From Saliphagus infecundisoli (GTDB taxonomy: Archaea > Halobacteriota > Halobacteria > Halobacteriales > Natrialbaceae): 64,000 nucleotides of DNA. Shown one piece after another: positions 1 to 64,000 of this stretch. The notes under the pieces are model-generated. The model had not been told where the DNA came from, did no database searches, and was given only the letters and a program-made list of their open reading frames with translations. How positions within the stretch are numbered: position 1 is the first letter of the stretch; the number at the start of each line of letters is the position of its first letter. The stretch covers positions 1-64,000 of the forward strand of contig NZ_JAIWHV010000005.1 of assembly GCF_020177375.1 (NCBI RefSeq), written 5' to 3'. Made by a program: the position numbers and the translations under genes.

Positions 1-150
1 GAATATAACCCGTCTACGCGTCGGCCGTCCCGACCTCGGGGCCCGGGACAGCCTCACGTTCGTCACAGGTCCAGTGCACTGTTTCGAACTCGTGGCGTCG
101 ACCGTCGACAGAGACCGGACAGCAACCCCTATCCTCGGCCTCTACGTCAG

Positions 151-379
151 GTGAACCCATCGAGTATGCGTGAAGCTGCACGACTCGTCGACCGCGACGT
201 CTCCGATGTCCATGCCGATCTGAAACAGCTGGAGGTGCTGGGTATCCTTGAGCTCAAGGAGGGAGGCCCTGGCGGGGCGATCCAGCCAGTTATTCCCTTC
301 GACAAAATGGAGATGCACATCGATTACCCCCCTTCTCGACGACAGCGATGTAGACAGCACTCCCGCCAGCGCAGATTAG
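151..379 (+). pseudogene. Frameshifted remnant of an HVO_A0114-type HTH regulator
   Basis: From a GTG at 151 the frame encodes a winged-helix segment (SSMREAARLVDRDVSDVH, then a PFDKMEMHIDYP strand) that matches, from memory, the C-terminal half of the haloarchaeal HVO_A0114 DNA-binding family. The roughly 65-residue N-terminal part of that family is not recognisable in any frame of bases 1-150. A run of six C at 327-332 then shifts the frame. Removing one C gives a natural acidic tail (LLDDSDVDSTPASAD) ending at TAG 377-379, whereas the uncorrected frame runs on as Arg-rich sequence to 525. I read this as a dead gene with lost N-terminus and a homopolymer frameshift. A sequencing error in the C run would explain the shift but not the missing N-terminus. 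Confidence 0.65.
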
Positions 380-429
380 CTGCACCAATCCGTTTCGAGC
401 GTTCGCTCGCCAGTCAGCTCGGTGAACCA

Positions 430-450
430 CCTCGGGGACACACCCCGAGG
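430..450. repeat. Perfect inverted repeat (8-bp arms, 5-nt loop)
   Basis: CCTCGGGG at 430-437 is followed by ACACA and then CCCCGAGG at 443-450, a perfect GC-rich hairpin. No gene ends immediately beside it in an orientation that would make it an obvious terminator. It may be the terminal hairpin of a lost IS200/IS605-type element, but that is inference only. Confidence 0.55.
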
Positions 451-661
451 CACTCGCCGTTCGGCCTGTCGATCGTGCCATCGGTGTCGCTGGCAGGGTC
501 GGTGCCGTTCACCGATGGCCTGTGAATGCTATTGAGGGAGGTCGTGGTATCCGTTGGAATCGGCGGGAGACCCTGCACGCTCCAGTGCGTGGCGGAGCAC
601 GAACCTGCACGCCGGTCGATCCGGACACGCCCGACGGTAGTGATCGAGTGGAACCGCTCAC

Positions 662-680
662 GAGAGAGCAAAGCTCTCTC
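662..680 (-). terminator. Hairpin downstream of eIF1A
   Basis: GAGAGAGC (662-669), an AAA loop and GCTCTCTC (673-680) form a perfect 8-bp stem 24 nt past the stop codon of the minus-strand eIF1A gene. The position suits a transcript 3' end. Archaeal termination depends more on T-tracts than on hairpins, so the role is tentative. Confidence 0.4.
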
Positions 681-703
681 TAACGACAGCGCAAAAGGTG
701 GTT

Positions 704-991
704 CTACTGAATATGCCCTTCCTGGCGGAGCTGGTCGGCATCGCTCTTCTCGTAGCGCCAGGTGATGTCGGCCTTCTCCTCTTGCCAGTCCCAGGGGGAG
801 ACGAGCACGACGTCGTCCTCGCGGATCCAGACGCGTTTTTGCATCTTGCCGGGGATCCGGGCCGTCCGCTCCGTCCCGTCGGCACACCGTACCTTCACCC
901 GGTTCGCACCGAGCATCTCCGTGACGGTCGCGAAGACCTCGTCGTCTTCGGGCATTCGGAGGTTCGTGCGACCGCCGTCCTCGCCACTCAT
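704..991 (-). CDS. eif1A: Translation initiation factor eIF1A
   Basis: This 95-residue protein is archaeal initiation factor 1A, which binds the small ribosomal subunit at the A site and promotes initiator tRNA binding and scanning-like start selection. It is a single S1/OB-fold domain. The segment [15 protein letters not shown] followed by [16 protein letters not shown] is the family hallmark, with an acidic C-terminal tail and a short basic N-terminus. Length is typical for archaea. The ATG at 991 fits a leaderless transcript, because a TATA-like GGTTTAAC (minus strand) is centred near 1018, about 27 bp upstream. The next gene upstream on this strand (pitA) ends at 1087. Confidence 0.95.
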
Positions 992-1012
992 GTGCGAGCG
1001 TAGGACGGCGAG

Positions 1013-1022
1013 GCGTTAAACC
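1013..1022 (-). promoter_or_regulatory. TATA-like element of eIF1A
   Basis: The minus strand reads GGTTTAAC here, centred about 27 bp before the eIF1A ATG at 991. That spacing matches the TATA-box position of a leaderless haloarchaeal transcript. Confidence 0.45.
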
Positions 1023-1086
1023 TTTTACCGATTTTCGCCCGGCCGTGGACTCCTCCGGGTCGGGAGCCGGATCCGACCGGGGCCGA

Positions 1087-2571
1087 TCAGGCCAGAAAGA
1101 CGTGGCGGGGCCGATCCGCGAGGACGTCCCGGCCCCACTCGACGGTCTCGGCGAACTCCTCGCTCCGGAAGAAGGCCATCGCGTCCTCGCGGGCGTCCCA
1201 GCGGCTGGCGATGAACATGTCGTTTTCGTCCTCGCGGTTGGCCAGCAGGTCCGTCTTGCGGTGGCCGTCCATCCCCGAGAGGAGCCCGCCGACCTCCTCG
1301 AAGGTCTCCACGAAGTCGCCCCTGTGTTCGGGTTTGACGGCGTAGAACATCCCCATCGTTCCCCAGGAGTCGCCTTCCTCGTCTCCTGCCTGGCGAACGA
1401 TATCGGGAAGCTCCGAGAGGAACCCGGAGGCCGTCGATGCGGCGCGTTCGGTCTCCCAGAGGCTGACGACGGCGGTCTCCGCGTCGCTTCCCTCGTAAAC
1501 CGCCGTCTTCACGTGGCTATCGTAGTGTTCGAAGTTCGAGCGGAGGCCCTCGACCTCGGAGAACAGTTCGTCGGGATCGGCCGCCGAGTAGAGCACGACC
1601 GCGTGGACGTCCTCGCCGTGTGGACTCCCCGCGTAGACGCCTGCCTCCTCGAGTTCGTCGCGAACGCTCGTTTCCTCGTCGTCCTCGGCGCCGCCGTGGT
1701 CCTGGCCGTCATGGCCGGCGTGGCCGCCCTCCTCCCCTCCGTGGTGGTGTCCGCCGCCGTGGGCAGGGGAGACCTCCCCGTGGTGACCGCCCGGCTCGGC
1801 GTCCAGCGCCTCACCCTGAAGGTAACCACCCAGCCGGTCGGGCTCGAGCCGGCGGCCGAACCGGAAGCGGCCGAACTCCGCGAAGCGAGAGCTCGAGGGA
1901 TCGAAGCGCATCTCGTATAGCAGGTCCTTGATGTCGGTCGGGTCATCGGCGAAGAGGGTGACTCCCCACTCGTGGTCGTCCATGCCGACGCTGCCCGAGA
2001 TGATCTGGGTGACCCGGCCGGCGTACTCCCGGCCGATGTCGCCGTGGGCCGAGAGGTGCTCGGCGCGCTCCTCGAAGGGGAGGTCGTACCAGTTGTCCTC
2101 GGGCCCGCGCCGTTTGTCCATCGGGTAGAAGCTGACGTAGTCCTCCTCGGGGATCTCGGGGTGGAGCCGCGACTGGATGTAGTTCGCGATCCCCGGGTCT
2201 GCCTCCTCGCCCTCCTCGAAGTACTCCTCGGACATGTAGCCCGAGACCTCCGTCACCGAGAGGTACGAATCGACCTGCTCCGTGAACGCGGCGAGAGCCG
2301 TCCGCTCGAGCCCGCGCTCTCTGGCCTCGACCTCCTCGATCGAGGGCCGGAGGTGGATCGAGAGCAGGTCGGCCTCGTGGCCGACGACCGCGAACGTCGC
2401 CGATCCGCCCTCCTCGGGGGCCTCACAGTCGGCGAGGAACTTCCCTCCCTCCTCGATCGCCCGTTCCCGGCGCCGGTCGGGGGCCTCGCGCCAGGCGTCC
2501 CAGTCGATCGACCGGAAGTCGTGGAGGACGTACCAGCCCTCCTCGGTCCGTGGCGGTTCTCGTCTGTCCAT
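1087..2571 (-). CDS. pitA: PitA: chlorite-dismutase-family heme protein fused to an Abm-type domain
   Basis: A 494-residue two-domain protein. Residues about 10-255 are a chlorite-dismutase/coproheme-decarboxylase (Cld/ChdC) domain. Residues 262-292 are a His/Gly-rich linker with about ten His. Residues about 320-494 are an antibiotic-biosynthesis-monooxygenase (Abm)-like dimeric alpha-beta barrel. In the first domain SFYPMDKRR (Tyr149, Lys153) and AHGDIGREYAG (His176) match the catalytic Tyr/Lys and proximal heme His of ChdC enzymes, so coproheme decarboxylation to heme is plausible. Haloarchaeal PitA is known as a heme-binding Cld relative. The ATG at 2571 was preferred over an upstream start (2661) because the extra residues are low-complexity and would overlap the divergent PadR gene. 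It is transcribed away from that regulator. Confidence 0.88.
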   Translation of the reverse strand: MDRREPPRTEEGWYVLHDFRSIDWDAWREAPDRRRERAIEEGGKFLADCEAPEEGGSATFAVVGHEADLLSIHLRPSIEEVEARERGLERTALAAFTEQVDSYLSVTEVSGYMSEEYFEEGEEADPGIANYIQSRLHPEIPEEDYVSFYPMDKRRGPEDNWYDLPFEERAEHLSAHGDIGREYAGRVTQIISGSVGMDDHEWGVTLFADDPTDIKDLLYEMRFDPSSSRFAEFGRFRFGRRLEPDRLGGYLQGEALDAEPGGHHGEVSPAHGGGHHHGGEEGGHAGHDGQDHGGAEDDEETSVRDELEEAGVYAGSPHGEDVHAVVLYSAADPDELFSEVEGLRSNFEHYDSHVKTAVYEGSDAETAVVSLWETERAASTASGFLSELPDIVRQAGDEEGDSWGTMGMFYAVKPEHRGDFVETFEEVGGLLSGMDGHRKTDLLANREDENDMFIASRWDAREDAMAFFRSEEFAETVEWGRDVLADRPRHVFLA

Positions 2572-2660
2572 GCTCGCCCTCCGGGCGCGGAGGGTAAGAA
2601 CGGCCGGGTTTTCGTTGGCTGACCGAAACCCTTTACGCGCTCCCCTCTGAACCTCGCCCA

Positions 2661-3182
2661 ATGCGGAAGAGCGGCCCGCCGAAGGGACTGATCGCGTATC
2701 TCGTCTTCGAACTGCTCGAGGAGAAACCCCGGTACGGCTACGAGATCTTGAAGGAGATACGCGAGATCAGCGGCGGGCACTGGGAGCCCTCCTACGGCTC
2801 GGTGTACCCGATCCTCTACAAGTTCGAGGAGAAAGGGTGGGCCGAGCGAATCGACCGGGAGGACGAGCCCGACAGGAAATACTTCGAACTCACGGAGTCG
2901 GGCCGCGACGAACTCGCCGACCGGCGCGAGGACGTCGCGGGGAAGGCCCGCGACTTCGCGGACACGATCCTCGGCTTCTTTCACGTCTACGCCGCGTTCT
3001 CGACCGACGACCGCTTCGAGGTCCCCGCCACCGAGGGGCAATGGCGCTTCGACGAGGAGTTTTCGGCCTGGATCGTCGAACAGCTCGTCCGCCACCACGA
3101 CCACTACTTCGAGACCGAGTTCAAGCGCATCGAGGCGACGCCCGAGGAGTTCTACGAGCGCCACGGGATCGAGGACTCCTAG
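2661..3182 (+). CDS. PadR-family transcriptional regulator
   Basis: A 173-residue protein with an N-terminal PadR winged helix (residues about 8-85). The motifs PRYGYEILKEI, GSVYPILYKFEEKG and RKYFELTESGRDEL are diagnostic for the family. The C-terminal helical part, rich in aromatic and acidic residues, would form the dimer or sensor domain. It is divergent from pitA across an 89-bp spacer with a TATA-like CTTTAC near 2631-2636, so it may control pitA and itself, perhaps in response to heme or oxidative stress; this is inference from position. Its stop overlaps that of the convergent protease gene by 4 nt. Confidence 0.88.
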   Translation: MRKSGPPKGLIAYLVFELLEEKPRYGYEILKEIREISGGHWEPSYGSVYPILYKFEEKGWAERIDREDEPDRKYFELTESGRDELADRREDVAGKARDFADTILGFFHVYAAFSTDDRFEVPATEGQWRFDEEFSAWIVEQLVRHHDHYFETEFKRIEATPEEFYERHGIEDS

Positions 3183-5017
3183 CCGGCGAACAGCTGGGGC
3201 CCGAAGATCATCAGCATGAAGCTGACCAGCATCGCCAGCCCGATGGTCGTCGTCACCGTCCGGACCATCCCCCGGGTCGCGTCGATCGGCAGCCGGGAGA
3301 CGACCGCTTCCGTCGAGGTCCGGAGGATGTGCCCGCCGTCGAGCGGGAACGCGGGAATGCAGTTGAAGAATCCGAGCTGGACGTTGATCCAGCCGGTCCA
3401 GAAGAGGACGTTCGCGAGCCCGAGCACGCCGCCGGTCCCCACGAAAGAGAGGGGGCCCTGCGCCCGATAGAAGTTCTCGATCCCGCCGGCAAAGCCCGCG
3501 AAGTTGAACGGAAGCTGGCCGGTGATCCCCGCGATCGGGAGAAACAGCGTGACGGCGATCTTCCCGAGGAACGACTCGACGGCCCCGACGCCGGCCGCGT
3601 CGGGGTCGCCGCCGCCTAAGAGCACGAGGTAGTCGTTTGCGGGGTAGAGCTGGACCCCCGAATCGCTGATCGAGACGCCCGAGACCCCCGGCTGCCACTG
3701 ATTGTAGCCCAGCACGCCGCCGCCCGTCTGGGCGCTTCGCTCGCCCAGCGTGACCTCGTAGCTCGCTCGCTCGCCGTCGACGTAGCCCGCGACGCTCACC
3801 TCGTCGCCGGGATCGGTCTCCCCGAGTGCGGCCTCGAGTTCGTCGTAGGCGGCGACCCGCTCGCCCTCGAACTCGGTCACGATCAGGTCCTCGCCGGCGG
3901 GCGCGCCGGCCTCCGCGATGGGACCGCCCTCGAGGACGGTGACCGTCGCGCCGATCGGGATCCGATGGTCGCTTTCGGTGCCGTCCCGTTCGGCGGTCAC
4001 CGTGGCGACCTCGCTGGCCCCGACCGCCTCGAAGAACTCGGCTTCGGTCCGGACCGGCTCGCCGTCGACGGCGACGATCCGGTCGCCCTCGATCAAGCCG
4101 GTGGGCCCCTCGGCGGGGGCGGCCATCACCAGCAGGGCGCGATCGACCGCCACCTCGCGGTCGCCGTCGATCTCGACGGTCACGTCGTCGCCCTCGGCCT
4201 CCGCGAGCGCGGCCTCGAGGCCGTCGTTGTCTGCGACGGGGGTCCCGCCGACGGCGGTGATCCGGTCGCCCCCGGAGATCCCGGCGTCGTCGGCGGGCGA
4301 GCCCTGGGGGACGCCGCCGACGGCGGCGCCGGGTGCGAGCCCGATCGAGGCGATCACGGGACCGAAGAGGAGCGCGAAGGCGACGACGGTGACCGCGAAG
4401 TTGTTGGTGACGCCGGCGGCGAACATCCGGGTCTGGGCGCCCCGGTCGGCCTCGTACTGCTCGTCCTCGTCGGGTTCGACGAAGGCGCCGATCGGGATCA
4501 CGGCGAGGGTGGCGATCCCCATCGACTCGATCCCGATGTCCTCGACCCGACAGAGCAGCCCGTGGCCGCCCTCGTGGACGACCAGCCCGACCAGCAGGCC
4601 GGCGACGATCCCGGGCGTGGCCGAAAGCGGCAGGAAGTCGTTGACGCCAGGGATCACGAGCACGTTCCGGGGCTGCTGGATCGCCGTCGTCTCGGTGGTC
4701 TGGAGCGCGGCGTAGGCCGCAAACAGGAGCACGACGAACATGGCCACCATCACGACCAGGGCCATCCCGATGCCGACGTTCGCCCACGCCCGCCAGAACC
4801 GCTTCGGTCCGGCGAGGCGGTTCAGAAACGCCCGCCCCCGCTTCGTGTGGATCGTGGTCAGCGGCCCCTGGGTGCCGACGTAGTCGGGCAGGAGCCCCCG
4901 GCGACGGAGGACGATCAGGGCGAACCAGTAGGCGAGGAGCCCGACGACGACCCAGGTGAGTGGATTCGAGAGGGGAACCTCGGGGAAAGGAAACGCTGCA
5001 GCGGGGCCGACGTCCAT
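3179..5017 (-). CDS. Site-2-type intramembrane metalloprotease (M50) with three PDZ-like domains
   Basis: A 612-residue membrane protease. The zinc motif HEGGH (148-152, HExxH) lies in a hydrophobic segment, and the third ligand motif NCIPAFPLDGG (552-562) matches the NxxPxxxxDG signature. Between them are three PDZ-like repeats: about 232-285 (GSPADDAGISGGDRI), 300-350 (GLIEGDRIVAVDGEP) and 362-420 (GGPIAEAGAPAGEDLIV). Hydrophobic helices occur near 20-37, 80-105, 135-158, 200-225, 485-505 and 580-605. Such proteases cut membrane-bound anti-sigma-like or regulatory proteins; the substrate is unknown. It lies 46 nt behind lysS on the same strand, so it is probably the last gene of a pyrH-lysS-protease transcript. 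Confidence 0.9.
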   Translation of the reverse strand: MDVGPAAAFPFPEVPLSNPLTWVVVGLLAYWFALIVLRRRGLLPDYVGTQGPLTTIHTKRGRAFLNRLAGPKRFWRAWANVGIGMALVVMVAMFVVLLFAAYAALQTTETTAIQQPRNVLVIPGVNDFLPLSATPGIVAGLLVGLVVHEGGHGLLCRVEDIGIESMGIATLAVIPIGAFVEPDEDEQYEADRGAQTRMFAAGVTNNFAVTVVAFALLFGPVIASIGLAPGAAVGGVPQGSPADDAGISGGDRITAVGGTPVADNDGLEAALAEAEGDDVTVEIDGDREVAVDRALLVMAAPAEGPTGLIEGDRIVAVDGEPVRTEAEFFEAVGASEVATVTAERDGTESDHRIPIGATVTVLEGGPIAEAGAPAGEDLIVTEFEGERVAAYDELEAALGETDPGDEVSVAGYVDGERASYEVTLGERSAQTGGGVLGYNQWQPGVSGVSISDSGVQLYPANDYLVLLGGGDPDAAGVGAVESFLGKIAVTLFLPIAGITGQLPFNFAGFAGGIENFYRAQGPLSFVGTGGVLGLANVLFWTGWINVQLGFFNCIPAFPLDGGHILRTSTEAVVSRLPIDATRGMVRTVTTTIGLAMLVSFMLMIFGPQLFAG

Positions 5018-5063
5018 TAGGGACCCCTCCGGGCGGCGCTCTCAAAGGGCTTTTGCCCCGCGG

Positions 5064-6764
5064 TCACCGCTCCCGGCGCAGCCTGGCGACGACGAACTCC
5101 CGGTCGACCTTCGCGAGGAACGGACCCAGCTTGGGACCCTGCTCGTCGTCGAAAAAGAGGCGATAGCCCGCCCCGAAGAAGTCGCCGACGTCGATGTCGT
5201 GGCGCTTTGCGGTCTCGTAGATCTCGCCCTGGATCGCCTCGGCGTCGTGGCCCGCCTCGATGAAGTCGGCGAGCTCCTCGAGCGCGCGTTCGGTGTCGGC
5301 GTCGAACTCGTGGTCCGGAAGGACCGTCCGCTTGAGTTCGTAATCGAACTCGTTTCCGGTCTCCCTGGCCCACGTCCGGGCGCGCTCGACCCGCGCCAGG
5401 GCCTCCTCGATCGCCCACTCGAGGGCGTCCTCGGGGACGTGTCCCTCCCGGCGTGCGATCTCCTCGCGGAGCGCGGGGTCGTCGGTCATCCCGAGGACTG
5501 CCGCAAAGGTGTAGGGCAGGCGGATCCGTTCCCGGCGGTCCTCGAGTTCGCCTTCCTCCTTACCGACCACGAGCGGGTAGACCCGGTCGGCGAACGCCCG
5601 CTCGTCCTCGCTGGCCTCGACTTCCCCGAAGTAGATCGCCTCGAACCGGTCGAACTCGTCGACGAGTTGGTCGAGGCGTTCGATGCTGAAGTCCCGGGCC
5701 GTGGTCGGATCCTTCGCGAAGAAGTATCGGAGGACCTCGGGCTCCAACATCTCTAAGACCTCGGAGACGAGAATGACGTTCCCTTCCGACGAGGAGAACG
5801 GTTCGCCGTCGAGGGTGAACCACTCGTAGACCATCGGAACCGGCGGCTCGATCGCCAGGACGTTCCGGGCGACGTCCTCGCCGCTGGGCCAGGAACCCTC
5901 GGCGTGGTCCTTCCCGAACGGTTCGAAGTCCACCGTCAACGCCTGCCACTGGGCGGGCCACTCGAAGCGCCAGGGCATCTTCCCCTCCCGGAGCGTGGCG
6001 GTCCCCTCGTGGCCACAGCCCTCGATCGTCCGGTCGCCGGCCTCCATGTCGGTACACCGGTAGTCGACGGTGTTCTCGCCCAGATCGATGCCCGTGACGG
6101 TCTCCGTGATCTTGCCACAGTCGCTACACCGGGGGTTGAACGGGACGTAGTCGTCGTCGACCTTGTCCTGGTAGGCCGAGAGCACCTCCCGAGCGCGTTC
6201 GCGGTTGGCGAGGACGTGGCGGGTCGCGTCCTCGAGCCTGCCCGACTCGTAGAGCTCCGTCGTCGAGTGGAGTTCGATCGGGACGTCGAGGGCGTCGGCG
6301 CTCTGCTGGATGATGTTCGAGAAGTGCTCCCCGTAGGAGCCACAGCAGCCGAACGGGTCGGGAATCTCCGTGTACGGAACCCCCAGGTTCCGCCCGAGCG
6401 CGCCCGCGTCCACCTCGCCGAGATCGACGAGGTTCCCCTCGAGGTCGGCGAGGGTTCGGGGCAGCTTCCGCAGGGGATCGGCGTCGTCGGCAGTAAAGAC
6501 CTGCCGGACGTCGTGGCCGCGCTCGCGGAGAACTTCGGCGACGTAGTACCCCCGCATGATCTCGTTGACGTTGCCCAGGTGGGGCACACCCGACGGCGAG
6601 ATCCCGCCCTTGACGACGATCGGGTCGTCCTCGTCTCGCGTACCCGCTCGCCGATGGCGAGCGATCCGTTCTTCGACCCTGTCGGCGACCGTATCGGCCC
6701 AGAAGGCGTGGCGGTCGTCGCCGTCGTCCTGGAGGGTGTACGGCCCCTCCCTGTCGCCGCTCAT
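5064..6764 (-). CDS. lysS: Lysyl-tRNA synthetase, class I
   Basis: This 566-residue enzyme charges tRNA-Lys and is the archaeal class I form, not the bacterial/eukaryal class II enzyme. The HIGH-type motif is SPSGVPHLGN (HLGN at 62-65) and the KMSKS-type motif is FSSSEGN (323-329). Cysteines at 213, 216, 237 and 250 suggest a zinc-binding insertion. The C-terminal alpha-helical anticodon-binding region is present and length is normal. The start ATG overlaps the pyrH stop by 4 nt (ATGA), indicating translational coupling. Confidence 0.96.
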   Translation of the reverse strand: MSGDREGPYTLQDDGDDRHAFWADTVADRVEERIARHRRAGTRDEDDPIVVKGGISPSGVPHLGNVNEIMRGYYVAEVLRERGHDVRQVFTADDADPLRKLPRTLADLEGNLVDLGEVDAGALGRNLGVPYTEIPDPFGCCGSYGEHFSNIIQQSADALDVPIELHSTTELYESGRLEDATRHVLANRERAREVLSAYQDKVDDDYVPFNPRCSDCGKITETVTGIDLGENTVDYRCTDMEAGDRTIEGCGHEGTATLREGKMPWRFEWPAQWQALTVDFEPFGKDHAEGSWPSGEDVARNVLAIEPPVPMVYEWFTLDGEPFSSSEGNVILVSEVLEMLEPEVLRYFFAKDPTTARDFSIERLDQLVDEFDRFEAIYFGEVEASEDERAFADRVYPLVVGKEEGELEDRRERIRLPYTFAAVLGMTDDPALREEIARREGHVPEDALEWAIEEALARVERARTWARETGNEFDYELKRTVLPDHEFDADTERALEELADFIEAGHDAEAIQGEIYETAKRHDIDVGDFFGAGYRLFFDDEQGPKLGPFLAKVDREFVVARLRRER

Positions 6765-7501
6765 CGCTGCTCGGTCCCGATCTCGTTGTCGGCCCAGTAG
6801 GTCGGCTTCTCACCGACGCCCTCGGGGATCACGTCCGTGCCGTCGTGGTCGCCGTACCGGACCGCCCGGGCGATCCGGGCGGGGTCGGTACCGTCCAGAA
6901 CGATGGTGCGCATCCCCGCACGCTGGATGATCTTCGCCGCGAGCAGATCGACGGGCGCCGAGGAGCCGGCGTCCATGTCGATGTCCGCGATGACGTCGAC
7001 GAGGTCGGTCGCCGAGAGCTCGTCGTACTTCGTTGCGTCGGCGTCCTCCTCGGGATCGGCGCTGTAGACCCCGGGGACGCTCGTCGCGTAGATCAACAGG
7101 TTCGCGTCGACGTACTCCGCGAGGGCGGCGGCGACGGCGTCGGTCGTCTGGGCCGGGGCGACCCCGCCCATCACGCAGACGTCGCCCCCCCGAAGTGCGT
7201 CGCCGGCCTCCTCGTAGTCGAGAGCCGGCGCCGTCGCCGCGTCCTCGCCCAGCGCCGCGATCAGCAACCGGGCGTTGAGCCGGGTGACGTCGATGCCGAG
7301 CTGGTCGAGTTCGATCTCGTTTGCGCCCAGGTCGCGGGCGGCCCCGATGTACTCCCGGGCGACGCCGCCGCCGCCGACGACGCAACCGACCCGGCAGCCG
7401 TCCTCGAGGAGGTCCTCGACGACGGCGGCGTGTTCGGCGACCCGGTCGGAACCGAGGTCGGGAACGAGCACGCTCCCGCCGATGGAGACGACCACTTTCA
7501 T
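6761..7501 (-). CDS. pyrH: Uridylate kinase (UMP kinase)
   Basis: A 246-residue amino-acid-kinase-fold enzyme that phosphorylates UMP to UDP. It begins KVVVSIGGSVLVPD and carries the glycine-rich CVVGGGGVAREYIG segment and the DANLLIYATSVPGVYSADP nucleotide-binding region of archaeal PyrH. The frame extends upstream to 8443 without function; ATG 7501 is the conserved start. It heads the pyrH-lysS pair (4-nt overlap) and is divergent from moaE across 126 bp. Confidence 0.94.
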   Translation of the reverse strand: MKVVVSIGGSVLVPDLGSDRVAEHAAVVEDLLEDGCRVGCVVGGGGVAREYIGAARDLGANEIELDQLGIDVTRLNARLLIAALGEDAATAPALDYEEAGDALRGGDVCVMGGVAPAQTTDAVAAALAEYVDANLLIYATSVPGVYSADPEEDADATKYDELSATDLVDVIADIDMDAGSSAPVDLLAAKIIQRAGMRTIVLDGTDPARIARAVRYGDHDGTDVIPEGVGEKPTYWADNEIGTEQR

Positions 7502-7627
7502 GCTACCGCGGTGTAGCCCGCTCCCTCTCTTAAGGGTTGCCAACTGGTCGGCAACGGAGGCGAGAGCGCCCAGCAGCGAGCGATGGCGAGCGACAGCTAG
7601 AAGGCCCGCCCGCGCGTCCGTCGGGAC

Positions 7628-8455
7628 ATGCACGTGCTCGGGATTCTCGACGGCGGTGCCGGCGAGGAGACCGTAGAACGCTGTCTCGACCGGCTCGTCT
7701 CCGAGCTCGGCGGTCGGGGCCGGGTCGGCGTCGTCCGCTACGACGCGACGATCGCCGACGGGCTCCACATGCCCGAGACGGGGCCGGCCGCCGGCAGCGA
7801 CGTCACCTACGAGCTCGGCGCCGACGGCGACTGGCTCGCCTCCGGCACCGGCCTCTCGATCGACGAGGCCCTCGACTCGCTCGCGCCCGACTGCGCGTAC
7901 GCCGTCGTCGTCGGCGTCCCCTCGCTGGCCGAGCCGGCCGTCGTCGTCGGCGACGCAGACGCGGAGGGCGAGACGATCGCGGCGGTCTCCGGTCCGGGAG
8001 AGCTCGATCCGGCCGCGGTCGCCGACGCCATAGAGCGCCACGAACCCCGCGAGACCCTCGAGTCGCTCGTCCGCGAGGTCAAGGGCTCGCCACGGGCCGA
8101 ACGCGCGGGCGCCATCGCGACTTTCACCGGCCGAGTTCGGGCGAAGGACGCCCCGGACGACGCCCGGACGGAGGCCCTCGAGTTCGAGAAGTACGACGGC
8201 GTGGCCGACCGGCGGTTGCACGCGATCCGGGAGGAACTCGAGGCCCGCGAGGGCGTCTACGAGGTCCGGCTTCACCACCGGACCGGCGTCGTCCGCGACG
8301 GCGAGGACATCGTCTTCGTCGTCGTGCTCGCGGGCCACCGCGAGGAGGCCTTTGCTACCGTCGAGGACGGAATAAATCGCCTGAAGAGCGAGGTGCCGCT
8401 GTTCAAAAAGGAGATCACGGTCGACGACGAGTTCTGGGTCCACGACCGGCCCTGA
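7628..8455 (+). CDS. moaE: Molybdopterin synthase catalytic subunit MoaE with an extra N-terminal domain
   Basis: A 275-residue protein. Residues about 140-275 are MoaE, the large subunit that transfers sulfur from MoaD to precursor Z to make molybdopterin. Signature pieces are GAIATFTGRVRAKD, LEFEKYDGVADRRL, LHHRTGV and the catalytic-Lys segment PLFKKEITVDDEFWV. Residues 1-135 form an additional domain that starts HVLGILDGGAGEETVERCL and looks MobB-like in its opening strand, although I see no clear P-loop. MoaE alone is normally about 130-150 residues, so this is a fusion, which as I recall is usual in haloarchaea. No other molybdopterin gene is adjacent. Confidence 0.88.
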   Translation: MHVLGILDGGAGEETVERCLDRLVSELGGRGRVGVVRYDATIADGLHMPETGPAAGSDVTYELGADGDWLASGTGLSIDEALDSLAPDCAYAVVVGVPSLAEPAVVVGDADAEGETIAAVSGPGELDPAAVADAIERHEPRETLESLVREVKGSPRAERAGAIATFTGRVRAKDAPDDARTEALEFEKYDGVADRRLHAIREELEAREGVYEVRLHHRTGVVRDGEDIVFVVVLAGHREEAFATVEDGINRLKSEVPLFKKEITVDDEFWVHDRP

Positions 8456-8501
8456 CTCGGCACTCGCCGACTCTCCGTGGGGCGAGATCCCGGCGACCCG
8501 A

Positions 8502-9494
8502 CTACCAGTCCAGTGAACCCCCGCTCTGGTACTCGGTCACCTGGGTCTCGAAGAAGTTCTTCTCCTTGTTCAGGTCGACCTGCTCGGAGAGCCAGGCGAA
8601 CGGGTTGTCGGTCCCGTACTCGGCGTCCATCTCGAGTTGGCCAAGCCGCCGGTCGGCGACGTACTCGACGTACTCGACGAATTGGTCCGAACTCATCCCG
8701 AGGACGTCCTCGGGGCAGGCCTCGCGGGCGTAGCGGGCCTCGAGTTCCACCGCTTCCCGAATCAGCTCTGCGATCTCGGCCTCGAACTCGTCGGTCCAGA
8801 CCGCGGGGTTCTCCGCGCGGATCTCGGAGATCAGGTCGGTGCCGAAGCCGACGTGGAGGGACTCGTCGCGCATGATGTACTCGAACTGCTGGCCGACGCC
8901 GACCATCCGGTCGCGGCGTTTGAGCCCGAGCATCATCGCGAACCCTGCATAGAAGAAGATCCCCTCCATGATGACGTAGAAGCCCACGAGGTCCCGGAGC
9001 AGGGCACGAACGTCCTCGGGGCCGTCGAGGGAGAAGTCGGGGTCGTCGATGGCCTGCGTGAGATCGACGACGAAGGCGTCCTTTGCCTCGATTGCGGGCA
9101 CCCGGTCGTACATGCCATAGAGGTACTCGGGTTCGAATCCCAGGCTGTCACAGCAGTAGATGAACGTGTCCGTGTGGATCGCCTCCTCGTAGGCCTGCCT
9201 GAGGAGGTACTGGCGGCATTCGGGCGCGGTGATGTACTCGTAGAGCGCGAGGACGACGTTGTTCGCCGTCAGGGATTCGGCCGTCGAGAAGAAGCCGAGG
9301 TTCCACTCGACGAGCTGGCGCTCGCCCTCCGTGAGCGCGTCGCCGTTCCACTGGGAGACGTCCTCGCCCATCGGGATCTCGGCGGGCACCCAGTTGTTCG
9401 CGACCCCGGCCTCGTAGTACTCGCGGGCCCAGGGGTAGTCGATCGGGAGGATCTTGTTCGGGTCGTGTTCGGCGTCGGCGTCGATGACTGGCAT
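8502..9494 (-). CDS. nrdB: Ribonucleotide reductase small subunit (R2), class Ic-like
   Basis: A 330-residue ferritin-like R2 subunit that generates the radical for NrdA. Metal ligands are Glu73 (FFSTAES), Glu104 and His107 (EEAIHTDTF), Glu177 (IMEGIF), and Glu211 and His214 (DESLHVGFG). At the position of the radical tyrosine (four residues after the first His) there is Phe111, and the first carboxylate is Glu rather than Asp. Both are hallmarks of class Ic R2 proteins that use a Mn/Fe centre instead of a tyrosyl radical. The C-terminus (YQSGGSLDW) would dock to NrdA. ATG 9494 was chosen because upstream residues are non-homologous. It follows nrdA by 35 nt in one operon. Confidence 0.93.
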   Translation of the reverse strand: MPVIDADAEHDPNKILPIDYPWAREYYEAGVANNWVPAEIPMGEDVSQWNGDALTEGERQLVEWNLGFFSTAESLTANNVVLALYEYITAPECRQYLLRQAYEEAIHTDTFIYCCDSLGFEPEYLYGMYDRVPAIEAKDAFVVDLTQAIDDPDFSLDGPEDVRALLRDLVGFYVIMEGIFFYAGFAMMLGLKRRDRMVGVGQQFEYIMRDESLHVGFGTDLISEIRAENPAVWTDEFEAEIAELIREAVELEARYAREACPEDVLGMSSDQFVEYVEYVADRRLGQLEMDAEYGTDNPFAWLSEQVDLNKEKNFFETQVTEYQSGGSLDW

Positions 9495-9529
9495 GGTGTA
9501 GTGGAGGTTGTTCGGAGTAATCAGGGCGG

Positions 9530-11914
9530 TTACTGGCAGGCGTCGCAGGTCGGATCGGAGACGGTGGCGAGTCCCGACTCGCCGTCGCCGTCGGCATCGC
9601 GGTCGTGGGTCGAGCCGTACTCGGCCATGTCGAGCGTGGATTTCTCGATCCCGGAGGCGCCGAGGGTGCGGAGGTAGTAGGTGGTCTTCAGGCCGAGTTC
9701 CCACGCCGTCCGGTAGACCGAATCGAGCAGCGAGCCGTCGGTCGAGGGGAAGAAGACGTTGTGGGAGATCGACTGGTCAATCCAGGTTCCCCGGTGGGCA
9801 GTGAGTCGGAGCTGGTGGCGCGGGTCGATCTCGAAGGCGCCCCGGTACAGTTCCTTCAACTCCTCGGGGATCGACTCTACCTCCTGGATCGCCCCGTCGT
9901 GGTACTTGATCCGATCGACCATCTCCTCGTCCCAGAGGTCCCGCTCTCGGAGATCCGAGACGAGGTGGTCGTTGACGATGGTGAAGTCGCCGGACATGTT
10001 CGACTTCACGTAGAGGTTCGAGTAGATCGGCTCGATCGACGGCGAGGTGCCGTTGATCGTCGAGACGGTCGCCGTCGGCGCGACGGCCATCGTGTTCGAG
10101 TTGCGCATTCCGTGCTCGGCGACGTGTTCGCGAACCGGCTCCCAATCCAACTGTTCCTCGCGGTCGGTCGGGATCTTCCGTCCTCGCTCGGACTCGAGCA
10201 GGTCGACGGTGTCCTGGGGGAACAGGTCCCGATCCCACTTCGAGCCCTCGAAGGAGGGGTAGGCGCCGCGTTCGGCCGCGAGGCGGGAACTCCCCATGAT
10301 CGCTTCCCGGGAGACGAACTCCTGCCAGCGGTTGGCGACCTCGATCGCCTCCTCGCTCGCCATCGGAACCCCGACCTCCATCAGCGCGTCGTGAAAGCCC
10401 ATGACCCCGAGGCCGACCGGGCGGTGACGGGAGTTCGAGCGTTCGGCTTCCTCGGTCGGATAAAAGCAGAGATCGACGACGTTGTCGAGCATCCTCGTCG
10501 CGGTCTCGATCGTGTCCTCCAGACGGTCGCGGTCCAGCTCTCCCTCCGTGACGTGGGTCGCGAGGTTGACGCTGCCGAGGTTGCAGACGGCGTGTTCGTC
10601 GCTCGCGGTGTTGAGCGTGATCTCGGTACAGAGGTTCGAGGAGTGGACCGTGCCGGCGTGGTCCTGGGGGCTGCGGACGTTACAGGGGTCCTTGAACGTG
10701 AGCCAGGGGTGGCCGGTCTCGAACAGCCGGGTGAGCAGCGTCCGCCAGAGTTCGGCGGCCTCGACGGACTCGTGCTGGCGAAACTCGCCCTTTTCGGCCT
10801 GGCGCTCGTACTCGCGGTAGCGTTCGGCGAACGCCTCGCCCGTGAGTCCGTGGAGGTCGGGGGTCTCGTCGGGCGAAAAGAGCGTCCACTCTTCTCCTGC
10901 TTCGACGCGTTCCATGAACAGGTCCGGGATCCAGGCCGCTGTGTTCATATCGGGGGTGCGCCGGCGCTCGTCGCCCGTGTTGCGTTTCAGGTCGAGGAAC
11001 GCGGGGAAGTCGGCGTGCCAGATCGCGAGGTAGGCACACGCGGCACCCCGCCGTTTCCCCGAGCGGTTGATCGCGCCCGTCACGTCGTTGCTGATCCGGA
11101 GGAAGGGGACGACGCCCGTCGATTCGACCCCCGTGGACTCGATGAGCGCGCCCTCCGCGCGGAGGTTCGTCCAATCGTTGCCCAGTCCGCCGCTCCACTT
11201 CGAGAGCTTTGCGTGTCCCTTGTAGCCGTCGAAGATCGCCTCGAGGTCGTCCTCGACGGTCGTCAGGTAACACGACGAGAGCTGTGGGTGGGTCGTTCCG
11301 CTGTGAAAGAGGGTGGGCGTCGAGGGCGTGAACTCCAGGTTCGAGAGCACGTCGTAGAACTCCCGGGCGCGGGCCTGGGGGTCGTCCTCCTCCAGGGCGA
11401 GGCCCATCGCGACACGCATCCAGAACCCCTGTGGGAGTTCCAGCGGGCGGCCCTCGTTCGTCGAGAGGAAGTACCGCTCGGTTAGCGTCTCCATCGCCAT
11501 GTACTCCAGCGAGCGATCGCGGTCGGGTTCGATGGCCGACGCCAGTTCCTCGAGATCGAAGCGTTCGGCCATCCGGTCGTCGAGGAGGCCGGTCTCGACC
11601 CCCTCCTCGATGCCCGCGACGAACGCCTCGCGGTAGCCCTCGGGGCCATCGGGCAGTTCGTCCGTGACCTCCCGATAGTGGCGCTCGCGGACGACGGCGC
11701 CGGCGACCGCTTTCAGTTCGGGCACCCGCTCAATCCGGGCCGAAAGGGCGTTGACGGTCGCCTCGTACACCTCTTCCGTGGAGGCGCCAGCGTAGAGATC
11801 GCGCTCGATCTCGCCGGCGAGGTCGTCCCATTCCGTGAAATTCGTTTCCTGGCCCGTCCGGGCCCGCTCGAGTATCGATCGAACGTCGTCGGATTGGATG
11901 GCGTTGTGACTCAT
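9530..11914 (-). CDS. nrdA: Ribonucleotide reductase large subunit, class I
   Basis: A 794-residue catalytic subunit that reduces ribonucleoside diphosphates. The redox cysteine pair is Cys215 (SSCYLTT) and Cys444 (AVCNLGS). The thiyl-radical Cys429 lies in NLCTEI with Asn427 and Glu431. The C-terminal CDACQ is the CxxC that exchanges with thioredoxin. The N-terminal 120 residues lack the usual VxKRDG opening of an ATP-cone, so allosteric activity control may be reduced or divergent. A long 5' region (about 75 nt) follows a TATA-like ATTTATGG (minus strand, near 12012-12019). It is first gene of nrdA-nrdB. Confidence 0.95.
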   Translation of the reverse strand: MSHNAIQSDDVRSILERARTGQETNFTEWDDLAGEIERDLYAGASTEEVYEATVNALSARIERVPELKAVAGAVVRERHYREVTDELPDGPEGYREAFVAGIEEGVETGLLDDRMAERFDLEELASAIEPDRDRSLEYMAMETLTERYFLSTNEGRPLELPQGFWMRVAMGLALEEDDPQARAREFYDVLSNLEFTPSTPTLFHSGTTHPQLSSCYLTTVEDDLEAIFDGYKGHAKLSKWSGGLGNDWTNLRAEGALIESTGVESTGVVPFLRISNDVTGAINRSGKRRGAACAYLAIWHADFPAFLDLKRNTGDERRRTPDMNTAAWIPDLFMERVEAGEEWTLFSPDETPDLHGLTGEAFAERYREYERQAEKGEFRQHESVEAAELWRTLLTRLFETGHPWLTFKDPCNVRSPQDHAGTVHSSNLCTEITLNTASDEHAVCNLGSVNLATHVTEGELDRDRLEDTIETATRMLDNVVDLCFYPTEEAERSNSRHRPVGLGVMGFHDALMEVGVPMASEEAIEVANRWQEFVSREAIMGSSRLAAERGAYPSFEGSKWDRDLFPQDTVDLLESERGRKIPTDREEQLDWEPVREHVAEHGMRNSNTMAVAPTATVSTINGTSPSIEPIYSNLYVKSNMSGDFTIVNDHLVSDLRERDLWDEEMVDRIKYHDGAIQEVESIPEELKELYRGAFEIDPRHQLRLTAHRGTWIDQSISHNVFFPSTDGSLLDSVYRTAWELGLKTTYYLRTLGASGIEKSTLDMAEYGSTHDRDADGDGESGLATVSDPTCDACQ

Positions 11915-12114
11915 GATATCGGAGTGGAGGGATGCGACGTGGCCGCCGCTTGCGGCCGTCGCGGGCGATCTCCCCGTCCTTCGTGCAGTAGCGACTGTCC
12001 GGCCGGCCCACCATAAATCTTCCCAACGTAATTTCAGTAGAACAAGTTAGTTTTCACTCCGGTCTCGACGGCACATCCGGAACGGGTTTGGCTCCCCGGA
12101 AGCACGGCCCGAAC

Positions 12115-13017
12115 GTGTTTCGGGACCTCCAAGTGACCCCCCTTGCGGCGCTGGCCTTCGCCGTCCTCGCGGCGAGCTCGAGCGCGATCCTCGTTCGGTG
12201 GAGCGCAGCCCCGAGTTCGGTCGCCGCCCTCTACCGGGTTCTGTTCACGGTGGGGATCGTCGCACCCATCGCCCTCGCCCGGCCCGCCGACCGAGCGGCG
12301 TTCGCGCGCTTTTCCCGCCGGGATCTCGCGTGGGCGGCGGTCGCGGGCGTCGCGCTCGCGGTCCACTTCTCGGCCTGGTTCGAGAGTCTGGGCCACACGA
12401 GCGTCGCCGCGAGCGTGACCCTGGTCCAGACCCAGCCCGTTTTCGTGGCTATCGGCGCCGCCCTCCTCCTGGGAGAGCGCGTCGATCGGGTCACGGTCGC
12501 GGGGATCGCCGTCGCCCTCGCGGGCGCGACCGCGATGACGTTCGGCGACGCGGGACAGGCCCCGATCTCGGATTCGACCTGGTACGGCAACTCGCTCGCC
12601 CTCGTGGGCGCGATCACCGTCGCGGGCTACGTGCTCGCGGGCCGGTCGATCCGCCAGCGCGTCCCCCTCTTTCCGTACGTTACCGTCGTCTACACGGCCT
12701 GTGCGCTGACCTTGCTCGGGATCGTCGTCGTCCAGGGCCACGACCTGTTCGCGTACCCCGCCCGCGAGTGGCTTCTCTTTCTCGCGATGGCCGTCGGTCC
12801 CGGCGTCCTCGGCCACACGATCGTCAACTGGGTGCTCGAGCACGTGGAGTCCGTCGTCGTCAGCGTCGCCTGGCTCGGCGAACCCGTCGGTGCGACCCTC
12901 CTCGCGTTCGGGTTGCTCGCCGAAGTACCCGATACGATCACGGTCGGCGGCGGGGTCGTCGTCCTCGCGGGGATCTACGTGACGACGGTTCGACGCGAGC
13001 GGGGTACCGAGGGGTAG
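12115..13017 (+). CDS. EamA/DMT-family permease
   Basis: An approximately 300-residue integral membrane protein with ten hydrophobic segments in two EamA repeats (RhaT/DMT superfamily). The first repeat runs to TLVQTQPVFVAIGAALLLGE and the second ends in VEPVGATLL-type sequence (SVAWLGEPVGATLLAFG). Members export small metabolites such as amino acids; the substrate is not predictable here. The start is uncertain: GTG 12115 is used, but TTG 12088 is in frame and GTG 12133 is possible. It is divergent from nrdA. Confidence 0.82.
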   Translation: MFRDLQVTPLAALAFAVLAASSSAILVRWSAAPSSVAALYRVLFTVGIVAPIALARPADRAAFARFSRRDLAWAAVAGVALAVHFSAWFESLGHTSVAASVTLVQTQPVFVAIGAALLLGERVDRVTVAGIAVALAGATAMTFGDAGQAPISDSTWYGNSLALVGAITVAGYVLAGRSIRQRVPLFPYVTVVYTACALTLLGIVVVQGHDLFAYPAREWLLFLAMAVGPGVLGHTIVNWVLEHVESVVVSVAWLGEPVGATLLAFGLLAEVPDTITVGGGVVVLAGIYVTTVRRERGTEG

Positions 13018-13053
13018 CGAGAGGCATTTGTTCGCCGGCCGCCAAGCCGGGCC

Positions 13054-13752
13054 ATGAACTGCGCGGTCGTCACGGTCGGGGACGAACTGCTCGCCGGGCG
13101 GACGACGAACACGAACGCGACCTGGCTCTGTGCCCGCCTGCGCGAGCGGGGCGTCCGGGTCGAGCGCGTGACGACCGTCCCCGACCGCGTGGGCGACATC
13201 GCCCGCGTCATCAACGAGTACCGCGCGGAGTACGACGCCGTCCTCGTCACCGGCGGGCTCGGCCCGACCCACGACGACCTCACGATGGAGGGCGTCGCGG
13301 CCGCCCTCGGACGATCCGTCGAAGAGAGTGCGGAGGCCCTCGAGTGGCTCACGGCCGAAGGCGGCTACGCCCGCGAGGACCTCGCGAGCGGGACCGCCGA
13401 CCTCCCGAAGGGCGCGCGCGCCCTGCACAACGAGGTCGGGGTCGCACCGGGAGCGGCCCTCGCGGGCGTCTACGTCCTTCCGGGGGTTCCGGCGGAGATG
13501 GAGGCGATGTTCGAGGCGATCGAGGACGACTTTTCGGGCGAGGCGATCCACCGCGAGGTCGTCGTCGCCGACGAACCCGAGAGCGCGCTGCTCGATCGAC
13601 TCGAGGAGCTCCAGGCGGAGTTTTCCGTCACCGTGGGAAGCTATCCCGGCGACTCCGTTCGGGTCTCGATCGAGAGCGGCGACGAAGAGGAGGTCGCGGC
13701 GGCCGCCGACTGGCTCCGGGCGCGGGTCGCGGGCGTCGAGGACGCCGAGTGA
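13054..13752 (+). CDS. CinA-like molybdopterin-binding-domain protein
   Basis: A 232-residue protein with the MoCF/MogA-type fold of the CinA N-terminal domain (COG1058). TVGDELLAGRTTNTNATWL and TGGLGPTHDDLTMEGVA are the family motifs. The C-terminal nicotinamide-nucleotide amidase half found in bacterial CinA is missing, as is common in archaeal members. A pyrophosphatase-like activity on damaged nucleotides is known for this domain elsewhere; here it is inference. It starts 36 nt after the EamA gene, possibly on one transcript. Confidence 0.85.
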   Translation: MNCAVVTVGDELLAGRTTNTNATWLCARLRERGVRVERVTTVPDRVGDIARVINEYRAEYDAVLVTGGLGPTHDDLTMEGVAAALGRSVEESAEALEWLTAEGGYAREDLASGTADLPKGARALHNEVGVAPGAALAGVYVLPGVPAEMEAMFEAIEDDFSGEAIHREVVVADEPESALLDRLEELQAEFSVTVGSYPGDSVRVSIESGDEEEVAAAADWLRARVAGVEDAE

Positions 13753-13753
13753 G

Positions 13754-13873
13754 CTACCGGTAGAGGGAGGCGAGCCAGGCGACGGTGATCAGCAAGCTGG
13801 CGACGAGGACGCCCCAGCCGAGGGGTGCGATCGGAACGCTCGCCGAGAGGATCACGGAGATCGGTTCGACCAT
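13754..13873 (-). CDS. 39-residue single-pass membrane protein
   Basis: A short minus-strand frame from ATG 13873 to TAG 13754-13756 encodes 39 residues: a short N-terminus (MVEPISVILSASVP), a hydrophobic helix (GWGVLVASLLITVAWLAS) and LYR at the end. It fills nearly all the space between the CinA-like gene (stop 13752) and the promoter of the next gene, and it ends 1 nt past the convergent stop. No function can be assigned. Its composition and tight fit support a real gene. Confidence 0.6.
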   Translation of the reverse strand: MVEPISVILSASVPIAPLGWGVLVASLLITVAWLASLYR

Positions 13874-13954
13874 GCCCGTCGGTCGAACCGCAGCCCCCTT
13901 AACAGTTCAGATGCTGACCGGGCGGCTTTTGGAGGCGCCATCCGAACCCGAGCC

Positions 13955-15028
13955 ATGGACGCCGTCGGCGTCGTGGTCAACCCGATCGCGGGGATGGGCG
14001 GACGGGTCGGGCTGAAGGGGACCGACGACGCCCTCGAGGAGGCCAGAGAGCGGGGCGCCGAACCGCGCGCGCCCGACCGGGCCCGCGAGGCCCTGGAGGC
14101 GCTCGCCCGCCGAAAGCCCGGCCTGACCGTCTACGCCGCCGGCGGGGAGATGGGCGAGACGGAGGCCCGCGAGGCCGGCTTCGACCCCGAGGTCCTCACC
14201 GATCCCGGCGAGGAGACGACCGCCGAGGACACGCGAGAGGCGGTCCGGGCGTTCGTAGAGCGAGGGGTCGACCTGGTCTGCTTCGTCGGCGGCGACGGGA
14301 CGGCCGTCGACGTCGCGGAGGTGCTGACCGACCACGGGGGAGAGACGCCGATGCTCGGCGTCCCCGCGGGCGTGAAGGTCTACTCGTCGGTGTTCGCCGT
14401 GAGCCCGGGGGAGGCGGGCCGGATCGCCGCCGAATTCGATCGAATCGAGCCCCGGGAGGTAAACGACATCGACGAGGCCGCTTACCGGGAGGGCAACGTC
14501 CGGTCGGAGCTCCGGGCGATCGTTCCGGTGCCCGTCGCCGAGGGGCTCCAGTCGAACAAACAGCTCGCGGGCGGGAGCGTCGAGGCCCTGGCCGCGGGGT
14601 TCGCCGCGGAGGTCGAGACCGACACGTGCTACGTCTTCGGGCCCGGGAGCACGGTCGGCGCCATCGAGGACGAACTCGGGTTCGCGGGCTCGCCGCTCGG
14701 CGTCGACGTCTGGCGCGACGGCGAGGTCCTCGCCAGCGATGCCTCCGAGGAGGGGATTCTGGAGGTGCTCGACGGATGCGAGCGGACCGTGATCGTCGTC
14801 TCGCCGATCGGGGGCCAGGGTTTCGTCTTCGGGCGAGGCAACCACCAGATCTCGCCGGCAGTCATCGAACGGGCCGAGCGGGTCGAGGTCGTCGCCTCCG
14901 ACGAGAAACTCGACGGTCTGGAGGTACTGCGGGTCGATATCGACGATCGCGAGATTTCGGAGGGGTTGCGGGGCTGGCGGCGGGTCAGAACGGGCCGGTT
15001 TACGACCCGGCTGATCGAACTCGTCTAA
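13955..15028 (+). CDS. ATP-NAD kinase-like (AcoX/NAD kinase superfamily) protein
   Basis: A 357-residue protein with the NAD-kinase/diacylglycerol-kinase fold. NPIAGMGG at 9-16 and the nucleotide-binding GGDGT at 112-116 are visible, followed by LGVPAGVKVYSSVFA and a C-terminal GGQGFVFGRGNHQISP segment typical of the AcoX-like group. This group differs from true NAD kinase (PpnK), so the phosphoryl acceptor is uncertain. ATG 13955 is used; the frame is open further upstream but overlaps the CinA-like gene. A TTAACAG element 50 bp upstream could be the promoter. Confidence 0.82.
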   Translation: MDAVGVVVNPIAGMGGRVGLKGTDDALEEARERGAEPRAPDRAREALEALARRKPGLTVYAAGGEMGETEAREAGFDPEVLTDPGEETTAEDTREAVRAFVERGVDLVCFVGGDGTAVDVAEVLTDHGGETPMLGVPAGVKVYSSVFAVSPGEAGRIAAEFDRIEPREVNDIDEAAYREGNVRSELRAIVPVPVAEGLQSNKQLAGGSVEALAAGFAAEVETDTCYVFGPGSTVGAIEDELGFAGSPLGVDVWRDGEVLASDASEEGILEVLDGCERTVIVVSPIGGQGFVFGRGNHQISPAVIERAERVEVVASDEKLDGLEVLRVDIDDREISEGLRGWRRVRTGRFTTRLIELV

Positions 15029-15060
15029 CCCATCCCCACACCTAGTACCTCGTCCGGATG

Positions 15061-15075
15061 TATAATTGGTATATA
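15061..15075 (+). promoter_or_regulatory. TATA element of phoU
   Basis: An unusually A/T-rich patch contains TATAAT (15061-15066) and TATATA (15070-15075). The second is centred about 24 bp before ATG 15096, the position expected for a leaderless transcript that starts at that codon, which favours 15096 over the internal ATG 15111. Confidence 0.6.
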
Positions 15076-15095
15076 GTCAGGATTAAGGGGTACTG

Positions 15096-16142
15096 ATGCC
15101 TACCTCGGGTATGGAAACGCGGAAAGTACAGCGGCTGGGACCCTCGACGCTGGCGATGACCCTGCCCGCGGAGTGGGCGAGCGCCCAGGACGTCGAGAAG
15201 GGCGACGAGGTCTCGATCCGGACCAGCGGGAAGGGGACGCTGACGGTGATGCCCGAGTCCGCGAGCACCGAGGAGACCGAGGCGATCATCCACGCCGACA
15301 ACCTCGATGCCGACGCCGTCGAGCGTGCGATCGTCGCCCAGTACGTCCTCGGCCGGCGGATCATCCGGATCGAAAACGAGGACGGCGCGCTCGCCTCCGA
15401 CCACATCAACGCCGTCTACCGGGCGGAAACCCAGCTGATGGGCCTGGGCGTGATCGAGGAGACCCCCGAGAACATCTCGATTCGCTGCTCGGTCGACCCC
15501 GAGGACTTCACGCTCGACAATCTCCTCGAACGGCTCGAGCGCACCGGCCGGACGATGCGCGGGGAGGCGATCAAGGCCCTAGCCCACGGCAACCCCGACC
15601 TCGCCCAGCGGGCGTTGAACCGCGAACGCCAGGCGAACAAGATCTTCGTGCTCCTCCTCCGACTGATCTTCACCGCCTACCAGAACCCGAACCTCGCGCG
15701 GGCGGTCGGCCTCGACAGCGGCTTCCCGCTGATCGGCTATCGTTCGATCGCGAAGAACCTCGAACTGACCGCGGACAACGCCGAGGACATCGCCGACATC
15801 GTCATGGAGGCCGAGGGCCATTCGTTGAACGTCGACAACCCGACGATGCGCGAGATCCGGGACCTGACCGACCAGGTCGACGAGATCACCGAGATCGCGG
15901 TCGACGCCGCCGTCTCCCGGGACTACGACCGGACGATCGAGGCCCGAAAACTGTTCCACGAGATCACCGAACACGAAGGCGAGATCCTCGCGGCGCTCCC
16001 CGAGATGGAAAACGAGGATCTGCTCCGGATCCGGGAGGTGCTCGTCAGCCTCCAGCAGACCGCCCAGTACGCCATGCGAAACGCCGAGATCGCGGCGAAC
16101 CTCGCGCTGAACGAGGAGTCCGAGCACATGACGATCAACTAG
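15096..16142 (+). CDS. phoU: PhoU-family phosphate regulator with AbrB-type N-terminus
   Basis: A 348-residue protein. Residues about 6-55 form a SpoVT/AbrB-like swapped-hairpin domain (METRKVQRLGPSTLAMTLP) that may bind DNA. The rest is two PhoU-type helical bundles, with repeated acidic helices such as ADNAEDIADIVMEA. Bacterial PhoU restrains phosphate uptake by the Pst system; the archaeal AbrB-PhoU fusion probably acts directly on transcription. No pst genes are nearby, although a PiT transporter lies about 28 kb away. ATG 15111 is an alternative start. Confidence 0.88.
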   Translation: MPTSGMETRKVQRLGPSTLAMTLPAEWASAQDVEKGDEVSIRTSGKGTLTVMPESASTEETEAIIHADNLDADAVERAIVAQYVLGRRIIRIENEDGALASDHINAVYRAETQLMGLGVIEETPENISIRCSVDPEDFTLDNLLERLERTGRTMRGEAIKALAHGNPDLAQRALNRERQANKIFVLLLRLIFTAYQNPNLARAVGLDSGFPLIGYRSIAKNLELTADNAEDIADIVMEAEGHSLNVDNPTMREIRDLTDQVDEITEIAVDAAVSRDYDRTIEARKLFHEITEHEGEILAALPEMENEDLLRIREVLVSLQQTAQYAMRNAEIAANLALNEESEHMTIN

Positions 16143-16177
16143 CAACACAGAAGGGCCGGATCCGACTATTCCCACGC

Positions 16178-16681
16178 ATGACCCTCTCGGAGGAAGCCAC
16201 GTCCCGCCTCGCCGACGTCGTCGAGCTCCAGCCGACGAAAAACAGTGAGCTCCAGGAACGGTGGGGGATGGAAAGCGGCAGCGAGGTCCACCAGTACCTT
16301 GAGGGCGAACTCGGCGACTACTACTTCCGGGACGACAACAGCCTGATCCGGGCGACGAGCGAGGCCGCAGAGCTCGTCGACGTCGAACCGGGAATCGACA
16401 GCGACCCCGACTCGGAGGGGCCGCCCTCGCGCATCCGAGTTCCGGAGCTCCAGGCCCGGATCGTGGAGGTGCTCGCCGGCCCCGACGAGCGATCCGAGAG
16501 CGTCGTTTCCGTGCTCCACAAGCTCCGGGAGGCCTACGACGTCGACCCGACGAGCGAGGAGGTCCGCGAGGGGCTCCAGGCACTCCGGCGCAAGGACGTC
16601 GTGGAGATCGAGTACCGGACCGTTCCGACGTTCCGACTCGCGGTCGAACGCGACGAGTTCGAGGTCTCCGTCGCCGACTAG
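16178..16681 (+). CDS. DUF5797 family protein
   Basis: A 167-residue acidic haloarchaeal protein. The opening segment (LSEEATSRLADVVELQPTKN) and the following ELQERWGMESGSEVHQYLE resemble a winged-helix domain, and a second helical domain spans about 90-150 (VVSVLHKLREAYDVDP). That suggests a DNA-associated regulator, but no function is known to me. It follows phoU by 35 nt and ends tail-to-tail, with a 4-nt overlap, with the DUF5787 gene. Confidence 0.78.
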   Translation: MTLSEEATSRLADVVELQPTKNSELQERWGMESGSEVHQYLEGELGDYYFRDDNSLIRATSEAAELVDVEPGIDSDPDSEGPPSRIRVPELQARIVEVLAGPDERSESVVSVLHKLREAYDVDPTSEEVREGLQALRRKDVVEIEYRTVPTFRLAVERDEFEVSVAD

Positions 16682-17718
16682 AGGTCCGGACGCTGCCGAC
16701 GCCGCCGCTCCTCCAACAGTCGCCGACAGCCCTTCCCCGGACCGCCCTCGATCGGCCAGCCCCGGCCGCGCCAGGCGGGGGGCTCGGGTTCGAAGCCCGG
16801 ACACGACCCCGAACACTCACTTGCGGTCTGTTCGCGCTCCTTTTCGGTGCAGTGTGGCCGGAACAGTTCCGACCCCGCTCCCGCAGGGCGCAACTCGAAG
16901 TGGCGGCAGTCGGGACGCATCGAGTCGACGTAGGATCGCCACCCCCGCTCGTAGGCGCGTTCGGCGATCTCGAGTCGCGTCTCTCCTTTCTCCTCGCCGG
17001 GAACGTACTCGAATCGGGCGGCGGAGGAATCGCCCCGGCCACCTGTCGGGCGTTCCTCGATTCGGGTCCCCGGCTCCGCGACCGACAGGGTTCGGGGATG
17101 CCAGGCGACCTCGGCCGACAGCTCCTCGGGATCGAGCGCGAGAATGCCGACCTGGACGGGGAGGTCCTCAAGCAGTGCGGGCTCGACGGACTCGCCCGTC
17201 TTCCGGGTCGCGACCCACACCTCGTCGGCGAGCGCCAGCGCGACGTCGTGTTCTAGCTGGTCGCCCAGGACGCGGGCCGCGCTCGCCTCGAGGTCGGGCT
17301 TGTTCTCGATGGCGATCACCCGACGGAGCCAGTCGGGGTAGGGCCACTTCCGGCGGATCTCGATGCGATTTCCCCGCTTTCGGGTCTCGAGGATCTCTCT
17401 ATCCGCGGCCCGATGGATCGCCTCGCGGACGTACCGCCAGGGGTAGCCCGGATGGGGGAGCGCCTCGCGGTAGTACGCCCACTCCCCGGGGGCGTGGCGG
17501 ACGACGTCGAGCAGGTCGCCGTCGAGCCGGTCGGGGCCGAACCGCGCGCGTTCGCGGAGCCCCTTGGGGTCGCACTCGAGGACGATCGTGTCCCACCGCC
17601 GCCGTTTGGTTCCGAGCTGGCGGGCGACCAGCACCGCCCCCCCTTTCAGGGGCTCCCACTCGCGTTCGGCCCACCGGCAGCTCCGGAGCTCGAAGCCGAA
17701 CTCGCTGGCTCCGTCCAT
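16678..17718 (-). CDS. DUF5787 protein, probable PD-(D/E)XK nuclease with Cys cluster
   Basis: A 346-residue protein of the haloarchaeal DUF5787 family. The middle reads like a restriction-endonuclease fold: PD at 128-129, then the strand RRVIAIENK with Glu138-x-Lys140, then GDQLEHDVALAL (Gln154) as in the RecB-family QxxxY motif, then ADEVWVATRK and LPVQVGILALD. Cys14 near the N-terminus and a C-terminal set (Cys271, 290, 302, 306, 331) recall the Fe-S arrangement of Cas4/AddB-type nucleases. The nuclease assignment is inference from motifs; substrate and partners are unknown. It lies 74 nt behind a Nudix gene on the same strand. ATG 17718 was chosen; the upstream frame runs into that gene. 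Confidence 0.75.
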   Translation of the reverse strand: MDGASEFGFELRSCRWAEREWEPLKGGAVLVARQLGTKRRRWDTIVLECDPKGLRERARFGPDRLDGDLLDVVRHAPGEWAYYREALPHPGYPWRYVREAIHRAADREILETRKRGNRIEIRRKWPYPDWLRRVIAIENKPDLEASAARVLGDQLEHDVALALADEVWVATRKTGESVEPALLEDLPVQVGILALDPEELSAEVAWHPRTLSVAEPGTRIEERPTGGRGDSSAARFEYVPGEEKGETRLEIAERAYERGWRSYVDSMRPDCRHFELRPAGAGSELFRPHCTEKEREQTASECSGSCPGFEPEPPAWRGRGWPIEGGPGKGCRRLLEERRRRQRPDL

Positions 17719-17792
17719 GCGGTCGGATGGGGTTCGGGAACCGAGAGGTCGTCGGTTCGTGGCGTCGCGATCCGGCTCTCCCCGGGTCGGCG

Positions 17793-18242
17793 TTACTCCT
17801 CTTCGGTCTCCTCGTCGTCGGCCTCGTACTCGTCCAGAAAGTCGTCGGCCTGTTCTAAGATCTCGCGGGGGCCGTCCTGGGTGACGGTGTTGACCGCCTG
17901 GTCGTAGTCGCGCCACTGGAGGTCCCTGTGTTCGGCCGAGAGTTCGGCGCTCGCCTCGAAGGACTCGGCGACGAAGAGGTGGACGGTCTTGTGGATCGTC
18001 TTCCCGTTGGCCTGGAAGACGTAGTCGTAGTCCTCCCGGAAGCCGTCGAGTAGCCTGAACTGTTCGATGCCTGCTTCCTCCTTGACCTCGCGGATAGCCG
18101 TCTGCTGGAGTTCCTCCTGGCCCTCGACGCCGCCCTTGGGGAACTCCCAGTCCCCCGGGCGGCTCTTGAGGAGGAGGTACTCGCGCCGGCCCCGCGTATC
18201 CCGGTAGAGGATCGCGCCTGCGCTCGTCGCTTCGACTGCCAT
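17793..18242 (-). CDS. Nudix hydrolase, diadenosine-tetraphosphatase type
   Basis: A 149-residue Nudix enzyme. The Nudix box runs from Gly37 to Ile59 (GGVEG, then REVKEEAGI) and has the full GX5EX7REUXEEXGU pattern. The opening AGAILYRD and the segment KSRPGDWEFPKGG are typical of Ap4A hydrolases, which cleave dinucleoside polyphosphates that accumulate under stress. A TATA-like AACCGTTAAG lies upstream of the ATG (near 18262-18271, minus strand reversed). The C-terminus is highly acidic. Confidence 0.9.
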   Translation of the reverse strand: MAVEATSAGAILYRDTRGRREYLLLKSRPGDWEFPKGGVEGQEELQQTAIREVKEEAGIEQFRLLDGFREDYDYVFQANGKTIHKTVHLFVAESFEASAELSAEHRDLQWRDYDQAVNTVTQDGPREILEQADDFLDEYEADDEETEEE

Positions 18243-18370
18243 TACACCAGTTACCGGGTGAACCGTTAAGAGAATATCGGACCGGTCGTCGGGCGAACAC
18301 GTTCGTGGGCCGGCGTGGCGGACGTTCCCGGTCTCAGCAGGTTTTTACCCCTTGGCCGGAAGAGACAGAC

Positions 18371-18697
18371 ATGACCTTCGTCACCCGGCTCCGACTCCAG
18401 AGCGGCGACCGGGCCGCCCTCGATGGCGTCGTCTCCGAGATCAAAGCCGACGCCGAACGGAAGGGTGCCCAGCTGAAAGGCCCACACACCCACCCGCCCG
18501 ACGACCTCCGGGTCCCCCAACGGCGCCGGCTCCACGCCGACGACCGCCGGAGCTTCCCGGACTGGTCGTACACCGTCTTCAGCCGGGAACTCGAGATCCA
18601 CGGCCACGACACCTTCGCCCGCGAGATCGCAGGCAGGGAGTTCCCGAGTTCGGTCCACGTCGAGGCCGAGGTCGAGCGGATTCACGGGATGGGCTAG
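18371..18697 (+). CDS. uS10/mL48-family ribosomal-protein-like protein
   Basis: A 108-residue protein resembling ribosomal protein S10: it opens FVTRLRLQSGDRAALDGVV, contains KGAQLKGPHTHPPDDLRVPQ, and ends EAEVERIHGMG. The spacing of the LKGP motif is as in S10. It is not the canonical rpsJ, which in archaea usually sits beside the elongation factor genes. It may be a paralogue with a ribosome-associated or NusE-like role. Confidence 0.75.
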   Translation: MTFVTRLRLQSGDRAALDGVVSEIKADAERKGAQLKGPHTHPPDDLRVPQRRRLHADDRRSFPDWSYTVFSRELEIHGHDTFAREIAGREFPSSVHVEAEVERIHGMG

Positions 18698-18735
18698 AGC
18701 GAAAGGATATTGTCATCGCGCCGGGACGTTATCGC

Positions 18736-19122
18736 ATGGTCGAGATCGACGTCGCCTCCGTCCTCTCCTTGCTCACCGTGACGGTGCTGGCCGCGGGCCT
18801 CACGACCCTGGTCCCGCGGGTCGACGCGATGACCAGGAGCTACCGGAAGTTCCTCGCGCTGACGACGCTCGGGCTCTCCTATCTCGTGCTCTTCCCGCTG
18901 CTCCTCTCGATCGTCGTCGAGATCCCGGGCGAGGACCCGATCGGAACCGTGCTGGCGATCGCCGTCGGCTCGTTCGTCCTCTTCGGACTCTCCCTGCTGT
19001 ACGACGTCTTCGACGACTGGATCCGGCTCTTCGGCGATCCCGACTACAACACCTGGGTCGAGGCCTCGCTCGCGCTCGCGGTCGTCGTCTTCCTGTTCGT
19101 GATCTTCCTGCTCGGGCCCTGA
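18736..19122 (+). CDS. Four-helix integral membrane protein, function unknown
   Basis: A 128-residue hydrophobic protein with likely helices at about 7-26, 40-62, 72-95 and 108-127, and a charged loop (FDDWIRLFGDPDYN) between the last two. I do not recognise the family. It starts 38 nt after the S10-like gene on the same strand and is followed by the M20 amidohydrolase. Confidence 0.7.
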   Translation: MVEIDVASVLSLLTVTVLAAGLTTLVPRVDAMTRSYRKFLALTTLGLSYLVLFPLLLSIVVEIPGEDPIGTVLAIAVGSFVLFGLSLLYDVFDDWIRLFGDPDYNTWVEASLALAVVVFLFVIFLLGP

Positions 19123-19184
19123 TCGGGTCAGAGACCAACCTCGACATCCGCCAGAGCTTTGGCCTCGCCGCCGGAGTCGTCGGT

Positions 19185-20486
19185 ATGGCCCACACGCAGG
19201 ACGCCCTCGACGACTCTCTCGCCGACCTCCGCCGCGGCTTCCATCGGATCCCCGAACCCGCCTGGTGTGAGTTCCGGACGACCGCCCGACTCGTCTCCGA
19301 GCTCGAGGACCGCTTCGAGCCCGACGAGCTCCACGTCGGTCCCGACGCGCTGGCGGGCGAGCACCGACTGGCGGTCCCCGACGACGCCGACCTCGAATCG
19401 TGGTACGAACGGGCCCGCGCGGCGGGCGTCGACGAGGACCTCCTCTCCCGCCTCGAAGGAGGCTATACGGGTGCGGTCGCCGTCTTCCGCCAGGGCGACC
19501 ACGAGAACGGGCCGACGGTCGGCCTCCGGGTCGACATCGACGGCCTCCCCCGAACCGAATCCGACGACGCCGACCACGTTCCCGTCGCCGAGAACTTCCG
19601 ATCGGAACACGAGGGCGCGATGCACGCCTGCGGCCACGACGCCCACATGACGATGGGGATCGGGACGATCGAGCGGGTTCTCGAGAGCGAGTTCGAGGGC
19701 ACCCTCAAGGTCTTCTTCCAGCCCGCAGAGGAGGTCATCGGCGGCGGGAAGGCGATGGCCGAAAGCGACCACATCGAGGACGTCGACTACCTGCTAGCGG
19801 TCCACATCGGCCTCGATCACCCCACCGGCGAGGTCGTCGCCGGGATCGGCGGCTTTCTGGCCGTCTCCCACCTCGAAGCACGGTTCACCGGCGAACCCTC
19901 CCACGCCGGGGGCCACCCCGAGGAAGGCCGCAACGCGATCCAGGCGATGGCGACCGCCGTCCAGAACTGCTACGGCATTCCCCGCCACTCGGAGGGGGCG
20001 ACCCGGATCAACGTCGGCGTCGTCGACGCCGGCAGCGCCGCGAACATCGTCGCCGAGGAGGCCGAGATCGTCGCCGAAGCCCGGGGCGAGACGACCCACC
20101 TCATGGAGTACATGGAAGAGAAGGCCGAGAACGTCCTCGAGACCGCGGCCGCGATGCACGACTGCGAGGTCTCGCTCACCCTCGGCGCGAAAGCCCCCAG
20201 CGCCGAAAGCGACGACGAGATCGCGGCCCTGGTCGCCGACGCCGCGGGCGGCGTCGAGGGCGTCGATTCGGTGCTCGACCACGACGACCTCGGTGGCAGC
20301 GAGGACGCGACCTTCCTCATGCAGGCCGTCCAACAACGCGGCGGCAAAGCCTGTTACGTCGGCGTCGGCACCGACCACCCCGGCGGCCACCACACCGCGA
20401 CCTTCGACGTCGACGAGGCCAGTCTTCGCCAGGGCGTCGAGACCCTCGCGGGCGCGATCGAACGGATCAGCCGAGAACGGCCATAA
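19185..20486 (+). CDS. M20-family amidohydrolase (AbgB/HipO-like)
   Basis: A 433-residue zinc-dependent amidohydrolase. Metal-binding motifs are VGLRVDIDGLP, HACGHDAHMT, FQPAEE and a C-terminal PGGHH segment. The substrate is probably an N-acyl amino acid or p-aminobenzoyl-glutamate-like amide. Residues about 48-95, between the FHRIPEP opening and the first metal aspartate, hold an insertion (HVGPDALAGEHRLAVPDD and onward) that is longer than in the common members and is also known from the AbgB-type group. It stands as a single gene. Confidence 0.85.
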   Translation: MAHTQDALDDSLADLRRGFHRIPEPAWCEFRTTARLVSELEDRFEPDELHVGPDALAGEHRLAVPDDADLESWYERARAAGVDEDLLSRLEGGYTGAVAVFRQGDHENGPTVGLRVDIDGLPRTESDDADHVPVAENFRSEHEGAMHACGHDAHMTMGIGTIERVLESEFEGTLKVFFQPAEEVIGGGKAMAESDHIEDVDYLLAVHIGLDHPTGEVVAGIGGFLAVSHLEARFTGEPSHAGGHPEEGRNAIQAMATAVQNCYGIPRHSEGATRINVGVVDAGSAANIVAEEAEIVAEARGETTHLMEYMEEKAENVLETAAAMHDCEVSLTLGAKAPSAESDDEIAALVADAAGGVEGVDSVLDHDDLGGSEDATFLMQAVQQRGGKACYVGVGTDHPGGHHTATFDVDEASLRQGVETLAGAIERISRERP

Positions 20487-20818
20487 CTCCCTTCTGCGTA
20501 TTCGACCCGGCTGAGGGCCGCGAGCGCGTCCCGAGGAACCGGATGGACGCGCGAGCCGGGGAAGGGCAGGTGTGCTCAGCGATTCCACCGCGAGCGACCG
20601 CAGGAAGCGATTGGGCCGACGACCGGCCCATCGGGGAGGGAGGAGTGCTTTTGGTCGAGCTTTCGCCGAGGGCGCGCCTTGAGTGATTGGCGTAACCTTT
20701 GAACGTTCCAGATCTGTAAACTTCGTCTCGTCATCCCGTCGGTCCCGGTCTCCGTGAAGGGAGGGTCAAACGTTGCGCAGACCACTCTCGTCGCGCCCGC
20801 AGCGCAAAAGGTCGGTGG
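20487..20818. other. 332-bp intergenic region, no gene seen
   Basis: No convincing protein or RNA gene is visible. It contains a repetitive GC-rich patch near 20573-20690 that reads alternately GAGCGACCGCAGG and GCTTTCGCC and gives Arg-rich frames on both strands. It separates the 3' ends of two convergent genes, so it needs only terminators. Confidence 0.5.
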
Positions 20819-22207
20819 CTAGTACTTGGGATCGGCGCCGGTCGTCTCGTACACCGACTCCATGACGTGGTCGCGTTCGGCTTGCCAGGCAGGGAAGTTC
20901 CGGGGGTCGGAAGGGTAGCTCTCGTAGTGGGCCAGCACCTCGTCGGCCCGTCGTTTGGTCTTGTAGAGGTTCAGGATGGTCCCCCAGTGGCCGTAGCTTT
21001 TGAGGAGGGCCTCGAGCTTGAGTTTGAGTCCGATGTCGGTGCTGCCCGAATAGAGGGCCTCTGCGAGTTTGTCGCCGGGCATCGCCGCAAGCAGGCCCAT
21101 CAGGTCGTCGACGTCGACCGCCGTCGAGAGCACGTTGTAGACGTCGAGGGCGGCGTAGCGGGCGCCGTAGTGGTCCATGACGCGCTCGTTGTACTCCCAG
21201 AGGGCGGCCTCGCTCACGTCGCCCGATTCGATCGCTTCGATGGTTTGTTCGCCGGCGTACTTGCCGGCGTAGGCGGCGCCGGCGATGCCGCCGCCGGTGG
21301 TGGGGTTGACGTGGCCGGCGGCGTCGCCGACGGCGACGAAGCCCGGATGCACCGCCGAATCGTACGGCCGGCGGGTGGGAAGCGCGGCGCCGAGTTTGTC
21401 GGAGACGCGCGCGCCTTCGAACTCCGGGCGCTCGCGGAGGTCGCGTTTGAGGTCGTCGACGAGTTTCATGGGTTCCTCGGTCATCTGAAAGCCCAGGCCG
21501 GCGTTGATCTCGGTCTCGGTGCGGGGGAAGTACCAGAGGTAGCCCGCCGCGCGCTCGGTAGGTTTGAAGACGAGTGCGTCCGACCACTCGACCGGTTCGT
21601 CGACGTGGACGATTTCGCGGTAGGCCGAACAGAACTGCGAGTAGGTGACGTTGGTGTCGAACGTCGAGGAAGCGAAGTCGACCTTGTCCTGAAGGATCGA
21701 GAGTGCGCCCGCCCCGTCTACCACGACGTCGGCGTCATACTCCTTCGGATCGCCCTTCCGCATCGCGCGCACCCCCGTCACCTGGCCGTTGGGCTGGACG
21801 ACGTCCTGGACGACGGTGTCGTAGTGAAACTCCACGCCCGCGTCGCTCGCGCCCGCAATGACCTGCCGGCCGTACTCCCAGCGGTCAACGACCGCGAGCT
21901 CGCCGGGGACCGGGATCTCGAGGACGGTGTCCTCCTGGGGGATCTCGAAGCGACCATGGTCGACGTCGGTGTTCGTAAAGGCCGGTTCAAGGCGGGATTT
22001 GGGGATCACCTCGGGGAAGGCGTCGGCGCCCTTCAGGGCGTCGCCACAGGCGATGTGGCCCGCTTCGGACTCGGTCTTTCGCTCGAGGACGCAGACGTCG
22101 TAGCCGGCGTCGGCGACGGTCGCCGCAGCGTAACAGCCGGCAGTGCCGGCACCGACCACGACGACGTCGTACTCGGCGGCGCCGGAGGAGCGCGAGGGGG
22201 AGCTCAT
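20819..22207 (-). CDS. Geranylgeranyl reductase family flavoprotein
   Basis: A 462-residue FAD-dependent reductase. The dinucleotide-binding motif VVVGAGTAGCYAAATV is at about 16-31 and the flavin signature FVAVGDAAGHVNPTTGGGI is in the middle. The HIACGDALKGADAFPE segment and the YLWYFPRTETEINAGLG segment are typical of the archaeal digeranylgeranylglycerophospholipid reductase group, which saturates isoprenoid lipid chains or quinone side chains. The C-terminal helical region (KLKLEALLKSYGHWG) is complete. It is divergent from a ferredoxin that could donate electrons. Confidence 0.88.
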   Translation of the reverse strand: MSSPSRSSGAAEYDVVVVGAGTAGCYAAATVADAGYDVCVLERKTESEAGHIACGDALKGADAFPEVIPKSRLEPAFTNTDVDHGRFEIPQEDTVLEIPVPGELAVVDRWEYGRQVIAGASDAGVEFHYDTVVQDVVQPNGQVTGVRAMRKGDPKEYDADVVVDGAGALSILQDKVDFASSTFDTNVTYSQFCSAYREIVHVDEPVEWSDALVFKPTERAAGYLWYFPRTETEINAGLGFQMTEEPMKLVDDLKRDLRERPEFEGARVSDKLGAALPTRRPYDSAVHPGFVAVGDAAGHVNPTTGGGIAGAAYAGKYAGEQTIEAIESGDVSEAALWEYNERVMDHYGARYAALDVYNVLSTAVDVDDLMGLLAAMPGDKLAEALYSGSTDIGLKLKLEALLKSYGHWGTILNLYKTKRRADEVLAHYESYPSDPRNFPAWQAERDHVMESVYETTGADPKY

Positions 22208-22262
22208 ACGGTGGCATGGAGAGCGAAGCGAGAAAACTGTTTATGAGCGCCGATCGCCCGGT

Positions 22263-22270
22263 CTTTTATA
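22263..22270 (+). promoter_or_regulatory. TATA box of the ferredoxin gene
   Basis: CTTTTATA is centred about 25 bp before ATG 22292, fitting a leaderless mRNA. On the other strand CATAAACAG near 22237-22245 would serve the divergent reductase, so the two genes share an 84-bp divergent promoter region. Confidence 0.6.
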
Positions 22271-22291
22271 CCGGAAGCGTGTAGGCAGGCC

Positions 22292-22621
22292 ATGGCCGAG
22301 TACACGGTCGAGTTCGTCGGGACGGGGGAACGGATCACCTGTTCGGACACCGAGACGATCCTGGGTCGGTGTATCGAGGAGGGGATCGCCCAGGAGTACT
22401 CCTGTCGCGTCGGGATGTGTCTGGCCTGTTCGGCCGAGATCCTCGAAGGAGAAGTGACCCAGCCGGCGGCCCGCGGGCTCACCGAGGCCGAAGCGGAGTC
22501 CTACGCGCTGACCTGCATGGCCCGCCCGCAGTCGGATCTCAGGCTCGACCGCGGGAAGTATCCCCCGAGCATCGAGGGCGACCTCGAGTCATCGCCAAGC
22601 GGGGCGACGGCCGACGACTGA
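22292..22621 (+). CDS. 2Fe-2S ferredoxin
   Basis: A 109-residue plant-type [2Fe-2S] ferredoxin. Cysteines at 38, 43, 46 and 75 give the C-x4-C-x2-C-x28-C pattern (SCRVGMCLACSAE, LTCMARP). Further Cys17 and Cys27 are outside the cluster set. It lacks the long acidic N-terminal insertion of the main haloarchaeal ferredoxin, so it is a minor paralogue. Its divergent neighbour is a geranylgeranyl reductase, a reaction that needs low-potential electrons; a partnership is inferred. Confidence 0.9.
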   Translation: MAEYTVEFVGTGERITCSDTETILGRCIEEGIAQEYSCRVGMCLACSAEILEGEVTQPAARGLTEAEAESYALTCMARPQSDLRLDRGKYPPSIEGDLESSPSGATADD

Positions 22622-22745
22622 CCCCGACGTCGGACGCCCGTCAGACGATCGGCGGTCGGTCCCGCTTCCCATGCGATGAACTGTCGTGAACCCGGGCTAA
22701 TTGGGCGAAATCCGGGCGAGGAGAGGGGAACGAACGCGCGAGGTT

Positions 22746-22973
22746 ATGGGAGGACGGCCGAATGGGTGTCCCGTGACGAAAGAGTGTTCGAACTGTGGCT
22801 TTCTCGTGAGCAACCCCCAGCTTTCGGGGGTCTCCCAGCGGTGTCCCGACTGTGAGGAGTGGGTGATCTGGCAGCCGGTCGAGGAGACGGGGACCCGAGC
22901 GCCGGGAGCCGATTCCGAGGACGACCGGCTCTCGGCGCTCGCCGATCGGCTCCTTCCCCGGCGACGAGCGTGA
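22746..22973 (+). CDS. Small zinc-ribbon protein
   Basis: A 75-residue protein with two CxxC pairs, KECSNCGF and QRCPDCEEW, spaced as a rubredoxin-like zinc ribbon, then an acidic linker and a basic C-terminal tail (RLLPRRRA). Function is unknown; such proteins often bind nucleic acid or protein partners. The start is unsettled: ATG 22746, or GTG 22773 (MTKECSNC), which would sit about 26 bp after a GGTTATGG TATA-like element, or ATG 22701. Confidence 0.65.
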   Translation: MGGRPNGCPVTKECSNCGFLVSNPQLSGVSQRCPDCEEWVIWQPVEETGTRAPGADSEDDRLSALADRLLPRRRA

Positions 22974-23040
22974 AGTAACTCCGGGAGGCCGGTTCCGACG
23001 GCCGTCGTTTCGACCCGTTCTCCAAACGACTACGACCCCG

Positions 23041-24162
23041 TCAGTCGATGAAGTCGATGTCGTCGCCGACGGGCTGGGAGTCGGTCGCGGTCTGGCCGTA
23101 GATCTGGGGGGATTCGACGCCGGTGACGACGATCATCGTCCGCATCGAGCCCTCGAGGCTCTCGTCGATCGATGTCCCCCAGATGATGCGGGCCTCGGGG
23201 TCGATCCGGTCGTAGATCTCCTCGACAACGCCCTCGGCCTCGCCGATCGACATGTCCGAGCCGCCGGTGACGTTGACCAGCGCCGAGCTCGCCCCGCCGA
23301 TATCGACGTCGAGCAGGGGCGAGCGAAGCGCGGTCTTGACGGAGTCCTCGGCTTTCGTCTCCGAATCCGACTCGCCGAGACCGATCATCGCGACGCCGCC
23401 CCGCTCCATGACGGTCCGGACGTCGGCGAAGTCCAGGTTGACGAGGCCGGGCTTCGTGATGAGTTCAGTGATCCCCTTGACCGAGCGCATCAGGACCTCG
23501 TCGCTGACCTTGAACGCCTGTTTGACGGGGAGCTTGCCCACCGAATCGAGCAGGCGGTCGTTGGGAACAACGATCACCGTATCTGAGACGTCACGGAGGC
23601 GTTCGAGGCCGGCCTCGGCGTTGGTTCGTCGGACCTCGCCCTCGGCGGTAAACGGCGTAGTGACGATCGAGATGGTGAGCGCGCCCTGGTCGCGGGCGGC
23701 CTTGGCGACGACCGGCGCCGAGCCGGTACCGGTGCCCCCACCCAGCCCGGCGGTGACGAACACCATGTCCGAGCCCTCGATGGCGTCGTGGATGTCCTGT
23801 TGGCTCTCGAGGGCGGCCTCCTCGCCGACCTGGGGGAGCGAGCCGGCGCCCCGCCCGCCGGTCTTCTGTTCGCCCATCAGGATCTTCGTGTTGGCCTCGA
23901 CCTCGACCAGGTGCTGGACGTCGGTGTTGGCGGCGACGAGCTTCGCGCCGTGGATCCCCTCCTCTTTCATCCGGTTTACGGTGTTGCCCCCGGCGCCCCC
24001 ACAGCCGACGACCGTGATGTCGGTCTGGAGCTCCTCGAGGACGTCCTCGAGCTCGTCGTCGGTCATCGTCCCGGACTGGCCGACCGGGCTCCCCTGTCCG
24101 ACCTCGCTTTCGCCGTTGCCGTCTTCGGCCTCGTCGATGGCGTTCTCGACAATCGAGTCCAT
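23041..24162 (-). CDS. ftsZ1: Cell division protein FtsZ1
   Basis: A 373-residue tubulin-like GTPase that assembles the division ring. The opening [14 protein letters not shown] and the acidic N-terminal extension are those of haloarchaeal FtsZ1. The tubulin signature [11 protein letters not shown], the [17 protein letters not shown]-loop region and the catalytic-loop [11 protein letters not shown] are present. The C-terminus ends in a short acidic tail. ATG 24162 is 31 bp after a TATA-like GGTAATTACG. It is transcribed alone; the next gene upstream on this strand (dtdA) ends at 24355. Confidence 0.95.
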
Positions 24163-24211
24163 TCTTGGACCCCTGTTTAGGACGGAGCGTAATTACCTTT
24201 CCCCTGTCGAT

Positions 24212-24234
24212 CTAACACTTCGCGTACCTGTTAG
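24212..24234. promoter_or_regulatory. Inverted repeat upstream of the ftsZ1 TATA box
   Basis: CTAACA (24212-24217) and TGTTAG (24229-24234) flank an 11-bp spacer, with GAT/ATC extensions on each side. The site begins about 15 bp upstream of the presumed ftsZ1 TATA element (24188-24197), where an archaeal activator or repressor could bind. No bound protein is known. Confidence 0.4.
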
Positions 24235-24354
24235 AATCGGATTACCTTCCGGCCCGAAACCGATGACCCGGCGGTAACCCCGTCTTACTCGCTGTAATGA
24301 CAGTACGGATGCGAGTCCGACGGCCCGGACCGGCGTTCGGGGCGGACGATCCGG

Positions 24355-25695
24355 TCAGCCCCAGCCATCGGGCAACGGGAAGCGATCGACGCGCTCGCCG
24401 GAAACCTCGTCGGGACCGATCTCCTCGCCCGCTATCTCCACCGCCTCGCCCCCCGACAGTCGCCCGAACGCCGGCCCCTCGGGGACCCCCAACTCGCGAG
24501 CGCGTTCGGGATCGAACGCGGTTTCGTGTGCGCGGACCTCGTCGACGCCGACGCTCACCTCGTCGTAGCGCTCCCGGAGAACCTCCAGGAGTTCCTCGAG
24601 GACGGCCTTGGCGCGCTCGCCTGTGTCCGCCTCCGGCAGTGCGACGCGCGATCCGATCCGGTTGCCCCCCTCCCTCGTCTCGAAAGCGACGGCCTCCCCC
24701 TCGAGGAGCTCCCGGGTTCGGTCGGCGTCGATCCCCTCGGCGGCCCGGAGAAGTTCGGTCGGAAGGGGACGGACCGCGAACTCCCCGCGGGCCTCCCCGA
24801 ACCGGATCCCCTCGTCGATCGGGCCGAGCGCGTCCTCGACCCGATCGACCAGCGCCAGGGGCCGGTCGCCGACGGTCCGGAGCCACCGCTCGCTCACGAC
24901 GCGGTAGCCGAGATCCTCGACGGTGGTCTCGAGGGCGGGCCGGTCGCCCTCGACGACGGCGTGGGCGGCGCTGCTTTCCTCGAAGGCGCGCCCGATGGTC
25001 GCGCGGTTCGACTCGGGCAGGCCCATCGCCTCCATGGCCCACTCCGAGCCGACGTGGCCAACGGCCCACGGCGTCTCGCGGATGATCCGCTCGAACCGGG
25101 GGGCGTAGTGGCCGCCGCCGAAGCCGACGACCTGTCGTTCGCGGTGGGGCGAAACCCCCCGTAGGTCGAGGATCGCGCGGGCGACAGCCGCCGCCCCCGC
25201 CGGGTCCGTCCACTGCTCGTCGTCGCTGCCGAGTTCGACGAACAGCGAGGGACAGCCGACGTCGGTCGGCCCGTGATGGGTACACTCCGTGCCGACATCG
25301 TACTCCTCGGGGGCGTGCTCGTCGAACGCGGCGAGCAACGCGGGGAGGGCGTTGGGTGCCGCCTCGGCGAACCGACCGTCCTCGCCGCCGAACTCCGCCG
25401 GGCCGAAGTTGCCCGTGAAGTGCCCCGAAAGCAGCGGGCCGGTCTCCCCCGAGTGCCGCGAGGCGAAGACGAGCAGGTCCGGGTCGCACTCGAAGGCCGC
25501 GGCGGGCTCCTCGAGTTCGATGTGGAGCCCGTCGAACGTCCGGAGTTCGGCGCCGTCGGTCCGGTGGTAGGTGCCGCCGCCGTCGCCGTCGGGCCGCGAG
25601 GCGTCCTCGTGGACGTCCCAGTCGGCGCCCTCGCGGAGCGCATCGGCGATGCGTTCGGAGGCCACGTCCGCGCGGCTCTCGACGATCGCGAGCAC
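24355..25695 (-). CDS. dtdA: D-aminoacyl-tRNA deacylase (DTD2/GEK1 type)
   Basis: A 446-residue archaeal deacylase that removes D-amino acids mischarged on tRNA. The N-terminus LAIVESRADVASERIADAL, the segments GGGTYHRTDGAELRTFDGLH and CTHHGPTDVGCPSLFVELG, and FGGGHYAPRF are characteristic. The GTG at 25695 was chosen because it lies 1 nt after the stop of the upstream exchanger gene and starts at the conserved LAIVESRAD; the frame is open to 25722. The C-terminal half (from about 280) is the extended region seen in haloarchaeal members. It is probably co-transcribed with the exchanger. Confidence 0.88.
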   Translation of the reverse strand: MLAIVESRADVASERIADALREGADWDVHEDASRPDGDGGGTYHRTDGAELRTFDGLHIELEEPAAAFECDPDLLVFASRHSGETGPLLSGHFTGNFGPAEFGGEDGRFAEAAPNALPALLAAFDEHAPEEYDVGTECTHHGPTDVGCPSLFVELGSDDEQWTDPAGAAAVARAILDLRGVSPHRERQVVGFGGGHYAPRFERIIRETPWAVGHVGSEWAMEAMGLPESNRATIGRAFEESSAAHAVVEGDRPALETTVEDLGYRVVSERWLRTVGDRPLALVDRVEDALGPIDEGIRFGEARGEFAVRPLPTELLRAAEGIDADRTRELLEGEAVAFETREGGNRIGSRVALPEADTGERAKAVLEELLEVLRERYDEVSVGVDEVRAHETAFDPERARELGVPEGPAFGRLSGGEAVEIAGEEIGPDEVSGERVDRFPLPDGWG

Positions 25696-25696
25696 G

Positions 25697-27025
25697 TCAG
25701 TCGGCCCCCGGGGCGCGCCCACCGTGGATTGCCTGGCGGGCGGTCACGCCTGCAAGCGAGAGCAGTTCGGCGACGGAGTCGCGCCGACGGACGAACAGCG
25801 CGAGCCCGAGAACGACGTAGATCAGCGTGAACGCCATCAGCGATCGGTGGCTCAGCATCTCGGGGTTGGCGACGGGGAGCACCCGCAACACGAGGAACTC
25901 GATGGCGACCTGGGAGACGAACAGCCCGAGCAGGGCGACGGCCTCGCGGCCGGAGAGCTCGAAGTCGACCAGCAGGGATAGCGCGAAGAAGGACTGGGCC
26001 GCGGTCAGCCAGATCTCGAGGGACTGTTTAAACTCGAACTCGAGGACGCCGTACCGGCCGAGCGCGATCGAGTAGACGACCGCGAGCGTGCCGATGAGCA
26101 GCGTCCACTGGTTGAGCTTCGAGGAAATGAGGGCGTTGAAGCCGGCGGTCGAGCGCGACTTCATCACGAGGACGGCCACCACGATGAGTTCGGGAGACTC
26201 GCTGGCGAGGGGGGCGATCCACTGGATCATGAAGAACTTGGGGATCCCGTAGGCGACGCCCAGGCCCTCGAGACCGTGGGCGAATTCCTCGACGGCCAGC
26301 AACAACATGGCGCCGGAGTAGACGAAGAGGCCGATCACGGTCGCGATACGCCGGGGGCGGGCGTAGGCCTGGAAGTACGCCGGGACGCCGACGTGTTCGG
26401 CGGGTGCCTCGACGCCGGCCCGGAGGACGATCAGGATGTAGGCGACGTAGAGGCCGACGAGGACGACCGTGTCGAGGACGTCGATCCCGCCCAGAAGCGG
26501 GATGAAGAAGGCCCAGAGGGTGGCGACCCCGAGGAAGGCGATCTCGATCGAGATCCCCCGGTCGAGGACGACCGCGTCGGCCAGGCGGCCGTCGTAGTGG
26601 CGCACGGAGACGTCGGTCACTCGAAGCGCCCGCCAGATCGTAAAGAGCGCGATCGCCGACCAGCCCAGGCCGATCAGGATGCGGTTCGCGCCGGTCATGT
26701 TCGCGATCGCAAGGTTGCCGGCCTCGATGCCGCGTTCGGTGCCGGCCTGGGCGCCGGCGGTCCAGGCGTAGAGGGCGTCGACGGCGTACTCGGGGGCGAC
26801 GGCGAGCACCGCGAGGACGGCGATCGCGAACGAGCGGGGGACGTCCTTCTCGGCGGTCTCGGCCGCCCAGGCCAGCAGGAACGACGAGCCGAGGATCGCG
26901 AGCCCGCTCAGGAGAACCGTCGTCCCGGTCGGAAAGTTGGTACCGGAGGCGAGGACCCCGATCCAGGGCAGGGTCAACGCAGTCGCGCCGGCCGCCGCGG
27001 CCAGCGGGTGGCGAAGGGAGATCAC
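25697..27025 (-). CDS. Sodium/calcium exchanger family membrane protein
   Basis: A 442-residue protein with about eleven hydrophobic segments and two inverted alpha-repeat motifs of the CaCA family: VAPEYAVDALYAW with GNLAIANMTGANRILIG in the first half, and APLASESPELIVVAVLV with ALISSKLNQWTLLIG in the second. The acidic Glu in each repeat and the Asn-rich loops are ion-coordinating in the family. It probably exchanges Na+ for Ca2+ or another cation at the membrane. Its stop is 1 nt before the dtdA start. Confidence 0.88.
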   Translation of the reverse strand: MISLRHPLAAAAGATALTLPWIGVLASGTNFPTGTTVLLSGLAILGSSFLLAWAAETAEKDVPRSFAIAVLAVLAVAPEYAVDALYAWTAGAQAGTERGIEAGNLAIANMTGANRILIGLGWSAIALFTIWRALRVTDVSVRHYDGRLADAVVLDRGISIEIAFLGVATLWAFFIPLLGGIDVLDTVVLVGLYVAYILIVLRAGVEAPAEHVGVPAYFQAYARPRRIATVIGLFVYSGAMLLLAVEEFAHGLEGLGVAYGIPKFFMIQWIAPLASESPELIVVAVLVMKSRSTAGFNALISSKLNQWTLLIGTLAVVYSIALGRYGVLEFEFKQSLEIWLTAAQSFFALSLLVDFELSGREAVALLGLFVSQVAIEFLVLRVLPVANPEMLSHRSLMAFTLIYVVLGLALFVRRRDSVAELLSLAGVTARQAIHGGRAPGAD

Positions 27026-27208
27026 TGGCCGCCCATTCAGGGGTGGGTAAGGAGTGTCTTACCATTTCCAGCGCGGCGGCCCCGCGGTCGGGGGCCGCCC
27101 GGACGGCGGGCGGCAGGCGGCAGCCGGGGGCGACGTCACCGGCCCGCGACCGGGCCCAAACGAGGGGCGAGCGGACGAGTTATTACCGCCCCGCCGACAG
27201 TCGGTGAC

Positions 27209-28036
27209 ATGCAGGTGTACGGACTCCTCGGCAACCCGGTCTCTCACTCGCTGTCGCCGCCGATGCACGAGGCGGCCTACGAGACCCTGGACATCGACGC
27301 CCGCTACGTCACGTTCGAACCCGACCCCGAAGCCCTCGAGGCCGCGATCGGAGGCGCCGACGCGCTCGGACTCGCCGGCCTCAACGTCACCGTCCCGTTC
27401 AAGGAGGCGGCTTGCGAGTCGTCACTGGTCGCGGTCGACGACGTCGCCGCCCGGATCGGCGCGGTGAACACGATCAACTTTGCGGGCCGGCCGACGGGCC
27501 ACAACACCGACGCTTCCGGCGCCCTGCGCGCGCTCGACGAGCACGACTTCGCCGTCTCCGGCGCCCGCGCGGTCGTCGTCGGCGCCGGTGGCGCGGGCCG
27601 GGCGATCGCCTTCGGCCTCGCCGACGGCGGCGCCGACGTCGCGGTCGCCAACCGAACCGCCTCGCGCGCCCACGACCTCGCCGACGACGTTCCCGGCGCC
27701 GGCGGCTACGGGCTCGAGGCGGTCCCCACCCTCCTCGAGGGCGCCGATCTGCTGGTCAACGCCACGAGCGTCGGGATGGAAGAGGACGCCTCGCCGGTGG
27801 CGGCCGAGGCGCTCCACGGCGACCTCGCGGTGATGGACGCCGTCTACCGGCCCCTCGAAACCCGGCTGCTCCGGGAGGCCGCGGCCTCGGGCGCGACGAC
27901 GATAGACGGCGCCTGGATGTTGCTCTACCAGGGCGTCGAGGCCCTCGAGCTCTGGACCGGACGGGAGGCCCCCGTCGAGGCGATGAACGCGGCGCTTCGC
28001 GGGCGGCTCCGAGCGGATTCGACCAACCCACTTTAA
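27209..28036 (+). CDS. aroE: Shikimate dehydrogenase
   Basis: A 275-residue NADP-dependent enzyme converting 3-dehydroshikimate to shikimate. Substrate serines are Ser12/Ser14 (NPVSHSLSPPMHEAAYE); catalytic Lys65 lies in NVTVPFKEA and Asp101 in GHNTDASGA. The Rossmann motif VVVGAGGAGRAIAFGLAD follows at about 120. Length is standard. ATG 27209 follows a TTATTACCG TATA-like element by about 25 bp. Its aromatic-pathway partners pabB/pabA start about 770 bp downstream. Confidence 0.95.
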   Translation: MQVYGLLGNPVSHSLSPPMHEAAYETLDIDARYVTFEPDPEALEAAIGGADALGLAGLNVTVPFKEAACESSLVAVDDVAARIGAVNTINFAGRPTGHNTDASGALRALDEHDFAVSGARAVVVGAGGAGRAIAFGLADGGADVAVANRTASRAHDLADDVPGAGGYGLEAVPTLLEGADLLVNATSVGMEEDASPVAAEALHGDLAVMDAVYRPLETRLLREAAASGATTIDGAWMLLYQGVEALELWTGREAPVEAMNAALRGRLRADSTNPL

Positions 28037-28062
28037 GTGTAGGCCCCGTTTACTCCCGATTA

Positions 28063-28716
28063 ATGGTACTCCTCCAAAAGATAAAGGCGCTGCTCGGCCT
28101 CGGGGACTCGGAGGGAACGGACGGCGAGGACCGCGAGGTCGGCGTCACGGTCGAACGCAGCGGCTCGACGGACGACGCGGCCACGACGGGAACGACGGGA
28201 CCGGCCACGGCCGACGAGCCCGATGGATCCGATGAACTCGCCGAGGGCGTGCCGGACGAGACGGTCCTCGGCGAGGAGTCGGTCGAGATCGAGGAGACGG
28301 GGTCCGAACCCGACCCGGACGACCCGCTCGCGGACGAGGAGGCCGATGATCCGCTCGAGGACGCCGACGACTCCGCCGGCGAACCCGAGGACGCCGCCGC
28401 GGCCGGCGCGGATGCCGCGGGCTCGACAGGGTCGATCACCGAGCCCGCCGACTCCCCCGAGGAGGCGACCGAGCCGGCCGAGGCGACCGGTCCCTCCGAG
28501 GAGGACGCGGTCCCGGAACCCGAGGCCGACGCCGGCGACGACCAGCCCGTCGAGACGATCAAGGGGATCGGGCCGGCCTACGCTGAGCGGCTGGCCGACG
28601 CCGGCGTCGAGACCGTCGGCGACCTCGCGGCGGCCGATTCCGAGGAACTCGCCGCCGAGACCGGGATCGCCCCCACGCGGGTCCAGGGCTGGATCGACCG
28701 CGTGAACTCCCGGTAA
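28063..28716 (+). CDS. Acidic protein with C-terminal helix-hairpin-helix domain
   Basis: A 217-residue protein. The N-terminus ([18 protein letters not shown]) is a short amphipathic segment. Residues about 20-160 are a low-complexity Asp/Glu/Ala/Pro-rich linker. Residues 163-217 form a helix-hairpin-helix pair ([36 protein letters not shown]), as in RadA N-terminal and NAD-ligase-type DNA-binding domains. A DNA- or protein-docking role is likely, but the function is unknown. It lies 26 nt after aroE on the same strand. Confidence 0.75.
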
Positions 28717-28804
28717 CCCGGGCGAACCGTTCGGCTCGGCGGTCGGCGGAGATCGGCCGCCGGAACCGCAACACGATTACGAGCGGGCCGTCTTCTTCCG
28801 TCCG

Positions 28805-30334
28805 ATGACCGACCCCCGGGTTCGGACCACCCTCGAGATGGTCCGCGAGGCCGCCCCCGCCCCGGGCCAGCGGACCCCGATCGAGCTTCGGGTTTCCATC
28901 GACGATCCATTCCTCGCCTACCGGCGGGCCCGCACCGGCGGATCGGGGGTCTTCCTCGAGACTACCGGCGGCCAGCCCGGCTGGGGCTACTTCGGGGTCG
29001 ATCCGGTCGACCGACTCACCGTCGGTCCCGACGCGGTCCGGCGAGACGGCGAGGGGTCGCCGACGCTTTCCGCCCTCGAGGGAGTGCTCGACGGCGAGGA
29101 ACTCGTCCGCGGGGAGTGTCGGGTGCCCTACCCCTGTGGCGCCGTCGGCTGGCTCTCCTACGACGTCGCCCGCGAACTCGAGAGGCTCCCCGGATCGGCG
29201 GTCGACGACCGGGGACTTCCCCGGCTCGAGGTGGGGGTCTTCGACCGGCTTGCGGCCTGGGAGGGTTCGGCCGGGGACGGGGAGATCGCTCTCCGGGTCG
29301 TCGCCTGTCCCCGACGCCGCGAGGGCGAGCCCCTGGACGCGCTCTACGACCGGGGCCGCGAGCGCGCGGCGGAGCTTGCGACCGCGGCCACCGAGGGCGA
29401 TCCCGGGATCGAGGGCCCGCCGGTCGAGCTCGACCGGGCGCGCTTCGAGAGCGACTGCGGGCGGGCGGCGTTCGCCGAGCGGGTCCGGCGGGTCAAGGAG
29501 TACGTCCGCGAGGGCGAGACCTTCCAGGCCAACGTCTCCCAGCGCCTCGTCGCGCCCGCCGCCGTCCATCCGGTCGCGGCCTACGACGCGCTTCGAACCG
29601 TCAATCCGGCGCCGTACTCGGCGCTTCTGGAACTCCGGTCGGCGGACCTCGTGAGCGCGAGCCCCGAACTCCTCCTGGCACGCGACGGGGACTTCCTGCG
29701 GACGGAGCCGATCGCGGGGACCCGCCCGCGGGGCGAGAGCGACGAGGAGGACGCCGCCATGGAGGCCGACCTGCTGACCGACGAGAAGGAGCGGGCCGAA
29801 CACGCGATGCTCGTCGACCTCGAGCGAAACGACCTCGGAAAGGTCGCGGCCTACGGTAGCGTCGAGGTGAGCGAGTACCGCCGGGTCGATCGCTACTCGG
29901 AAGTGATGCATCTCGTATCGGACGTGACCGCCCGTCTGCGGCCGGAGGCCACCCTCGCCGACGCCATCGCCGCGGTCTTCCCCGGCGGGACGATCACCGG
30001 CGCGCCAAAGCCCCGGACGATGGGGATCATCGACGAACTCGAAACCACTCGGCGGGGACCCTACACCGGCAGCGTCGGGCTCTTCGGCTTCGACGGCCGG
30101 GCGACGCTCAACATCGTCATCCGGACGCTGGTCCGCCACGGGGAGGAGTACCACCTCCGGGTCGGCGCGGGGATCGTCCACGACTCGGTTCCCGACCGGG
30201 AGTACGACGAGACGCTCGCGAAGGCCCGCGCGCTGATCGCGGCCGTCGACGAGGCCCTGGGCGACCGGGCGGCGATGGCGGTCGAGGGCGACGGAGCCGG
30301 CGGCGACCCCGACGGGGGTGGCGACCGTGGATGA
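28805..30334 (+). CDS. pabB: Aminodeoxychorismate/anthranilate synthase component I
   Basis: A 509-residue chorismate-binding enzyme. The C-terminal domain carries the catalytic signatures [50 protein letters not shown] and YTGSVGLFG. The N-terminal part ([17 protein letters not shown]) lacks a clear TrpE-type LLES feedback motif, which favours PabB over TrpE; no trp genes are adjacent. With component II it aminates chorismate. The last 16 nt overlap the next gene, so the two subunits are co-translated. Assignment to PAB or anthranilate rests on weak N-terminal evidence. Confidence 0.8.
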
Positions 30335-30983
30335 GGAGCCGCCGGCCGCCGGCCGCGTCCTCGTGGTCGACAACTACGACTCGTTCGCGTACAATCTCGT
30401 CCAGTACGTCGGCGAGATGGCGCGGGAGGTGGTCGTCCGGCGCAACGACGCGCTCTCGGTCGGAGACGTCCGCGAACTCGACCCCGACGCCGTGATCGTC
30501 TCTCCCGGCCCCGGGACCCCTGCGGAGGCGGGGATCTCGATCCCGCTGTTCGCCGGGACGGAGCTCCCGATCCTCGGGGTCTGTCTGGGCCACCAGGCGC
30601 TGTGTGCCGCCCACGGCGCCCCGGTCGTCCACGCCCCGGAGGTCGTCCACGGCAAGCCCTCGACGATCACCCACGACGAACGGGGGCTCTTCGCGGGACT
30701 CCCCGAGCGATTCTCGGTCGGGCGCTACCACTCGCTTTGCGTCGAGCGCGACGACCTCCCCGACTCCCTCGAGGAGACCGCGCGAACGACCGACGACCGC
30801 GGGATCGTGATGGCGGTCCGCCACCGGAAGAAGCCCCACGTCGGCGTCCAGTTTCACCCCGAGAGCATCCTCACCCGGGACCCGAGCGAACCCCGCGAGG
30901 AAGGGATCTCGCTCGCGGTCGGAAAGCGGTTGATCCGGAACTTCTGTTCGTCGGCGGCCGAGAACGGTCGGTTCGATCCCTGA
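30318..30983 (+). CDS. pabA: Aminodeoxychorismate/anthranilate synthase component II (glutamine amidotransferase)
   Basis: A 221-residue class I glutamine amidotransferase that supplies ammonia to component I. The triad is Cys89 (GVCLGHQAL), His180 and Glu182 (VQFHPES). [15 protein letters not shown] and [11 protein letters not shown] are typical. GTG 30318 is used; GTG 30327 is also possible, since the true domain begins at RVLVVDNY. No aminotransferase (pabC) follows, unlike many archaeal pab sets. Confidence 0.88.
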
Positions 30984-31102
30984 ACCCGGTCACCGGACGG
31001 CGATCGCCGGGCCGGAGCCCCGCTTTCGCGGCGGGTACGGTGGTAGACTCGTCTCGGACCCTTCGAGCCGCCAGGGCCGAGACGCGCGAGCCGGACTCGG
31101 GC

Positions 31103-33553
31103 TCACTCGAGCAGCGACCGCGTCGAGTTCGTGACGACCAGCAGGCTGCTCGCACCCATCGCGAGGGCGGCGAAAAGCGGGTTGAGCAGTCCGGTCACCG
31201 CGAGCGGGATGGCGATCGCGTTGTAACAGAAGGCCCAGCCGATGTTGGCTTTGACCCGGCGATCGGTCGCCCGCGCGAGTTCGAAGACGGTCTCGACCGA
31301 GCCCAGGTCGTCGTCGACGAGCGCGACGTCGGCGGCGTCGGCGGCCATCGCGGTGCCGCCGCCGAGGGCGATCCCGAGGTCGGCGGCGGCGAGGGCGGGC
31401 GCGTCGTTGGTGCCGTCGCCGACCATCACCGTCCGGCCCGCGCGCTTGAGCCGGTCGACGGTCTCGGCTTTCCCCTCGGGCGGGACGCCGGCGAACACCC
31501 GGTCGACCGACGGCTCCTCCCGGAACCGTTCGGCGGCGCGGTCGTCGTCGCCGGTGAGGACGACGATCTCGGTGTCGGTCGCGGCGATCGCTTCGAGGGT
31601 CTCCTCCCACCCCTCCCGGAGGTCGTCGCCGACGACGATCACGCCTTCGGCGATCCCGTCTCGGCCGACGGCGACCGGAACGCGTCCCGTCTCGCGGCCC
31701 GCCTCGATCCGTGCGGCGATCGACTCGGGTATCGTCCACTCGCGCCTGCGGAACAGGTCGGGATGGCCGACGACGACCTCCTCGCCGTCGACGACCCCGG
31801 AGACGCCGTTTCGATGGCTCTCGAACGAGTCGATGCCGTCGGCGCGTTTGTCGCCATCGGTCGCGGCTTCCCCCGCCTCGGTCGCCCCGGATGCGGGCTC
31901 GACCGTTCCGCCGTCGGCGAGCCGGCGTTCGGCGGCAATCGCCCGACCGACCGGGTGCGAGGACCGGGCTTCGAGCCTGGCAGCGCGCTCGAGGAGCTCG
32001 TCGTCGAGATCGGATTCGACGACGGTCATCTCGCCGGTGGTCAGCGTGCCCGTCTTGTCGAAGACGACGGTGTCGGCCTCGCGAACCCGCTCGAAGACGG
32101 TATCGTCGAAGACGACGATCGAACGCTCTAAGGCGTCTCGGATCCCGGCTGCGACCGCAAGCGGCGTCGCCAGCCCGAGCGCGCACGGACAGGAGACGAT
32201 CAAGACGGTGAGCCCGACGAGCAGGCCGGCGGTGAGCCCGGCGCCGGTCGCGAGGTAGACGGCGGTGACGACGACCGAGAGAACGAGCACCACGGGAACG
32301 AAGACCGTCGCGAGCTTGTCGGCGAGCTTCTGGATCCCGTGGCTCGAGCTCTGGAGGTCCCAGACGAGCTCCGTGACCCGATCGAGGCTGCTCGTCGCGT
32401 CCTCGCCGACGCGGATCGTGACGGCGCCGTCGGTGACCAGCGAGCCGCCGACGACGGCGTCGCCGACGCTCTTACCAACGGGGAGGGACTCGCCGGTGAT
32501 GACCGCCTCGTCGATCGCGACGTCGCCCTCGACGACCTCGCCGTCGACGGGGACGCGCTCGCCGGCCCGGACCAGCACGCGCTCTCCGGGCTCGAGGTCG
32601 GAGACGGCGACCTCGGCGTGGCTCCCGTCCTCGCGGATACGGCGGGCGTCGTCGATCCGGACGGCCGTGAGATCGGAGAGGCGTTCGGTCGCCTCCGCTT
32701 TGATCGTCGACTCGTAGTAGTTGCCGGCCGAGACGATGACAATGATCGCGACGGTGACGTCGTAGTAGACGTGGGCGCCGCCGACGACGACAGAGAGCGT
32801 GCTGTAGAGGTAGGCGCTGACGGCCGCGATCGCCACCAGGAGGTCCATGTTCGGCGATCGGGTCCTCGCGGCGACGTAGGCACCCTGGAGGATCGGCTTG
32901 CCGGTGACCCCGAGGATAATCGTCGTCACCGCGGCGATGGTGAGATAGAACGGCGTCGCGAGATCGCTCGAAAGCGTCTGCGTGAAGAACTCGGTCGTCC
33001 GCTCGTCGTAGAGCAGCCCGCCGAAGTAGGTGGGGTAGATGATGAGGGCGTACTGCAACATGACGGTCATTCCCATGAGCACGCCGACGATGACCCGCCC
33101 GATCGACCAGTTGTCGGCCTTCCGGCGGCTGATCGCGTCGTCGCGCGAGTAGGCGCTGTAGCCGAGCCCGCTGATCGCCTCCTGGAGATCGGCTTCCGAG
33201 ACGGCGTCGGGGTCGTGGTCGATCCGAACCGTGCCGGTCACGTAGCTCGAGTCGGCGGTGCTCACTCCCTCGGTCGATCGGGCGACCGACTCGATGAACG
33301 CCTCGCAGGTCGCACAGTGCATCCCGTCGACCTCGAGATACGTCGTCTCGTGGTCGTCGGGAACCACCCGTTCGCCGCCTGCGCGCTCGCGGCGGACGTC
33401 CTCGGGGGTGACGTCCTCGACGTCTCCGAGGGCGTCGTGGACGTTTCGACAGCCCACACAGCAAAAGCGGTTCCCCTGGTCGTCGGTGACGTCGCTGCCC
33501 GCGACGGGGAGGTCACACAGCGTACAGCCGGCAGCGGGTTGGTTCTCGGTCAT
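31103..33553 (-). CDS. Copper-type P1B ATPase, CcoI/FixI-like
   Basis: An 816-residue heavy-metal P-type ATPase. The N-terminus has a Cys-rich metal-binding stretch (Cys10, Cys13, then CCVGC at 31-35) followed by an HMA domain with GMHCATC (Cys80, Cys83). Core motifs are the membrane CPC (SCPCALGLATP), actuator TGES, phosphorylation DKTGT, HP (SSHPVGRA) and GDGTNDAP. The CCVGC front end is typical of CcoI/FixI-type pumps that export copper for insertion into cytochrome oxidase rather than CopA detoxification pumps. It lies 12 nt behind a SafE-type protein in the same operon. Confidence 0.9.
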   Translation of the reverse strand: MTENQPAAGCTLCDLPVAGSDVTDDQGNRFCCVGCRNVHDALGDVEDVTPEDVRRERAGGERVVPDDHETTYLEVDGMHCATCEAFIESVARSTEGVSTADSSYVTGTVRIDHDPDAVSEADLQEAISGLGYSAYSRDDAISRRKADNWSIGRVIVGVLMGMTVMLQYALIIYPTYFGGLLYDERTTEFFTQTLSSDLATPFYLTIAAVTTIILGVTGKPILQGAYVAARTRSPNMDLLVAIAAVSAYLYSTLSVVVGGAHVYYDVTVAIIVIVSAGNYYESTIKAEATERLSDLTAVRIDDARRIREDGSHAEVAVSDLEPGERVLVRAGERVPVDGEVVEGDVAIDEAVITGESLPVGKSVGDAVVGGSLVTDGAVTIRVGEDATSSLDRVTELVWDLQSSSHGIQKLADKLATVFVPVVLVLSVVVTAVYLATGAGLTAGLLVGLTVLIVSCPCALGLATPLAVAAGIRDALERSIVVFDDTVFERVREADTVVFDKTGTLTTGEMTVVESDLDDELLERAARLEARSSHPVGRAIAAERRLADGGTVEPASGATEAGEAATDGDKRADGIDSFESHRNGVSGVVDGEEVVVGHPDLFRRREWTIPESIAARIEAGRETGRVPVAVGRDGIAEGVIVVGDDLREGWEETLEAIAATDTEIVVLTGDDDRAAERFREEPSVDRVFAGVPPEGKAETVDRLKRAGRTVMVGDGTNDAPALAAADLGIALGGGTAMAADAADVALVDDDLGSVETVFELARATDRRVKANIGWAFCYNAIAIPLAVTGLLNPLFAALAMGASSLLVVTNSTRSLLE

Positions 33554-33565
33554 TTCGGTGGTGTT

Positions 33566-34372
33566 TCAGTGGTTGGCGTGGCCTCCGCCGGCCATACCGA
33601 TGTCGACCCCGTCGTAGAAGGGGAGGCTCGGGTGTGGGACGTGGATTCCGATGCTCATCAGCCCGTGTGCGAGGAGGACGTAGCCGAGGACGACGAACAC
33701 GACCCCGAGCAACCGATGGACCCGCCGGCGGTGGACGGCGTCGACCGACTCGATGACCGTCCCGTAGGCGAACACGGTCGGGATGGTCCCGATTCCGAGG
33801 GCCGCGAGCGCGAGCGCGCCGCCGGTCGGCGAGCCGGTCGTGAACGCGTAGAGGTAGGCGGGGTAGAGCACGGGACAGGGAAGCAGCCCGTGGACCGCGC
33901 CGAGGGCGACGATCCCCGGGCCGTTCGCGAGCCGATCGACGTGGGAGAGCAGCCAAGCGCTCACCCGCTCGAGGCCGGGGATCGAGAGCCCGCCGGTGGT
34001 CCGCCCGGCCAGGTAGTAGAGTCCGGTCGCGATGACGAAGCCGCCGACGAGGAGCCCGACGCTGCCACGAAGCGGTTCGACCGCCGCGGTCACTGTGTCG
34101 GTGGTGACGAACAGGAGGCCGCCGAGCGCACCGAAGAGGGCCCCGATGACGGTATAACTCGCGGCCCGTCCGAGGTTGAACAGCGCGTGCTGGCGCACCT
34201 CGTACGTCGTGAGATGGGCTCCCCGGCTCCCGTGACTCTCGCGGCCCCGATCCATCCGCTCTGCGTAGATCGTCACGAGCGGGCCACACATCCCGAGGCA
34301 GTGGGCGCCGGCGAGCAGGCCGATGAACAGGAACAGCGCCACATCGACCCCGAGGAGGGGAAGTACGTCCAT
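33566..34372 (-). CDS. SafE/CcoS-type (TauE/SafE) membrane protein
   Basis: A 268-residue protein with about six to seven hydrophobic helices. The opening FIGLLAGAHCLGMCGPLVTIY, with its two Cys, and HGLLPCPVLYPAYLYA are the signature of the DsbD-like "sulfite exporter TauE/SafE" group (CcoH-region protein), which accompanies copper ATPases in cytochrome oxidase assembly. The C-terminus is His-rich (GGGHANH) and might bind metal. ATG 34372 is the first in-frame Met before the hydrophobic start. It is first gene of the two-gene copper operon. Confidence 0.85.
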   Translation of the reverse strand: MDVLPLLGVDVALFLFIGLLAGAHCLGMCGPLVTIYAERMDRGRESHGSRGAHLTTYEVRQHALFNLGRAASYTVIGALFGALGGLLFVTTDTVTAAVEPLRGSVGLLVGGFVIATGLYYLAGRTTGGLSIPGLERVSAWLLSHVDRLANGPGIVALGAVHGLLPCPVLYPAYLYAFTTGSPTGGALALAALGIGTIPTVFAYGTVIESVDAVHRRRVHRLLGVVFVVLGYVLLAHGLMSIGIHVPHPSLPFYDGVDIGMAGGGHANH

Positions 34373-34804
34373 GATACGGTCCGTGTCTCGGCTATCGGCC
34401 CGACGAGGTAATGGGTTTCGCCTCCTCGCGCCCCTTCGAGGGGCCGACCGGACGGCCGGTGGCGATCCGATCGCACGGTCCGGTCGGGGCCCGGACGAAG
34501 ACGATCGAGCGTGTGAGCCCGACCGGAGCCCCTTGAGGGCGGTTTGCGACGGGCACGGCCCCCGGTACCGGACCGTTCGCGACTGTGTCCGCTCCGGAAC
34601 ACTCGTCCATTCGATATGCGGCCATCGGTGGAGTTTCAACGGCGTCATCGGATCGTGACCGGAGATCCATCCGGTCGTTCGGAAGAAAACCGACGGGACG
34701 TTTCCTAGCTACCCTTCGTGATGGACTATCGTCCACCGTACTCTCCCCGCGAGAGGGATACCAAAAGCCAAAGGGGTAGGAGAAGTAGGGTGGGGTAGAC
34801 AGAT
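34373..34804. other. 432-bp divergent intergenic region
   Basis: Between the copper operon and the nucleotidyltransferase, long frames exist on both strands but are Arg/Pro/Gly-rich and overlap known genes, so I see no protein. A small inverted repeat TGGAC-TATC-GTCCA lies at 34722-34735, and an A-rich ATACCAAAAG at 34756-34765 may be part of the nucleotidyltransferase promoter. The length is unusual for this compact window, so a leader or small RNA is possible. Confidence 0.45.
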
Positions 34805-35980
34805 ATGACGGATATTTCTGCAATCGTCCTCGCGGCGGGCGAGGGAAACAGGCTCAGACCGCTCACGGCGAACCGGCCGAAGCCGATGCTCCCCGCGGCG
34901 ACGACGCCGATCATCGAACACGTCTTCGACGAACTCCTCGAGGCGGGCGTCACCCAGTTGACCGTCGTCGTCGGCTACGGCCGCGAGCGGGTCCAGTCCC
35001 ATTTCGGGCCGACCTACCGGAACGTGCCGATCAACTACGTCGTCCAGGAGAAACAACTCGGTAGCGGCCACGCCCTGCTGGCCGCCGAGGAGACGGTCTC
35101 GGGGACCTGCCTCGTCGTCAACGGCGACCAGCTCGTCGACCGGCGGATCATCGCCGACGTCATCGAGACCCACGACGCCGGGGCCGACGCGACGCTCGGG
35201 CTCATCCGCCAGGCCGACGTCTCCCACTACGGCGGCGTCATTCTGGAGGACGGCGAGATCACTGAGATCGTCGAGAACCCCCGTGACGAGCGCAACTACC
35301 GGCTCAACGCGGGCGTCTACGCCCTCGAGCCGTCGGCGTTCGAGGCCGCGCGGGCGGTCGATCCCGATGACGGCGAGCGGTCGCTCGTCGACGCGATCGC
35401 CGAACTGATCGACTCCGAGGCGGTCGTCCGCGGCGTCGTCAGCGAGGGGCTGTGGGTCGACGCGACCTACCCCTGGGACCTGCTCCGGGTCGCCGACAGC
35501 CTCTTTGCGGCAGGAACGGTCCCCGAACGGGAGGTCGCCGACTCCGCACAGATCCACGAGTCGGCGACGCTGCTCGAGCCGATCGTGATCGCCGACGACG
35601 CGGTCGTCGGCCCGGGTGCGGTCGTCGGGCCGAGCGCCTGTCTCGGCGAGAACGTCACCGTCGGCGCGAGCGCGGTCTGTGAACACAGCGTCGTCGACGC
35701 CGACACCCGCATCGGGGTCAACGCGACGCTCGTCGACTGCGTCACCGGTCGCGGGGTCCGCGTCGGCGCCGGCTCGATCGTCGGCGGCGGTCCCGGCGAC
35801 GTCCACGTTGGCGACCGGATCCATCAGGACGAACCCCTGGGCGCCCTGCTCGCCGACCACGCGACCGACGACGGTGGCGTCACCTACGCGCCGGGGACGA
35901 TCGTCGGCTCGGACGCACGGATCCACGCCGGCTCGACGGTCCGGGGAACGATCGGGGACGACACGGAGGTGCAGGGCTGA
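34805..35980 (+). CDS. Bifunctional sugar-1-phosphate nucleotidylyltransferase / left-handed beta-helix acyltransferase
   Basis: A 391-residue GlmU-like enzyme. Residues 1-230 are an NTP-transferase domain with AIVLAAGEGNRLRPLT and RPKPMLP, NGDQLVD and a metal-binding tail. Residues about 245-391 contain hexapeptide (left-handed beta-helix) repeats (VVGPGAVVGPSACLGENVT, GSIVGGGPGDVHVG). It probably acetylates glucosamine-1-phosphate and/or makes UDP-GlcNAc or a dTDP-sugar. It overlaps glmS by 1 nt (TGATG), so both likely act in UDP-GlcNAc supply for S-layer or N-glycan synthesis. Confidence 0.88.
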   Translation: MTDISAIVLAAGEGNRLRPLTANRPKPMLPAATTPIIEHVFDELLEAGVTQLTVVVGYGRERVQSHFGPTYRNVPINYVVQEKQLGSGHALLAAEETVSGTCLVVNGDQLVDRRIIADVIETHDAGADATLGLIRQADVSHYGGVILEDGEITEIVENPRDERNYRLNAGVYALEPSAFEAARAVDPDDGERSLVDAIAELIDSEAVVRGVVSEGLWVDATYPWDLLRVADSLFAAGTVPEREVADSAQIHESATLLEPIVIADDAVVGPGAVVGPSACLGENVTVGASAVCEHSVVDADTRIGVNATLVDCVTGRGVRVGAGSIVGGGPGDVHVGDRIHQDEPLGALLADHATDDGGVTYAPGTIVGSDARIHAGSTVRGTIGDDTEVQG

Positions 35981-37776
35981 TGTGTGGGATCATCGGCTAC
36001 GTCGGCGACGGCCACGACACCGCCGACGTCCTCCTCGACGGCCTCTCCGGGCTCGAGTACCGGGGCTACGACTCGGCGGGCATCGCACTGGCCAACGCGA
36101 CCCTCGACGTCTTCAAACGCGAGGGCGAGGTCTCGGCTCTCGAGTCGGCCCTGGAGGGTGCCGACGTCCACGGCGGAGCCGTCGGCATTGGCCACACCCG
36201 GTGGTCGACTCACGGGCCGCCATCCGACGCCAACGCCCACCCTCACACCGACGAGCGAAACCGGGTCGCCGTCGTCCACAACGGCATCATCGAGAACTAC
36301 CAGGAGATCCGCGACGAGCTGACGGCCGCGGGCGTCACCTTCGTCAGCGAGACCGACACCGAGGTCGTCCCCCACCTGATCGGCCAGGCCCTGGACGCCG
36401 GCTACGACCCCGAGGAGGCGTTCCGGCGGGCGGTCGACCGGATCGAGGGCAGCTACGCGATCGCCGCCGTCTTCGTCGGCTCGGAGACGATCTACGCCGC
36501 CCGGGAGTCCTCGCCGCTCGTGCTCGGCGTCGGCGACGAGGGACACTACCTCGCGAGCGACGTCCCCGCGTTCGTCGAGTACACCGATCGCGTGATCTAC
36601 CTCGACGACGGCGAGTTCGCCCGGATCGAGGAGGGCGGGATCGTCGTCACCGACCGCGAGGGTCTCGTTGTCGAGACCTCCATCGAGACGATCGAGTGGG
36701 ACCCCGAGGAAACCGGGAAAAGCGGCTACGACCACTACATGCAAAAGGAGATCTACGAACAGCCGACCTCCCTCCGGCAGTGTCTGCGGGGACGGGTTGA
36801 CGAACTCGAGGGCGAGATCGTCCTCGAGGAGCTCGCCGACCTCGCGGTCGAGGGCCCGGTCCAGTTCGTCGCCTGTGGCACCTCCTACCACGCCGCCCTC
36901 TACGGCTCCGCCTTACTCCAGGAGCGAGGAATCCCCGCCCAGGCGTTTCTCGCGAGCGAGTACGCGAGCGAGCGGATCCCCGTCGGCGAGGACCACCTCG
37001 TCGTCGGCGTCACCCAGAGCGGGGAGACCGCCGACACGATGCGGGCGTTGCGGGAGGCAAGCGCCGCCGGCGCCGAGACCCTCGCGGTCACCAACGTCGT
37101 CGCGAGCTCCGCCGCCCGCGAGTGCGATCACGCCCTCTACATCCGTGCGGGCCCCGAGATCGGCGTCGCGGCGACGAAGACGTTCGCGAGCCAGCAGGTC
37201 GCCCTGACCGCGCTGGCCTGTGTGATCGGCGGCGGGGACTCCCGAGAGGTCGTCCGGGGGCTCCGGTCGGTCCCCGATAAGGTCCAGACCGTCCTCGACG
37301 AGTCGACCGCCCGCGAGGTCGCCGCCGAGTTCGTCGACGCCGACGCCTACTTCTTCATCGGTAGACACTACCAGTACCCCGTCGCCCTCGAAGGAGCCCT
37401 GAAGATGAAGGAAATTACGTACAAACACGCCGAGGGCTTCGCCGCGGGCGAGCTCAAACACGGCCCGCTCGCGCTCGTGACCGAGCGGACGCCCGTCTTC
37501 GCGCTCGTCACCGGCGACGGCGAGATCGCCCGCAAGACCATCGGGAACGTCAAGGAAGTCGAAGCACGGGGCGCCCCCGTCGTCGCCGTCACCGACGGCC
37601 AGTCCGACGTCGAGCAGTACGCCGACCACGTCCTCCGTGTGCCCACGAGCACGCCCGTCGCGGCCGCGACGGTCGCGAACGTCCAGCTCCAGCTCGTCGC
37701 CTACTGGGTCGCGAACATGCTCGGGCGGTCGATCGACAAGCCCCGGAACCTGGCGAAGAGCGTCACCGTCGAGTAG
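35980..37776 (+). CDS. glmS: Glutamine-fructose-6-phosphate aminotransferase
   Basis: A 598-residue enzyme making glucosamine-6-phosphate. The N-terminal glutaminase has the nucleophile Cys2 (MCGIIGY), LEYRGYDSAG, GHTRWSTHG and HNGIIENYQEI. Two SIS isomerase domains follow (ACGTSYHAAL, TQSGETADTM; YKHAEGFAAGELKHGPLAL), with the C-terminal NLAKSVTVE lid. Length is typical. The start overlaps the upstream nucleotidyltransferase stop by 1 nt. Confidence 0.97.
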   Translation: MCGIIGYVGDGHDTADVLLDGLSGLEYRGYDSAGIALANATLDVFKREGEVSALESALEGADVHGGAVGIGHTRWSTHGPPSDANAHPHTDERNRVAVVHNGIIENYQEIRDELTAAGVTFVSETDTEVVPHLIGQALDAGYDPEEAFRRAVDRIEGSYAIAAVFVGSETIYAARESSPLVLGVGDEGHYLASDVPAFVEYTDRVIYLDDGEFARIEEGGIVVTDREGLVVETSIETIEWDPEETGKSGYDHYMQKEIYEQPTSLRQCLRGRVDELEGEIVLEELADLAVEGPVQFVACGTSYHAALYGSALLQERGIPAQAFLASEYASERIPVGEDHLVVGVTQSGETADTMRALREASAAGAETLAVTNVVASSAARECDHALYIRAGPEIGVAATKTFASQQVALTALACVIGGGDSREVVRGLRSVPDKVQTVLDESTAREVAAEFVDADAYFFIGRHYQYPVALEGALKMKEITYKHAEGFAAGELKHGPLALVTERTPVFALVTGDGEIARKTIGNVKEVEARGAPVVAVTDGQSDVEQYADHVLRVPTSTPVAAATVANVQLQLVAYWVANMLGRSIDKPRNLAKSVTVE

Positions 37777-37867
37777 TCGCGATACCGGACTCCCGAGATC
37801 CGCCCGGAACGTATCACTCCCCGTCGAGAACCGTACACTCATATATCCTGAAGCCCTGGCAACAGGT

Positions 37868-38122
37868 ATGGACAGGCTACTCCGACTCGCCGGGCTGGGA
37901 CTGATCGCCGTGGTCGCGCTGTTCGTCCTCCTGGAGGTCGTGAGCGCGATTCTCGGTCTCGTCTGGTGGATCGCCAACGTCGTGGTCTCGCTCGCCGTCC
38001 TCGCCCTCCTGGCATATCTGGCGTATCTCGCCTACGACCGGTTCTACCGCGACGGAAACCGAGGAAATGGCCCCTCGAGGGGCCGGAGCCACGAGGACGA
38101 CCGGGAACGGCTCCTCGAGTAG
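37868..38122 (+). CDS. Small two-helix membrane protein
   Basis: An 84-residue protein: two hydrophobic helices (about 5-25 and 29-55) and a basic/acidic C-terminal tail with arginines and serines (RGNGPSRGRSHEDDRE). A TATA-like ATATAT at 37841-37846 sits 25 bp before the ATG, so a leaderless transcript is likely. It ends 3 nt before an Nmad3-type gene, suggesting co-transcription. I do not recognise the family. Confidence 0.68.
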   Translation: MDRLLRLAGLGLIAVVALFVLLEVVSAILGLVWWIANVVVSLAVLALLAYLAYLAYDRFYRDGNRGNGPSRGRSHEDDRERLLE

Positions 38123-38125
38123 GTC

Positions 38126-38923
38126 GTGACCGTCGTTCTCGCCGGCGTCGGCGCCGACACCACGAACGTCGGGACCGTCGCGCCCCTGTACGACGACGGC
38201 CGGTTCGAGTACGTCCCGATCCCCGAGAAGACCCGCGAAACCGACGAGGAGGAGACGTTCGGCTCGTGGCCACTGCGGGGGCGGAAGGGCGTCGCCGCCG
38301 ACCTCACGACGCGGATCCGGCCCCGACCGATCGGCGACGACGACCTCGTCCTCTCGGGGGAGGACCTCGCCGGGTGGCCCCTCCACCGCGACCCGAACTT
38401 CGAGGCGCTTTCCTACGGCGAGCACCGTGCGGGCTACGTCTCCCGCCTGCGCTCGCTGGAGGCGGGCGACGCCGTCGGCTTCTACGCCGGACTCTCGGAT
38501 GGTGACCGCACCCACCGCTACCTGATCGGCTCGTTCACCGTCGAGGAGGTCGCTGTCGTCACACCCGAGACCCCGCCGGAGGAACGGGAGGCGATCCTCG
38601 AGCGGTTTCCCGAGAACGCCCACGCCAAGCGTGCCTCCGGAACCGAACTCTACCGCGAGGAGAAGGCCGTCGTCCTCCTCGCCGGCCGGGAACCCGGCGG
38701 GCTCCTCGCGCGCGATCCGGTCCGGATCAGCGACTACTACGTCGCGGCGGGCAACGAACGGGCCCAGTACTACCTTCGGGAGAGGGTTTCGGAGAAGCTC
38801 TCGGTCGTCGCCGGCCGGGAGAACATGACGTTCAAACCCGCCTACGAGTGTTCGATCCCGGCCGAACGGTTCCACGAGCTGCTTGGCGAACCCGGCGACC
38901 GGCCCGTAGACGAGCCCGCGTAA
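38126..38923 (+). CDS. Nmad3-like putative nucleotide-modification protein
   Basis: A 265-residue protein that begins VLAGVGADTTNVGTVAPLY and contains IPEKTRETDEEE, a DPNFEALSYGEH segment and YRAGDAVGFYAGL-like sequence (SLEAGDAVGFYAGL). These match, from memory, the Nmad3 (nucleotide modification associated domain 3) family, found near DNA-base-modification genes and as a solo gene in haloarchaea. The activity is unknown. GTG 38126 is the start. Its only close partner is the small membrane protein 3 nt upstream. Confidence 0.65.
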   Translation: MTVVLAGVGADTTNVGTVAPLYDDGRFEYVPIPEKTRETDEEETFGSWPLRGRKGVAADLTTRIRPRPIGDDDLVLSGEDLAGWPLHRDPNFEALSYGEHRAGYVSRLRSLEAGDAVGFYAGLSDGDRTHRYLIGSFTVEEVAVVTPETPPEEREAILERFPENAHAKRASGTELYREEKAVVLLAGREPGGLLARDPVRISDYYVAAGNERAQYYLRERVSEKLSVVAGRENMTFKPAYECSIPAERFHELLGEPGDRPVDEPA

Positions 38924-38991
38924 CGCGACCGCCGAACAGTACAGCGGCAAGGAGGCCCCGGATACTTGTGTCCCGGCGACCTCCTGTAGGT

Positions 38992-39147
38992 ATGAGCTAC
39001 AACGGATCAACCTACCGGACGACGATCGGCTGGTCGCTGCTCTCCTCGGGGCTCGTCACGCTCCTCTTGATAGTGCTGCCCTTCGACTCGCTGTGGTGGG
39101 GACTGCTCCTGATCGCGGCCGGGATCGTCGTGATGATCTACCGCTAG
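38992..39147 (+). CDS. 51-residue two-helix membrane protein
   Basis: Residues 10-28 (TIGWSLLSSGLVTLLLIVL) and 32-49 (SLWWGLLLIAAGIVVMIY) are hydrophobic helices, with a short polar N-terminus (MSYNGSTYR). A GATACTTG element near 38961-38968 may be its promoter. It ends tail-to-tail with the deaminase gene, overlapping by 4 nt. Function is unknown. Confidence 0.6.
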   Translation: MSYNGSTYRTTIGWSLLSSGLVTLLLIVLPFDSLWWGLLLIAAGIVVMIYR

Positions 39148-40430
39148 GCCCGCTCGGCGACCGCCTCGGCGCGCTTCTGGGCGCGCTCGCGGACCCCCTC
39201 CGAATCGAGGGTGAGCACCTCCCGGTCGCGCATGAGGACCTCGCCGCCACAGACCGTGTGCCGGACGTCCGAGCCCCGCACGGCGTACGCGAGGTGGCTC
39301 ACGAGGTCGTGGCGCGGCGTCAGGTGTGCGGAGTCGAGATCGACCACGGCGATATCGGCCGGCGCACCCTCCTCGAGTCGTCCCCCCTCGATCCCGACGG
39401 CGTCGGCGCTGCCCGCGGTCGCCATCCCGACGACCGCGTCGGCGGGGACCGCGCTTGCGTCCCCGCTCGCGAGTTTGCCGACCATCGCCGCGTCGCGGGC
39501 CTCGCCGAACGGATCGAGGTCGTTGTTCGAGGCGGCGCCGTCAGTGCCGATCCCGACCGTGACCCCCGCCTCGCGCATCTCCTCGACGGGTGCCATCCCG
39601 CTCGCGAGCTTCATGTTCGAGGCCGGACAGTGGATCACGCCCGTCCCCGCCTCCGCGAGCAGGTCGATCTCCTCGCGATCGACGTGGACCGCGTGGGCAA
39701 GGAAGTCCTCGGGCTCGAGCATCCCCCGCTCGGCGGCGTAGGCGAGCGGGCGAACACCCTCCTCCGCGACGATCGGCGCGACCTCCTCGTCGGTCTCGTT
39801 GGCGTGATAGTGGATCGGAACGCCCGCATCGCGGGCCTTCGGGACGAACTCCTCCAGATACTCGGTCCCCACGGTCGTCAGCGAGTGGGGCATAAACGCC
39901 GTCGAGATCCGTCCGTCGGCCGCGCCGGCGAACTCGCGGGCGACCGCGAGGCTCTCCTCTGCGTCCGCACGGGCGGCGGCGTCGTCTTTCCCGACCGTGA
40001 CGATCCCGTGGCCCAGCCGTGCTCGCACCCCGGCGGTCTCGACCGCCTCGACGATCTCGCCCACCTCGAAGTACATGTCCGCGAACGCCGTGGTGCCGGC
40101 CTCGATCATCTCGAGGAGGCCGAGTTCCGCGCCCGCGCGGACGTCCTCGGCGGTGAGGGCGCCCTCCGCGGGCCAGATGTCCTCCCGGAGCCAGGCGTCG
40201 AGAGGTTTGTCGTCGGCGTACCCCCGTAGCAGGCTCATCGCGACGTGACAGTGGCCGTTGACCAGTCCGGGGATCACGAGTCCCCCCGAGGCGTCGAGGT
40301 GCGCGTCGCCCTCCAGATCCGAACCGATCTCGACGATCTCGCCCGCGTCCCGATCGACGAGGAGGTCAGCACGTTCGACCGTCAGATCCGGAAGCAAGAC
40401 CTGCCCGCCGATGATCGCAAGCGTCGTCAT
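39144..40430 (-). CDS. Amidohydrolase, MtaD/TrzA-like (SAH/MTA deaminase type)
   Basis: A 428-residue metal-dependent amidohydrolase. Metal residues include His60 and His62 (VNGHCHVAMSLLRG), a HYHANETDEE motif, AHAVHVD and GTDGAASNNDLD. This set is that of 5'-methylthioadenosine/S-adenosylhomocysteine deaminases and related 8-oxoguanine or chlorohydrolase-type enzymes. It probably recycles MTA or SAH to inosyl derivatives. ATG 40430 is preferred over the upstream frame to 40460 because TLAIIGGQVLLPD is the conserved start. Confidence 0.88.
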   Translation of the reverse strand: MTTLAIIGGQVLLPDLTVERADLLVDRDAGEIVEIGSDLEGDAHLDASGGLVIPGLVNGHCHVAMSLLRGYADDKPLDAWLREDIWPAEGALTAEDVRAGAELGLLEMIEAGTTAFADMYFEVGEIVEAVETAGVRARLGHGIVTVGKDDAAARADAEESLAVAREFAGAADGRISTAFMPHSLTTVGTEYLEEFVPKARDAGVPIHYHANETDEEVAPIVAEEGVRPLAYAAERGMLEPEDFLAHAVHVDREEIDLLAEAGTGVIHCPASNMKLASGMAPVEEMREAGVTVGIGTDGAASNNDLDPFGEARDAAMVGKLASGDASAVPADAVVGMATAGSADAVGIEGGRLEEGAPADIAVVDLDSAHLTPRHDLVSHLAYAVRGSDVRHTVCGGEVLMRDREVLTLDSEGVRERAQKRAEAVAERA

Positions 40431-40456
40431 GGAGCGGGGTTCACGTCGGGGGTGCG

Positions 40457-41059
40457 TCAATCCTGCGTCTCGCCGGCGAGCCAGCCCTCGACTCGCTCGG
40501 CGAGCGCGCCGCGGCGATGGATCCGTCCGTGTTCGACGTCGACGACGGTGCTCGGGGGAGCCTCGCCGTCGGCGGTCGCCGGATCGTCCGCGAGGACGAC
40601 GGCGACCGCCTCGCGGATCGTCGGATCGAGGTCGGCCGCCCGCCGGACCGATGGCTCCCCGCTTCTGTTCGCGCTGGTGGCCGTGATCGGCCCCGCCCGC
40701 TCGGCGAGCGCGAGCGCGGGCTCGCAGTCGGGAACTCGGACCCCGACCCGGTCGCCGCCCGCGGTGAGGACGTCCGGGATCGCTCCCCCGTGCCGGCAGA
40801 CGACGGTCACCGGACCGGGGAGGAACGCCCGCATGAACCGCTCCTCGCGCTCTCCCGCCCGGACGTACTCGAGGGCGCGGTCGACGCTTCCGACCGCAAC
40901 GGAGACCGGCTTCGAGCGGTCGCGGCCCTTCGCCTCGAAGACTCGCTCGACGGCCGCGGAGTCGGTCGCGTCGGCTCCCAGCCCGTACACCGTCTCCGTC
41001 GGGTAGACGACGAGTTCGCCCCGTTCGATCGCCCTCACGGCGGCCTCGAAATCGTCCAT
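40457..41059 (-). CDS. L-threonylcarbamoyladenylate synthase (Sua5/YrdC family)
   Basis: A 200-residue enzyme that makes threonylcarbamoyl-AMP, the donor for t6A37 on ANN-decoding tRNAs. ELVVYPTETVYGLGADATD, KGRDRSKPVSV, PGPVTVVC and SANRSGEPSV are family motifs. It lacks the C-terminal Sua5 domain, so it is the short TsaC/YrdC form. It is followed at 26 nt by the deaminase gene on the same strand. Confidence 0.93.
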   Translation of the reverse strand: MDDFEAAVRAIERGELVVYPTETVYGLGADATDSAAVERVFEAKGRDRSKPVSVAVGSVDRALEYVRAGEREERFMRAFLPGPVTVVCRHGGAIPDVLTAGGDRVGVRVPDCEPALALAERAGPITATSANRSGEPSVRRAADLDPTIREAVAVVLADDPATADGEAPPSTVVDVEHGRIHRRGALAERVEGWLAGETQD

Positions 41060-41102
41060 GAGGACAGTGGCCGGCTGGCGGCCAAAAGCGCTGCGTCCCG
41101 GC

Positions 41103-41597
41103 TCAGAGCCGTGCGTCGACCTCGTCGTAGTCGGGGAACTCGGGCCACTCGCTTGCGACCCAGGCGTACTCGACGGTCAGGTCGTCCTCGAGCAGGAAGA
41201 TCGCCGGCCGGGGTTCTTCGATTTCCGCCATCCCGTCGAGGTCGTTGACGATGCCGTACTCCTCGGCGACGCCGTTGGCCGGGTCCGAGAAGAGCGGGGC
41301 GTCGATTCCCCGGTCATCGATGAACCGCTTGTGCTCGTAGGGCGTCGATATCGAGAGCCCGACGACCTCGATGGCGTCGGTCCAGCCGCGGTCGCGGATC
41401 TCGTTCCACATGTAGGTCGCCGGAAAGGCGCCGTCCATCGGGTGACAGACCAGCAGGAGCCGTCCGTCCGCGACCGCCGACAGCCGGGCGTCCTCCCAGT
41501 ACTCCCCGTTGACGAGCGGGCGCTCGAAGTCGGGCGCGTGGTCGCCCTCCTCGACGTGGTCGGTCTCGGGAAGCGAGACGACGTCGAAGTCGGGCAT
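41103..41597 (-). CDS. Redoxin-domain (peroxiredoxin-like) protein lacking the peroxidatic Cys
   Basis: A 164-residue thioredoxin-fold protein of the AhpC/TSA type. The strand-loop RLLLVCHPMDGAFPATYMW aligns with the peroxidatic loop, but the PxxxT/SxxC cysteine is absent; the only Cys in the protein is Cys51, at the end of the preceding strand. Other family parts (VVGLSISTPYEHKRFIDD, PLFSDPANGVAEEYGI, RPAIFLL) are intact. It may be a thiol-independent homologue or one that uses Cys51 differently. It is translationally coupled (1-nt overlap) to a glutaredoxin-like gene. Confidence 0.82.
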   Translation of the reverse strand: MPDFDVVSLPETDHVEEGDHAPDFERPLVNGEYWEDARLSAVADGRLLLVCHPMDGAFPATYMWNEIRDRGWTDAIEVVGLSISTPYEHKRFIDDRGIDAPLFSDPANGVAEEYGIVNDLDGMAEIEEPRPAIFLLEDDLTVEYAWVASEWPEFPDYDEVDARL

Positions 41598-41938
41598 CAG
41601 TCGCCACCCCCAGTCCCGGCGTCGTGGGGCCCGTCGGTTGCCGCGCTCTCATCCTCGCGGCGCCCACTGATTGCCGCGCTCTCCCCGTACGTGCGCTCGA
41701 GATAGTCGACGATGTTGGCGCTCTCGGACATCGTCACTCCCGTTCGAGGGTCGACGATGGCGGGCACCGAGCGTTTGCCCGAGACCCGCTTGACGACGTT
41801 CCGGTCGGAGTGCATCGGTTCGACGAACCGCGAGCGGTACTCGAGCCCGCAGGCGTCGAGCGTCCGGGTGACCCGCTCACAGAACGGACACGCCTGGAGA
41901 CGATAGAACGTGATCGGGGCGTCGGAGTCGGGTGCCAT
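41597..41938 (-). CDS. Glutaredoxin/GST N-terminal-domain protein with CPFC
   Basis: A 113-residue thioredoxin-fold protein with Cys17-x-x-Cys20 in ITFYRLQACPFCERV, then KRSVPAIVDPRTGVTMSES (the cis-Pro region) and ANIVDYLERTY. It matches the N-terminal domain of glutathione S-transferases and glutaredoxins without the GST helical C-terminal domain. Haloarchaea use gamma-glutamylcysteine rather than glutathione, so that or a thioredoxin system would be its reductant. It overlaps the redoxin gene by 1 nt, which suggests they function together. Confidence 0.85.
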   Translation of the reverse strand: MAPDSDAPITFYRLQACPFCERVTRTLDACGLEYRSRFVEPMHSDRNVVKRVSGKRSVPAIVDPRTGVTMSESANIVDYLERTYGESAAISGRREDESAATDGPHDAGTGGGD

Positions 41939-42057
41939 ACCCCCCGTTGGGGCCTGCGTCCGGTAAGAGTGTCGTCGATCGCGGCCCGAAGAGAACCCCT
42001 TTGGAGTGCCGAAAGCGGAAACTGTTAATCGGCCGGGTGATAAATCGAGGGTAGTCA

Positions 42058-43422
42058 ATGGTACCGTCCGCGATTCTCGAGGTTGCGCTTGCGACGTACG
42101 AACTCCCCGTGATCGGAACGGAGATCAATCAGACCGCGGTCACTGTCGCGGGCGCCCTCGTCGTCGTCGTGTTGATCGGTCTCTCGGGGTTTTTCTCCTC
42201 GTCGGAGATCGCGCTGTTCAACCTCCCGAAACACCGCCTCGACGGGATGGTCGAGGACGGCATCCCCGGCGCGAAGCGAGTCGAGTCGCTCAAAGAGGAC
42301 CCCCACCGCCTGCTCGTGACGATCCTCGTCGGGAACAACGTCGCCAACATCGCGATGACCTCGATCACGACCGCGCTGCTCGGCTTTTACTTCGGCGGGC
42401 TCTCCGCGGTCCTGCTCTCGACGGTCGGCATCACGGCGGTCGTCCTGTTGTTCGGCGAGAGCGGGCCCAAGTCCTACGCCGTCGAGCACACCGAGAGCTG
42501 GTCGATCCGGGTCGCACGGCCCCTGAAGGCCACCGAGTACCTCCTCTTTCCGCTCGTCGTCCTCTTCGACCACCTCACTCGCCAGATCAACAAGCTAACC
42601 GGCTCGACGGAGGGCGCCATCGAGAGCCCCTACGTCACCAGAGACGAGATCCAGGGGATGATCGAGTCCGGCGAGCGCGAGGGCGTGTTGGAGGAAGAAG
42701 AACACGAGATGCTCCAGCGGATCTTCCGGTTCAACCAGACGATCGTCAAGGAGGTGATGACCCCGCGCCTCGATGTCACCGCCGTCCCCAAGGACGCCGG
42801 CATCGACGAGGCGATCGAGACCTGCATCCAGAGCGGCCACGCCCGCGTCCCCGTCTACGAGGGCAGCCTCGACAACATCCAGGGCGTCGTCCACATCCGC
42901 GATCTCGTCCGGGACCTGAACTACGGCGAGACCCACGACCTCGAACTCGAGGACATGATCCAGCCGACGCTGCACGTCCCCGAGTCCAAAAACGTCGACG
43001 AGCTCCTCGCGGAGATGCGCGAGGGGCGGATGCACATGGTGATCGTCGTCGACGAGTTCGGGACCACCGAAGGGATCGTCACGATGGAGGACATGGTCGA
43101 GGAGATCGTCGGCGAGATCCTCGAAGGGAGTGAGGACGAACCCGTCGAAGAGATCGACGACCACACCGTCCTCGTCCGCGGCGAGGTCAACGTCGAAGAC
43201 GTAAATGAGGCCTTAGAGATCGACCTCCCGGAGGGCGAGGAGTTCGAGACGATCGCGGGCTTCATCTTCAACCGCGCGGGCCGGCTCGTCGAGGAGGGCG
43301 AGGAGATCGAGTTCGACGGCGTCCGGATCACCGTCGAGGACGTCGAGAACACCCGGATCATGAAGGCGCGGCTGACGAAGGTAAAGCGAGAGGAACCCGC
43401 CGAGGCCGACGTCGAGGAGTGA
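42058..43422 (+). CDS. CNNM/CorC-type transporter with CBS pair
   Basis: A 454-residue membrane protein: a CNNM (DUF21) domain with helices at about 25-45, 80-115 and 140-160, a linker, a CBS pair (MTPRLDVTAVPKDAGIDEAI; RMHMVIVVDEFGTTEGIVTM) and a C-terminal CorC/HlyC transporter-associated domain (TVLVRGEVNVEDVNEALEID). Relatives export Mg2+ or Co2+. TATA-like GTTAATCGG near 42035 is about 25 bp before the ATG. Confidence 0.9.
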   Translation: MVPSAILEVALATYELPVIGTEINQTAVTVAGALVVVVLIGLSGFFSSSEIALFNLPKHRLDGMVEDGIPGAKRVESLKEDPHRLLVTILVGNNVANIAMTSITTALLGFYFGGLSAVLLSTVGITAVVLLFGESGPKSYAVEHTESWSIRVARPLKATEYLLFPLVVLFDHLTRQINKLTGSTEGAIESPYVTRDEIQGMIESGEREGVLEEEEHEMLQRIFRFNQTIVKEVMTPRLDVTAVPKDAGIDEAIETCIQSGHARVPVYEGSLDNIQGVVHIRDLVRDLNYGETHDLELEDMIQPTLHVPESKNVDELLAEMREGRMHMVIVVDEFGTTEGIVTMEDMVEEIVGEILEGSEDEPVEEIDDHTVLVRGEVNVEDVNEALEIDLPEGEEFETIAGFIFNRAGRLVEEGEEIEFDGVRITVEDVENTRIMKARLTKVKREEPAEADVEE

Positions 43423-43428
43423 ACCGGG

Positions 43429-44109
43429 CTACCGGCCGACCATCCCCTCGAGGTCGCGGGCGACGCGGGGCGGGACCACGAGCCGGCGCGGACCCGGCAC
43501 GTACACCCCGTCGGGCTGGGCGTAGGTGAGAGAGACGATCGCCCACTCCCCCAGGTAGCGCGCGGAGATCGCCTCGACGGTGGCGAGGTCGATCGCCTCC
43601 TCCGGTTCGTAGAGATAGATCGCCCCCTCCTCGGGGTCGAGGACCCCGACCGACCGGAGGGTAGTCGAAAGCGCGACCGCGACGAGCGCAAGCGGGAGCG
43701 TGAGTGCGGCGAGGAAGTTCCCGACGCTGCCGCCGACGACGAGCACGGACAGTACCATGAACGAGCCGACGACGACGGCGCCGGCGATGGCGTCGACGGC
43801 CCGCCCGGTGTCGGTTCCTGACTCGGCCTCGGAGTCGGAGGTGCCGACGCCCGGCAGCCATCCCTCGAGGCGCTCGAGCCACACGCCGAGGTCGCCGGCG
43901 ATCGCGAGGGCGGCGATCGTGGCCGCGAGAGCCGCCAGTGCGGCGATGACGACCGGCCGGGTGCCCGTGCCGCCGGCCAGTCCGAGGAAGCGTCCGAAGA
44001 CGACGAGGACGATCGCGGCGAGGAAGGTGCCGGCGCCGAGCGCCCACAGCGCACGGATCGGGGGCGACGTCGAGGGGTCCCGTCGCCACCGGACGGTGTG
44101 GTCGTCCAT
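43429..44109 (-). CDS. Membrane protein with PH-like C-terminal domain, function unknown
   Basis: A 226-residue protein with four hydrophobic helices (about 18-38, 43-62, 95-115 and 122-142). The last ~80 residues (GVLDPEEGAIYLYEPEEAID, YLGEWAIVSLTYAQPDGVY) look soluble. ATG 44109 (MDDHTVRW) is preferred over 44136. It ends 6 nt past the convergent CNNM gene. I cannot name the family. Confidence 0.72.
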   Translation of the reverse strand: MDDHTVRWRRDPSTSPPIRALWALGAGTFLAAIVLVVFGRFLGLAGGTGTRPVVIAALAALAATIAALAIAGDLGVWLERLEGWLPGVGTSDSEAESGTDTGRAVDAIAGAVVVGSFMVLSVLVVGGSVGNFLAALTLPLALVAVALSTTLRSVGVLDPEEGAIYLYEPEEAIDLATVEAISARYLGEWAIVSLTYAQPDGVYVPGPRRLVVPPRVARDLEGMVGR

Positions 44110-44154
44110 GGTCGGTACGGGGTGCCGATCGGCCAAAGGCCGTTCGGTTCCGCC

Positions 44155-45345
44155 TCAGAACAGGAGGAGGGAGACGAGGGTGTAGCCGAGATAGGAGAGG
44201 CCGAACGAGATCGCAAGCGAGAGCACCCACGCGAGGACGGTGTATGCCATCTTGCGGCCGCTGACGCCTCCGCCGGCGCCGGCGGCGGCGTAGCCGCTCC
44301 CGATGATCGAGCTGACGATGATCTCGTTGAACGAGACGGGGATGCCGTAGAGGACGGCGATCTGGGCGATCGCAAACGAGGGGATCAACGCGGCGATCGA
44401 CCGCCGGGGGCCCAGCGAGGAGTAGTCCTGGGCGATCGCCTTGATCATCCGGGGCGCGCCGGTCCACGACCCCACGAGCAGGCCGACGCCGCCGCCGACC
44501 AGCAGCGCCAGCAGGGGAAGCCCGAGGTCGCCCGACAGCGGGATCAGCGGGCCGATCGCGAGCCCGACCTGGCTCCCGCCCGCCGAGAAGGCGACGAGCG
44601 CGCCGAGCGCTAATAAGAAATGGCGCTGGCCCCGATCGACGTCGGCCCGCAGGTCGGCGGCGAGGACGACCGCCCAGAGCGCCATCACGGCGACCGTCAC
44701 GAGCGCCGGACCCAGCAGCGAGGGGCCGCCGAGGCCGCCGCCGGCGGCGACGGCGATCGAGGCCCCGCCGTCGCCCGAGCCCAGCACCGCGAACTCGATG
44801 TTGGCGACGATCGCGCCGACGAGGGCGGCGAGGCCGACGACGGTGTAGCGTTCGGGGATCTCCACGTCTCGCAGGAGGCGAGCGATCGAGTAGGCGATCC
44901 CGCCGCCGGCGAAGGGGGTAAGGACCCACAGGGTTCCGATCTCCCGGTACTTCGCCCACGCCGGGTCCCCACCCATCGCCAGTCCGACGCCGACTACCGC
45001 ACCCGTCACCGTAAACGCCGTCGCTATCGGGTAGCCCGCGAAGACGCCGGTCGCGACCAGGGCGGCGGCGACCGTGAGCCCGATCGTCGCCGCCTCCGGG
45101 GAGAGGACGACGCCGCCGATCAGGTCGCGCCCGACCGCCTCGCTGACGTTCGCACCCTGGAGGACCGCCCCCGCAAAGCCAAGCAGGCCGACGATAAAGC
45201 CCGCCCGCATCACCGAGATCGCGTTCGCGCCGACGGCGGGGGCGAACGGCGTCGAGCCGGACGAGCCGGCGCCGATCGCCCACGCCATGAAGAGGCTGGC
45301 GCCGGCGGCCACGAGGAAGGTTCCGAGCGTCGCGACGTCGACCAT
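44155..45345 (-). CDS. Inorganic phosphate transporter, PiT family
   Basis: A 396-residue membrane protein with about ten hydrophobic helices and two PiT signature repeats: FAPAVGANAISVMRAGFIVG with AGAVLQGANVSEAV in the first half, and YGIPVSFNEIIVSSIIGSG near the C-terminus. It probably couples phosphate uptake to Na+ or H+. Since a PhoU-like regulator is also in this window (15.1 kb), phosphate control is a plausible link but they are not adjacent. ATG 45345 is used; the longer frame to 45465 has no transporter sequence. Confidence 0.9.
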   Translation of the reverse strand: MVDVATLGTFLVAAGASLFMAWAIGAGSSGSTPFAPAVGANAISVMRAGFIVGLLGFAGAVLQGANVSEAVGRDLIGGVVLSPEAATIGLTVAAALVATGVFAGYPIATAFTVTGAVVGVGLAMGGDPAWAKYREIGTLWVLTPFAGGGIAYSIARLLRDVEIPERYTVVGLAALVGAIVANIEFAVLGSGDGGASIAVAAGGGLGGPSLLGPALVTVAVMALWAVVLAADLRADVDRGQRHFLLALGALVAFSAGGSQVGLAIGPLIPLSGDLGLPLLALLVGGGVGLLVGSWTGAPRMIKAIAQDYSSLGPRRSIAALIPSFAIAQIAVLYGIPVSFNEIIVSSIIGSGYAAAGAGGGVSGRKMAYTVLAWVLSLAISFGLSYLGYTLVSLLLF

Positions 45346-45496
45346 CTGTGTGTCGGTTGCCCGCGGGCCTACAAGTGTGTGCCGACCTGGGGACGAGGCG
45401 CCGTCCCGCCGAGTGCCGGCGTGTGGGTCATGAGAGCGAGCAACGGCCACGAACCGGACCCTCAACTACTAAGGAGTTGCTCCCGGAGTAGTAGCC

Positions 45497-46519
45497 ATGG
45501 ATCCGACCGACCGAATCGACAGACGACGGTATCTGGCACTGGCCGGTGCCGCGGGCGCGATCGGGATCGCCGGCTGTCTCGAGGACGCCGGCGGAAACGG
45601 CAACGGCAATGGAAACGGGAACGGCAACGGCAACGGCAACGGAGACGGCGGGGACGGAAACGAGACGGAGGAGACGGAAACGGACGAAGAGACGGCGGAC
45701 AACGAGACCGACGGCAACGCAACCGGCAACGAGACGGAGACGACGGACAACGAAACCGCCGGCAACGAGAGCGACGACAACGCGACTGACGGTGCTGACA
45801 ACGAAACCGACGGCAACGAGACGGCCGGCGAGGGTGGCCGCGAGATCGTCGCCGGCACCGCCTCGGGCTTCCCGCCGTTCGAGATGGTCCAGGAGGGCGA
45901 ACTCGTCGGCTTCGACATCGACCTCCTCGAGGCGGTCGTCGACGAGACCGAGTACGAACTCACGGGGTGGGAGGACCTCGAGTTCGACTCGCTCCAGCCG
46001 GCGCTCCAGAACGGGAACATCGACGTCATCGCGGCGGCGATGACGATCACCGAGGAGCGCCAGGAGTCGGTCGCGTTCAGCGACCCCTACTACAGCGCCG
46101 ACCAGTCGGTGCTGGTCGCAGAAGACGCGGAGTTTCAGCCCGAGGAGCTGGCGGATCTCGAGGACCGCGAGATCGGCGCCCAGTCGGGAACGACCGGCGA
46201 GACCGTCGTCAACGAGGACCTGATCGACGAGGGGCTGATCGGGGACGACCAGTACACCTCCTTCGACAACTACGTCCTCGCAGTCGAGGACCTAGAGCGG
46301 GGACTGATCGACGCGGTCGTCCTCGACGAGCCGGTCGGGGAGACCTTCCAGGCCGACCGCGCCGTCGAGGTCGCGTTCGTCTTCGAGACCGGCGAGGAGT
46401 ACGCCTTCGCCGTCCGCCAGGACGACGGGGACCTCCAGACCGCCTTGAGCGACGGGATCGCCGCCGTCGAGGAGGCGAGCGACCTCGAGGAAATCACCCG
46501 CGAGTGGTTCGGCGAATAG
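45497..46519 (+). CDS. Amino-acid ABC transporter substrate-binding lipoprotein
   Basis: A 340-residue extracellular solute-binding protein (type 2, polar amino acid). A Tat signal (RRRYLALAGAAG, residues 9-20) leads to a lipobox AGC with Cys27. Residues 33-48 are eight Gly-Asn repeats, and residues up to about 115 are Asn/Glu/Thr-rich with about nine N-x-S/T sequons, a likely N-glycosylated tether. The binding domain then runs AGTASGFPPFEMVQEGELVGF, GFDIDLLEAV, MTITEERQESVAFSDPY. A TATA-like CTACTAAGG near 45466-45474 is about 27 bp before the ATG. It heads a four-gene importer operon. Confidence 0.92.
   Translation: MDPTDRIDRRRYLALAGAAGAIGIAGCLEDAGGNGNGNGNGNGNGNGNGDGGDGNETEETETDEETADNETDGNATGNETETTDNETAGNESDDNATDGADNETDGNETAGEGGREIVAGTASGFPPFEMVQEGELVGFDIDLLEAVVDETEYELTGWEDLEFDSLQPALQNGNIDVIAAAMTITEERQESVAFSDPYYSADQSVLVAEDAEFQPEELADLEDREIGAQSGTTGETVVNEDLIDEGLIGDDQYTSFDNYVLAVEDLERGLIDAVVLDEPVGETFQADRAVEVAFVFETGEEYAFAVRQDDGDLQTALSDGIAAVEEASDLEEITREWFGE
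45593..45640 (+). repeat. Gly-Asn coding hexanucleotide repeat (8 units)
   Basis: Eight near-identical six-base units (GGC/GGA/GGG followed by AAC or AAT) encode (Gly-Asn)8 directly after the lipobox region of the substrate-binding protein. Synonymous differences between units show it is not a fresh slippage product, but unit number could still vary between strains. Confidence 0.75.
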
Positions 46520-46522
46520 GGG

Positions 46523-47359
46523 ATGGAGGCGCTTCTGGCACCCGTCGAGACGGTCGCGGCATTCCCGCTCCCGGAACTTGCCGTCGCCGTGCCGAGCGAG
46601 GAGGCGGTCGCCGAGGTCCTCGGCGAGGACTGGGCGTTCGTCTATCGCAACCGGTGGCACCTGCTCGGCGGAGCCGCGGTGACGGTCGCGCTGACAGCGA
46701 CGAGCCTCCTGCTCGGATTTCTCGCGGGCTTTCCCGCGGGAGCGATCGAAACCTACGGCTCGGGCTACTCCCGATCTCTCGTCCGAAAGCTCGGCGTCCT
46801 CCTGCGGGGGACCCCGATCCTCGTCATCATGATCTACGCCTTCTTCGTGTTGCCGATCGGGATCGTCGTCGGCCCGGTCGTCGCGGTCCTCGAGGGGCTC
46901 GATTCCCTGCTCGCGCCGACGCCGCTTGCGGTCCCGGCGGTCGGCGAGGCGTTCGTCGCCGCGACGATCGCGCTGGGGCTGCGCAGCGCGGCCTACCAGT
47001 CCCAGATCTTCCGGGGGGCCCTGGCGAGCGTCGGCGAGGGCCAGATGCGGGCCGCCCGGTCGGTCGGGATGAGTAGGTTGGGAGCGATCAGACACGTGAT
47101 CGTCCCCCAGGCGCTGCGCCGGAGCGTTCCGGGCTTTCAAAACGAGTTCACCATCGTCCTGAAAGACACCTCGATCGCCTTCGCGATCGGGCTGGGCGAA
47201 CTCCTCAAACGGAGCAACGACCTCTTTACCCAGCAGACGACCGCGGTACTGGAGATCATTCTCGCGGCGAGCCTGATCTACTTCGTGCTCACCTTCGGGA
47301 CGAACCGCGGCCTCGACTACGCCAGCGAGCGCTACGCGATCCCGGGTGAGGGAACGTGA
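46523..47359 (+). CDS. Amino-acid ABC transporter permease (HisQM type)
   Basis: A 278-residue permease with five or six membrane helices and the cytoplasmic EAA loop QMRAARSVGMSRLGAIRHV followed by PQALRRSVPGFQNEF, where it docks on the ATPase. GTPILVIMIYAFFVLP is the typical mid-helix. It starts 3 nt after the binding-protein stop and overlaps the ATPase start (GTGA). Confidence 0.92.
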   Translation: MEALLAPVETVAAFPLPELAVAVPSEEAVAEVLGEDWAFVYRNRWHLLGGAAVTVALTATSLLLGFLAGFPAGAIETYGSGYSRSLVRKLGVLLRGTPILVIMIYAFFVLPIGIVVGPVVAVLEGLDSLLAPTPLAVPAVGEAFVAATIALGLRSAAYQSQIFRGALASVGEGQMRAARSVGMSRLGAIRHVIVPQALRRSVPGFQNEFTIVLKDTSIAFAIGLGELLKRSNDLFTQQTTAVLEIILAASLIYFVLTFGTNRGLDYASERYAIPGEGT

Positions 47360-48138
47360 GCCGGGAGACGGCGGGGACGGCGGACGACCGCGAGCCCGGA
47401 ACGGACCCCCTCCTGCGCATCGAGGACGTCCGGAAGTCCTACGGCAGCGAGGAGGTGCTCCGAGACGTCTCGATGACGGTCGATCGGGGCGACGTCGAGG
47501 TGCTCGTCGGCCCCAGCGGGAGCGGGAAATCGACCCTGCTGCAGTGTATCAACCGACTGACCGAGGTCGATTCCGGACGGATCTTCCTCGAGGACCTCGA
47601 GATCACGGCGCCCGAAACGGATCCCAACGAGGTCCGAGGGCGCATCGGGATGGTGTTTCAGGACATCAACCTCTTTACCCATCTCACCGCCCGCAAGAAC
47701 GTCACGCTCGGCCTGGAGAAAGTGCGGGGGATGGACCGAGAGGAGGCCCGACTGCGGGCCGACGAGGAACTCGACCGCGTCGGGCTGGCGGATCAGGCCG
47801 ACTCCTACCCCGCACAGCTCTCTGGCGGGCAGAAACAGCGCGTCGGGATCGCCCGCGCGCTCGCGATGGACCCCGAACTGATGCTGTTCGACGAGCCCAC
47901 GAGCGCGCTCGACCCCGAACTCAGCAACGAGGTGCTCGCGGTGATGGAGCAGCTCGTCGAGGAGGGGATGACAATGGTCGTCGTCACCCACGAGATGCGC
48001 TTCGCCCGCGGTGGCGCGACGGGAATCACCTTCCTCGACGAGGGAGAGATCGTCGAGCGCGGCCCACCGGAGACGCTCTTCGAGAACCCCGACCACGAAC
48101 GGACCGCACGCTTCTTCGAGAGCATCCGCCATGACTGA
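47356..48138 (+). CDS. Amino-acid ABC transporter ATP-binding protein
   Basis: A 260-residue GlnQ/HisP-type ATPase with Walker A GPSGSGKST, signature LSGGQKQRVGIARALAM, Walker B LMLFDEPTSALDPE and H-loop VVTHEMRFAR. It begins with GTG 47356 overlapping the permease stop by 4 nt and ends with an 8-nt overlap into the second permease, so the four subunits are tightly coupled. Confidence 0.95.
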   Translation: MSRETAGTADDREPGTDPLLRIEDVRKSYGSEEVLRDVSMTVDRGDVEVLVGPSGSGKSTLLQCINRLTEVDSGRIFLEDLEITAPETDPNEVRGRIGMVFQDINLFTHLTARKNVTLGLEKVRGMDREEARLRADEELDRVGLADQADSYPAQLSGGQKQRVGIARALAMDPELMLFDEPTSALDPELSNEVLAVMEQLVEEGMTMVVVTHEMRFARGGATGITFLDEGEIVERGPPETLFENPDHERTARFFESIRHD

Positions 48139-49099
48139 CCGTCCGGATCTCGGCTGGCTCCTGACCATCGTCGCGGCCGTCGCCTTCTGGGGTTGGCTCC
48201 TCTCGCGGTGGGCGACGGACTGGCTGCTCGCCCCCCTGGGGATCGGCCCCGGCCGCGGCGAGAACTACCTCTCGCCGGCCCCCCTCGAGGACGCCGCCGG
48301 GACGTTCGAGGGGACGGCGGCCGCGGTCGGTCCGCTCCGGGTTCGGGTCGATCCCATCGCGACGGTTCTCGACGGCGCGGCGCTGGCGGTCGAGGTCGCC
48401 CCCGTGCTCGCCGACGGCGCCTGGCACACGATCGTGCTGACGGCGGTGAGCCTCCTGCTTGGGCTGGCGATCGCCGTCCCCCTCGCGGTCGTGCGCGTCT
48501 ACGGCGGCCCCTTCGCCTGGTTCGCGCTTCTCTACACCGAGTTGATCCGGGGGACGCCGCTGCTCGCCCAGCTGTTCGTCCTCTACTACGGCCTCGATCT
48601 CGCGGTCTGGCTCAACGACGTCGACGTCGTCGGCCGGGGGTTCGTCCCCGAGTACGCCTTCTGGATCGCGATCATCGGCTTTACCATCAACGGCTCGGCC
48701 TACCAGGCCGAGTACATCCGGGGTGCCTTGGAGAGCGTCGACGAGGGCCAGTTGACCGCGGCGCGGGCGGTCGGGCTCTCGAAATCGGAGGGGATCAGGT
48801 ACGTCGTCCTCCCCCAGACGCTCCGGTACGCGATCCCCGCCTGGACGAACGAACTCGTCTACCTCATCAAGTACTCCTCGCTTGCGGGCTTCATCACGGT
48901 GCCCGAACTCTACTACCGCGCGAGCCGGATCGCCTCGACGACCCTCGAGTACACCCCGGTCTTCACGCTGCTCGCGCTCGTCTACATCGGCCTCGTGCTG
49001 ACGGCGACCGACGCGATGGGCCGGCTGGAACGTCGCGTCGCGGTGCCGGGGCTGGGCGGTGGCGAGGGGCGCCAGCAGGCCCGGACCGAGGGCGAGTAA
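48131..49099 (+). CDS. Second amino-acid ABC transporter permease
   Basis: A 322-residue permease with a longer extracytoplasmic N-terminal region (about 25-95, GPGRGENYLSPAPLEDA and onward) than its partner. Core helices contain TELIRGTPLLAQLFVLYYG and the EAA loop GQLTAARAVGLSKSEGIRYV then PQTLRYAIPAWTNE. With the first permease it would form the membrane heterodimer. It ends 31 nt before the convergent DUF5828 gene. Confidence 0.9.
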   Translation: MTDRPDLGWLLTIVAAVAFWGWLLSRWATDWLLAPLGIGPGRGENYLSPAPLEDAAGTFEGTAAAVGPLRVRVDPIATVLDGAALAVEVAPVLADGAWHTIVLTAVSLLLGLAIAVPLAVVRVYGGPFAWFALLYTELIRGTPLLAQLFVLYYGLDLAVWLNDVDVVGRGFVPEYAFWIAIIGFTINGSAYQAEYIRGALESVDEGQLTAARAVGLSKSEGIRYVVLPQTLRYAIPAWTNELVYLIKYSSLAGFITVPELYYRASRIASTTLEYTPVFTLLALVYIGLVLTATDAMGRLERRVAVPGLGGGEGRQQARTEGE

Positions 49100-49129
49100 A
49101 CGGGTCAGTCGGCCACGACGGGTCGACCG

Positions 49130-49846
49130 TCAGTTCGTCGTCGACCGGGAGTTGTCCTCGGGTTCCGGCGGGGGTTCGGCGCCCTCGATGGCCTCGGCGG
49201 CCGTCGTGTCCTTTGGCGTCTCGACGTGCCAGCGGTCGACGTCGTCCTCGTACTCCTCTAAGATCCCCGAGACGTCGTCCTTCAAGACGTCGTCGTTGAT
49301 GTTGACCTCGAAGACGAACGACTCGCCCTCCTCGCGGGCCGACTGCTGGACGTTGGCGCTGATGAGTTCGTTGTCGAAGTAGTAGGGGGCGAGCTGGGTC
49401 ATCACCTTCCGGTAGACGGTGTCCTCGACCTGCCGGATCGCCTTTCGGCTCGCCGAGTCCGCGGCGCGGGCGACGTAGTCGATCGACTCCCGCCAGTTGC
49501 CGACGGCGTCCTCGCGGTCGTCCTCCTCGATGGCCTCGTAGGACTCCGAGAGCTTCTCGCCTGCGGTCTGGAGGTCCTCGTCGGGCTTCTTGCCCGCCTT
49601 CTCGCCTCTGCCCTCCCCGACGCTGGCCTGATCGGCGGTCTTCTCGTTGACATCGCTCTCTAAGGTCTCGTGGGCCTTCGGGCGCCACTCCTCCCACTCG
49701 TCGAACGCGCGAGCGAAACGGGCACCGTAGTCGGCGTCCGGGTCGTCGGCGCCGGCCTCCCGAAGGGCCTGCGTGACCCGTTCGCCGTGTTCGACGACCG
49801 CTCCCCAGTCGCCGCGAACCTCGAACCCGGAGATGCTCTCTTGCAT
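49130..49846 (-). CDS. DUF5828 family protein
   Basis: A 238-residue, very acidic haloarchaeal protein beginning MQESISGFEVRGDWGAVVE. The middle (SYEAIEEDDREDAVGNWRE) and the segment DSASRKAIRQVEDTVYRKVM are helical; the later part reads ISANVQQSAREEGESFVFE and FEVNINDDVLKD, suggesting an alpha/beta domain. The function is not known to me. A TATA-like CTTTATACG at 49876-49884 (minus strand) lies upstream. Confidence 0.78.
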   Translation of the reverse strand: MQESISGFEVRGDWGAVVEHGERVTQALREAGADDPDADYGARFARAFDEWEEWRPKAHETLESDVNEKTADQASVGEGRGEKAGKKPDEDLQTAGEKLSESYEAIEEDDREDAVGNWRESIDYVARAADSASRKAIRQVEDTVYRKVMTQLAPYYFDNELISANVQQSAREEGESFVFEVNINDDVLKDDVSGILEEYEDDVDRWHVETPKDTTAAEAIEGAEPPPEPEDNSRSTTN

Positions 49847-49910
49847 TCGGCTGGAACGGTGGTATGAGCCCGACCCGTATAAAGCTCTCCGCTACGAGTC
49901 CAAGCCCCGA

Positions 49911-50117
49911 CTACTCGCTCGTCACGACGTAGGTGAGGACGACGAGCACGAGCGCGAACGCGACGACCCGCCCCCAGGAGAAGGTGGTGAGCCCGGCGAA
50001 CGCCGAGAGCCACAGCAGGAGGGCGGCGAAGGCAGTGGAGAGCGCGACGTTGAGGGCGAACAACACCGCGGGGTGGCCCGAGGAGGAGTCGAGTCCCTCG
50101 GAGAGGTCGCCGCTCAT
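49911..50117 (-). CDS. Small two-helix membrane protein
   Basis: A 68-residue protein with helices at about 17-40 (AVLFALNVALSTAFAALLLW) and 47-66 (WGRVVAFALVLVVLTYVVTS). It lies between the metallochaperone and DUF5828 genes on the same strand. I do not recognise a function. Confidence 0.68.
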   Translation of the reverse strand: MSGDLSEGLDSSSGHPAVLFALNVALSTAFAALLLWLSAFAGLTTFSWGRVVAFALVLVVLTYVVTSE

Positions 50118-50158
50118 GCCCCGAGCGTTCTCCGCGATCCGACTTAAGGATACCCCGG

Positions 50159-51358
50159 CTACGCCCGGAGTACGGCCCGCTCGCCCTGCTCGGTCGGGAA
50201 CGGATCCTCGCCGCCGGCGCTCTCGCCGTCCTCGAGAAGGCAGGCGTCGATCGCGTCCTCGAGCGCCGCCCCGTCGAGATCGGTCCCGAGACAGACCAGC
50301 TCCGTCCGGCGGTCTCCATAGTCGTCGTCCCAGGGGAGGTCGGGGTGGTTCTCCCGGTAGAGCTCCCGCCGGGACCGGGGAAGCGAGGCGATCCACGGAC
50401 CCTCGCCAACCGCCGAAACCGACCGACCCGCGAGGCTAGCATAGATCGCGAGCTCGTCGCGGCCGGCGAGCCAGCAGACGCCCTTCGCCCGGACGACCTC
50501 GAGATCTCGAAGGAAGTCTGCGAACCGCGCAGGGTCGAGCGGCCGGCGGCGCCGGAGGACGTGGCTCTCGACGCCGTAGACCGTTTCGGGCGAGCGGTGG
50601 TCGTGGCTCGCGTGGTCGGCGTGGCCGCCCGGGTCGTGGTCCGCGTGGCCGCCGTGGCCCCCACCGCCCTCGAGGGCGCGCTGCCAGCCCGCGAGTTCGC
50701 CGAGCGCGTCGGGATCGAACCGGGCCGCGAACAGCCGGTCGGGGTCGATCTCCGAGTAGGTCGTCCGGACGACCGCCGCGTCGGGCTGGAGGCCGAAGAC
50801 GATCGCCTCGAGATGTTCGAGTTCCGAGTCCTCAAGGAGGTCGCACTTGTTCAGGAGGACGAGGTTGCTCACCTCGATCTGTTCGATCAGCAGGTCGGCG
50901 AGCGGGCGGTCGGTCGCGTCGGGCGGCGTCTCCCGCTCGAGGGTTTCTCCCGAAAGAGTCTCGGCGAGGACGGCACTGTCGACGACGGTCACGAGCGAGG
51001 CGACCTCGAAGCGGGCGGCGGCGTCGCCGGCGGTGAAGAGGCGGGCGACCGGCGCAGGCTCGCTGATCCCCGAGGACTCGACGACGAGGTGGTCGAACTC
51101 GTAGCCGTCGGCGAGGCCTCTGACTGCGGTGGCGAGGTCGTCCCGGAGCTCACAGCAGATACAGCCGTTCGAGAGCTCGGCGATCCCCTCGCTCGGGAGG
51201 CGCCGTTCGAGCAGGGAGGCGTCGACGTTGACCTCGCCCATGTCGTTGACCAGCACCGCGAGCCGGCGGTCGGCGGTCTCGAGGAGGTGGTTCAACAGGG
51301 TGGTCTTGCCCGCCCCCAGGTTCCCGCTGACGACGGTCACGGGGATCGAATCCGACAT
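50159..51358 (-). CDS. CobW/COG0523 GTPase metallochaperone with His-rich loop
   Basis: A 399-residue G3E GTPase. Walker A is SGNLGAGKTTLLNHLLE, the metal motif CxCC is Cys66-x-Cys68-Cys69 (NGCICCEL), and NKCDLLED gives nucleotide specificity. Residues 231-255 are a His/Asp/Gly-rich loop (GGHADHDPGGHADHASHDH) likely to hold Zn2+ or another metal, followed by the CobW C-terminal domain. It probably delivers zinc (or cobalt) to a target enzyme. No metal-uptake gene is adjacent; the divergent neighbour is an unknown protein. Confidence 0.9.
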   Translation of the reverse strand: MSDSIPVTVVSGNLGAGKTTLLNHLLETADRRLAVLVNDMGEVNVDASLLERRLPSEGIAELSNGCICCELRDDLATAVRGLADGYEFDHLVVESSGISEPAPVARLFTAGDAAARFEVASLVTVVDSAVLAETLSGETLERETPPDATDRPLADLLIEQIEVSNLVLLNKCDLLEDSELEHLEAIVFGLQPDAAVVRTTYSEIDPDRLFAARFDPDALGELAGWQRALEGGGGHGGHADHDPGGHADHASHDHRSPETVYGVESHVLRRRRPLDPARFADFLRDLEVVRAKGVCWLAGRDELAIYASLAGRSVSAVGEGPWIASLPRSRRELYRENHPDLPWDDDYGDRRTELVCLGTDLDGAALEDAIDACLLEDGESAGGEDPFPTEQGERAVLRA

Positions 51359-51486
51359 GGCGGTCGGTTACGGCTGCGTGGTGAAAACCGGCCCGGTCGT
51401 TCGTGAGGTTCCCGCGGACTGCCGGCGGGCCGGTCCGGTTCGGCGGTTGGCGACATTCTTTTGGCCGCGCCGTGAAACCGACCCAC

Positions 51487-51759
51487 ATGGCGATCGCCGA
51501 CCGGATCGCAGCCTACAGGGAACGCCTCGAGGCCTGGCTCGAGGCCCGCTTCGGCGGGACCGTCGCCGAAGAGTGGGCCAGAGGGCTCTACCATGGGATG
51601 GTCTCGCATCCGGCCTACGAGAAGATCGAGTTCGAGGCCGAGGACCGCGAGGACGCGTTCATGCTCGCCTGCTTCCCCGACGCCTTCGGCATCCCGAGTC
51701 CCGTCTCCTATTACACCGCCGAACTGCTCCCCTACCTCGAGGACGAGTACGAGGCCTAG
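51487..51759 (+). CDS. Small acidic haloarchaeal protein, function unknown
   Basis: A 90-residue protein beginning MAIADRIAAYRERLEAWLEARF, with helical propensity throughout, a single Cys (LACFPDAFGIPSP) and several aromatic residues. It has no motif I recognise. It lies 62 nt before an ArsA-type ATPase on the same strand and 128 bp from the divergent CobW gene. Confidence 0.65.
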   Translation: MAIADRIAAYRERLEAWLEARFGGTVAEEWARGLYHGMVSHPAYEKIEFEAEDREDAFMLACFPDAFGIPSPVSYYTAELLPYLEDEYEA

Positions 51760-51821
51760 CAGCGCCGGATGTGGGACCGGAGTTCGATGTTAGAACGGAA
51801 GGGCCGCCAGCATCACCTCTG

Positions 51822-52793
51822 ATGGAGAGTTCGAGGTTCGTCTTCGTCGGCGGGAAAGGCGGGGTAGGGAAGACGACCGTCGCCAGCGCCTACGGCGTCC
51901 GCCGGGCGCGCGCAGGCGACCGGGTCCTGCTGGTCTCGACCGATCCCGCCCACAGCACGAGCGACGTCTTCGGCCAGGAACTCGGCGACGACCCCCAGCC
52001 AGTGAGAGGTCACGACGGTCTCGAGGCCGTCGAGATCGATCCCGAAAGCGAGGTCGAGGCCCACCTCCAGGGACTCAAACGGGAGCTTGGAACCCAGATG
52101 AGCCCGGTCCTGGTAAACGAGATCGACGTCCAACTCGAGATGGCCCATCGAACGCCGGGGGCCTACGAGGCCGCGCTGTTCGACCGGTTCGTCGACGTCA
52201 TGCGCGAGTCCGGGGGCTACGACCGGGTCGTCTTCGACACCGCGCCAACGGGGGGCACCCTCCGGCTGCTCTCCCTGCCGGACCTGCTCGAGGGCTGGAT
52301 CGAGCGCCTGAAGGAGAAACGAACGGAGAGCATCGACCTCTACGAGAAGGCGGCGATCGGCAACCGGACGCCCCGCCGGCTGCTGGAGGGCGATCCGATC
52401 CTCGCGCGTCTGGAGGAGCGCCGCGAGCGCTTTGCCTTCGCCGGCGATGCGCTGCGGGAGGACGCCGCCTTCGCGCTCGTCGTCACCCCCGACGAGCTCT
52501 CGATCCGGGAGACCGAGCGGGCGATCGACGACCTCGCCGATTCGGACCTCTCGGTTGGTGGGCTCGTCGTCAACCGGCTGCTCCCCTGGCCCGAACCCGA
52601 CGAGGAGGGGCGGGGCGCGACGTATCTCCGCGAGCGGGGGCGCTCACAGCGGGCCAGGGTCCGGGAGGCCAGAGAGCGCCTCGAGCCGCCGGTCGTCGCC
52701 GAGATCGAGGCCCGGACCCGGGAGGTGACCGGCGACCTCCTGGGCGAGGTCGCCGGGGAGGTGGCGCTGTCGGTCGACGGCGGCGAGAAGTAA
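51822..52793 (+). CDS. ArsA/Get3-family ATPase
   Basis: A 323-residue P-loop ATPase with the deviant Walker A GGKGGVGKTT, switch I DPAHSTSDVFGQELG and switch II FDTAPTGGTLRLLSLP. Get3/ArsA proteins chaperone tail-anchored membrane proteins or drive arsenite pumping; no arsB/arsR lies nearby, so a Get3-like role is more likely. Length matches single-domain archaeal members. A strong palindrome follows the stop. Confidence 0.9.
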   Translation: MESSRFVFVGGKGGVGKTTVASAYGVRRARAGDRVLLVSTDPAHSTSDVFGQELGDDPQPVRGHDGLEAVEIDPESEVEAHLQGLKRELGTQMSPVLVNEIDVQLEMAHRTPGAYEAALFDRFVDVMRESGGYDRVVFDTAPTGGTLRLLSLPDLLEGWIERLKEKRTESIDLYEKAAIGNRTPRRLLEGDPILARLEERRERFAFAGDALREDAAFALVVTPDELSIRETERAIDDLADSDLSVGGLVVNRLLPWPEPDEEGRGATYLRERGRSQRARVREARERLEPPVVAEIEARTREVTGDLLGEVAGEVALSVDGGEK

Positions 52794-52815
52794 TGCGAGT
52801 CAGAGGGAGAACTCA

Positions 52816-52842
52816 CCTCCAGTAACACGCTGTTACCGGAGG
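52816..52842. promoter_or_regulatory. 27-bp near-perfect palindrome between ArsA-type gene and cstA
   Basis: Two 12-bp arms (CCTCCAGTAACA and TGTTACCGGAGG) flank CGC, with one mismatch. It is 22 nt past the ATPase stop and about 36 bp upstream of the cstA TATA element. It could terminate the first gene's transcript or bind a dimeric regulator of cstA. No long T-tract follows. Confidence 0.55.
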
Positions 52843-52877
52843 TCGTACTCAGATAATCCTCATCAAAAACCCGGTGG

Positions 52878-52885
52878 GTTTAAGC
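52878..52885 (+). promoter_or_regulatory. TATA-like element of cstA
   Basis: GTTTAAGC in an otherwise GC-rich run lies about 39 bp before the ATG at 52921, allowing a short leader of about 12 nt. Confidence 0.45.
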
Positions 52886-52920
52886 GACGCTCCATCCATG
52901 ACCTACGGTAGCGTGATAGC

Positions 52921-54867
52921 ATGCAGGTGATCTGGTTCGTCGCCTTCGTCCTGGTAACGTTCACGGTGGGGTACGTGGGGTACTCGGCGTACCTCTCGCG
53001 GCTGGTCGAACTCGACGACGACCGGGATACCCCCGCTCACAAACACAGGGACGGCCAGGAGTACGTCCCCTCGAAACAACCGGTCTTGCTCGGCCATCAC
53101 TTCTCGAGCGTCGCCGGGGGGGCACCGATCGCCGGTCCCCTCACTGCGGTCGCCGCGTTCGGCTGGCTACCTGGGTTGCTCTGGGTCGCCATCGGCAACC
53201 CGATCTTCGGCGCGGTCCACGACTTCATGGCGCTCTCGGCTTCGATCCGTCACGAGGGGAAGTCGATCGGCTACATCATCGGCGAGTACGTCGGGGAGCG
53301 GGGTAAGAACATGCTGCTCTGGTTCGCGTTCCTGCTGGTCGTACTGGTCGTCGCCGCCTTCGTCTTCCTCATCGCACAGGTGTTTAACGCCTACCCGCCG
53401 GCGGCGACCGCCAGCGTCATCTACATCGCGCTGGCGCTGCTGTTCGGAGTGTATCTCTACCAGTTCGACGGCCCGTTCGTTCCCGGCGCCGTTTTCTTCA
53501 TTGCCGGCGTCTTCGCCGGCGTCTGGGTCGGAGTCCAGTACCCGATCGCGCTGGTCGGGATCGACGGGCTCCCGGAGGGGACGATCGTCCTGCTCGGCGA
53601 CGCCGGTGCCTGGAACTGGCTTCCCCTCGCCGAACAGACCAACGCCAACTTCGCCGCCTGGGCGGTCGTCACCGTCGTCTACTCCTTCCTGGCGGCGACG
53701 CTTCCCGTCTGGGTCCTGCTCCAGCCCCGGGACTTCCTCACCTCCTCGCTGCTGTACACGGGGATCGGCGCGATGCTCGTCGGCGTCCTCGTCGGAACCT
53801 ACCTCTCGCTGACCGGCTCGTTCGAGCCCGTCGACGTCCCCGTCTCCGGCGTCGAGTTCGACTCGGTCACCATCGAGGGGATGGAGGCCGCCGTCCCCGC
53901 GTTCACCGGCTTCGTCCACCCAAGCCTCGGGCCCCTGCTCCCCTTCCTCTTTCTGACGATCGCCTGTGGAACGATCAGCGGCTTTCACTCGCTGGTCTCC
54001 TCGGGGACGACCGCCAAACAGCTGAACAGGGAGAGCGACGCCCGCGTCATCGGCTACGGCGCGATGCTCGGCGAGGGGCTACTCGCGCTGACCTCGATCA
54101 TCGCGGTCTCGCTCGCCGCCGCGACCGTCAGCGCCGGCGACCTCGGCGCGGCGATCGCCGTCTTCCCCGCGGGCGGCGGCGCGCTCGTCACCACGCTGGG
54201 GGTCTCGGCGACGCTCGCCTCGGCGTTCATCGCGCTCGTGTTCGCGAGCTTCCTGCTCACCAGCACGGACACCGCGATGCGGCTTGGCCGATACCTCCTC
54301 GAGGAACTCATCGGAACGCCGGAGACGACCGCCCAGGGCGCGATGACCAACCGGTACGCCAACGCGGGCGTCACCGCGGTCGGGGGCTATCTGCTGGTCG
54401 CCTCCGGAACCTGGTCGAACCTCTGGCTGCTGTTCGGCGGTGCAAACCAGCTCCTGGCGGCGCTCGCCCTGCTGGTCGCGACGGTCTGGCTCGCCAACTG
54501 GAGCGACACGAAACAGCTCCTGAGCACGGGGATCCCGCTCGCGTTCATGGTGGTCGTGACCATCATCGGGCTCCTCTGGGTCGCCCTGATCCGGTTCCCG
54601 GCGTACATCATAGAACCCGCCGCCGCGAGCGACCCCGGGATCACCGAGTGGGACGTCTGGGGCGACCTGATCGCCGACCCGGGGATGATCGCCGGGATCG
54701 AGCTCTCGCTTTCGACGTTTTCCTTCGCTCTCCTGAGCATCGTCGCGCTCGTCCTAGTCGGGCTGGCGATCACTCTGTTGGGGATGGGACTGGACAACAT
54801 CCGCGAGGCCAGAGCCGGCCTCGGCAGGGAGGCCGTCGCCCCCAGCAGCGAACCCGGCGACGACTAG
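52921..54867 (+). CDS. cstA: Carbon starvation protein CstA family transporter
   Basis: A 648-residue membrane protein with about sixteen hydrophobic segments. CstA hallmarks are FGHHFSSVAGGAPIAGP-like sequence (LLGHHFSSVAGGAPIAGP), GNPIFGAVHDFMALSAS, GFHSLVSSGTTAKQLN and FASFLLTSTDTAMRLGRY. Bacterial CstA imports peptides or pyruvate under carbon limitation. It stands alone, with its own promoter region and the palindrome upstream; its stop overlaps the convergent gene by 4 nt. Confidence 0.93.
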   Translation: MQVIWFVAFVLVTFTVGYVGYSAYLSRLVELDDDRDTPAHKHRDGQEYVPSKQPVLLGHHFSSVAGGAPIAGPLTAVAAFGWLPGLLWVAIGNPIFGAVHDFMALSASIRHEGKSIGYIIGEYVGERGKNMLLWFAFLLVVLVVAAFVFLIAQVFNAYPPAATASVIYIALALLFGVYLYQFDGPFVPGAVFFIAGVFAGVWVGVQYPIALVGIDGLPEGTIVLLGDAGAWNWLPLAEQTNANFAAWAVVTVVYSFLAATLPVWVLLQPRDFLTSSLLYTGIGAMLVGVLVGTYLSLTGSFEPVDVPVSGVEFDSVTIEGMEAAVPAFTGFVHPSLGPLLPFLFLTIACGTISGFHSLVSSGTTAKQLNRESDARVIGYGAMLGEGLLALTSIIAVSLAAATVSAGDLGAAIAVFPAGGGALVTTLGVSATLASAFIALVFASFLLTSTDTAMRLGRYLLEELIGTPETTAQGAMTNRYANAGVTAVGGYLLVASGTWSNLWLLFGGANQLLAALALLVATVWLANWSDTKQLLSTGIPLAFMVVVTIIGLLWVALIRFPAYIIEPAAASDPGITEWDVWGDLIADPGMIAGIELSLSTFSFALLSIVALVLVGLAITLLGMGLDNIREARAGLGREAVAPSSEPGDD

Positions 54868-55508
54868 CGCGACAGCCAGCCCAGAAACCGGTCGAGGCGC
54901 CCCGGTTCCTGTACGTCGATCGGCTCCCAGAGCCGGAACGCGCTCTCGACGTCGGCTTCCCGACTCGCGACGCTCGCTTCTCCTTCGGGTGTTACCACCA
55001 GCAGGTTGGTCTCGTAGTGACCGAAGTAGCCGTAGTTCAACAGCGTGCGGTTCCGGTAGCCCGCGACGAACTCCCGGACGTCGTCGGGGATCGAGTCGGC
55101 GATCAGGACGAACGTGAAGTCCGTGCTGTAGTGGTCCTCGTCGGCCTCGATCCGCTCGTCGGCCAGGCGTTCGCCGAGGGTCTCCATGGACTCCAGTTCC
55201 ACGACCGCCGGCCGATCGACCCGCCGGACGAACAGGTACTCCTCGGCCTCGTGGTGGCCGAAGGTCAAGGCGGGGTGGATCGCATGGCGCTCGTGGCGGA
55301 CGTGCATCTCGCCGTAGAGCGAGAAGCGCTCGCCGGCGACGACGTGGTCGCGCTCTAGATCGTAGTGATGGGCCAGCCGAAGCCCGACCCGGTCGAGGTA
55401 GTCGTCGTTCCAGACCGGGACCCCTTCGGGACGCTTCGACCGTTCCCGAGGGGTGTCGTCGGTCGAGACGGACCGATCGCCGGCAGGGTCGTCGGTCACC
55501 ACGGCCAC
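54864..55508 (-). CDS. Haloarchaeal protein of unknown function
   Basis: An approximately 214-residue acidic protein with an acidic unstructured N-terminus and a folded part from VPVWNDDYLDRVGLRLAHH. Repeated His/Glu clusters (HVRHERHAIHPALTFGHHE) and FTFVLIADSIPDDVREFV are notable, with SRLDRFLGWLSR-like amphipathic end (GRLDRFLGWLSR). I do not recognise it. The start is one of three in-frame GTGs (55508, 55502, 55499); a TATA-like TATTTACC lies near 55541-55548. Confidence 0.65.
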   Translation of the reverse strand: MAVVTDDPAGDRSVSTDDTPRERSKRPEGVPVWNDDYLDRVGLRLAHHYDLERDHVVAGERFSLYGEMHVRHERHAIHPALTFGHHEAEEYLFVRRVDRPAVVELESMETLGERLADERIEADEDHYSTDFTFVLIADSIPDDVREFVAGYRNRTLLNYGYFGHYETNLLVVTPEGEASVASREADVESAFRLWEPIDVQEPGRLDRFLGWLSR

Positions 55509-55595
55509 CCCCGCTTCATGACTGGATCGTCTCGCGGCGGCGGTAAATACGTTGGCCGAGGGCCCCTTATTGTCCCTCGGTACGTACACCCGTGT

Positions 55596-55850
55596 ATGGA
55601 TCCGTCGAACGATCCCGGCGGCCCGGCGGACCGAGAGAGCTGTGGCCGGTGTAGCTTCTCGACGGTCGTCGATGCCGTCTCGACCGACGACCCGGAGCAC
55701 GAGAGCCCACACGACCCCTTCGAGGGCGGCCACATCGAGGTCGAGGAACGCGACCTCCGGCTGGTCTCCGCGCCCGCCGTCGTCGCCGGCCGGCTCGGCC
55801 GCCGGCTCGACGACCTCGCCGAACGGCTCATCTACGGTCGGGAGGACTGA
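55596..55850 (+). CDS. Small CxxC-containing acidic protein, function unknown
   Basis: An 84-residue protein beginning MDPSNDPGGPADRESCGRCSF with a single CxxC (Cys16, Cys19), then VEERDLRLVSAPAVVAGRLG and a helical end. One CxxC could form a zinc site by dimerisation or a redox pair. It ends 9 nt past the convergent upp gene and is divergent from the previous unknown gene, sharing an 87-bp promoter region. Confidence 0.62.
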   Translation: MDPSNDPGGPADRESCGRCSFSTVVDAVSTDDPEHESPHDPFEGGHIEVEERDLRLVSAPAVVAGRLGRRLDDLAERLIYGRED

Positions 55851-55859
55851 CCACGAGAC

Positions 55860-56537
55860 TCAGGTCGTCCGGAACGCCCGGTCGCCGGCGTCACCGAGGC
55901 CGGGGACGATGAAGCCGTTCTCGTCGAGTCGGTCATCGATCGCGACCGTCAAAAGGTCGGCCCCGGGGAACTGCTCGCCGACCCGGAGCAGCCCCTCGGG
56001 CGCCGAAACCGCCGAGAGCACGATGAGGTTCTCGGGTTCGCCCGCGTTCTGGACGACGTGTTCGAGGACGACCGCCATCGTACTTCCCGTCGCGAGCATC
56101 GGATCGGCGACGATCACGGTGTCCTCTTCGGTGATCTCGGGCAGTTTCACGTAGTCGACCGTGATCGGGAACCGGCCCTCCTCGTTCCGGCCGGCCTCCT
56201 CGTCGCGACTCGCGCTGATCACTCCCTGACGGGCCCGCGGGAAGGCCTTGAGCAGCCCCTCGACGAACGGCGTCGCCGCACGGAGGACGTTGATGATGAC
56301 CACGTCATCGAGCCCGTTGACGCGCTCGCCCATCGTCTCCTCTAAGGGCGTCTCGATCGTGACGTACTCGGTGTCCATCCGGCCGTCGATGATCTCGTAG
56401 CCACAGATCCGCCCGAGTTTGACCAGCCCCTTCCGGAACTCGACCTGTTCGGTCTCGACGTCCCTGATCCGCGAAAGGGTGTCCTTTGCCATCGCGTGGG
56501 TGACGAGGGAGGCCTCCTCTCTGTCTTCGATCGGCAT
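55860..56537 (-). CDS. upp: Uracil phosphoribosyltransferase
   Basis: A 225-residue salvage enzyme making UMP from uracil and PRPP. The PRPP-binding loop is [20 protein letters not shown], and the C-terminal uracil-binding region is [17 protein letters not shown] 56537 ([15 protein letters not shown]) was preferred over the upstream start at 56648, which overlaps the carbonic anhydrase gene. It lies 52 nt behind that gene on the same strand. Confidence 0.95.
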
Positions 56538-56589
56538 TACCCTACCCCTGTGTGGGGGCGCCGGTAAGTGTATCGACGTTCGCTCGCAG

Positions 56590-57279
56590 TCACAGCAACC
56601 GTCGGACGTGCTCCTCGAACTCCTCGGGAACGAGGTCGGCGAGCGCATCGGTGTCGGTCTCGCCGTCGGCGTTGACGAGATAGGTCCGTCCGCGGGCGTC
56701 GCCGTACACGCCCTGGAAGTCGTAGACGAAGCCGTAGATCGCCTCCTCGTCGGGGACGTCGCTACTCTCGCGGAGGAACTCGACCTGGCGATCGACGTTG
56801 TACTCGACGAGTTGATCGACGAGGCTCGGCTCCCGGTCGGGACCGACCCGATCGTCGGCGAGGCCCGCCTCTACGACCGGGACGAGCTCTCGGATCCACT
56901 TCTCGACGCCCGCCGGTGCGTCGATTTCGTCCGCTCGGACCGCCTCGAGGGCCGCGGTCACCGCGCCACAGCCGGTGTGGCCGACGACGGTCGTCACGCC
57001 AGTGTCGGTATACGCGATCGGGTAGAGAACGCTGCCGTCCACCACTCGCTGCCCGTCGTGGCGGTCCCAGACCTGGTTGCCGATGGTACTGGGGGTGAAC
57101 AGCCAGCCGGGTTCCTCGACCGACCACATTCCCTCCTGAGAGACCCGCGAGTCCGAACAGCAGATCGAGACCGCTGCGGGCTCCTGGCCGTCCTGAACGG
57201 CCGCGAAGTAATCGTCGGATACGGATTCGACGTGGGCGGCGTTGCGCTCGAGCAGTTCGCGAAGCGTGGTCTCGGGCAT
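56590..57279 (-). CDS. Beta-carbonic anhydrase
   Basis: A 229-residue zinc enzyme interconverting CO2 and bicarbonate. Zinc ligands are Cys41 (with Asp43/Arg45 in CCSDSR), His101 and Cys104 (GHTGCGAV), as in beta-class enzymes. The N-terminal helical arm for dimerisation is present. It may supply bicarbonate for carboxylation and pH control. It is followed on the same strand by upp. Confidence 0.92.
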
Positions 57280-57545
57280 GGAGGAGGCTGTGTGTGCGAG
57301 CGTATTCTATGTTCCCCTCGGGTCGGCCGGGACGGATTCGATCGTGCTCTCTCGAACCGGATCAGAAACGGGACTCGAGGGTTCGCCGAGACGATCGCCG
57401 CGAGAAGTGCGTCCTTGCGGATTCGAACGTCCGAAAGACGAGCGAGAGCAAACCTTTCGACTTCCCGCGTGCGCAGCGAGTGAGGACGGCTCGGTCCGCG
57501 GTCGAGTGCGAAAGCTCTTCGAACGAGAAGCGCGTGGAAACCGGA

Positions 57546-57619
57546 TGCCGCCTCCCGGATTTGAACCGGGGACAGCTCGATCTTCAGTCGAGTGCTCTCC
57601 CAGTCTGAGCTAAGGCGGC
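57546..57619 (-). tRNA. tRNA-Phe (GAA)
   Basis: Read on the minus strand, the 74 nt fold as a full cloverleaf: acceptor GCCGCCT pairs with AGGCGGC, a D-arm TTAGCTCAGACTGGGAGAGC, anticodon loop CTGAAGA with GAA, and TpsiC arm with GGTTCAAATCC; discriminator A, CCA not encoded. An A/T-rich patch (57644-57660, TATTT-like on the minus strand) about 27 bp upstream fits its TATA box. Confidence 0.96.
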
Positions 57620-57816
57620 CCGTCCGTCTCTCCGTCGATAGCACAAAAAAGGATTTCGAAAGGCGCCGGCTCCCGGCGGATCCAAACGCCCGAGGTCGAA
57701 CAAGGGGTCGTTGACGCCCGCGGAAATCCCAAGCGATCGGGACATACCCGCCGTCGTCTGTTGGATGCCCGAATATTCAAGACACGCTTTTGCGCTCCGG
57801 CGAGTAATATCGTGTT

Positions 57817-58263
57817 ATGGAAGCGCTTGCCAGGGACGAACCCCCGGCGGACCTCTCTGCCGATACGATCCTGGAGCTGCTCGCAAACCGGCGGCGACGG
57901 TACCTCCTCTACGCACTCCGTCAGTACGACGACCCTATCGAGCTCGCCTCGGTCGCAGAACGGATCGCCGGCTGGGAACACGACATCGCGCCCGAGGAAG
58001 TCTCGCGCAACGAGTACAAGAGCGTCTACGTCTCCTCGGTCCAGTGTCACGTCCCCAAGCTCGCGGACGCGGGCGTCGTCGATCACAACGAGGAAAACCA
58101 CTCCGTCGTCCTCGCCGAGAACTACGAGCAACTCGAGCCCTACCTCCGGCTCGTGATCGTAGACGAGCCACGGAACTCCCGGCTCCACGCGGCCCTGGAG
58201 GCGGAGTCCGGGGACGGCCTGATCCGCCAGCTCCGGGAGAACGTCGCACGGCTTCGGCCGTAG
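57817..58263 (+). CDS. DUF7344-type winged-helix protein
   Basis: A 148-residue protein: helix PPADLSADTILELLANRRRR followed by YLLYALRQYDDPIELASVAE and the segment VYVSSVQCHVPKLADAGVVD, a haloarchaeal DUF7344 HTH fold. These are predicted small transcription regulators. It stands between two tRNA genes on the opposite strand and is followed by the tRNA-Val 3'-end copy at 58282. Confidence 0.78.
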   Translation: MEALARDEPPADLSADTILELLANRRRRYLLYALRQYDDPIELASVAERIAGWEHDIAPEEVSRNEYKSVYVSSVQCHVPKLADAGVVDHNEENHSVVLAENYEQLEPYLRLVIVDEPRNSRLHAALEAESGDGLIRQLRENVARLRP

Positions 58264-58281
58264 CACGGGGTTACCAAGAGG

Positions 58282-58305
58282 GGGCTCGGGCGGGTTCGAA
58301 CTACC
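58282..58305 (-). repeat. Duplicated 3' end of tRNA-Val (att-like)
   Basis: GGGCTCGGGCGGGTTCGAAC at 58282-58301 is identical to 58396-58415, which is the acceptor strand and TpsiC arm of tRNA-Val; after one T/C difference the next three bases (ACC) also match. It lies 94 bp downstream of the tRNA 3' end in the same orientation, the arrangement left by integration of an element into a tRNA gene. No integrase is present between the copies. Confidence 0.75.
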
Positions 58306-58355
58306 TGAACGTCGCTCGCTACCGCTCGCCCCGTAATTCGAATCCATCCTCACAG

Positions 58356-58396
58356 CATATTTCTGCCGCTCACGGATCGTTCGCGACGGAAATATG
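58356..58396. repeat. Inverted repeat abutting the tRNA-Val 3' end
   Basis: CATATTTC (58356-58363) and GAAATATG (58389-58396) are perfect inverted arms around 25 bp of unrelated sequence. The second arm includes the discriminator base of tRNA-Val and lies between the two tRNA 3'-end copies. It may be a terminator or part of an old attachment site. Confidence 0.5.
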
Positions 58397-58468
58397 GGCT
58401 CGGGCGGGTTCGAACCACCGACCTCGGCCTTGTAAAGGCCGCGTCATGACCAGCTAGACCACGAGCCC
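58395..58468 (-). tRNA. tRNA-Val (UAC)
   Basis: On the minus strand the 74 nt form a cloverleaf with acceptor GGGCTCG/CGAGCCC, D-arm TGGTCTAGCTGGTCATGAC, anticodon loop TTTACAA (anticodon TAC) in stem CGGCC/GGCCG, and TpsiC arm GGTTCGAACC; discriminator A, no encoded CCA. A TATA-like AGGTTATTCG is near 58491-58500, about 28 bp upstream. Confidence 0.96.
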
Positions 58469-58528
58469 CGGCCGTCGGAAGGCCCGCCGGGCGAATAACC
58501 TTTGCCTTCTCGTCCAGAACACCACCCA

Positions 58529-59023
58529 ATGAGCCACGAACGGGCGGTCGCCGCGCTCCTCGCGCTCGCGGTCGTCCTCGCCGCCGGAATCGGCCTCTCG
58601 GTGCTGGGGGTGCTCCCGGCGCCCTGGACCGACGACGAGGGCGACGTCCGGATCGTCGGCGCCGACGGCGAGACCAAAGCCGCCATCGACGTCGAGGTCG
58701 CCGACACCCGCCAGGAACGGTACACCGGTCTGAGCGACCACGACTCCCTGGAGCCCGGCGAGGGGATGCTGTTCGTCCACGGCGACGAGGGCGAGCGGAC
58801 GTACGTGATGCGAGAGATGGCCTTCGGGATCGACATCGTCTTCGTCGGAGGCGACGGTGAGATCACGGAGATCCACCACGCCCGCGCGCCGGAGTCCGGC
58901 GAGGACGGGGCCGAGATGCACTACTCCGGGCGCGCGAAGTGGGTCCTCGAGGTCCCCTACGGCTACACGAACGAGACCGGCGTCGAGGTCGGCGACGAAC
59001 TCGTGATCGAGAACACGTTCTGA
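58529..59023 (+). CDS. DUF192 family secreted/membrane-anchored protein
   Basis: A 164-residue protein: an N-terminal hydrophobic segment (RAVAALLALAVVLAAGIG) that may be a signal or anchor, then a DUF192 domain with VEVADTRQERYTGLSDHDSL, EGMLFVHGDEGERTYVMREM and FGIDIVFVGGDGEITEI. DUF192 proteins are small beta-barrels, one being known as an archaeal arch-like fold of unknown role. It starts 60 bp from divergent tRNA-Val. Confidence 0.82.
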   Translation: MSHERAVAALLALAVVLAAGIGLSVLGVLPAPWTDDEGDVRIVGADGETKAAIDVEVADTRQERYTGLSDHDSLEPGEGMLFVHGDEGERTYVMREMAFGIDIVFVGGDGEITEIHHARAPESGEDGAEMHYSGRAKWVLEVPYGYTNETGVEVGDELVIENTF

Positions 59024-59069
59024 TCCGGCGACGGGGACTATTTCGATTCGTAGGAAATACTTATTGCTG

Positions 59070-59087
59070 ACCGCCCATTCAGGCGGT
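59070..59087. promoter_or_regulatory. Perfect palindrome between TATA box and ABC exporter start
   Basis: ACCGCC (59070-59075) and GGCGGT (59082-59087) are perfect inverted arms around CATTCA. They sit just behind a TATA-like AATACTTATT (59056-59065) and 3 bp before the ATG at 59091, where a bound repressor would block transcription start. No regulator is identified. Confidence 0.5.
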
Positions 59088-59090
59088 GTA

Positions 59091-61031
<1,941 letters not shown>

Positions 61032-61409
61032 TCAGAACGAGTCCTGGTCGGAGTGGCCCTCCTCCTCGCCGGCTTCGTCCTGGCGCTCCTCGCCCGGCGC
61101 GTAGGGGGTCCGATCGGAGTAGTTCTTGCGGCCGATCGCGTCGTCGCCGACGAAGTTCATGATCATCGTTTCGATGTCGCCCGCGTCCTGGTAGGTCTGG
61201 TCGTCGTCCTGTAGCGGCTCGAGGATCTCCGCCAAGGTCGTCGTCTCGTCGCCGAGTTCGAACTCGGCGTCGCCGTACTGCTCGATGAGTTCGTCGTTGT
61301 CGATCGGGTAGTCGATATCGTCCTCGATCGTCTCCTCGAACCCGCCGAACTCGACGCCCTGCTCCCTGCTCTCCTCGCCGTCCATCGTGGTCGAGTCGTC
61401 GTCGCTCAT
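61032..61409 (-). CDS. Acidic DUF5789-like haloarchaeal protein
   Basis: A 125-residue, strongly acidic protein with a helical core (EFGGFEETIEDDIDYPID, DNDELIEQYGDAEFEL) and a NFVGDDAIGRKNYSDRTPYA end. This resembles, from memory, the DUF5789/DUF2795-like group. Function unknown. Confidence 0.68.
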   Translation of the reverse strand: MSDDDSTTMDGEESREQGVEFGGFEETIEDDIDYPIDNDELIEQYGDAEFELGDETTTLAEILEPLQDDDQTYQDAGDIETMIMNFVGDDAIGRKNYSDRTPYAPGEERQDEAGEEEGHSDQDSF

Positions 61410-61495
61410 ACACTCGATCGTCGGCCTCCGTCCACAAAACGGTTCCACCTGCATCCACCGCCGGAACTAACCCCTCCCCCACGTGACCCAGGGTC

Positions 61496-62233
61496 ATGTA
61501 CCTTCCCGAGGCCACCTGGAGTGAGGTCGCCGACTGTGGAACCGACCTCGCGGTCGTCCCGGTCGGCGCCACGGAACAACACGGCCCCCACGCCCCCCTG
61601 GGAACCGATTTCCTGATCGCCGAGGCGGTCGCCGCCGAAGGGAGCGAACGCTTTTCGGGCGAGGTCGTCCGCGCGCCGACGATCCCGGTCGGCGTGAGCG
61701 AGGAACACCGCCAGTTCCCGGGCACGCTCTGGCTCTCGCCCGACACCTTTCGAGAGGTCGTCCGCGAGACGGTCGCGGGCCTCGCCGCCCACGGCTTCGA
61801 CCGGGTCGTGCTCGTCAACGGCCACGGCGGTAACGTCTCCGCCCTCCGGGAGGTCGCGGGAACGATCACGCGCCACGATGCGGCCTACGCCGTTTCCTTT
61901 ACCTGGTTCGACGCGGTGGGCGACGACGAGATCGAGATGGGCCACGCCGGCGCCTTCGAGACCGCCGTGCTCCGGTACCTGGGAGACCTGGTTCGGGAGG
62001 GAAGTGTCGAGGAGGCGAGCGACGCCGGGGCAAAGCGGTGGGGCGAGTGGGTGTCGGGCACCAACCTGGCCCACGACTCGGCTGAGTTCACCGACAACGG
62101 CGTCGTCGGCGATCCCGCGGAGGGAACCGAAGAACGGGGCGCGCGGCTGTTCGACCGGGCCACAGACCGACTGGCGGATCTGCTCGAAGCCGTCGAGAGA
62201 CGGGACGTGTCGCGGCCGGCCCGACGGGAGTGA
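61496..62233 (+). CDS. Creatininase family protein
   Basis: A 245-residue metal-dependent amidase-like protein. VPVGATEQHGPHAPLGTDF gives the metal Glu, His and Asp, and VLVNGHGGNVSALREV the second metal motif, with GHAGAFETAV later. Archaeal creatininase relatives include ArfB, a formamide hydrolase of the F420/riboflavin pathway; the real substrate is not determined here. Confidence 0.88.
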   Translation: MYLPEATWSEVADCGTDLAVVPVGATEQHGPHAPLGTDFLIAEAVAAEGSERFSGEVVRAPTIPVGVSEEHRQFPGTLWLSPDTFREVVRETVAGLAAHGFDRVVLVNGHGGNVSALREVAGTITRHDAAYAVSFTWFDAVGDDEIEMGHAGAFETAVLRYLGDLVREGSVEEASDAGAKRWGEWVSGTNLAHDSAEFTDNGVVGDPAEGTEERGARLFDRATDRLADLLEAVERRDVSRPARRE

Positions 62234-62234
62234 G

Positions 62235-63512
62235 TCAATCCGACCCCGTCCACCGGTGGAGCCAGAGCGCACAGGCCAGCGCGACGGCTGCGGCGAGGGT
62301 CGCGATGGCGAACGCCATCCGGTAGCCGGTCGCGGTGTAGACCCTGACGCCGCCGACGAGCTCGCCCGTCCAGTAGCTGTCGAGCACGAAGCCCATCAGC
62401 GTCGGAAGGGTCGATCCCCCGAGGAAGGCGGCGCCGTTTATCGTCCCCGTCGAGACGCCGCTGGCGCTCGCGGGATGGCGGTCCTTGACGACCGCGTAGC
62501 TCAGGACGAACGCGCCGAGGAAGGACCCCGTCAGGAAGAAAACGGCCGCGACGACCGGCAGTGGAGGGTTCCCGACCGCGGCGATCGTCCCGAGCGCGAG
62601 GACGTAACAGCCTCCGCCGACGATCATCAAACTGGTACGCTCGCCGGTCCGATCGGAGAGCCAGCCGAGCGCGGGCGGGCCGACGACCAGCCCGACGCTT
62701 CCCGCGAGGGTGAACGTCGAAGCGTACGTCACCGAGACGTCGTACGTCTGGGCGACGTAGGGCACCCCCCAGAGCCCGAACAGGGTCAGGTTGATTCCCG
62801 TCGCACAGAACAACATCGCGCTCACCGCCCAGACGACCCGATCCCCGAGAACCGCCGCCAGCGACGCCCGGAGCTCGGCGAGAGTGAGCGAGGGCTGGTC
62901 GGGGACGCCCTCGACCGGCTCGAACCCCGCGCGTTCGGGGGAGTCCCGGACGACCAGGGCGACGAGGACGGCGACGGCGAGCCCGACGGCCCCCAACGCG
63001 GCGATCGTCGTCCGCCAGCCCGCCGCGCCGACGGCGAGCGCGAGCGGCGTCGTCGCGAGCACCCCGCCGATTCCCGACACCGCGAAGGTGAGCCCGCTCA
63101 TCGTCGCGAACTCGTCGGCGCGGTACCAGCTCGCACAGAATCGCAGGATACAGACGAAGACGACGCTCCCCCCGAGGCCGATCAGCCCTCGGCCGGCGAT
63201 CGCCGTCCAGTAACTCCCCGCGAGCGAAAACCAGAGCGCGCCGACGCTCATTACGACGGCCCCCGCGGCCGCCGTCCGCCGGGGACCGACCCGATCGGCG
63301 AGCAGCCCCGTCGGGATCTGCATCGCGGCGTAGACGTAAAAGAAGACCGCGTGGAGCGTTCCCAGGCGGGCGCCCGTCGTCCGAAACGCCGCCATCAGCT
63401 CCTCGGCGAGCACCGCAGTCGAGAGCCGGTAGACGTTGACCAGCAGGAAAACAAGCCCGAGGAGTCCCCACAGGAGCCAGCGATAGCGTCGCGGGGAACC
63501 GAACGGCTGCAT
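62235..63512 (-). CDS. MFS transporter
   Basis: A 425-residue major facilitator with about twelve hydrophobic helices and the loop motif MQIPTGLLADRVGPRRTAAAG between helices 2 and 3 (G-x-x-x-D-R-x-G-R/P-R type). Gly/Ala-rich helices and the WLSDRTGERTS loop in the second half are typical. Substrate unknown. The start is uncertain: ATG 63512, or GTG 63524 or 63548. Confidence 0.82.
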   Translation of the reverse strand: MQPFGSPRRYRWLLWGLLGLVFLLVNVYRLSTAVLAEELMAAFRTTGARLGTLHAVFFYVYAAMQIPTGLLADRVGPRRTAAAGAVVMSVGALWFSLAGSYWTAIAGRGLIGLGGSVVFVCILRFCASWYRADEFATMSGLTFAVSGIGGVLATTPLALAVGAAGWRTTIAALGAVGLAVAVLVALVVRDSPERAGFEPVEGVPDQPSLTLAELRASLAAVLGDRVVWAVSAMLFCATGINLTLFGLWGVPYVAQTYDVSVTYASTFTLAGSVGLVVGPPALGWLSDRTGERTSLMIVGGGCYVLALGTIAAVGNPPLPVVAAVFFLTGSFLGAFVLSYAVVKDRHPASASGVSTGTINGAAFLGGSTLPTLMGFVLDSYWTGELVGGVRVYTATGYRMAFAIATLAAAVALACALWLHRWTGSD

Positions 63513-63571
63513 CGACTCGGACACGATTGCGACGGGAGAAACGTTCACCGATCGGCGACGGCCGCCCGCAG

Positions 63572-64000
63572 CTACTCCTCGTCCTCGTCTTCGTCTTCGC
63601 CTTCGTTCCCGCCGTCGGCTCCGTCGCCGGCGCCGGTTTCTGCGTCCTCGAGGGATTCCTTGAGCGCTAGCATCGTCTCGGGAAGGCCGTCGATGCGCTC
63701 GCCGGCCGTCGAGAGCTGCTCGACGGTTTCCTCGAGGGCCTCGATCTCGCTTTCGAGGTCGGAGGCGTCCTCGAAGGCTTCGGCGCGCTCGCCCATCGTG
63801 TACCACTTCTTTGCGTCCCGGAGATGCTCTTCTGCGTCGCCGGCCTCCAGGTTCGCGTCGAGGGTGTTCAGGACGCCGAGGACGTTGTCGGCCTCGGCCT
63901 CCCAGACCGCGTCGGCCTCGGGGAGGGCCTCCCGGGCGGCCGAAAGCGAGGACTCGACGTCGTCGCGCATCTCGCTTGCCGCCTCCCCGAACAGTTCGTC
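63572..64000 (-). CDS. DUF5790 family protein, cut by the window end
   Basis: The frame is open to the window edge and the N-terminal residues DELFGEAASE precede the internal Met at 63970, so the true start lies beyond 64000. The visible 142 residues are helical and acidic: SLSAAREALPEADAVWEAEA, NVLGVLNTLDANLEAG and HLRDAKKWYTMGERAEAFED are as in the DUF5790 family, ending in a Glu/Asp-rich tail. Function unknown. Confidence 0.8.
   Translation of the reverse strand, partial: DELFGEAASEMRDDVESSLSAAREALPEADAVWEAEADNVLGVLNTLDANLEAGDAEEHLRDAKKWYTMGERAEAFEDASDLESEIEALEETVEQLSTAGERIDGLPETMLALKESLEDAETGAGDGADGGNEGEDEDEDEE

Follow-up and report, generated by a model that had tools for sequence, protein, structure and literature searches.

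DUF5787, a haloarchaeal protein family with predicted PD-(D/E)XK nuclease features and two ancient paralogues, one of them carrying a C-terminal PIP box

The DUF5787 gene and its chromosomal context

The window analysed here is a stretch of 64,000 nucleotides of Saliphagus infecundisoli (positions 1 to 64,000 of contig NZ_JAIWHV010000005.1). Its minus strand contains an intact open reading frame from 17718 to 16678 that encodes a protein of 346 amino acid residues, which belongs to group A of the DUF5787 family. The protein matches the Pfam entry PF19100 (DUF5787) with an E-value of 9.4e-122 and 406.5 bits, against a curated cut-off of 25, and DUF5787 was the sole significant family in searches of the window protein with Pfam and NCBIfam profiles. 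PF19100 is a Pfam entry without an assigned function, and a literature search found no mention of DUF5787. A preliminary description made from the DNA letters had proposed a RecB/Cas4-like nuclease at this locus. The open reading frame and the residues that it named (P128-D129, E138-N-K140, Q154 and the cysteines 14, 271, 290, 302, 306 and 331) were confirmed at their positions, and Cys49, which was missing from its list of cysteines, is also present in the protein.

A gene encoding a Nudix hydrolase of 149 residues (17793-18242, minus strand; PF00293, E-value 1.8e-18) lies upstream, separated by a gap of 74 bp. On the other side, a convergent gene encoding 167 residues, which we take to be DUF5797 (16178-16681, plus strand), overlaps the DUF5787 stop codon in the window by 4 nucleotides, and a related convergent small gene is found in 27 of the 33 sampled group A loci. 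The Nudix neighbour, already pointed out in the preliminary description, recurs in other group A loci: it is upstream and on the same strand in most of them (the cluster is found in 27 of 33 sampled loci), and in the 23 loci measured its strand is always that of DUF5787, with a spacing that ranges from overlap to approximately 1.5 kb. Since this spacing is variable, a shared operon is not general, and the Nudix-DUF5787 arrangement is a conserved synteny and not a tight operon.

Distribution of the two paralogues and the PIP box of group B

The same genome contains a second copy of DUF5787, here assigned to group B (G000:C76:44386-45348, corresponding to L002:1498-2466, plus strand), which is about 41% identical to the window gene; group B also exceeds the PF19100 curated cut-off, with 340 bits. 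Matches to group A were found in 289 of 292 Halobacteria genomes and matches to group B in 78 of the 79 genomes searched, and a profile built from both groups shows two loci in nearly all haloarchaea, Haloferax volcanii having the family as well. The same profile found none in approximately 165 other Halobacteriota genomes at an E-value of 0.001 or lower. In one other class, where homologues outside haloarchaea were sought, the only match was to the zinc knuckle of methionyl-tRNA synthetase, which was discarded as a chance match of cysteines. Searches of viral contigs and of phages found no DUF5787, and the one plasmid record containing it is the megaplasmid of Natronorubrum bangense. The three Halobacteria-class genomes without any DUF5787, of the 292 searched, are G021 (f5), G218 and G286 (f11), which are small (1.9-2.3 Mb); G021 and G218 are also devoid of NucS_C.

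In the phylogenetic tree, groups A and B each form one clade with 100/100 support, and the branch that separates them has a length of about 4 changes per column. Since each group is placed on one side of this single branch, the two universal haloarchaeal copies go back, as judged from the tree, to one ancient duplication. The sequence WR-x3-WPIEGGPG near the C-terminus (residues 316-328; window positions 16735-16773) is almost invariant in group A and absent from group B.

A PIP box of the form QxxLxx(F/W) is the C-terminal end of all 44 distinct group B proteins, typically as RRQSGLDRFG. The group B copy of the same genome ends in RRQSGLDRW, and the FEN1 of that genome ends in VQTGLDRWS. The background rate of the motif was 1 in 581 neighbouring genes, and group A termini show no PIP box, one chance match lying in another part of the L077 tail. 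The usual place of a PIP box is a protein terminus (PMC2737543); the consensus described for Haloferax is QxxLxxFx, present in PolB1, PolD, RFC-B, Fen1 and RNase H2, and PCNA is an interaction partner of some archaeal NucS and Hjc (PMC7776575). PCNA thus probably brings group B proteins to intermediates of replication or repair. A role in repair or replication appears well motivated for group B and less so for the window gene of group A, the PIP box making repair in particular the better supported of the two for B. Group B is flanked by genes whose identities were read by eye from their sequences: on one side those of eIF2gamma, a PIN protein and RNA polymerase E', and on the other, convergently oriented, those of an MBL-fold hydrolase and an AAA ATPase.

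Candidate active site, predicted fold and possible remote relatives

Conservation was analysed in an alignment of 131 group A and 44 group B sequences (175 in total). The residues E10, E18, R33, Q34, G36, R40, D43, Y127, W130, E138, N139, K140, P141, Q154 and D158 are invariant in all of them, and so is E6, apart from one gap. Among these, E10, D43, E138-x-K140 and Q154, each in 175/175, follow the motif order of PD-(D/E)XK nucleases. E10, the candidate motif-I Glu, is in helix alpha1 (17689-17691); D43 is the first residue of strand beta2 (residues 43-49; 17590-17592); E138-N139-K140, the ExK of motif III, is at the end of strand beta3 (residues 131-139; 17299-17307); and Q154, of motif IV, is in helix alpha2 (residues 152-160; 17257-17259). 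E138, K140 and Q154 had been put forward as catalytic-type residues before any alignment existed, and each proved to be invariant. The 'PD' motif that had been seen in P128-D129 fared otherwise, as D129 is replaced by E, A, N, S or Q in 24 of 130 group A and 10 of 44 group B sequences and was rejected as the motif-II Asp. The invariant Asp is D43, which we propose as the candidate motif-II metal ligand, on the strand preceding the inserted winged helix.

The predicted catalytic core (residues 1-214; 17077-17718) was modelled with AlphaFold2 from 81 sequences, with a pLDDT of 75.1 and a pTM of 0.60. The model runs as alpha1, beta1, beta2, winged-helix insert, beta3, alpha2, beta4, beta5 and beta6: a helix at residues 6-20 that contains E10, strands at 30-35 and 43-49, helices within 51-106, strands within 110-123, the strand at 131-139 that ends in ExK, helices within 145-160, and strands at 166-172, 189-196 and 201-206. 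This order appears to fit the alpha-beta-beta-beta-alpha-beta core of a PD-(D/E)XK fold, in which Asp starts beta2 and ExK is on beta3, with a winged helix between beta2 and beta3, the local pLDDT around ExK and Gln being 53-76. The inserted winged-helix domain (residues 51-123; 17350-17568) falls in the confident part of the model, with a pLDDT of 84-95 over residues 51-130. A full-length model from 55 sequences, with a pLDDT of 52.9, was unusable.

Foldseek searches of the core model against PDB found mostly winged-helix proteins (such as SmtB, SqrR, NolR and DsrD), with E-values of 0.05-0.35 and probabilities up to 0.99, because the winged helix is the part of the model that is confident. 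No PD-(D/E)XK structure was significant in this search, and the single restriction enzyme in the top 50 was OkrAI (E-value 0.31, probability 0.10). The protein ranked first, AF2093 of Archaeoglobus fulgidus (PDB: 2ph7; E-value 0.032 over 183 columns), was distrusted, with a TM of 0.25 and an rmsd of 16; it may be a distant relative with a different domain orientation, and a literature search found no paper on it. Sequence searches of PDB with the A, A+B and B profiles gave no usable match, and no proven PD-(D/E)XK nuclease was significant in the Pfam and PDB sequence profile searches.

Four cysteines of the C-terminal region are invariant in the 175 sequences, C271 (16906-16908), C290 (16849-16851) and the pair C302-x3-C306 (16801-16815), spaced 18/11/3. 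They form a self-contained predicted Cys4 metal site, for which Zn and Fe-S are equally possible. C14 (17677-17679), in helix alpha1 and after E10, is found in 131/131 group A and 42/44 group B sequences. It is replaced by Ala in the other two (L056 and L096), and these keep all four C-terminal cysteines and the candidate catalytic residues. C331, included in the cluster by the preliminary description, is not conserved, being a Cys in only 29 of 131 group A sequences and in none of group B. The alignment therefore upheld E138, K140 and four of the named cysteines as invariant, but not C14 or C331.

A localized match was found with sce7726-like proteins. The NCBIfam model sce7726 (NF033832) weakly matches 6 of 19 group B members over B residues 123-193, the ExK-Q-LPxxVG stretch, with 17.1 bits and an E-value of 0.0039 in the best case, far below the 70-bit cut-off of the model; against whole genomes, this profile picked out group B in four haloarchaea. 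The same stretch is matched by the PADLOC cll profile, the best of 4 members having an E-value of 5e-4, and a PADLOC cll search of 247 genomes found no member. When the A+B profile was aligned by hhalign with four sce7726-like proteins from non-halophilic Halobacteriota (L240:1051-1929, plus; L241:1255-2115, minus; L243:1051-1902, plus; L244:1060-1911, plus), the score was 29.1; the highest values were 23.7 in 200 column shuffles and 19.9 among 24 real decoy families, and ExK was paired with ExK, QL with QL and LPxxVG with LPSYVG. With profiles of A or of B alone, the scores did not exceed those of the shuffles.

From their place in the phylum, we take the host genomes of these proteins to be those of methanogens. 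The proteins show FDLAVY, an insert of about 120 residues, EFKSDHD, EQLPHY, WLPSYVGI and a PIP-like end, most of them having tails such as RQKTLF, KQSRLF or RQSTLKF. Their insert has a weak match to a CCCH zinc finger (E-value 0.13). A shorter relative in a methanogen genome (L239) contains a compact D-x12-E-x-K-x11-Q core. That sce7726 is a PD-(D/E)XK protein is our own reading of its motifs and is not taken from a database, and a literature search found no characterization of sce7726 itself. Alignment by hhalign with haloarchaeal NucS, whose motifs are D, ELK and then GQLRRYV, gave no match (probability 0.2). PD-(D/E)XK membership of DUF5787 is supported by the residues invariant in both paralogue groups, the secondary-structure order of the model and the localized sce7726-like match.

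Proposed function and relation to known nucleases

The most likely reading is that DUF5787 represents a new family of metal-dependent PD-(D/E)XK nucleases, specific to haloarchaea, with an inserted winged helix and a Cys4 tail, in which B would be tethered to PCNA and A, without a PIP box, would not; we hold this reading with good confidence. From the observed conservation, distribution, paralogy, PIP motif and synteny, and from the predicted secondary structure, we infer the fold of the core on both sides of the winged helix, the catalysis, the metal, the substrate and the pathway. The active site would consist of E10, D43, E138 and K140, with Q154, and phosphodiester bond hydrolysis there would depend on Mg2+ or Mn2+. 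The winged helix between beta2 and beta3 would bind nucleic acid beside this site, and the Cys4 site (C271, C290, C302 and C306), with Zn or an Fe-S cluster, may stabilize the tail or sense structure. In group B the PIP box would lead the protein to PCNA and so to replication or repair intermediates, and for group A, PIP-less and syntenic with Nudix, DNA would be a more likely target than RNA.

An RNA substrate for the same fold, with group A and its Nudix neighbour taking part in RNA turnover, is unlikely. It would suit the conserved synteny, the matches of the Nudix protein to RNA pyrophosphohydrolase models, among others, and the position of group B near the eIF2gamma and RNA polymerase E' genes; however, those matches are well below cut-off and unspecific, the distance to Nudix varies to about 1.5 kb, and in B the PIP box speaks for DNA. 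We give still less credit to an inactive DNA-binding scaffold of winged helix and Cys4, in which a PD-(D/E)XK-like shape is kept for structure only. The winged helix is indeed the only part that was confidently modelled and matched by Foldseek, but degenerate PD-(D/E)XK members usually lose the Lys or the Glu of ExK, and all the candidate catalytic residues of DUF5787 are kept in 175/175 sequences across an ancient duplication.

Just as improbable is a true RecB/Cas4/AddB-type nuclease with a 4Fe-4S cluster held by C14 and three C-terminal cysteines, as the preliminary description had suggested. The order E, D, ExK, Q and the near-constant C14 agree with it. In Cas4 and AddB, one N-terminal Cys precedes motif I and is followed by three close C-terminal cysteines, but in DUF5787 C14 comes after the helix-1 Glu, the invariant C-terminal cysteines are four and not three, their 18/11/3 spacing is unlike the close triplet, and the two group B proteins with Ala at position 14 keep all four. 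On these grounds the 1+3 layout was rejected. Furthermore, neither Cas4 nor PF12705 profiles matched the window protein, the PF12705 matches of the same genome being other genes, and no helicase or CRISPR partner was seen in the DUF5787 neighbourhood. From the preliminary proposal we thus retain the PD-(D/E)XK assignment, which the residues, their order and the sce7726-like match sustain, and not its RecB/Cas4/AddB part.

The proposed nuclease family would turn a universally conserved haloarchaeal protein of no known function into a concrete enzyme hypothesis, and the repair set of the genetic model archaeon Haloferax volcanii would gain a candidate nuclease that binds PCNA. NucS and other known candidates can be deleted in this species without a phenotype (PMC7776575), so the question arises whether nucleases are missing from the set or redundant. 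The nuclease-like features and the PIP-tagged ancient sister copy make both paralogues good candidates in the search for DNA-repair enzymes not yet described. More tentatively, and at somewhat less than even odds in our judgement, the two copies could be nucleases that haloarchaea universally have for repair or replication and that have not been described before, each built with a winged helix within the PD-(D/E)XK active-site fold and with a self-contained Cys4 site. One would then operate at the PCNA clamp, and its clamp-free partner might be linked to Nudix sanitation; the insertion at that point and the PIP tail, common to the presumed methanogen nucleases, would mark an old archaeal clamp-linked lineage. 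If true, a PD-(D/E)XK fold with a winged-helix insert and a Cys4 site would be of unusual construction.

Among known systems, the nuclease domains of Cas4, AddB and RecB (PF01930, PF12705) share with DUF5787 an ExK followed by Gln and a Cys-rich C-terminus; they differ in the number, order and spacing of the cysteines, and their profiles do not match. In sce7726 and its methanogen relatives (L240, L241, L243 and L244), ExK, Q-L and LPxxVG align residue by residue with those of DUF5787, and in the methanogen proteins, too, the motif-II Asp is separated from ExK by a long insert; unlike in DUF5787, no winged helix can be recognized in this insert, and no C-terminal Cys4 site was seen. Archaeal Hjc has the order Glu (in helix 1), Asp and ExK, with a short Glu-to-Asp spacing, in both of which it resembles DUF5787, and NucS/EndoMS, judged from haloarchaeal NucS, resembles it in the order of Asp, ExK and a Gln-bearing segment. 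DUF5787 is distinguished from both Hjc and NucS/EndoMS by the predicted winged helix between Asp and ExK and by its C-terminal Cys4 site.
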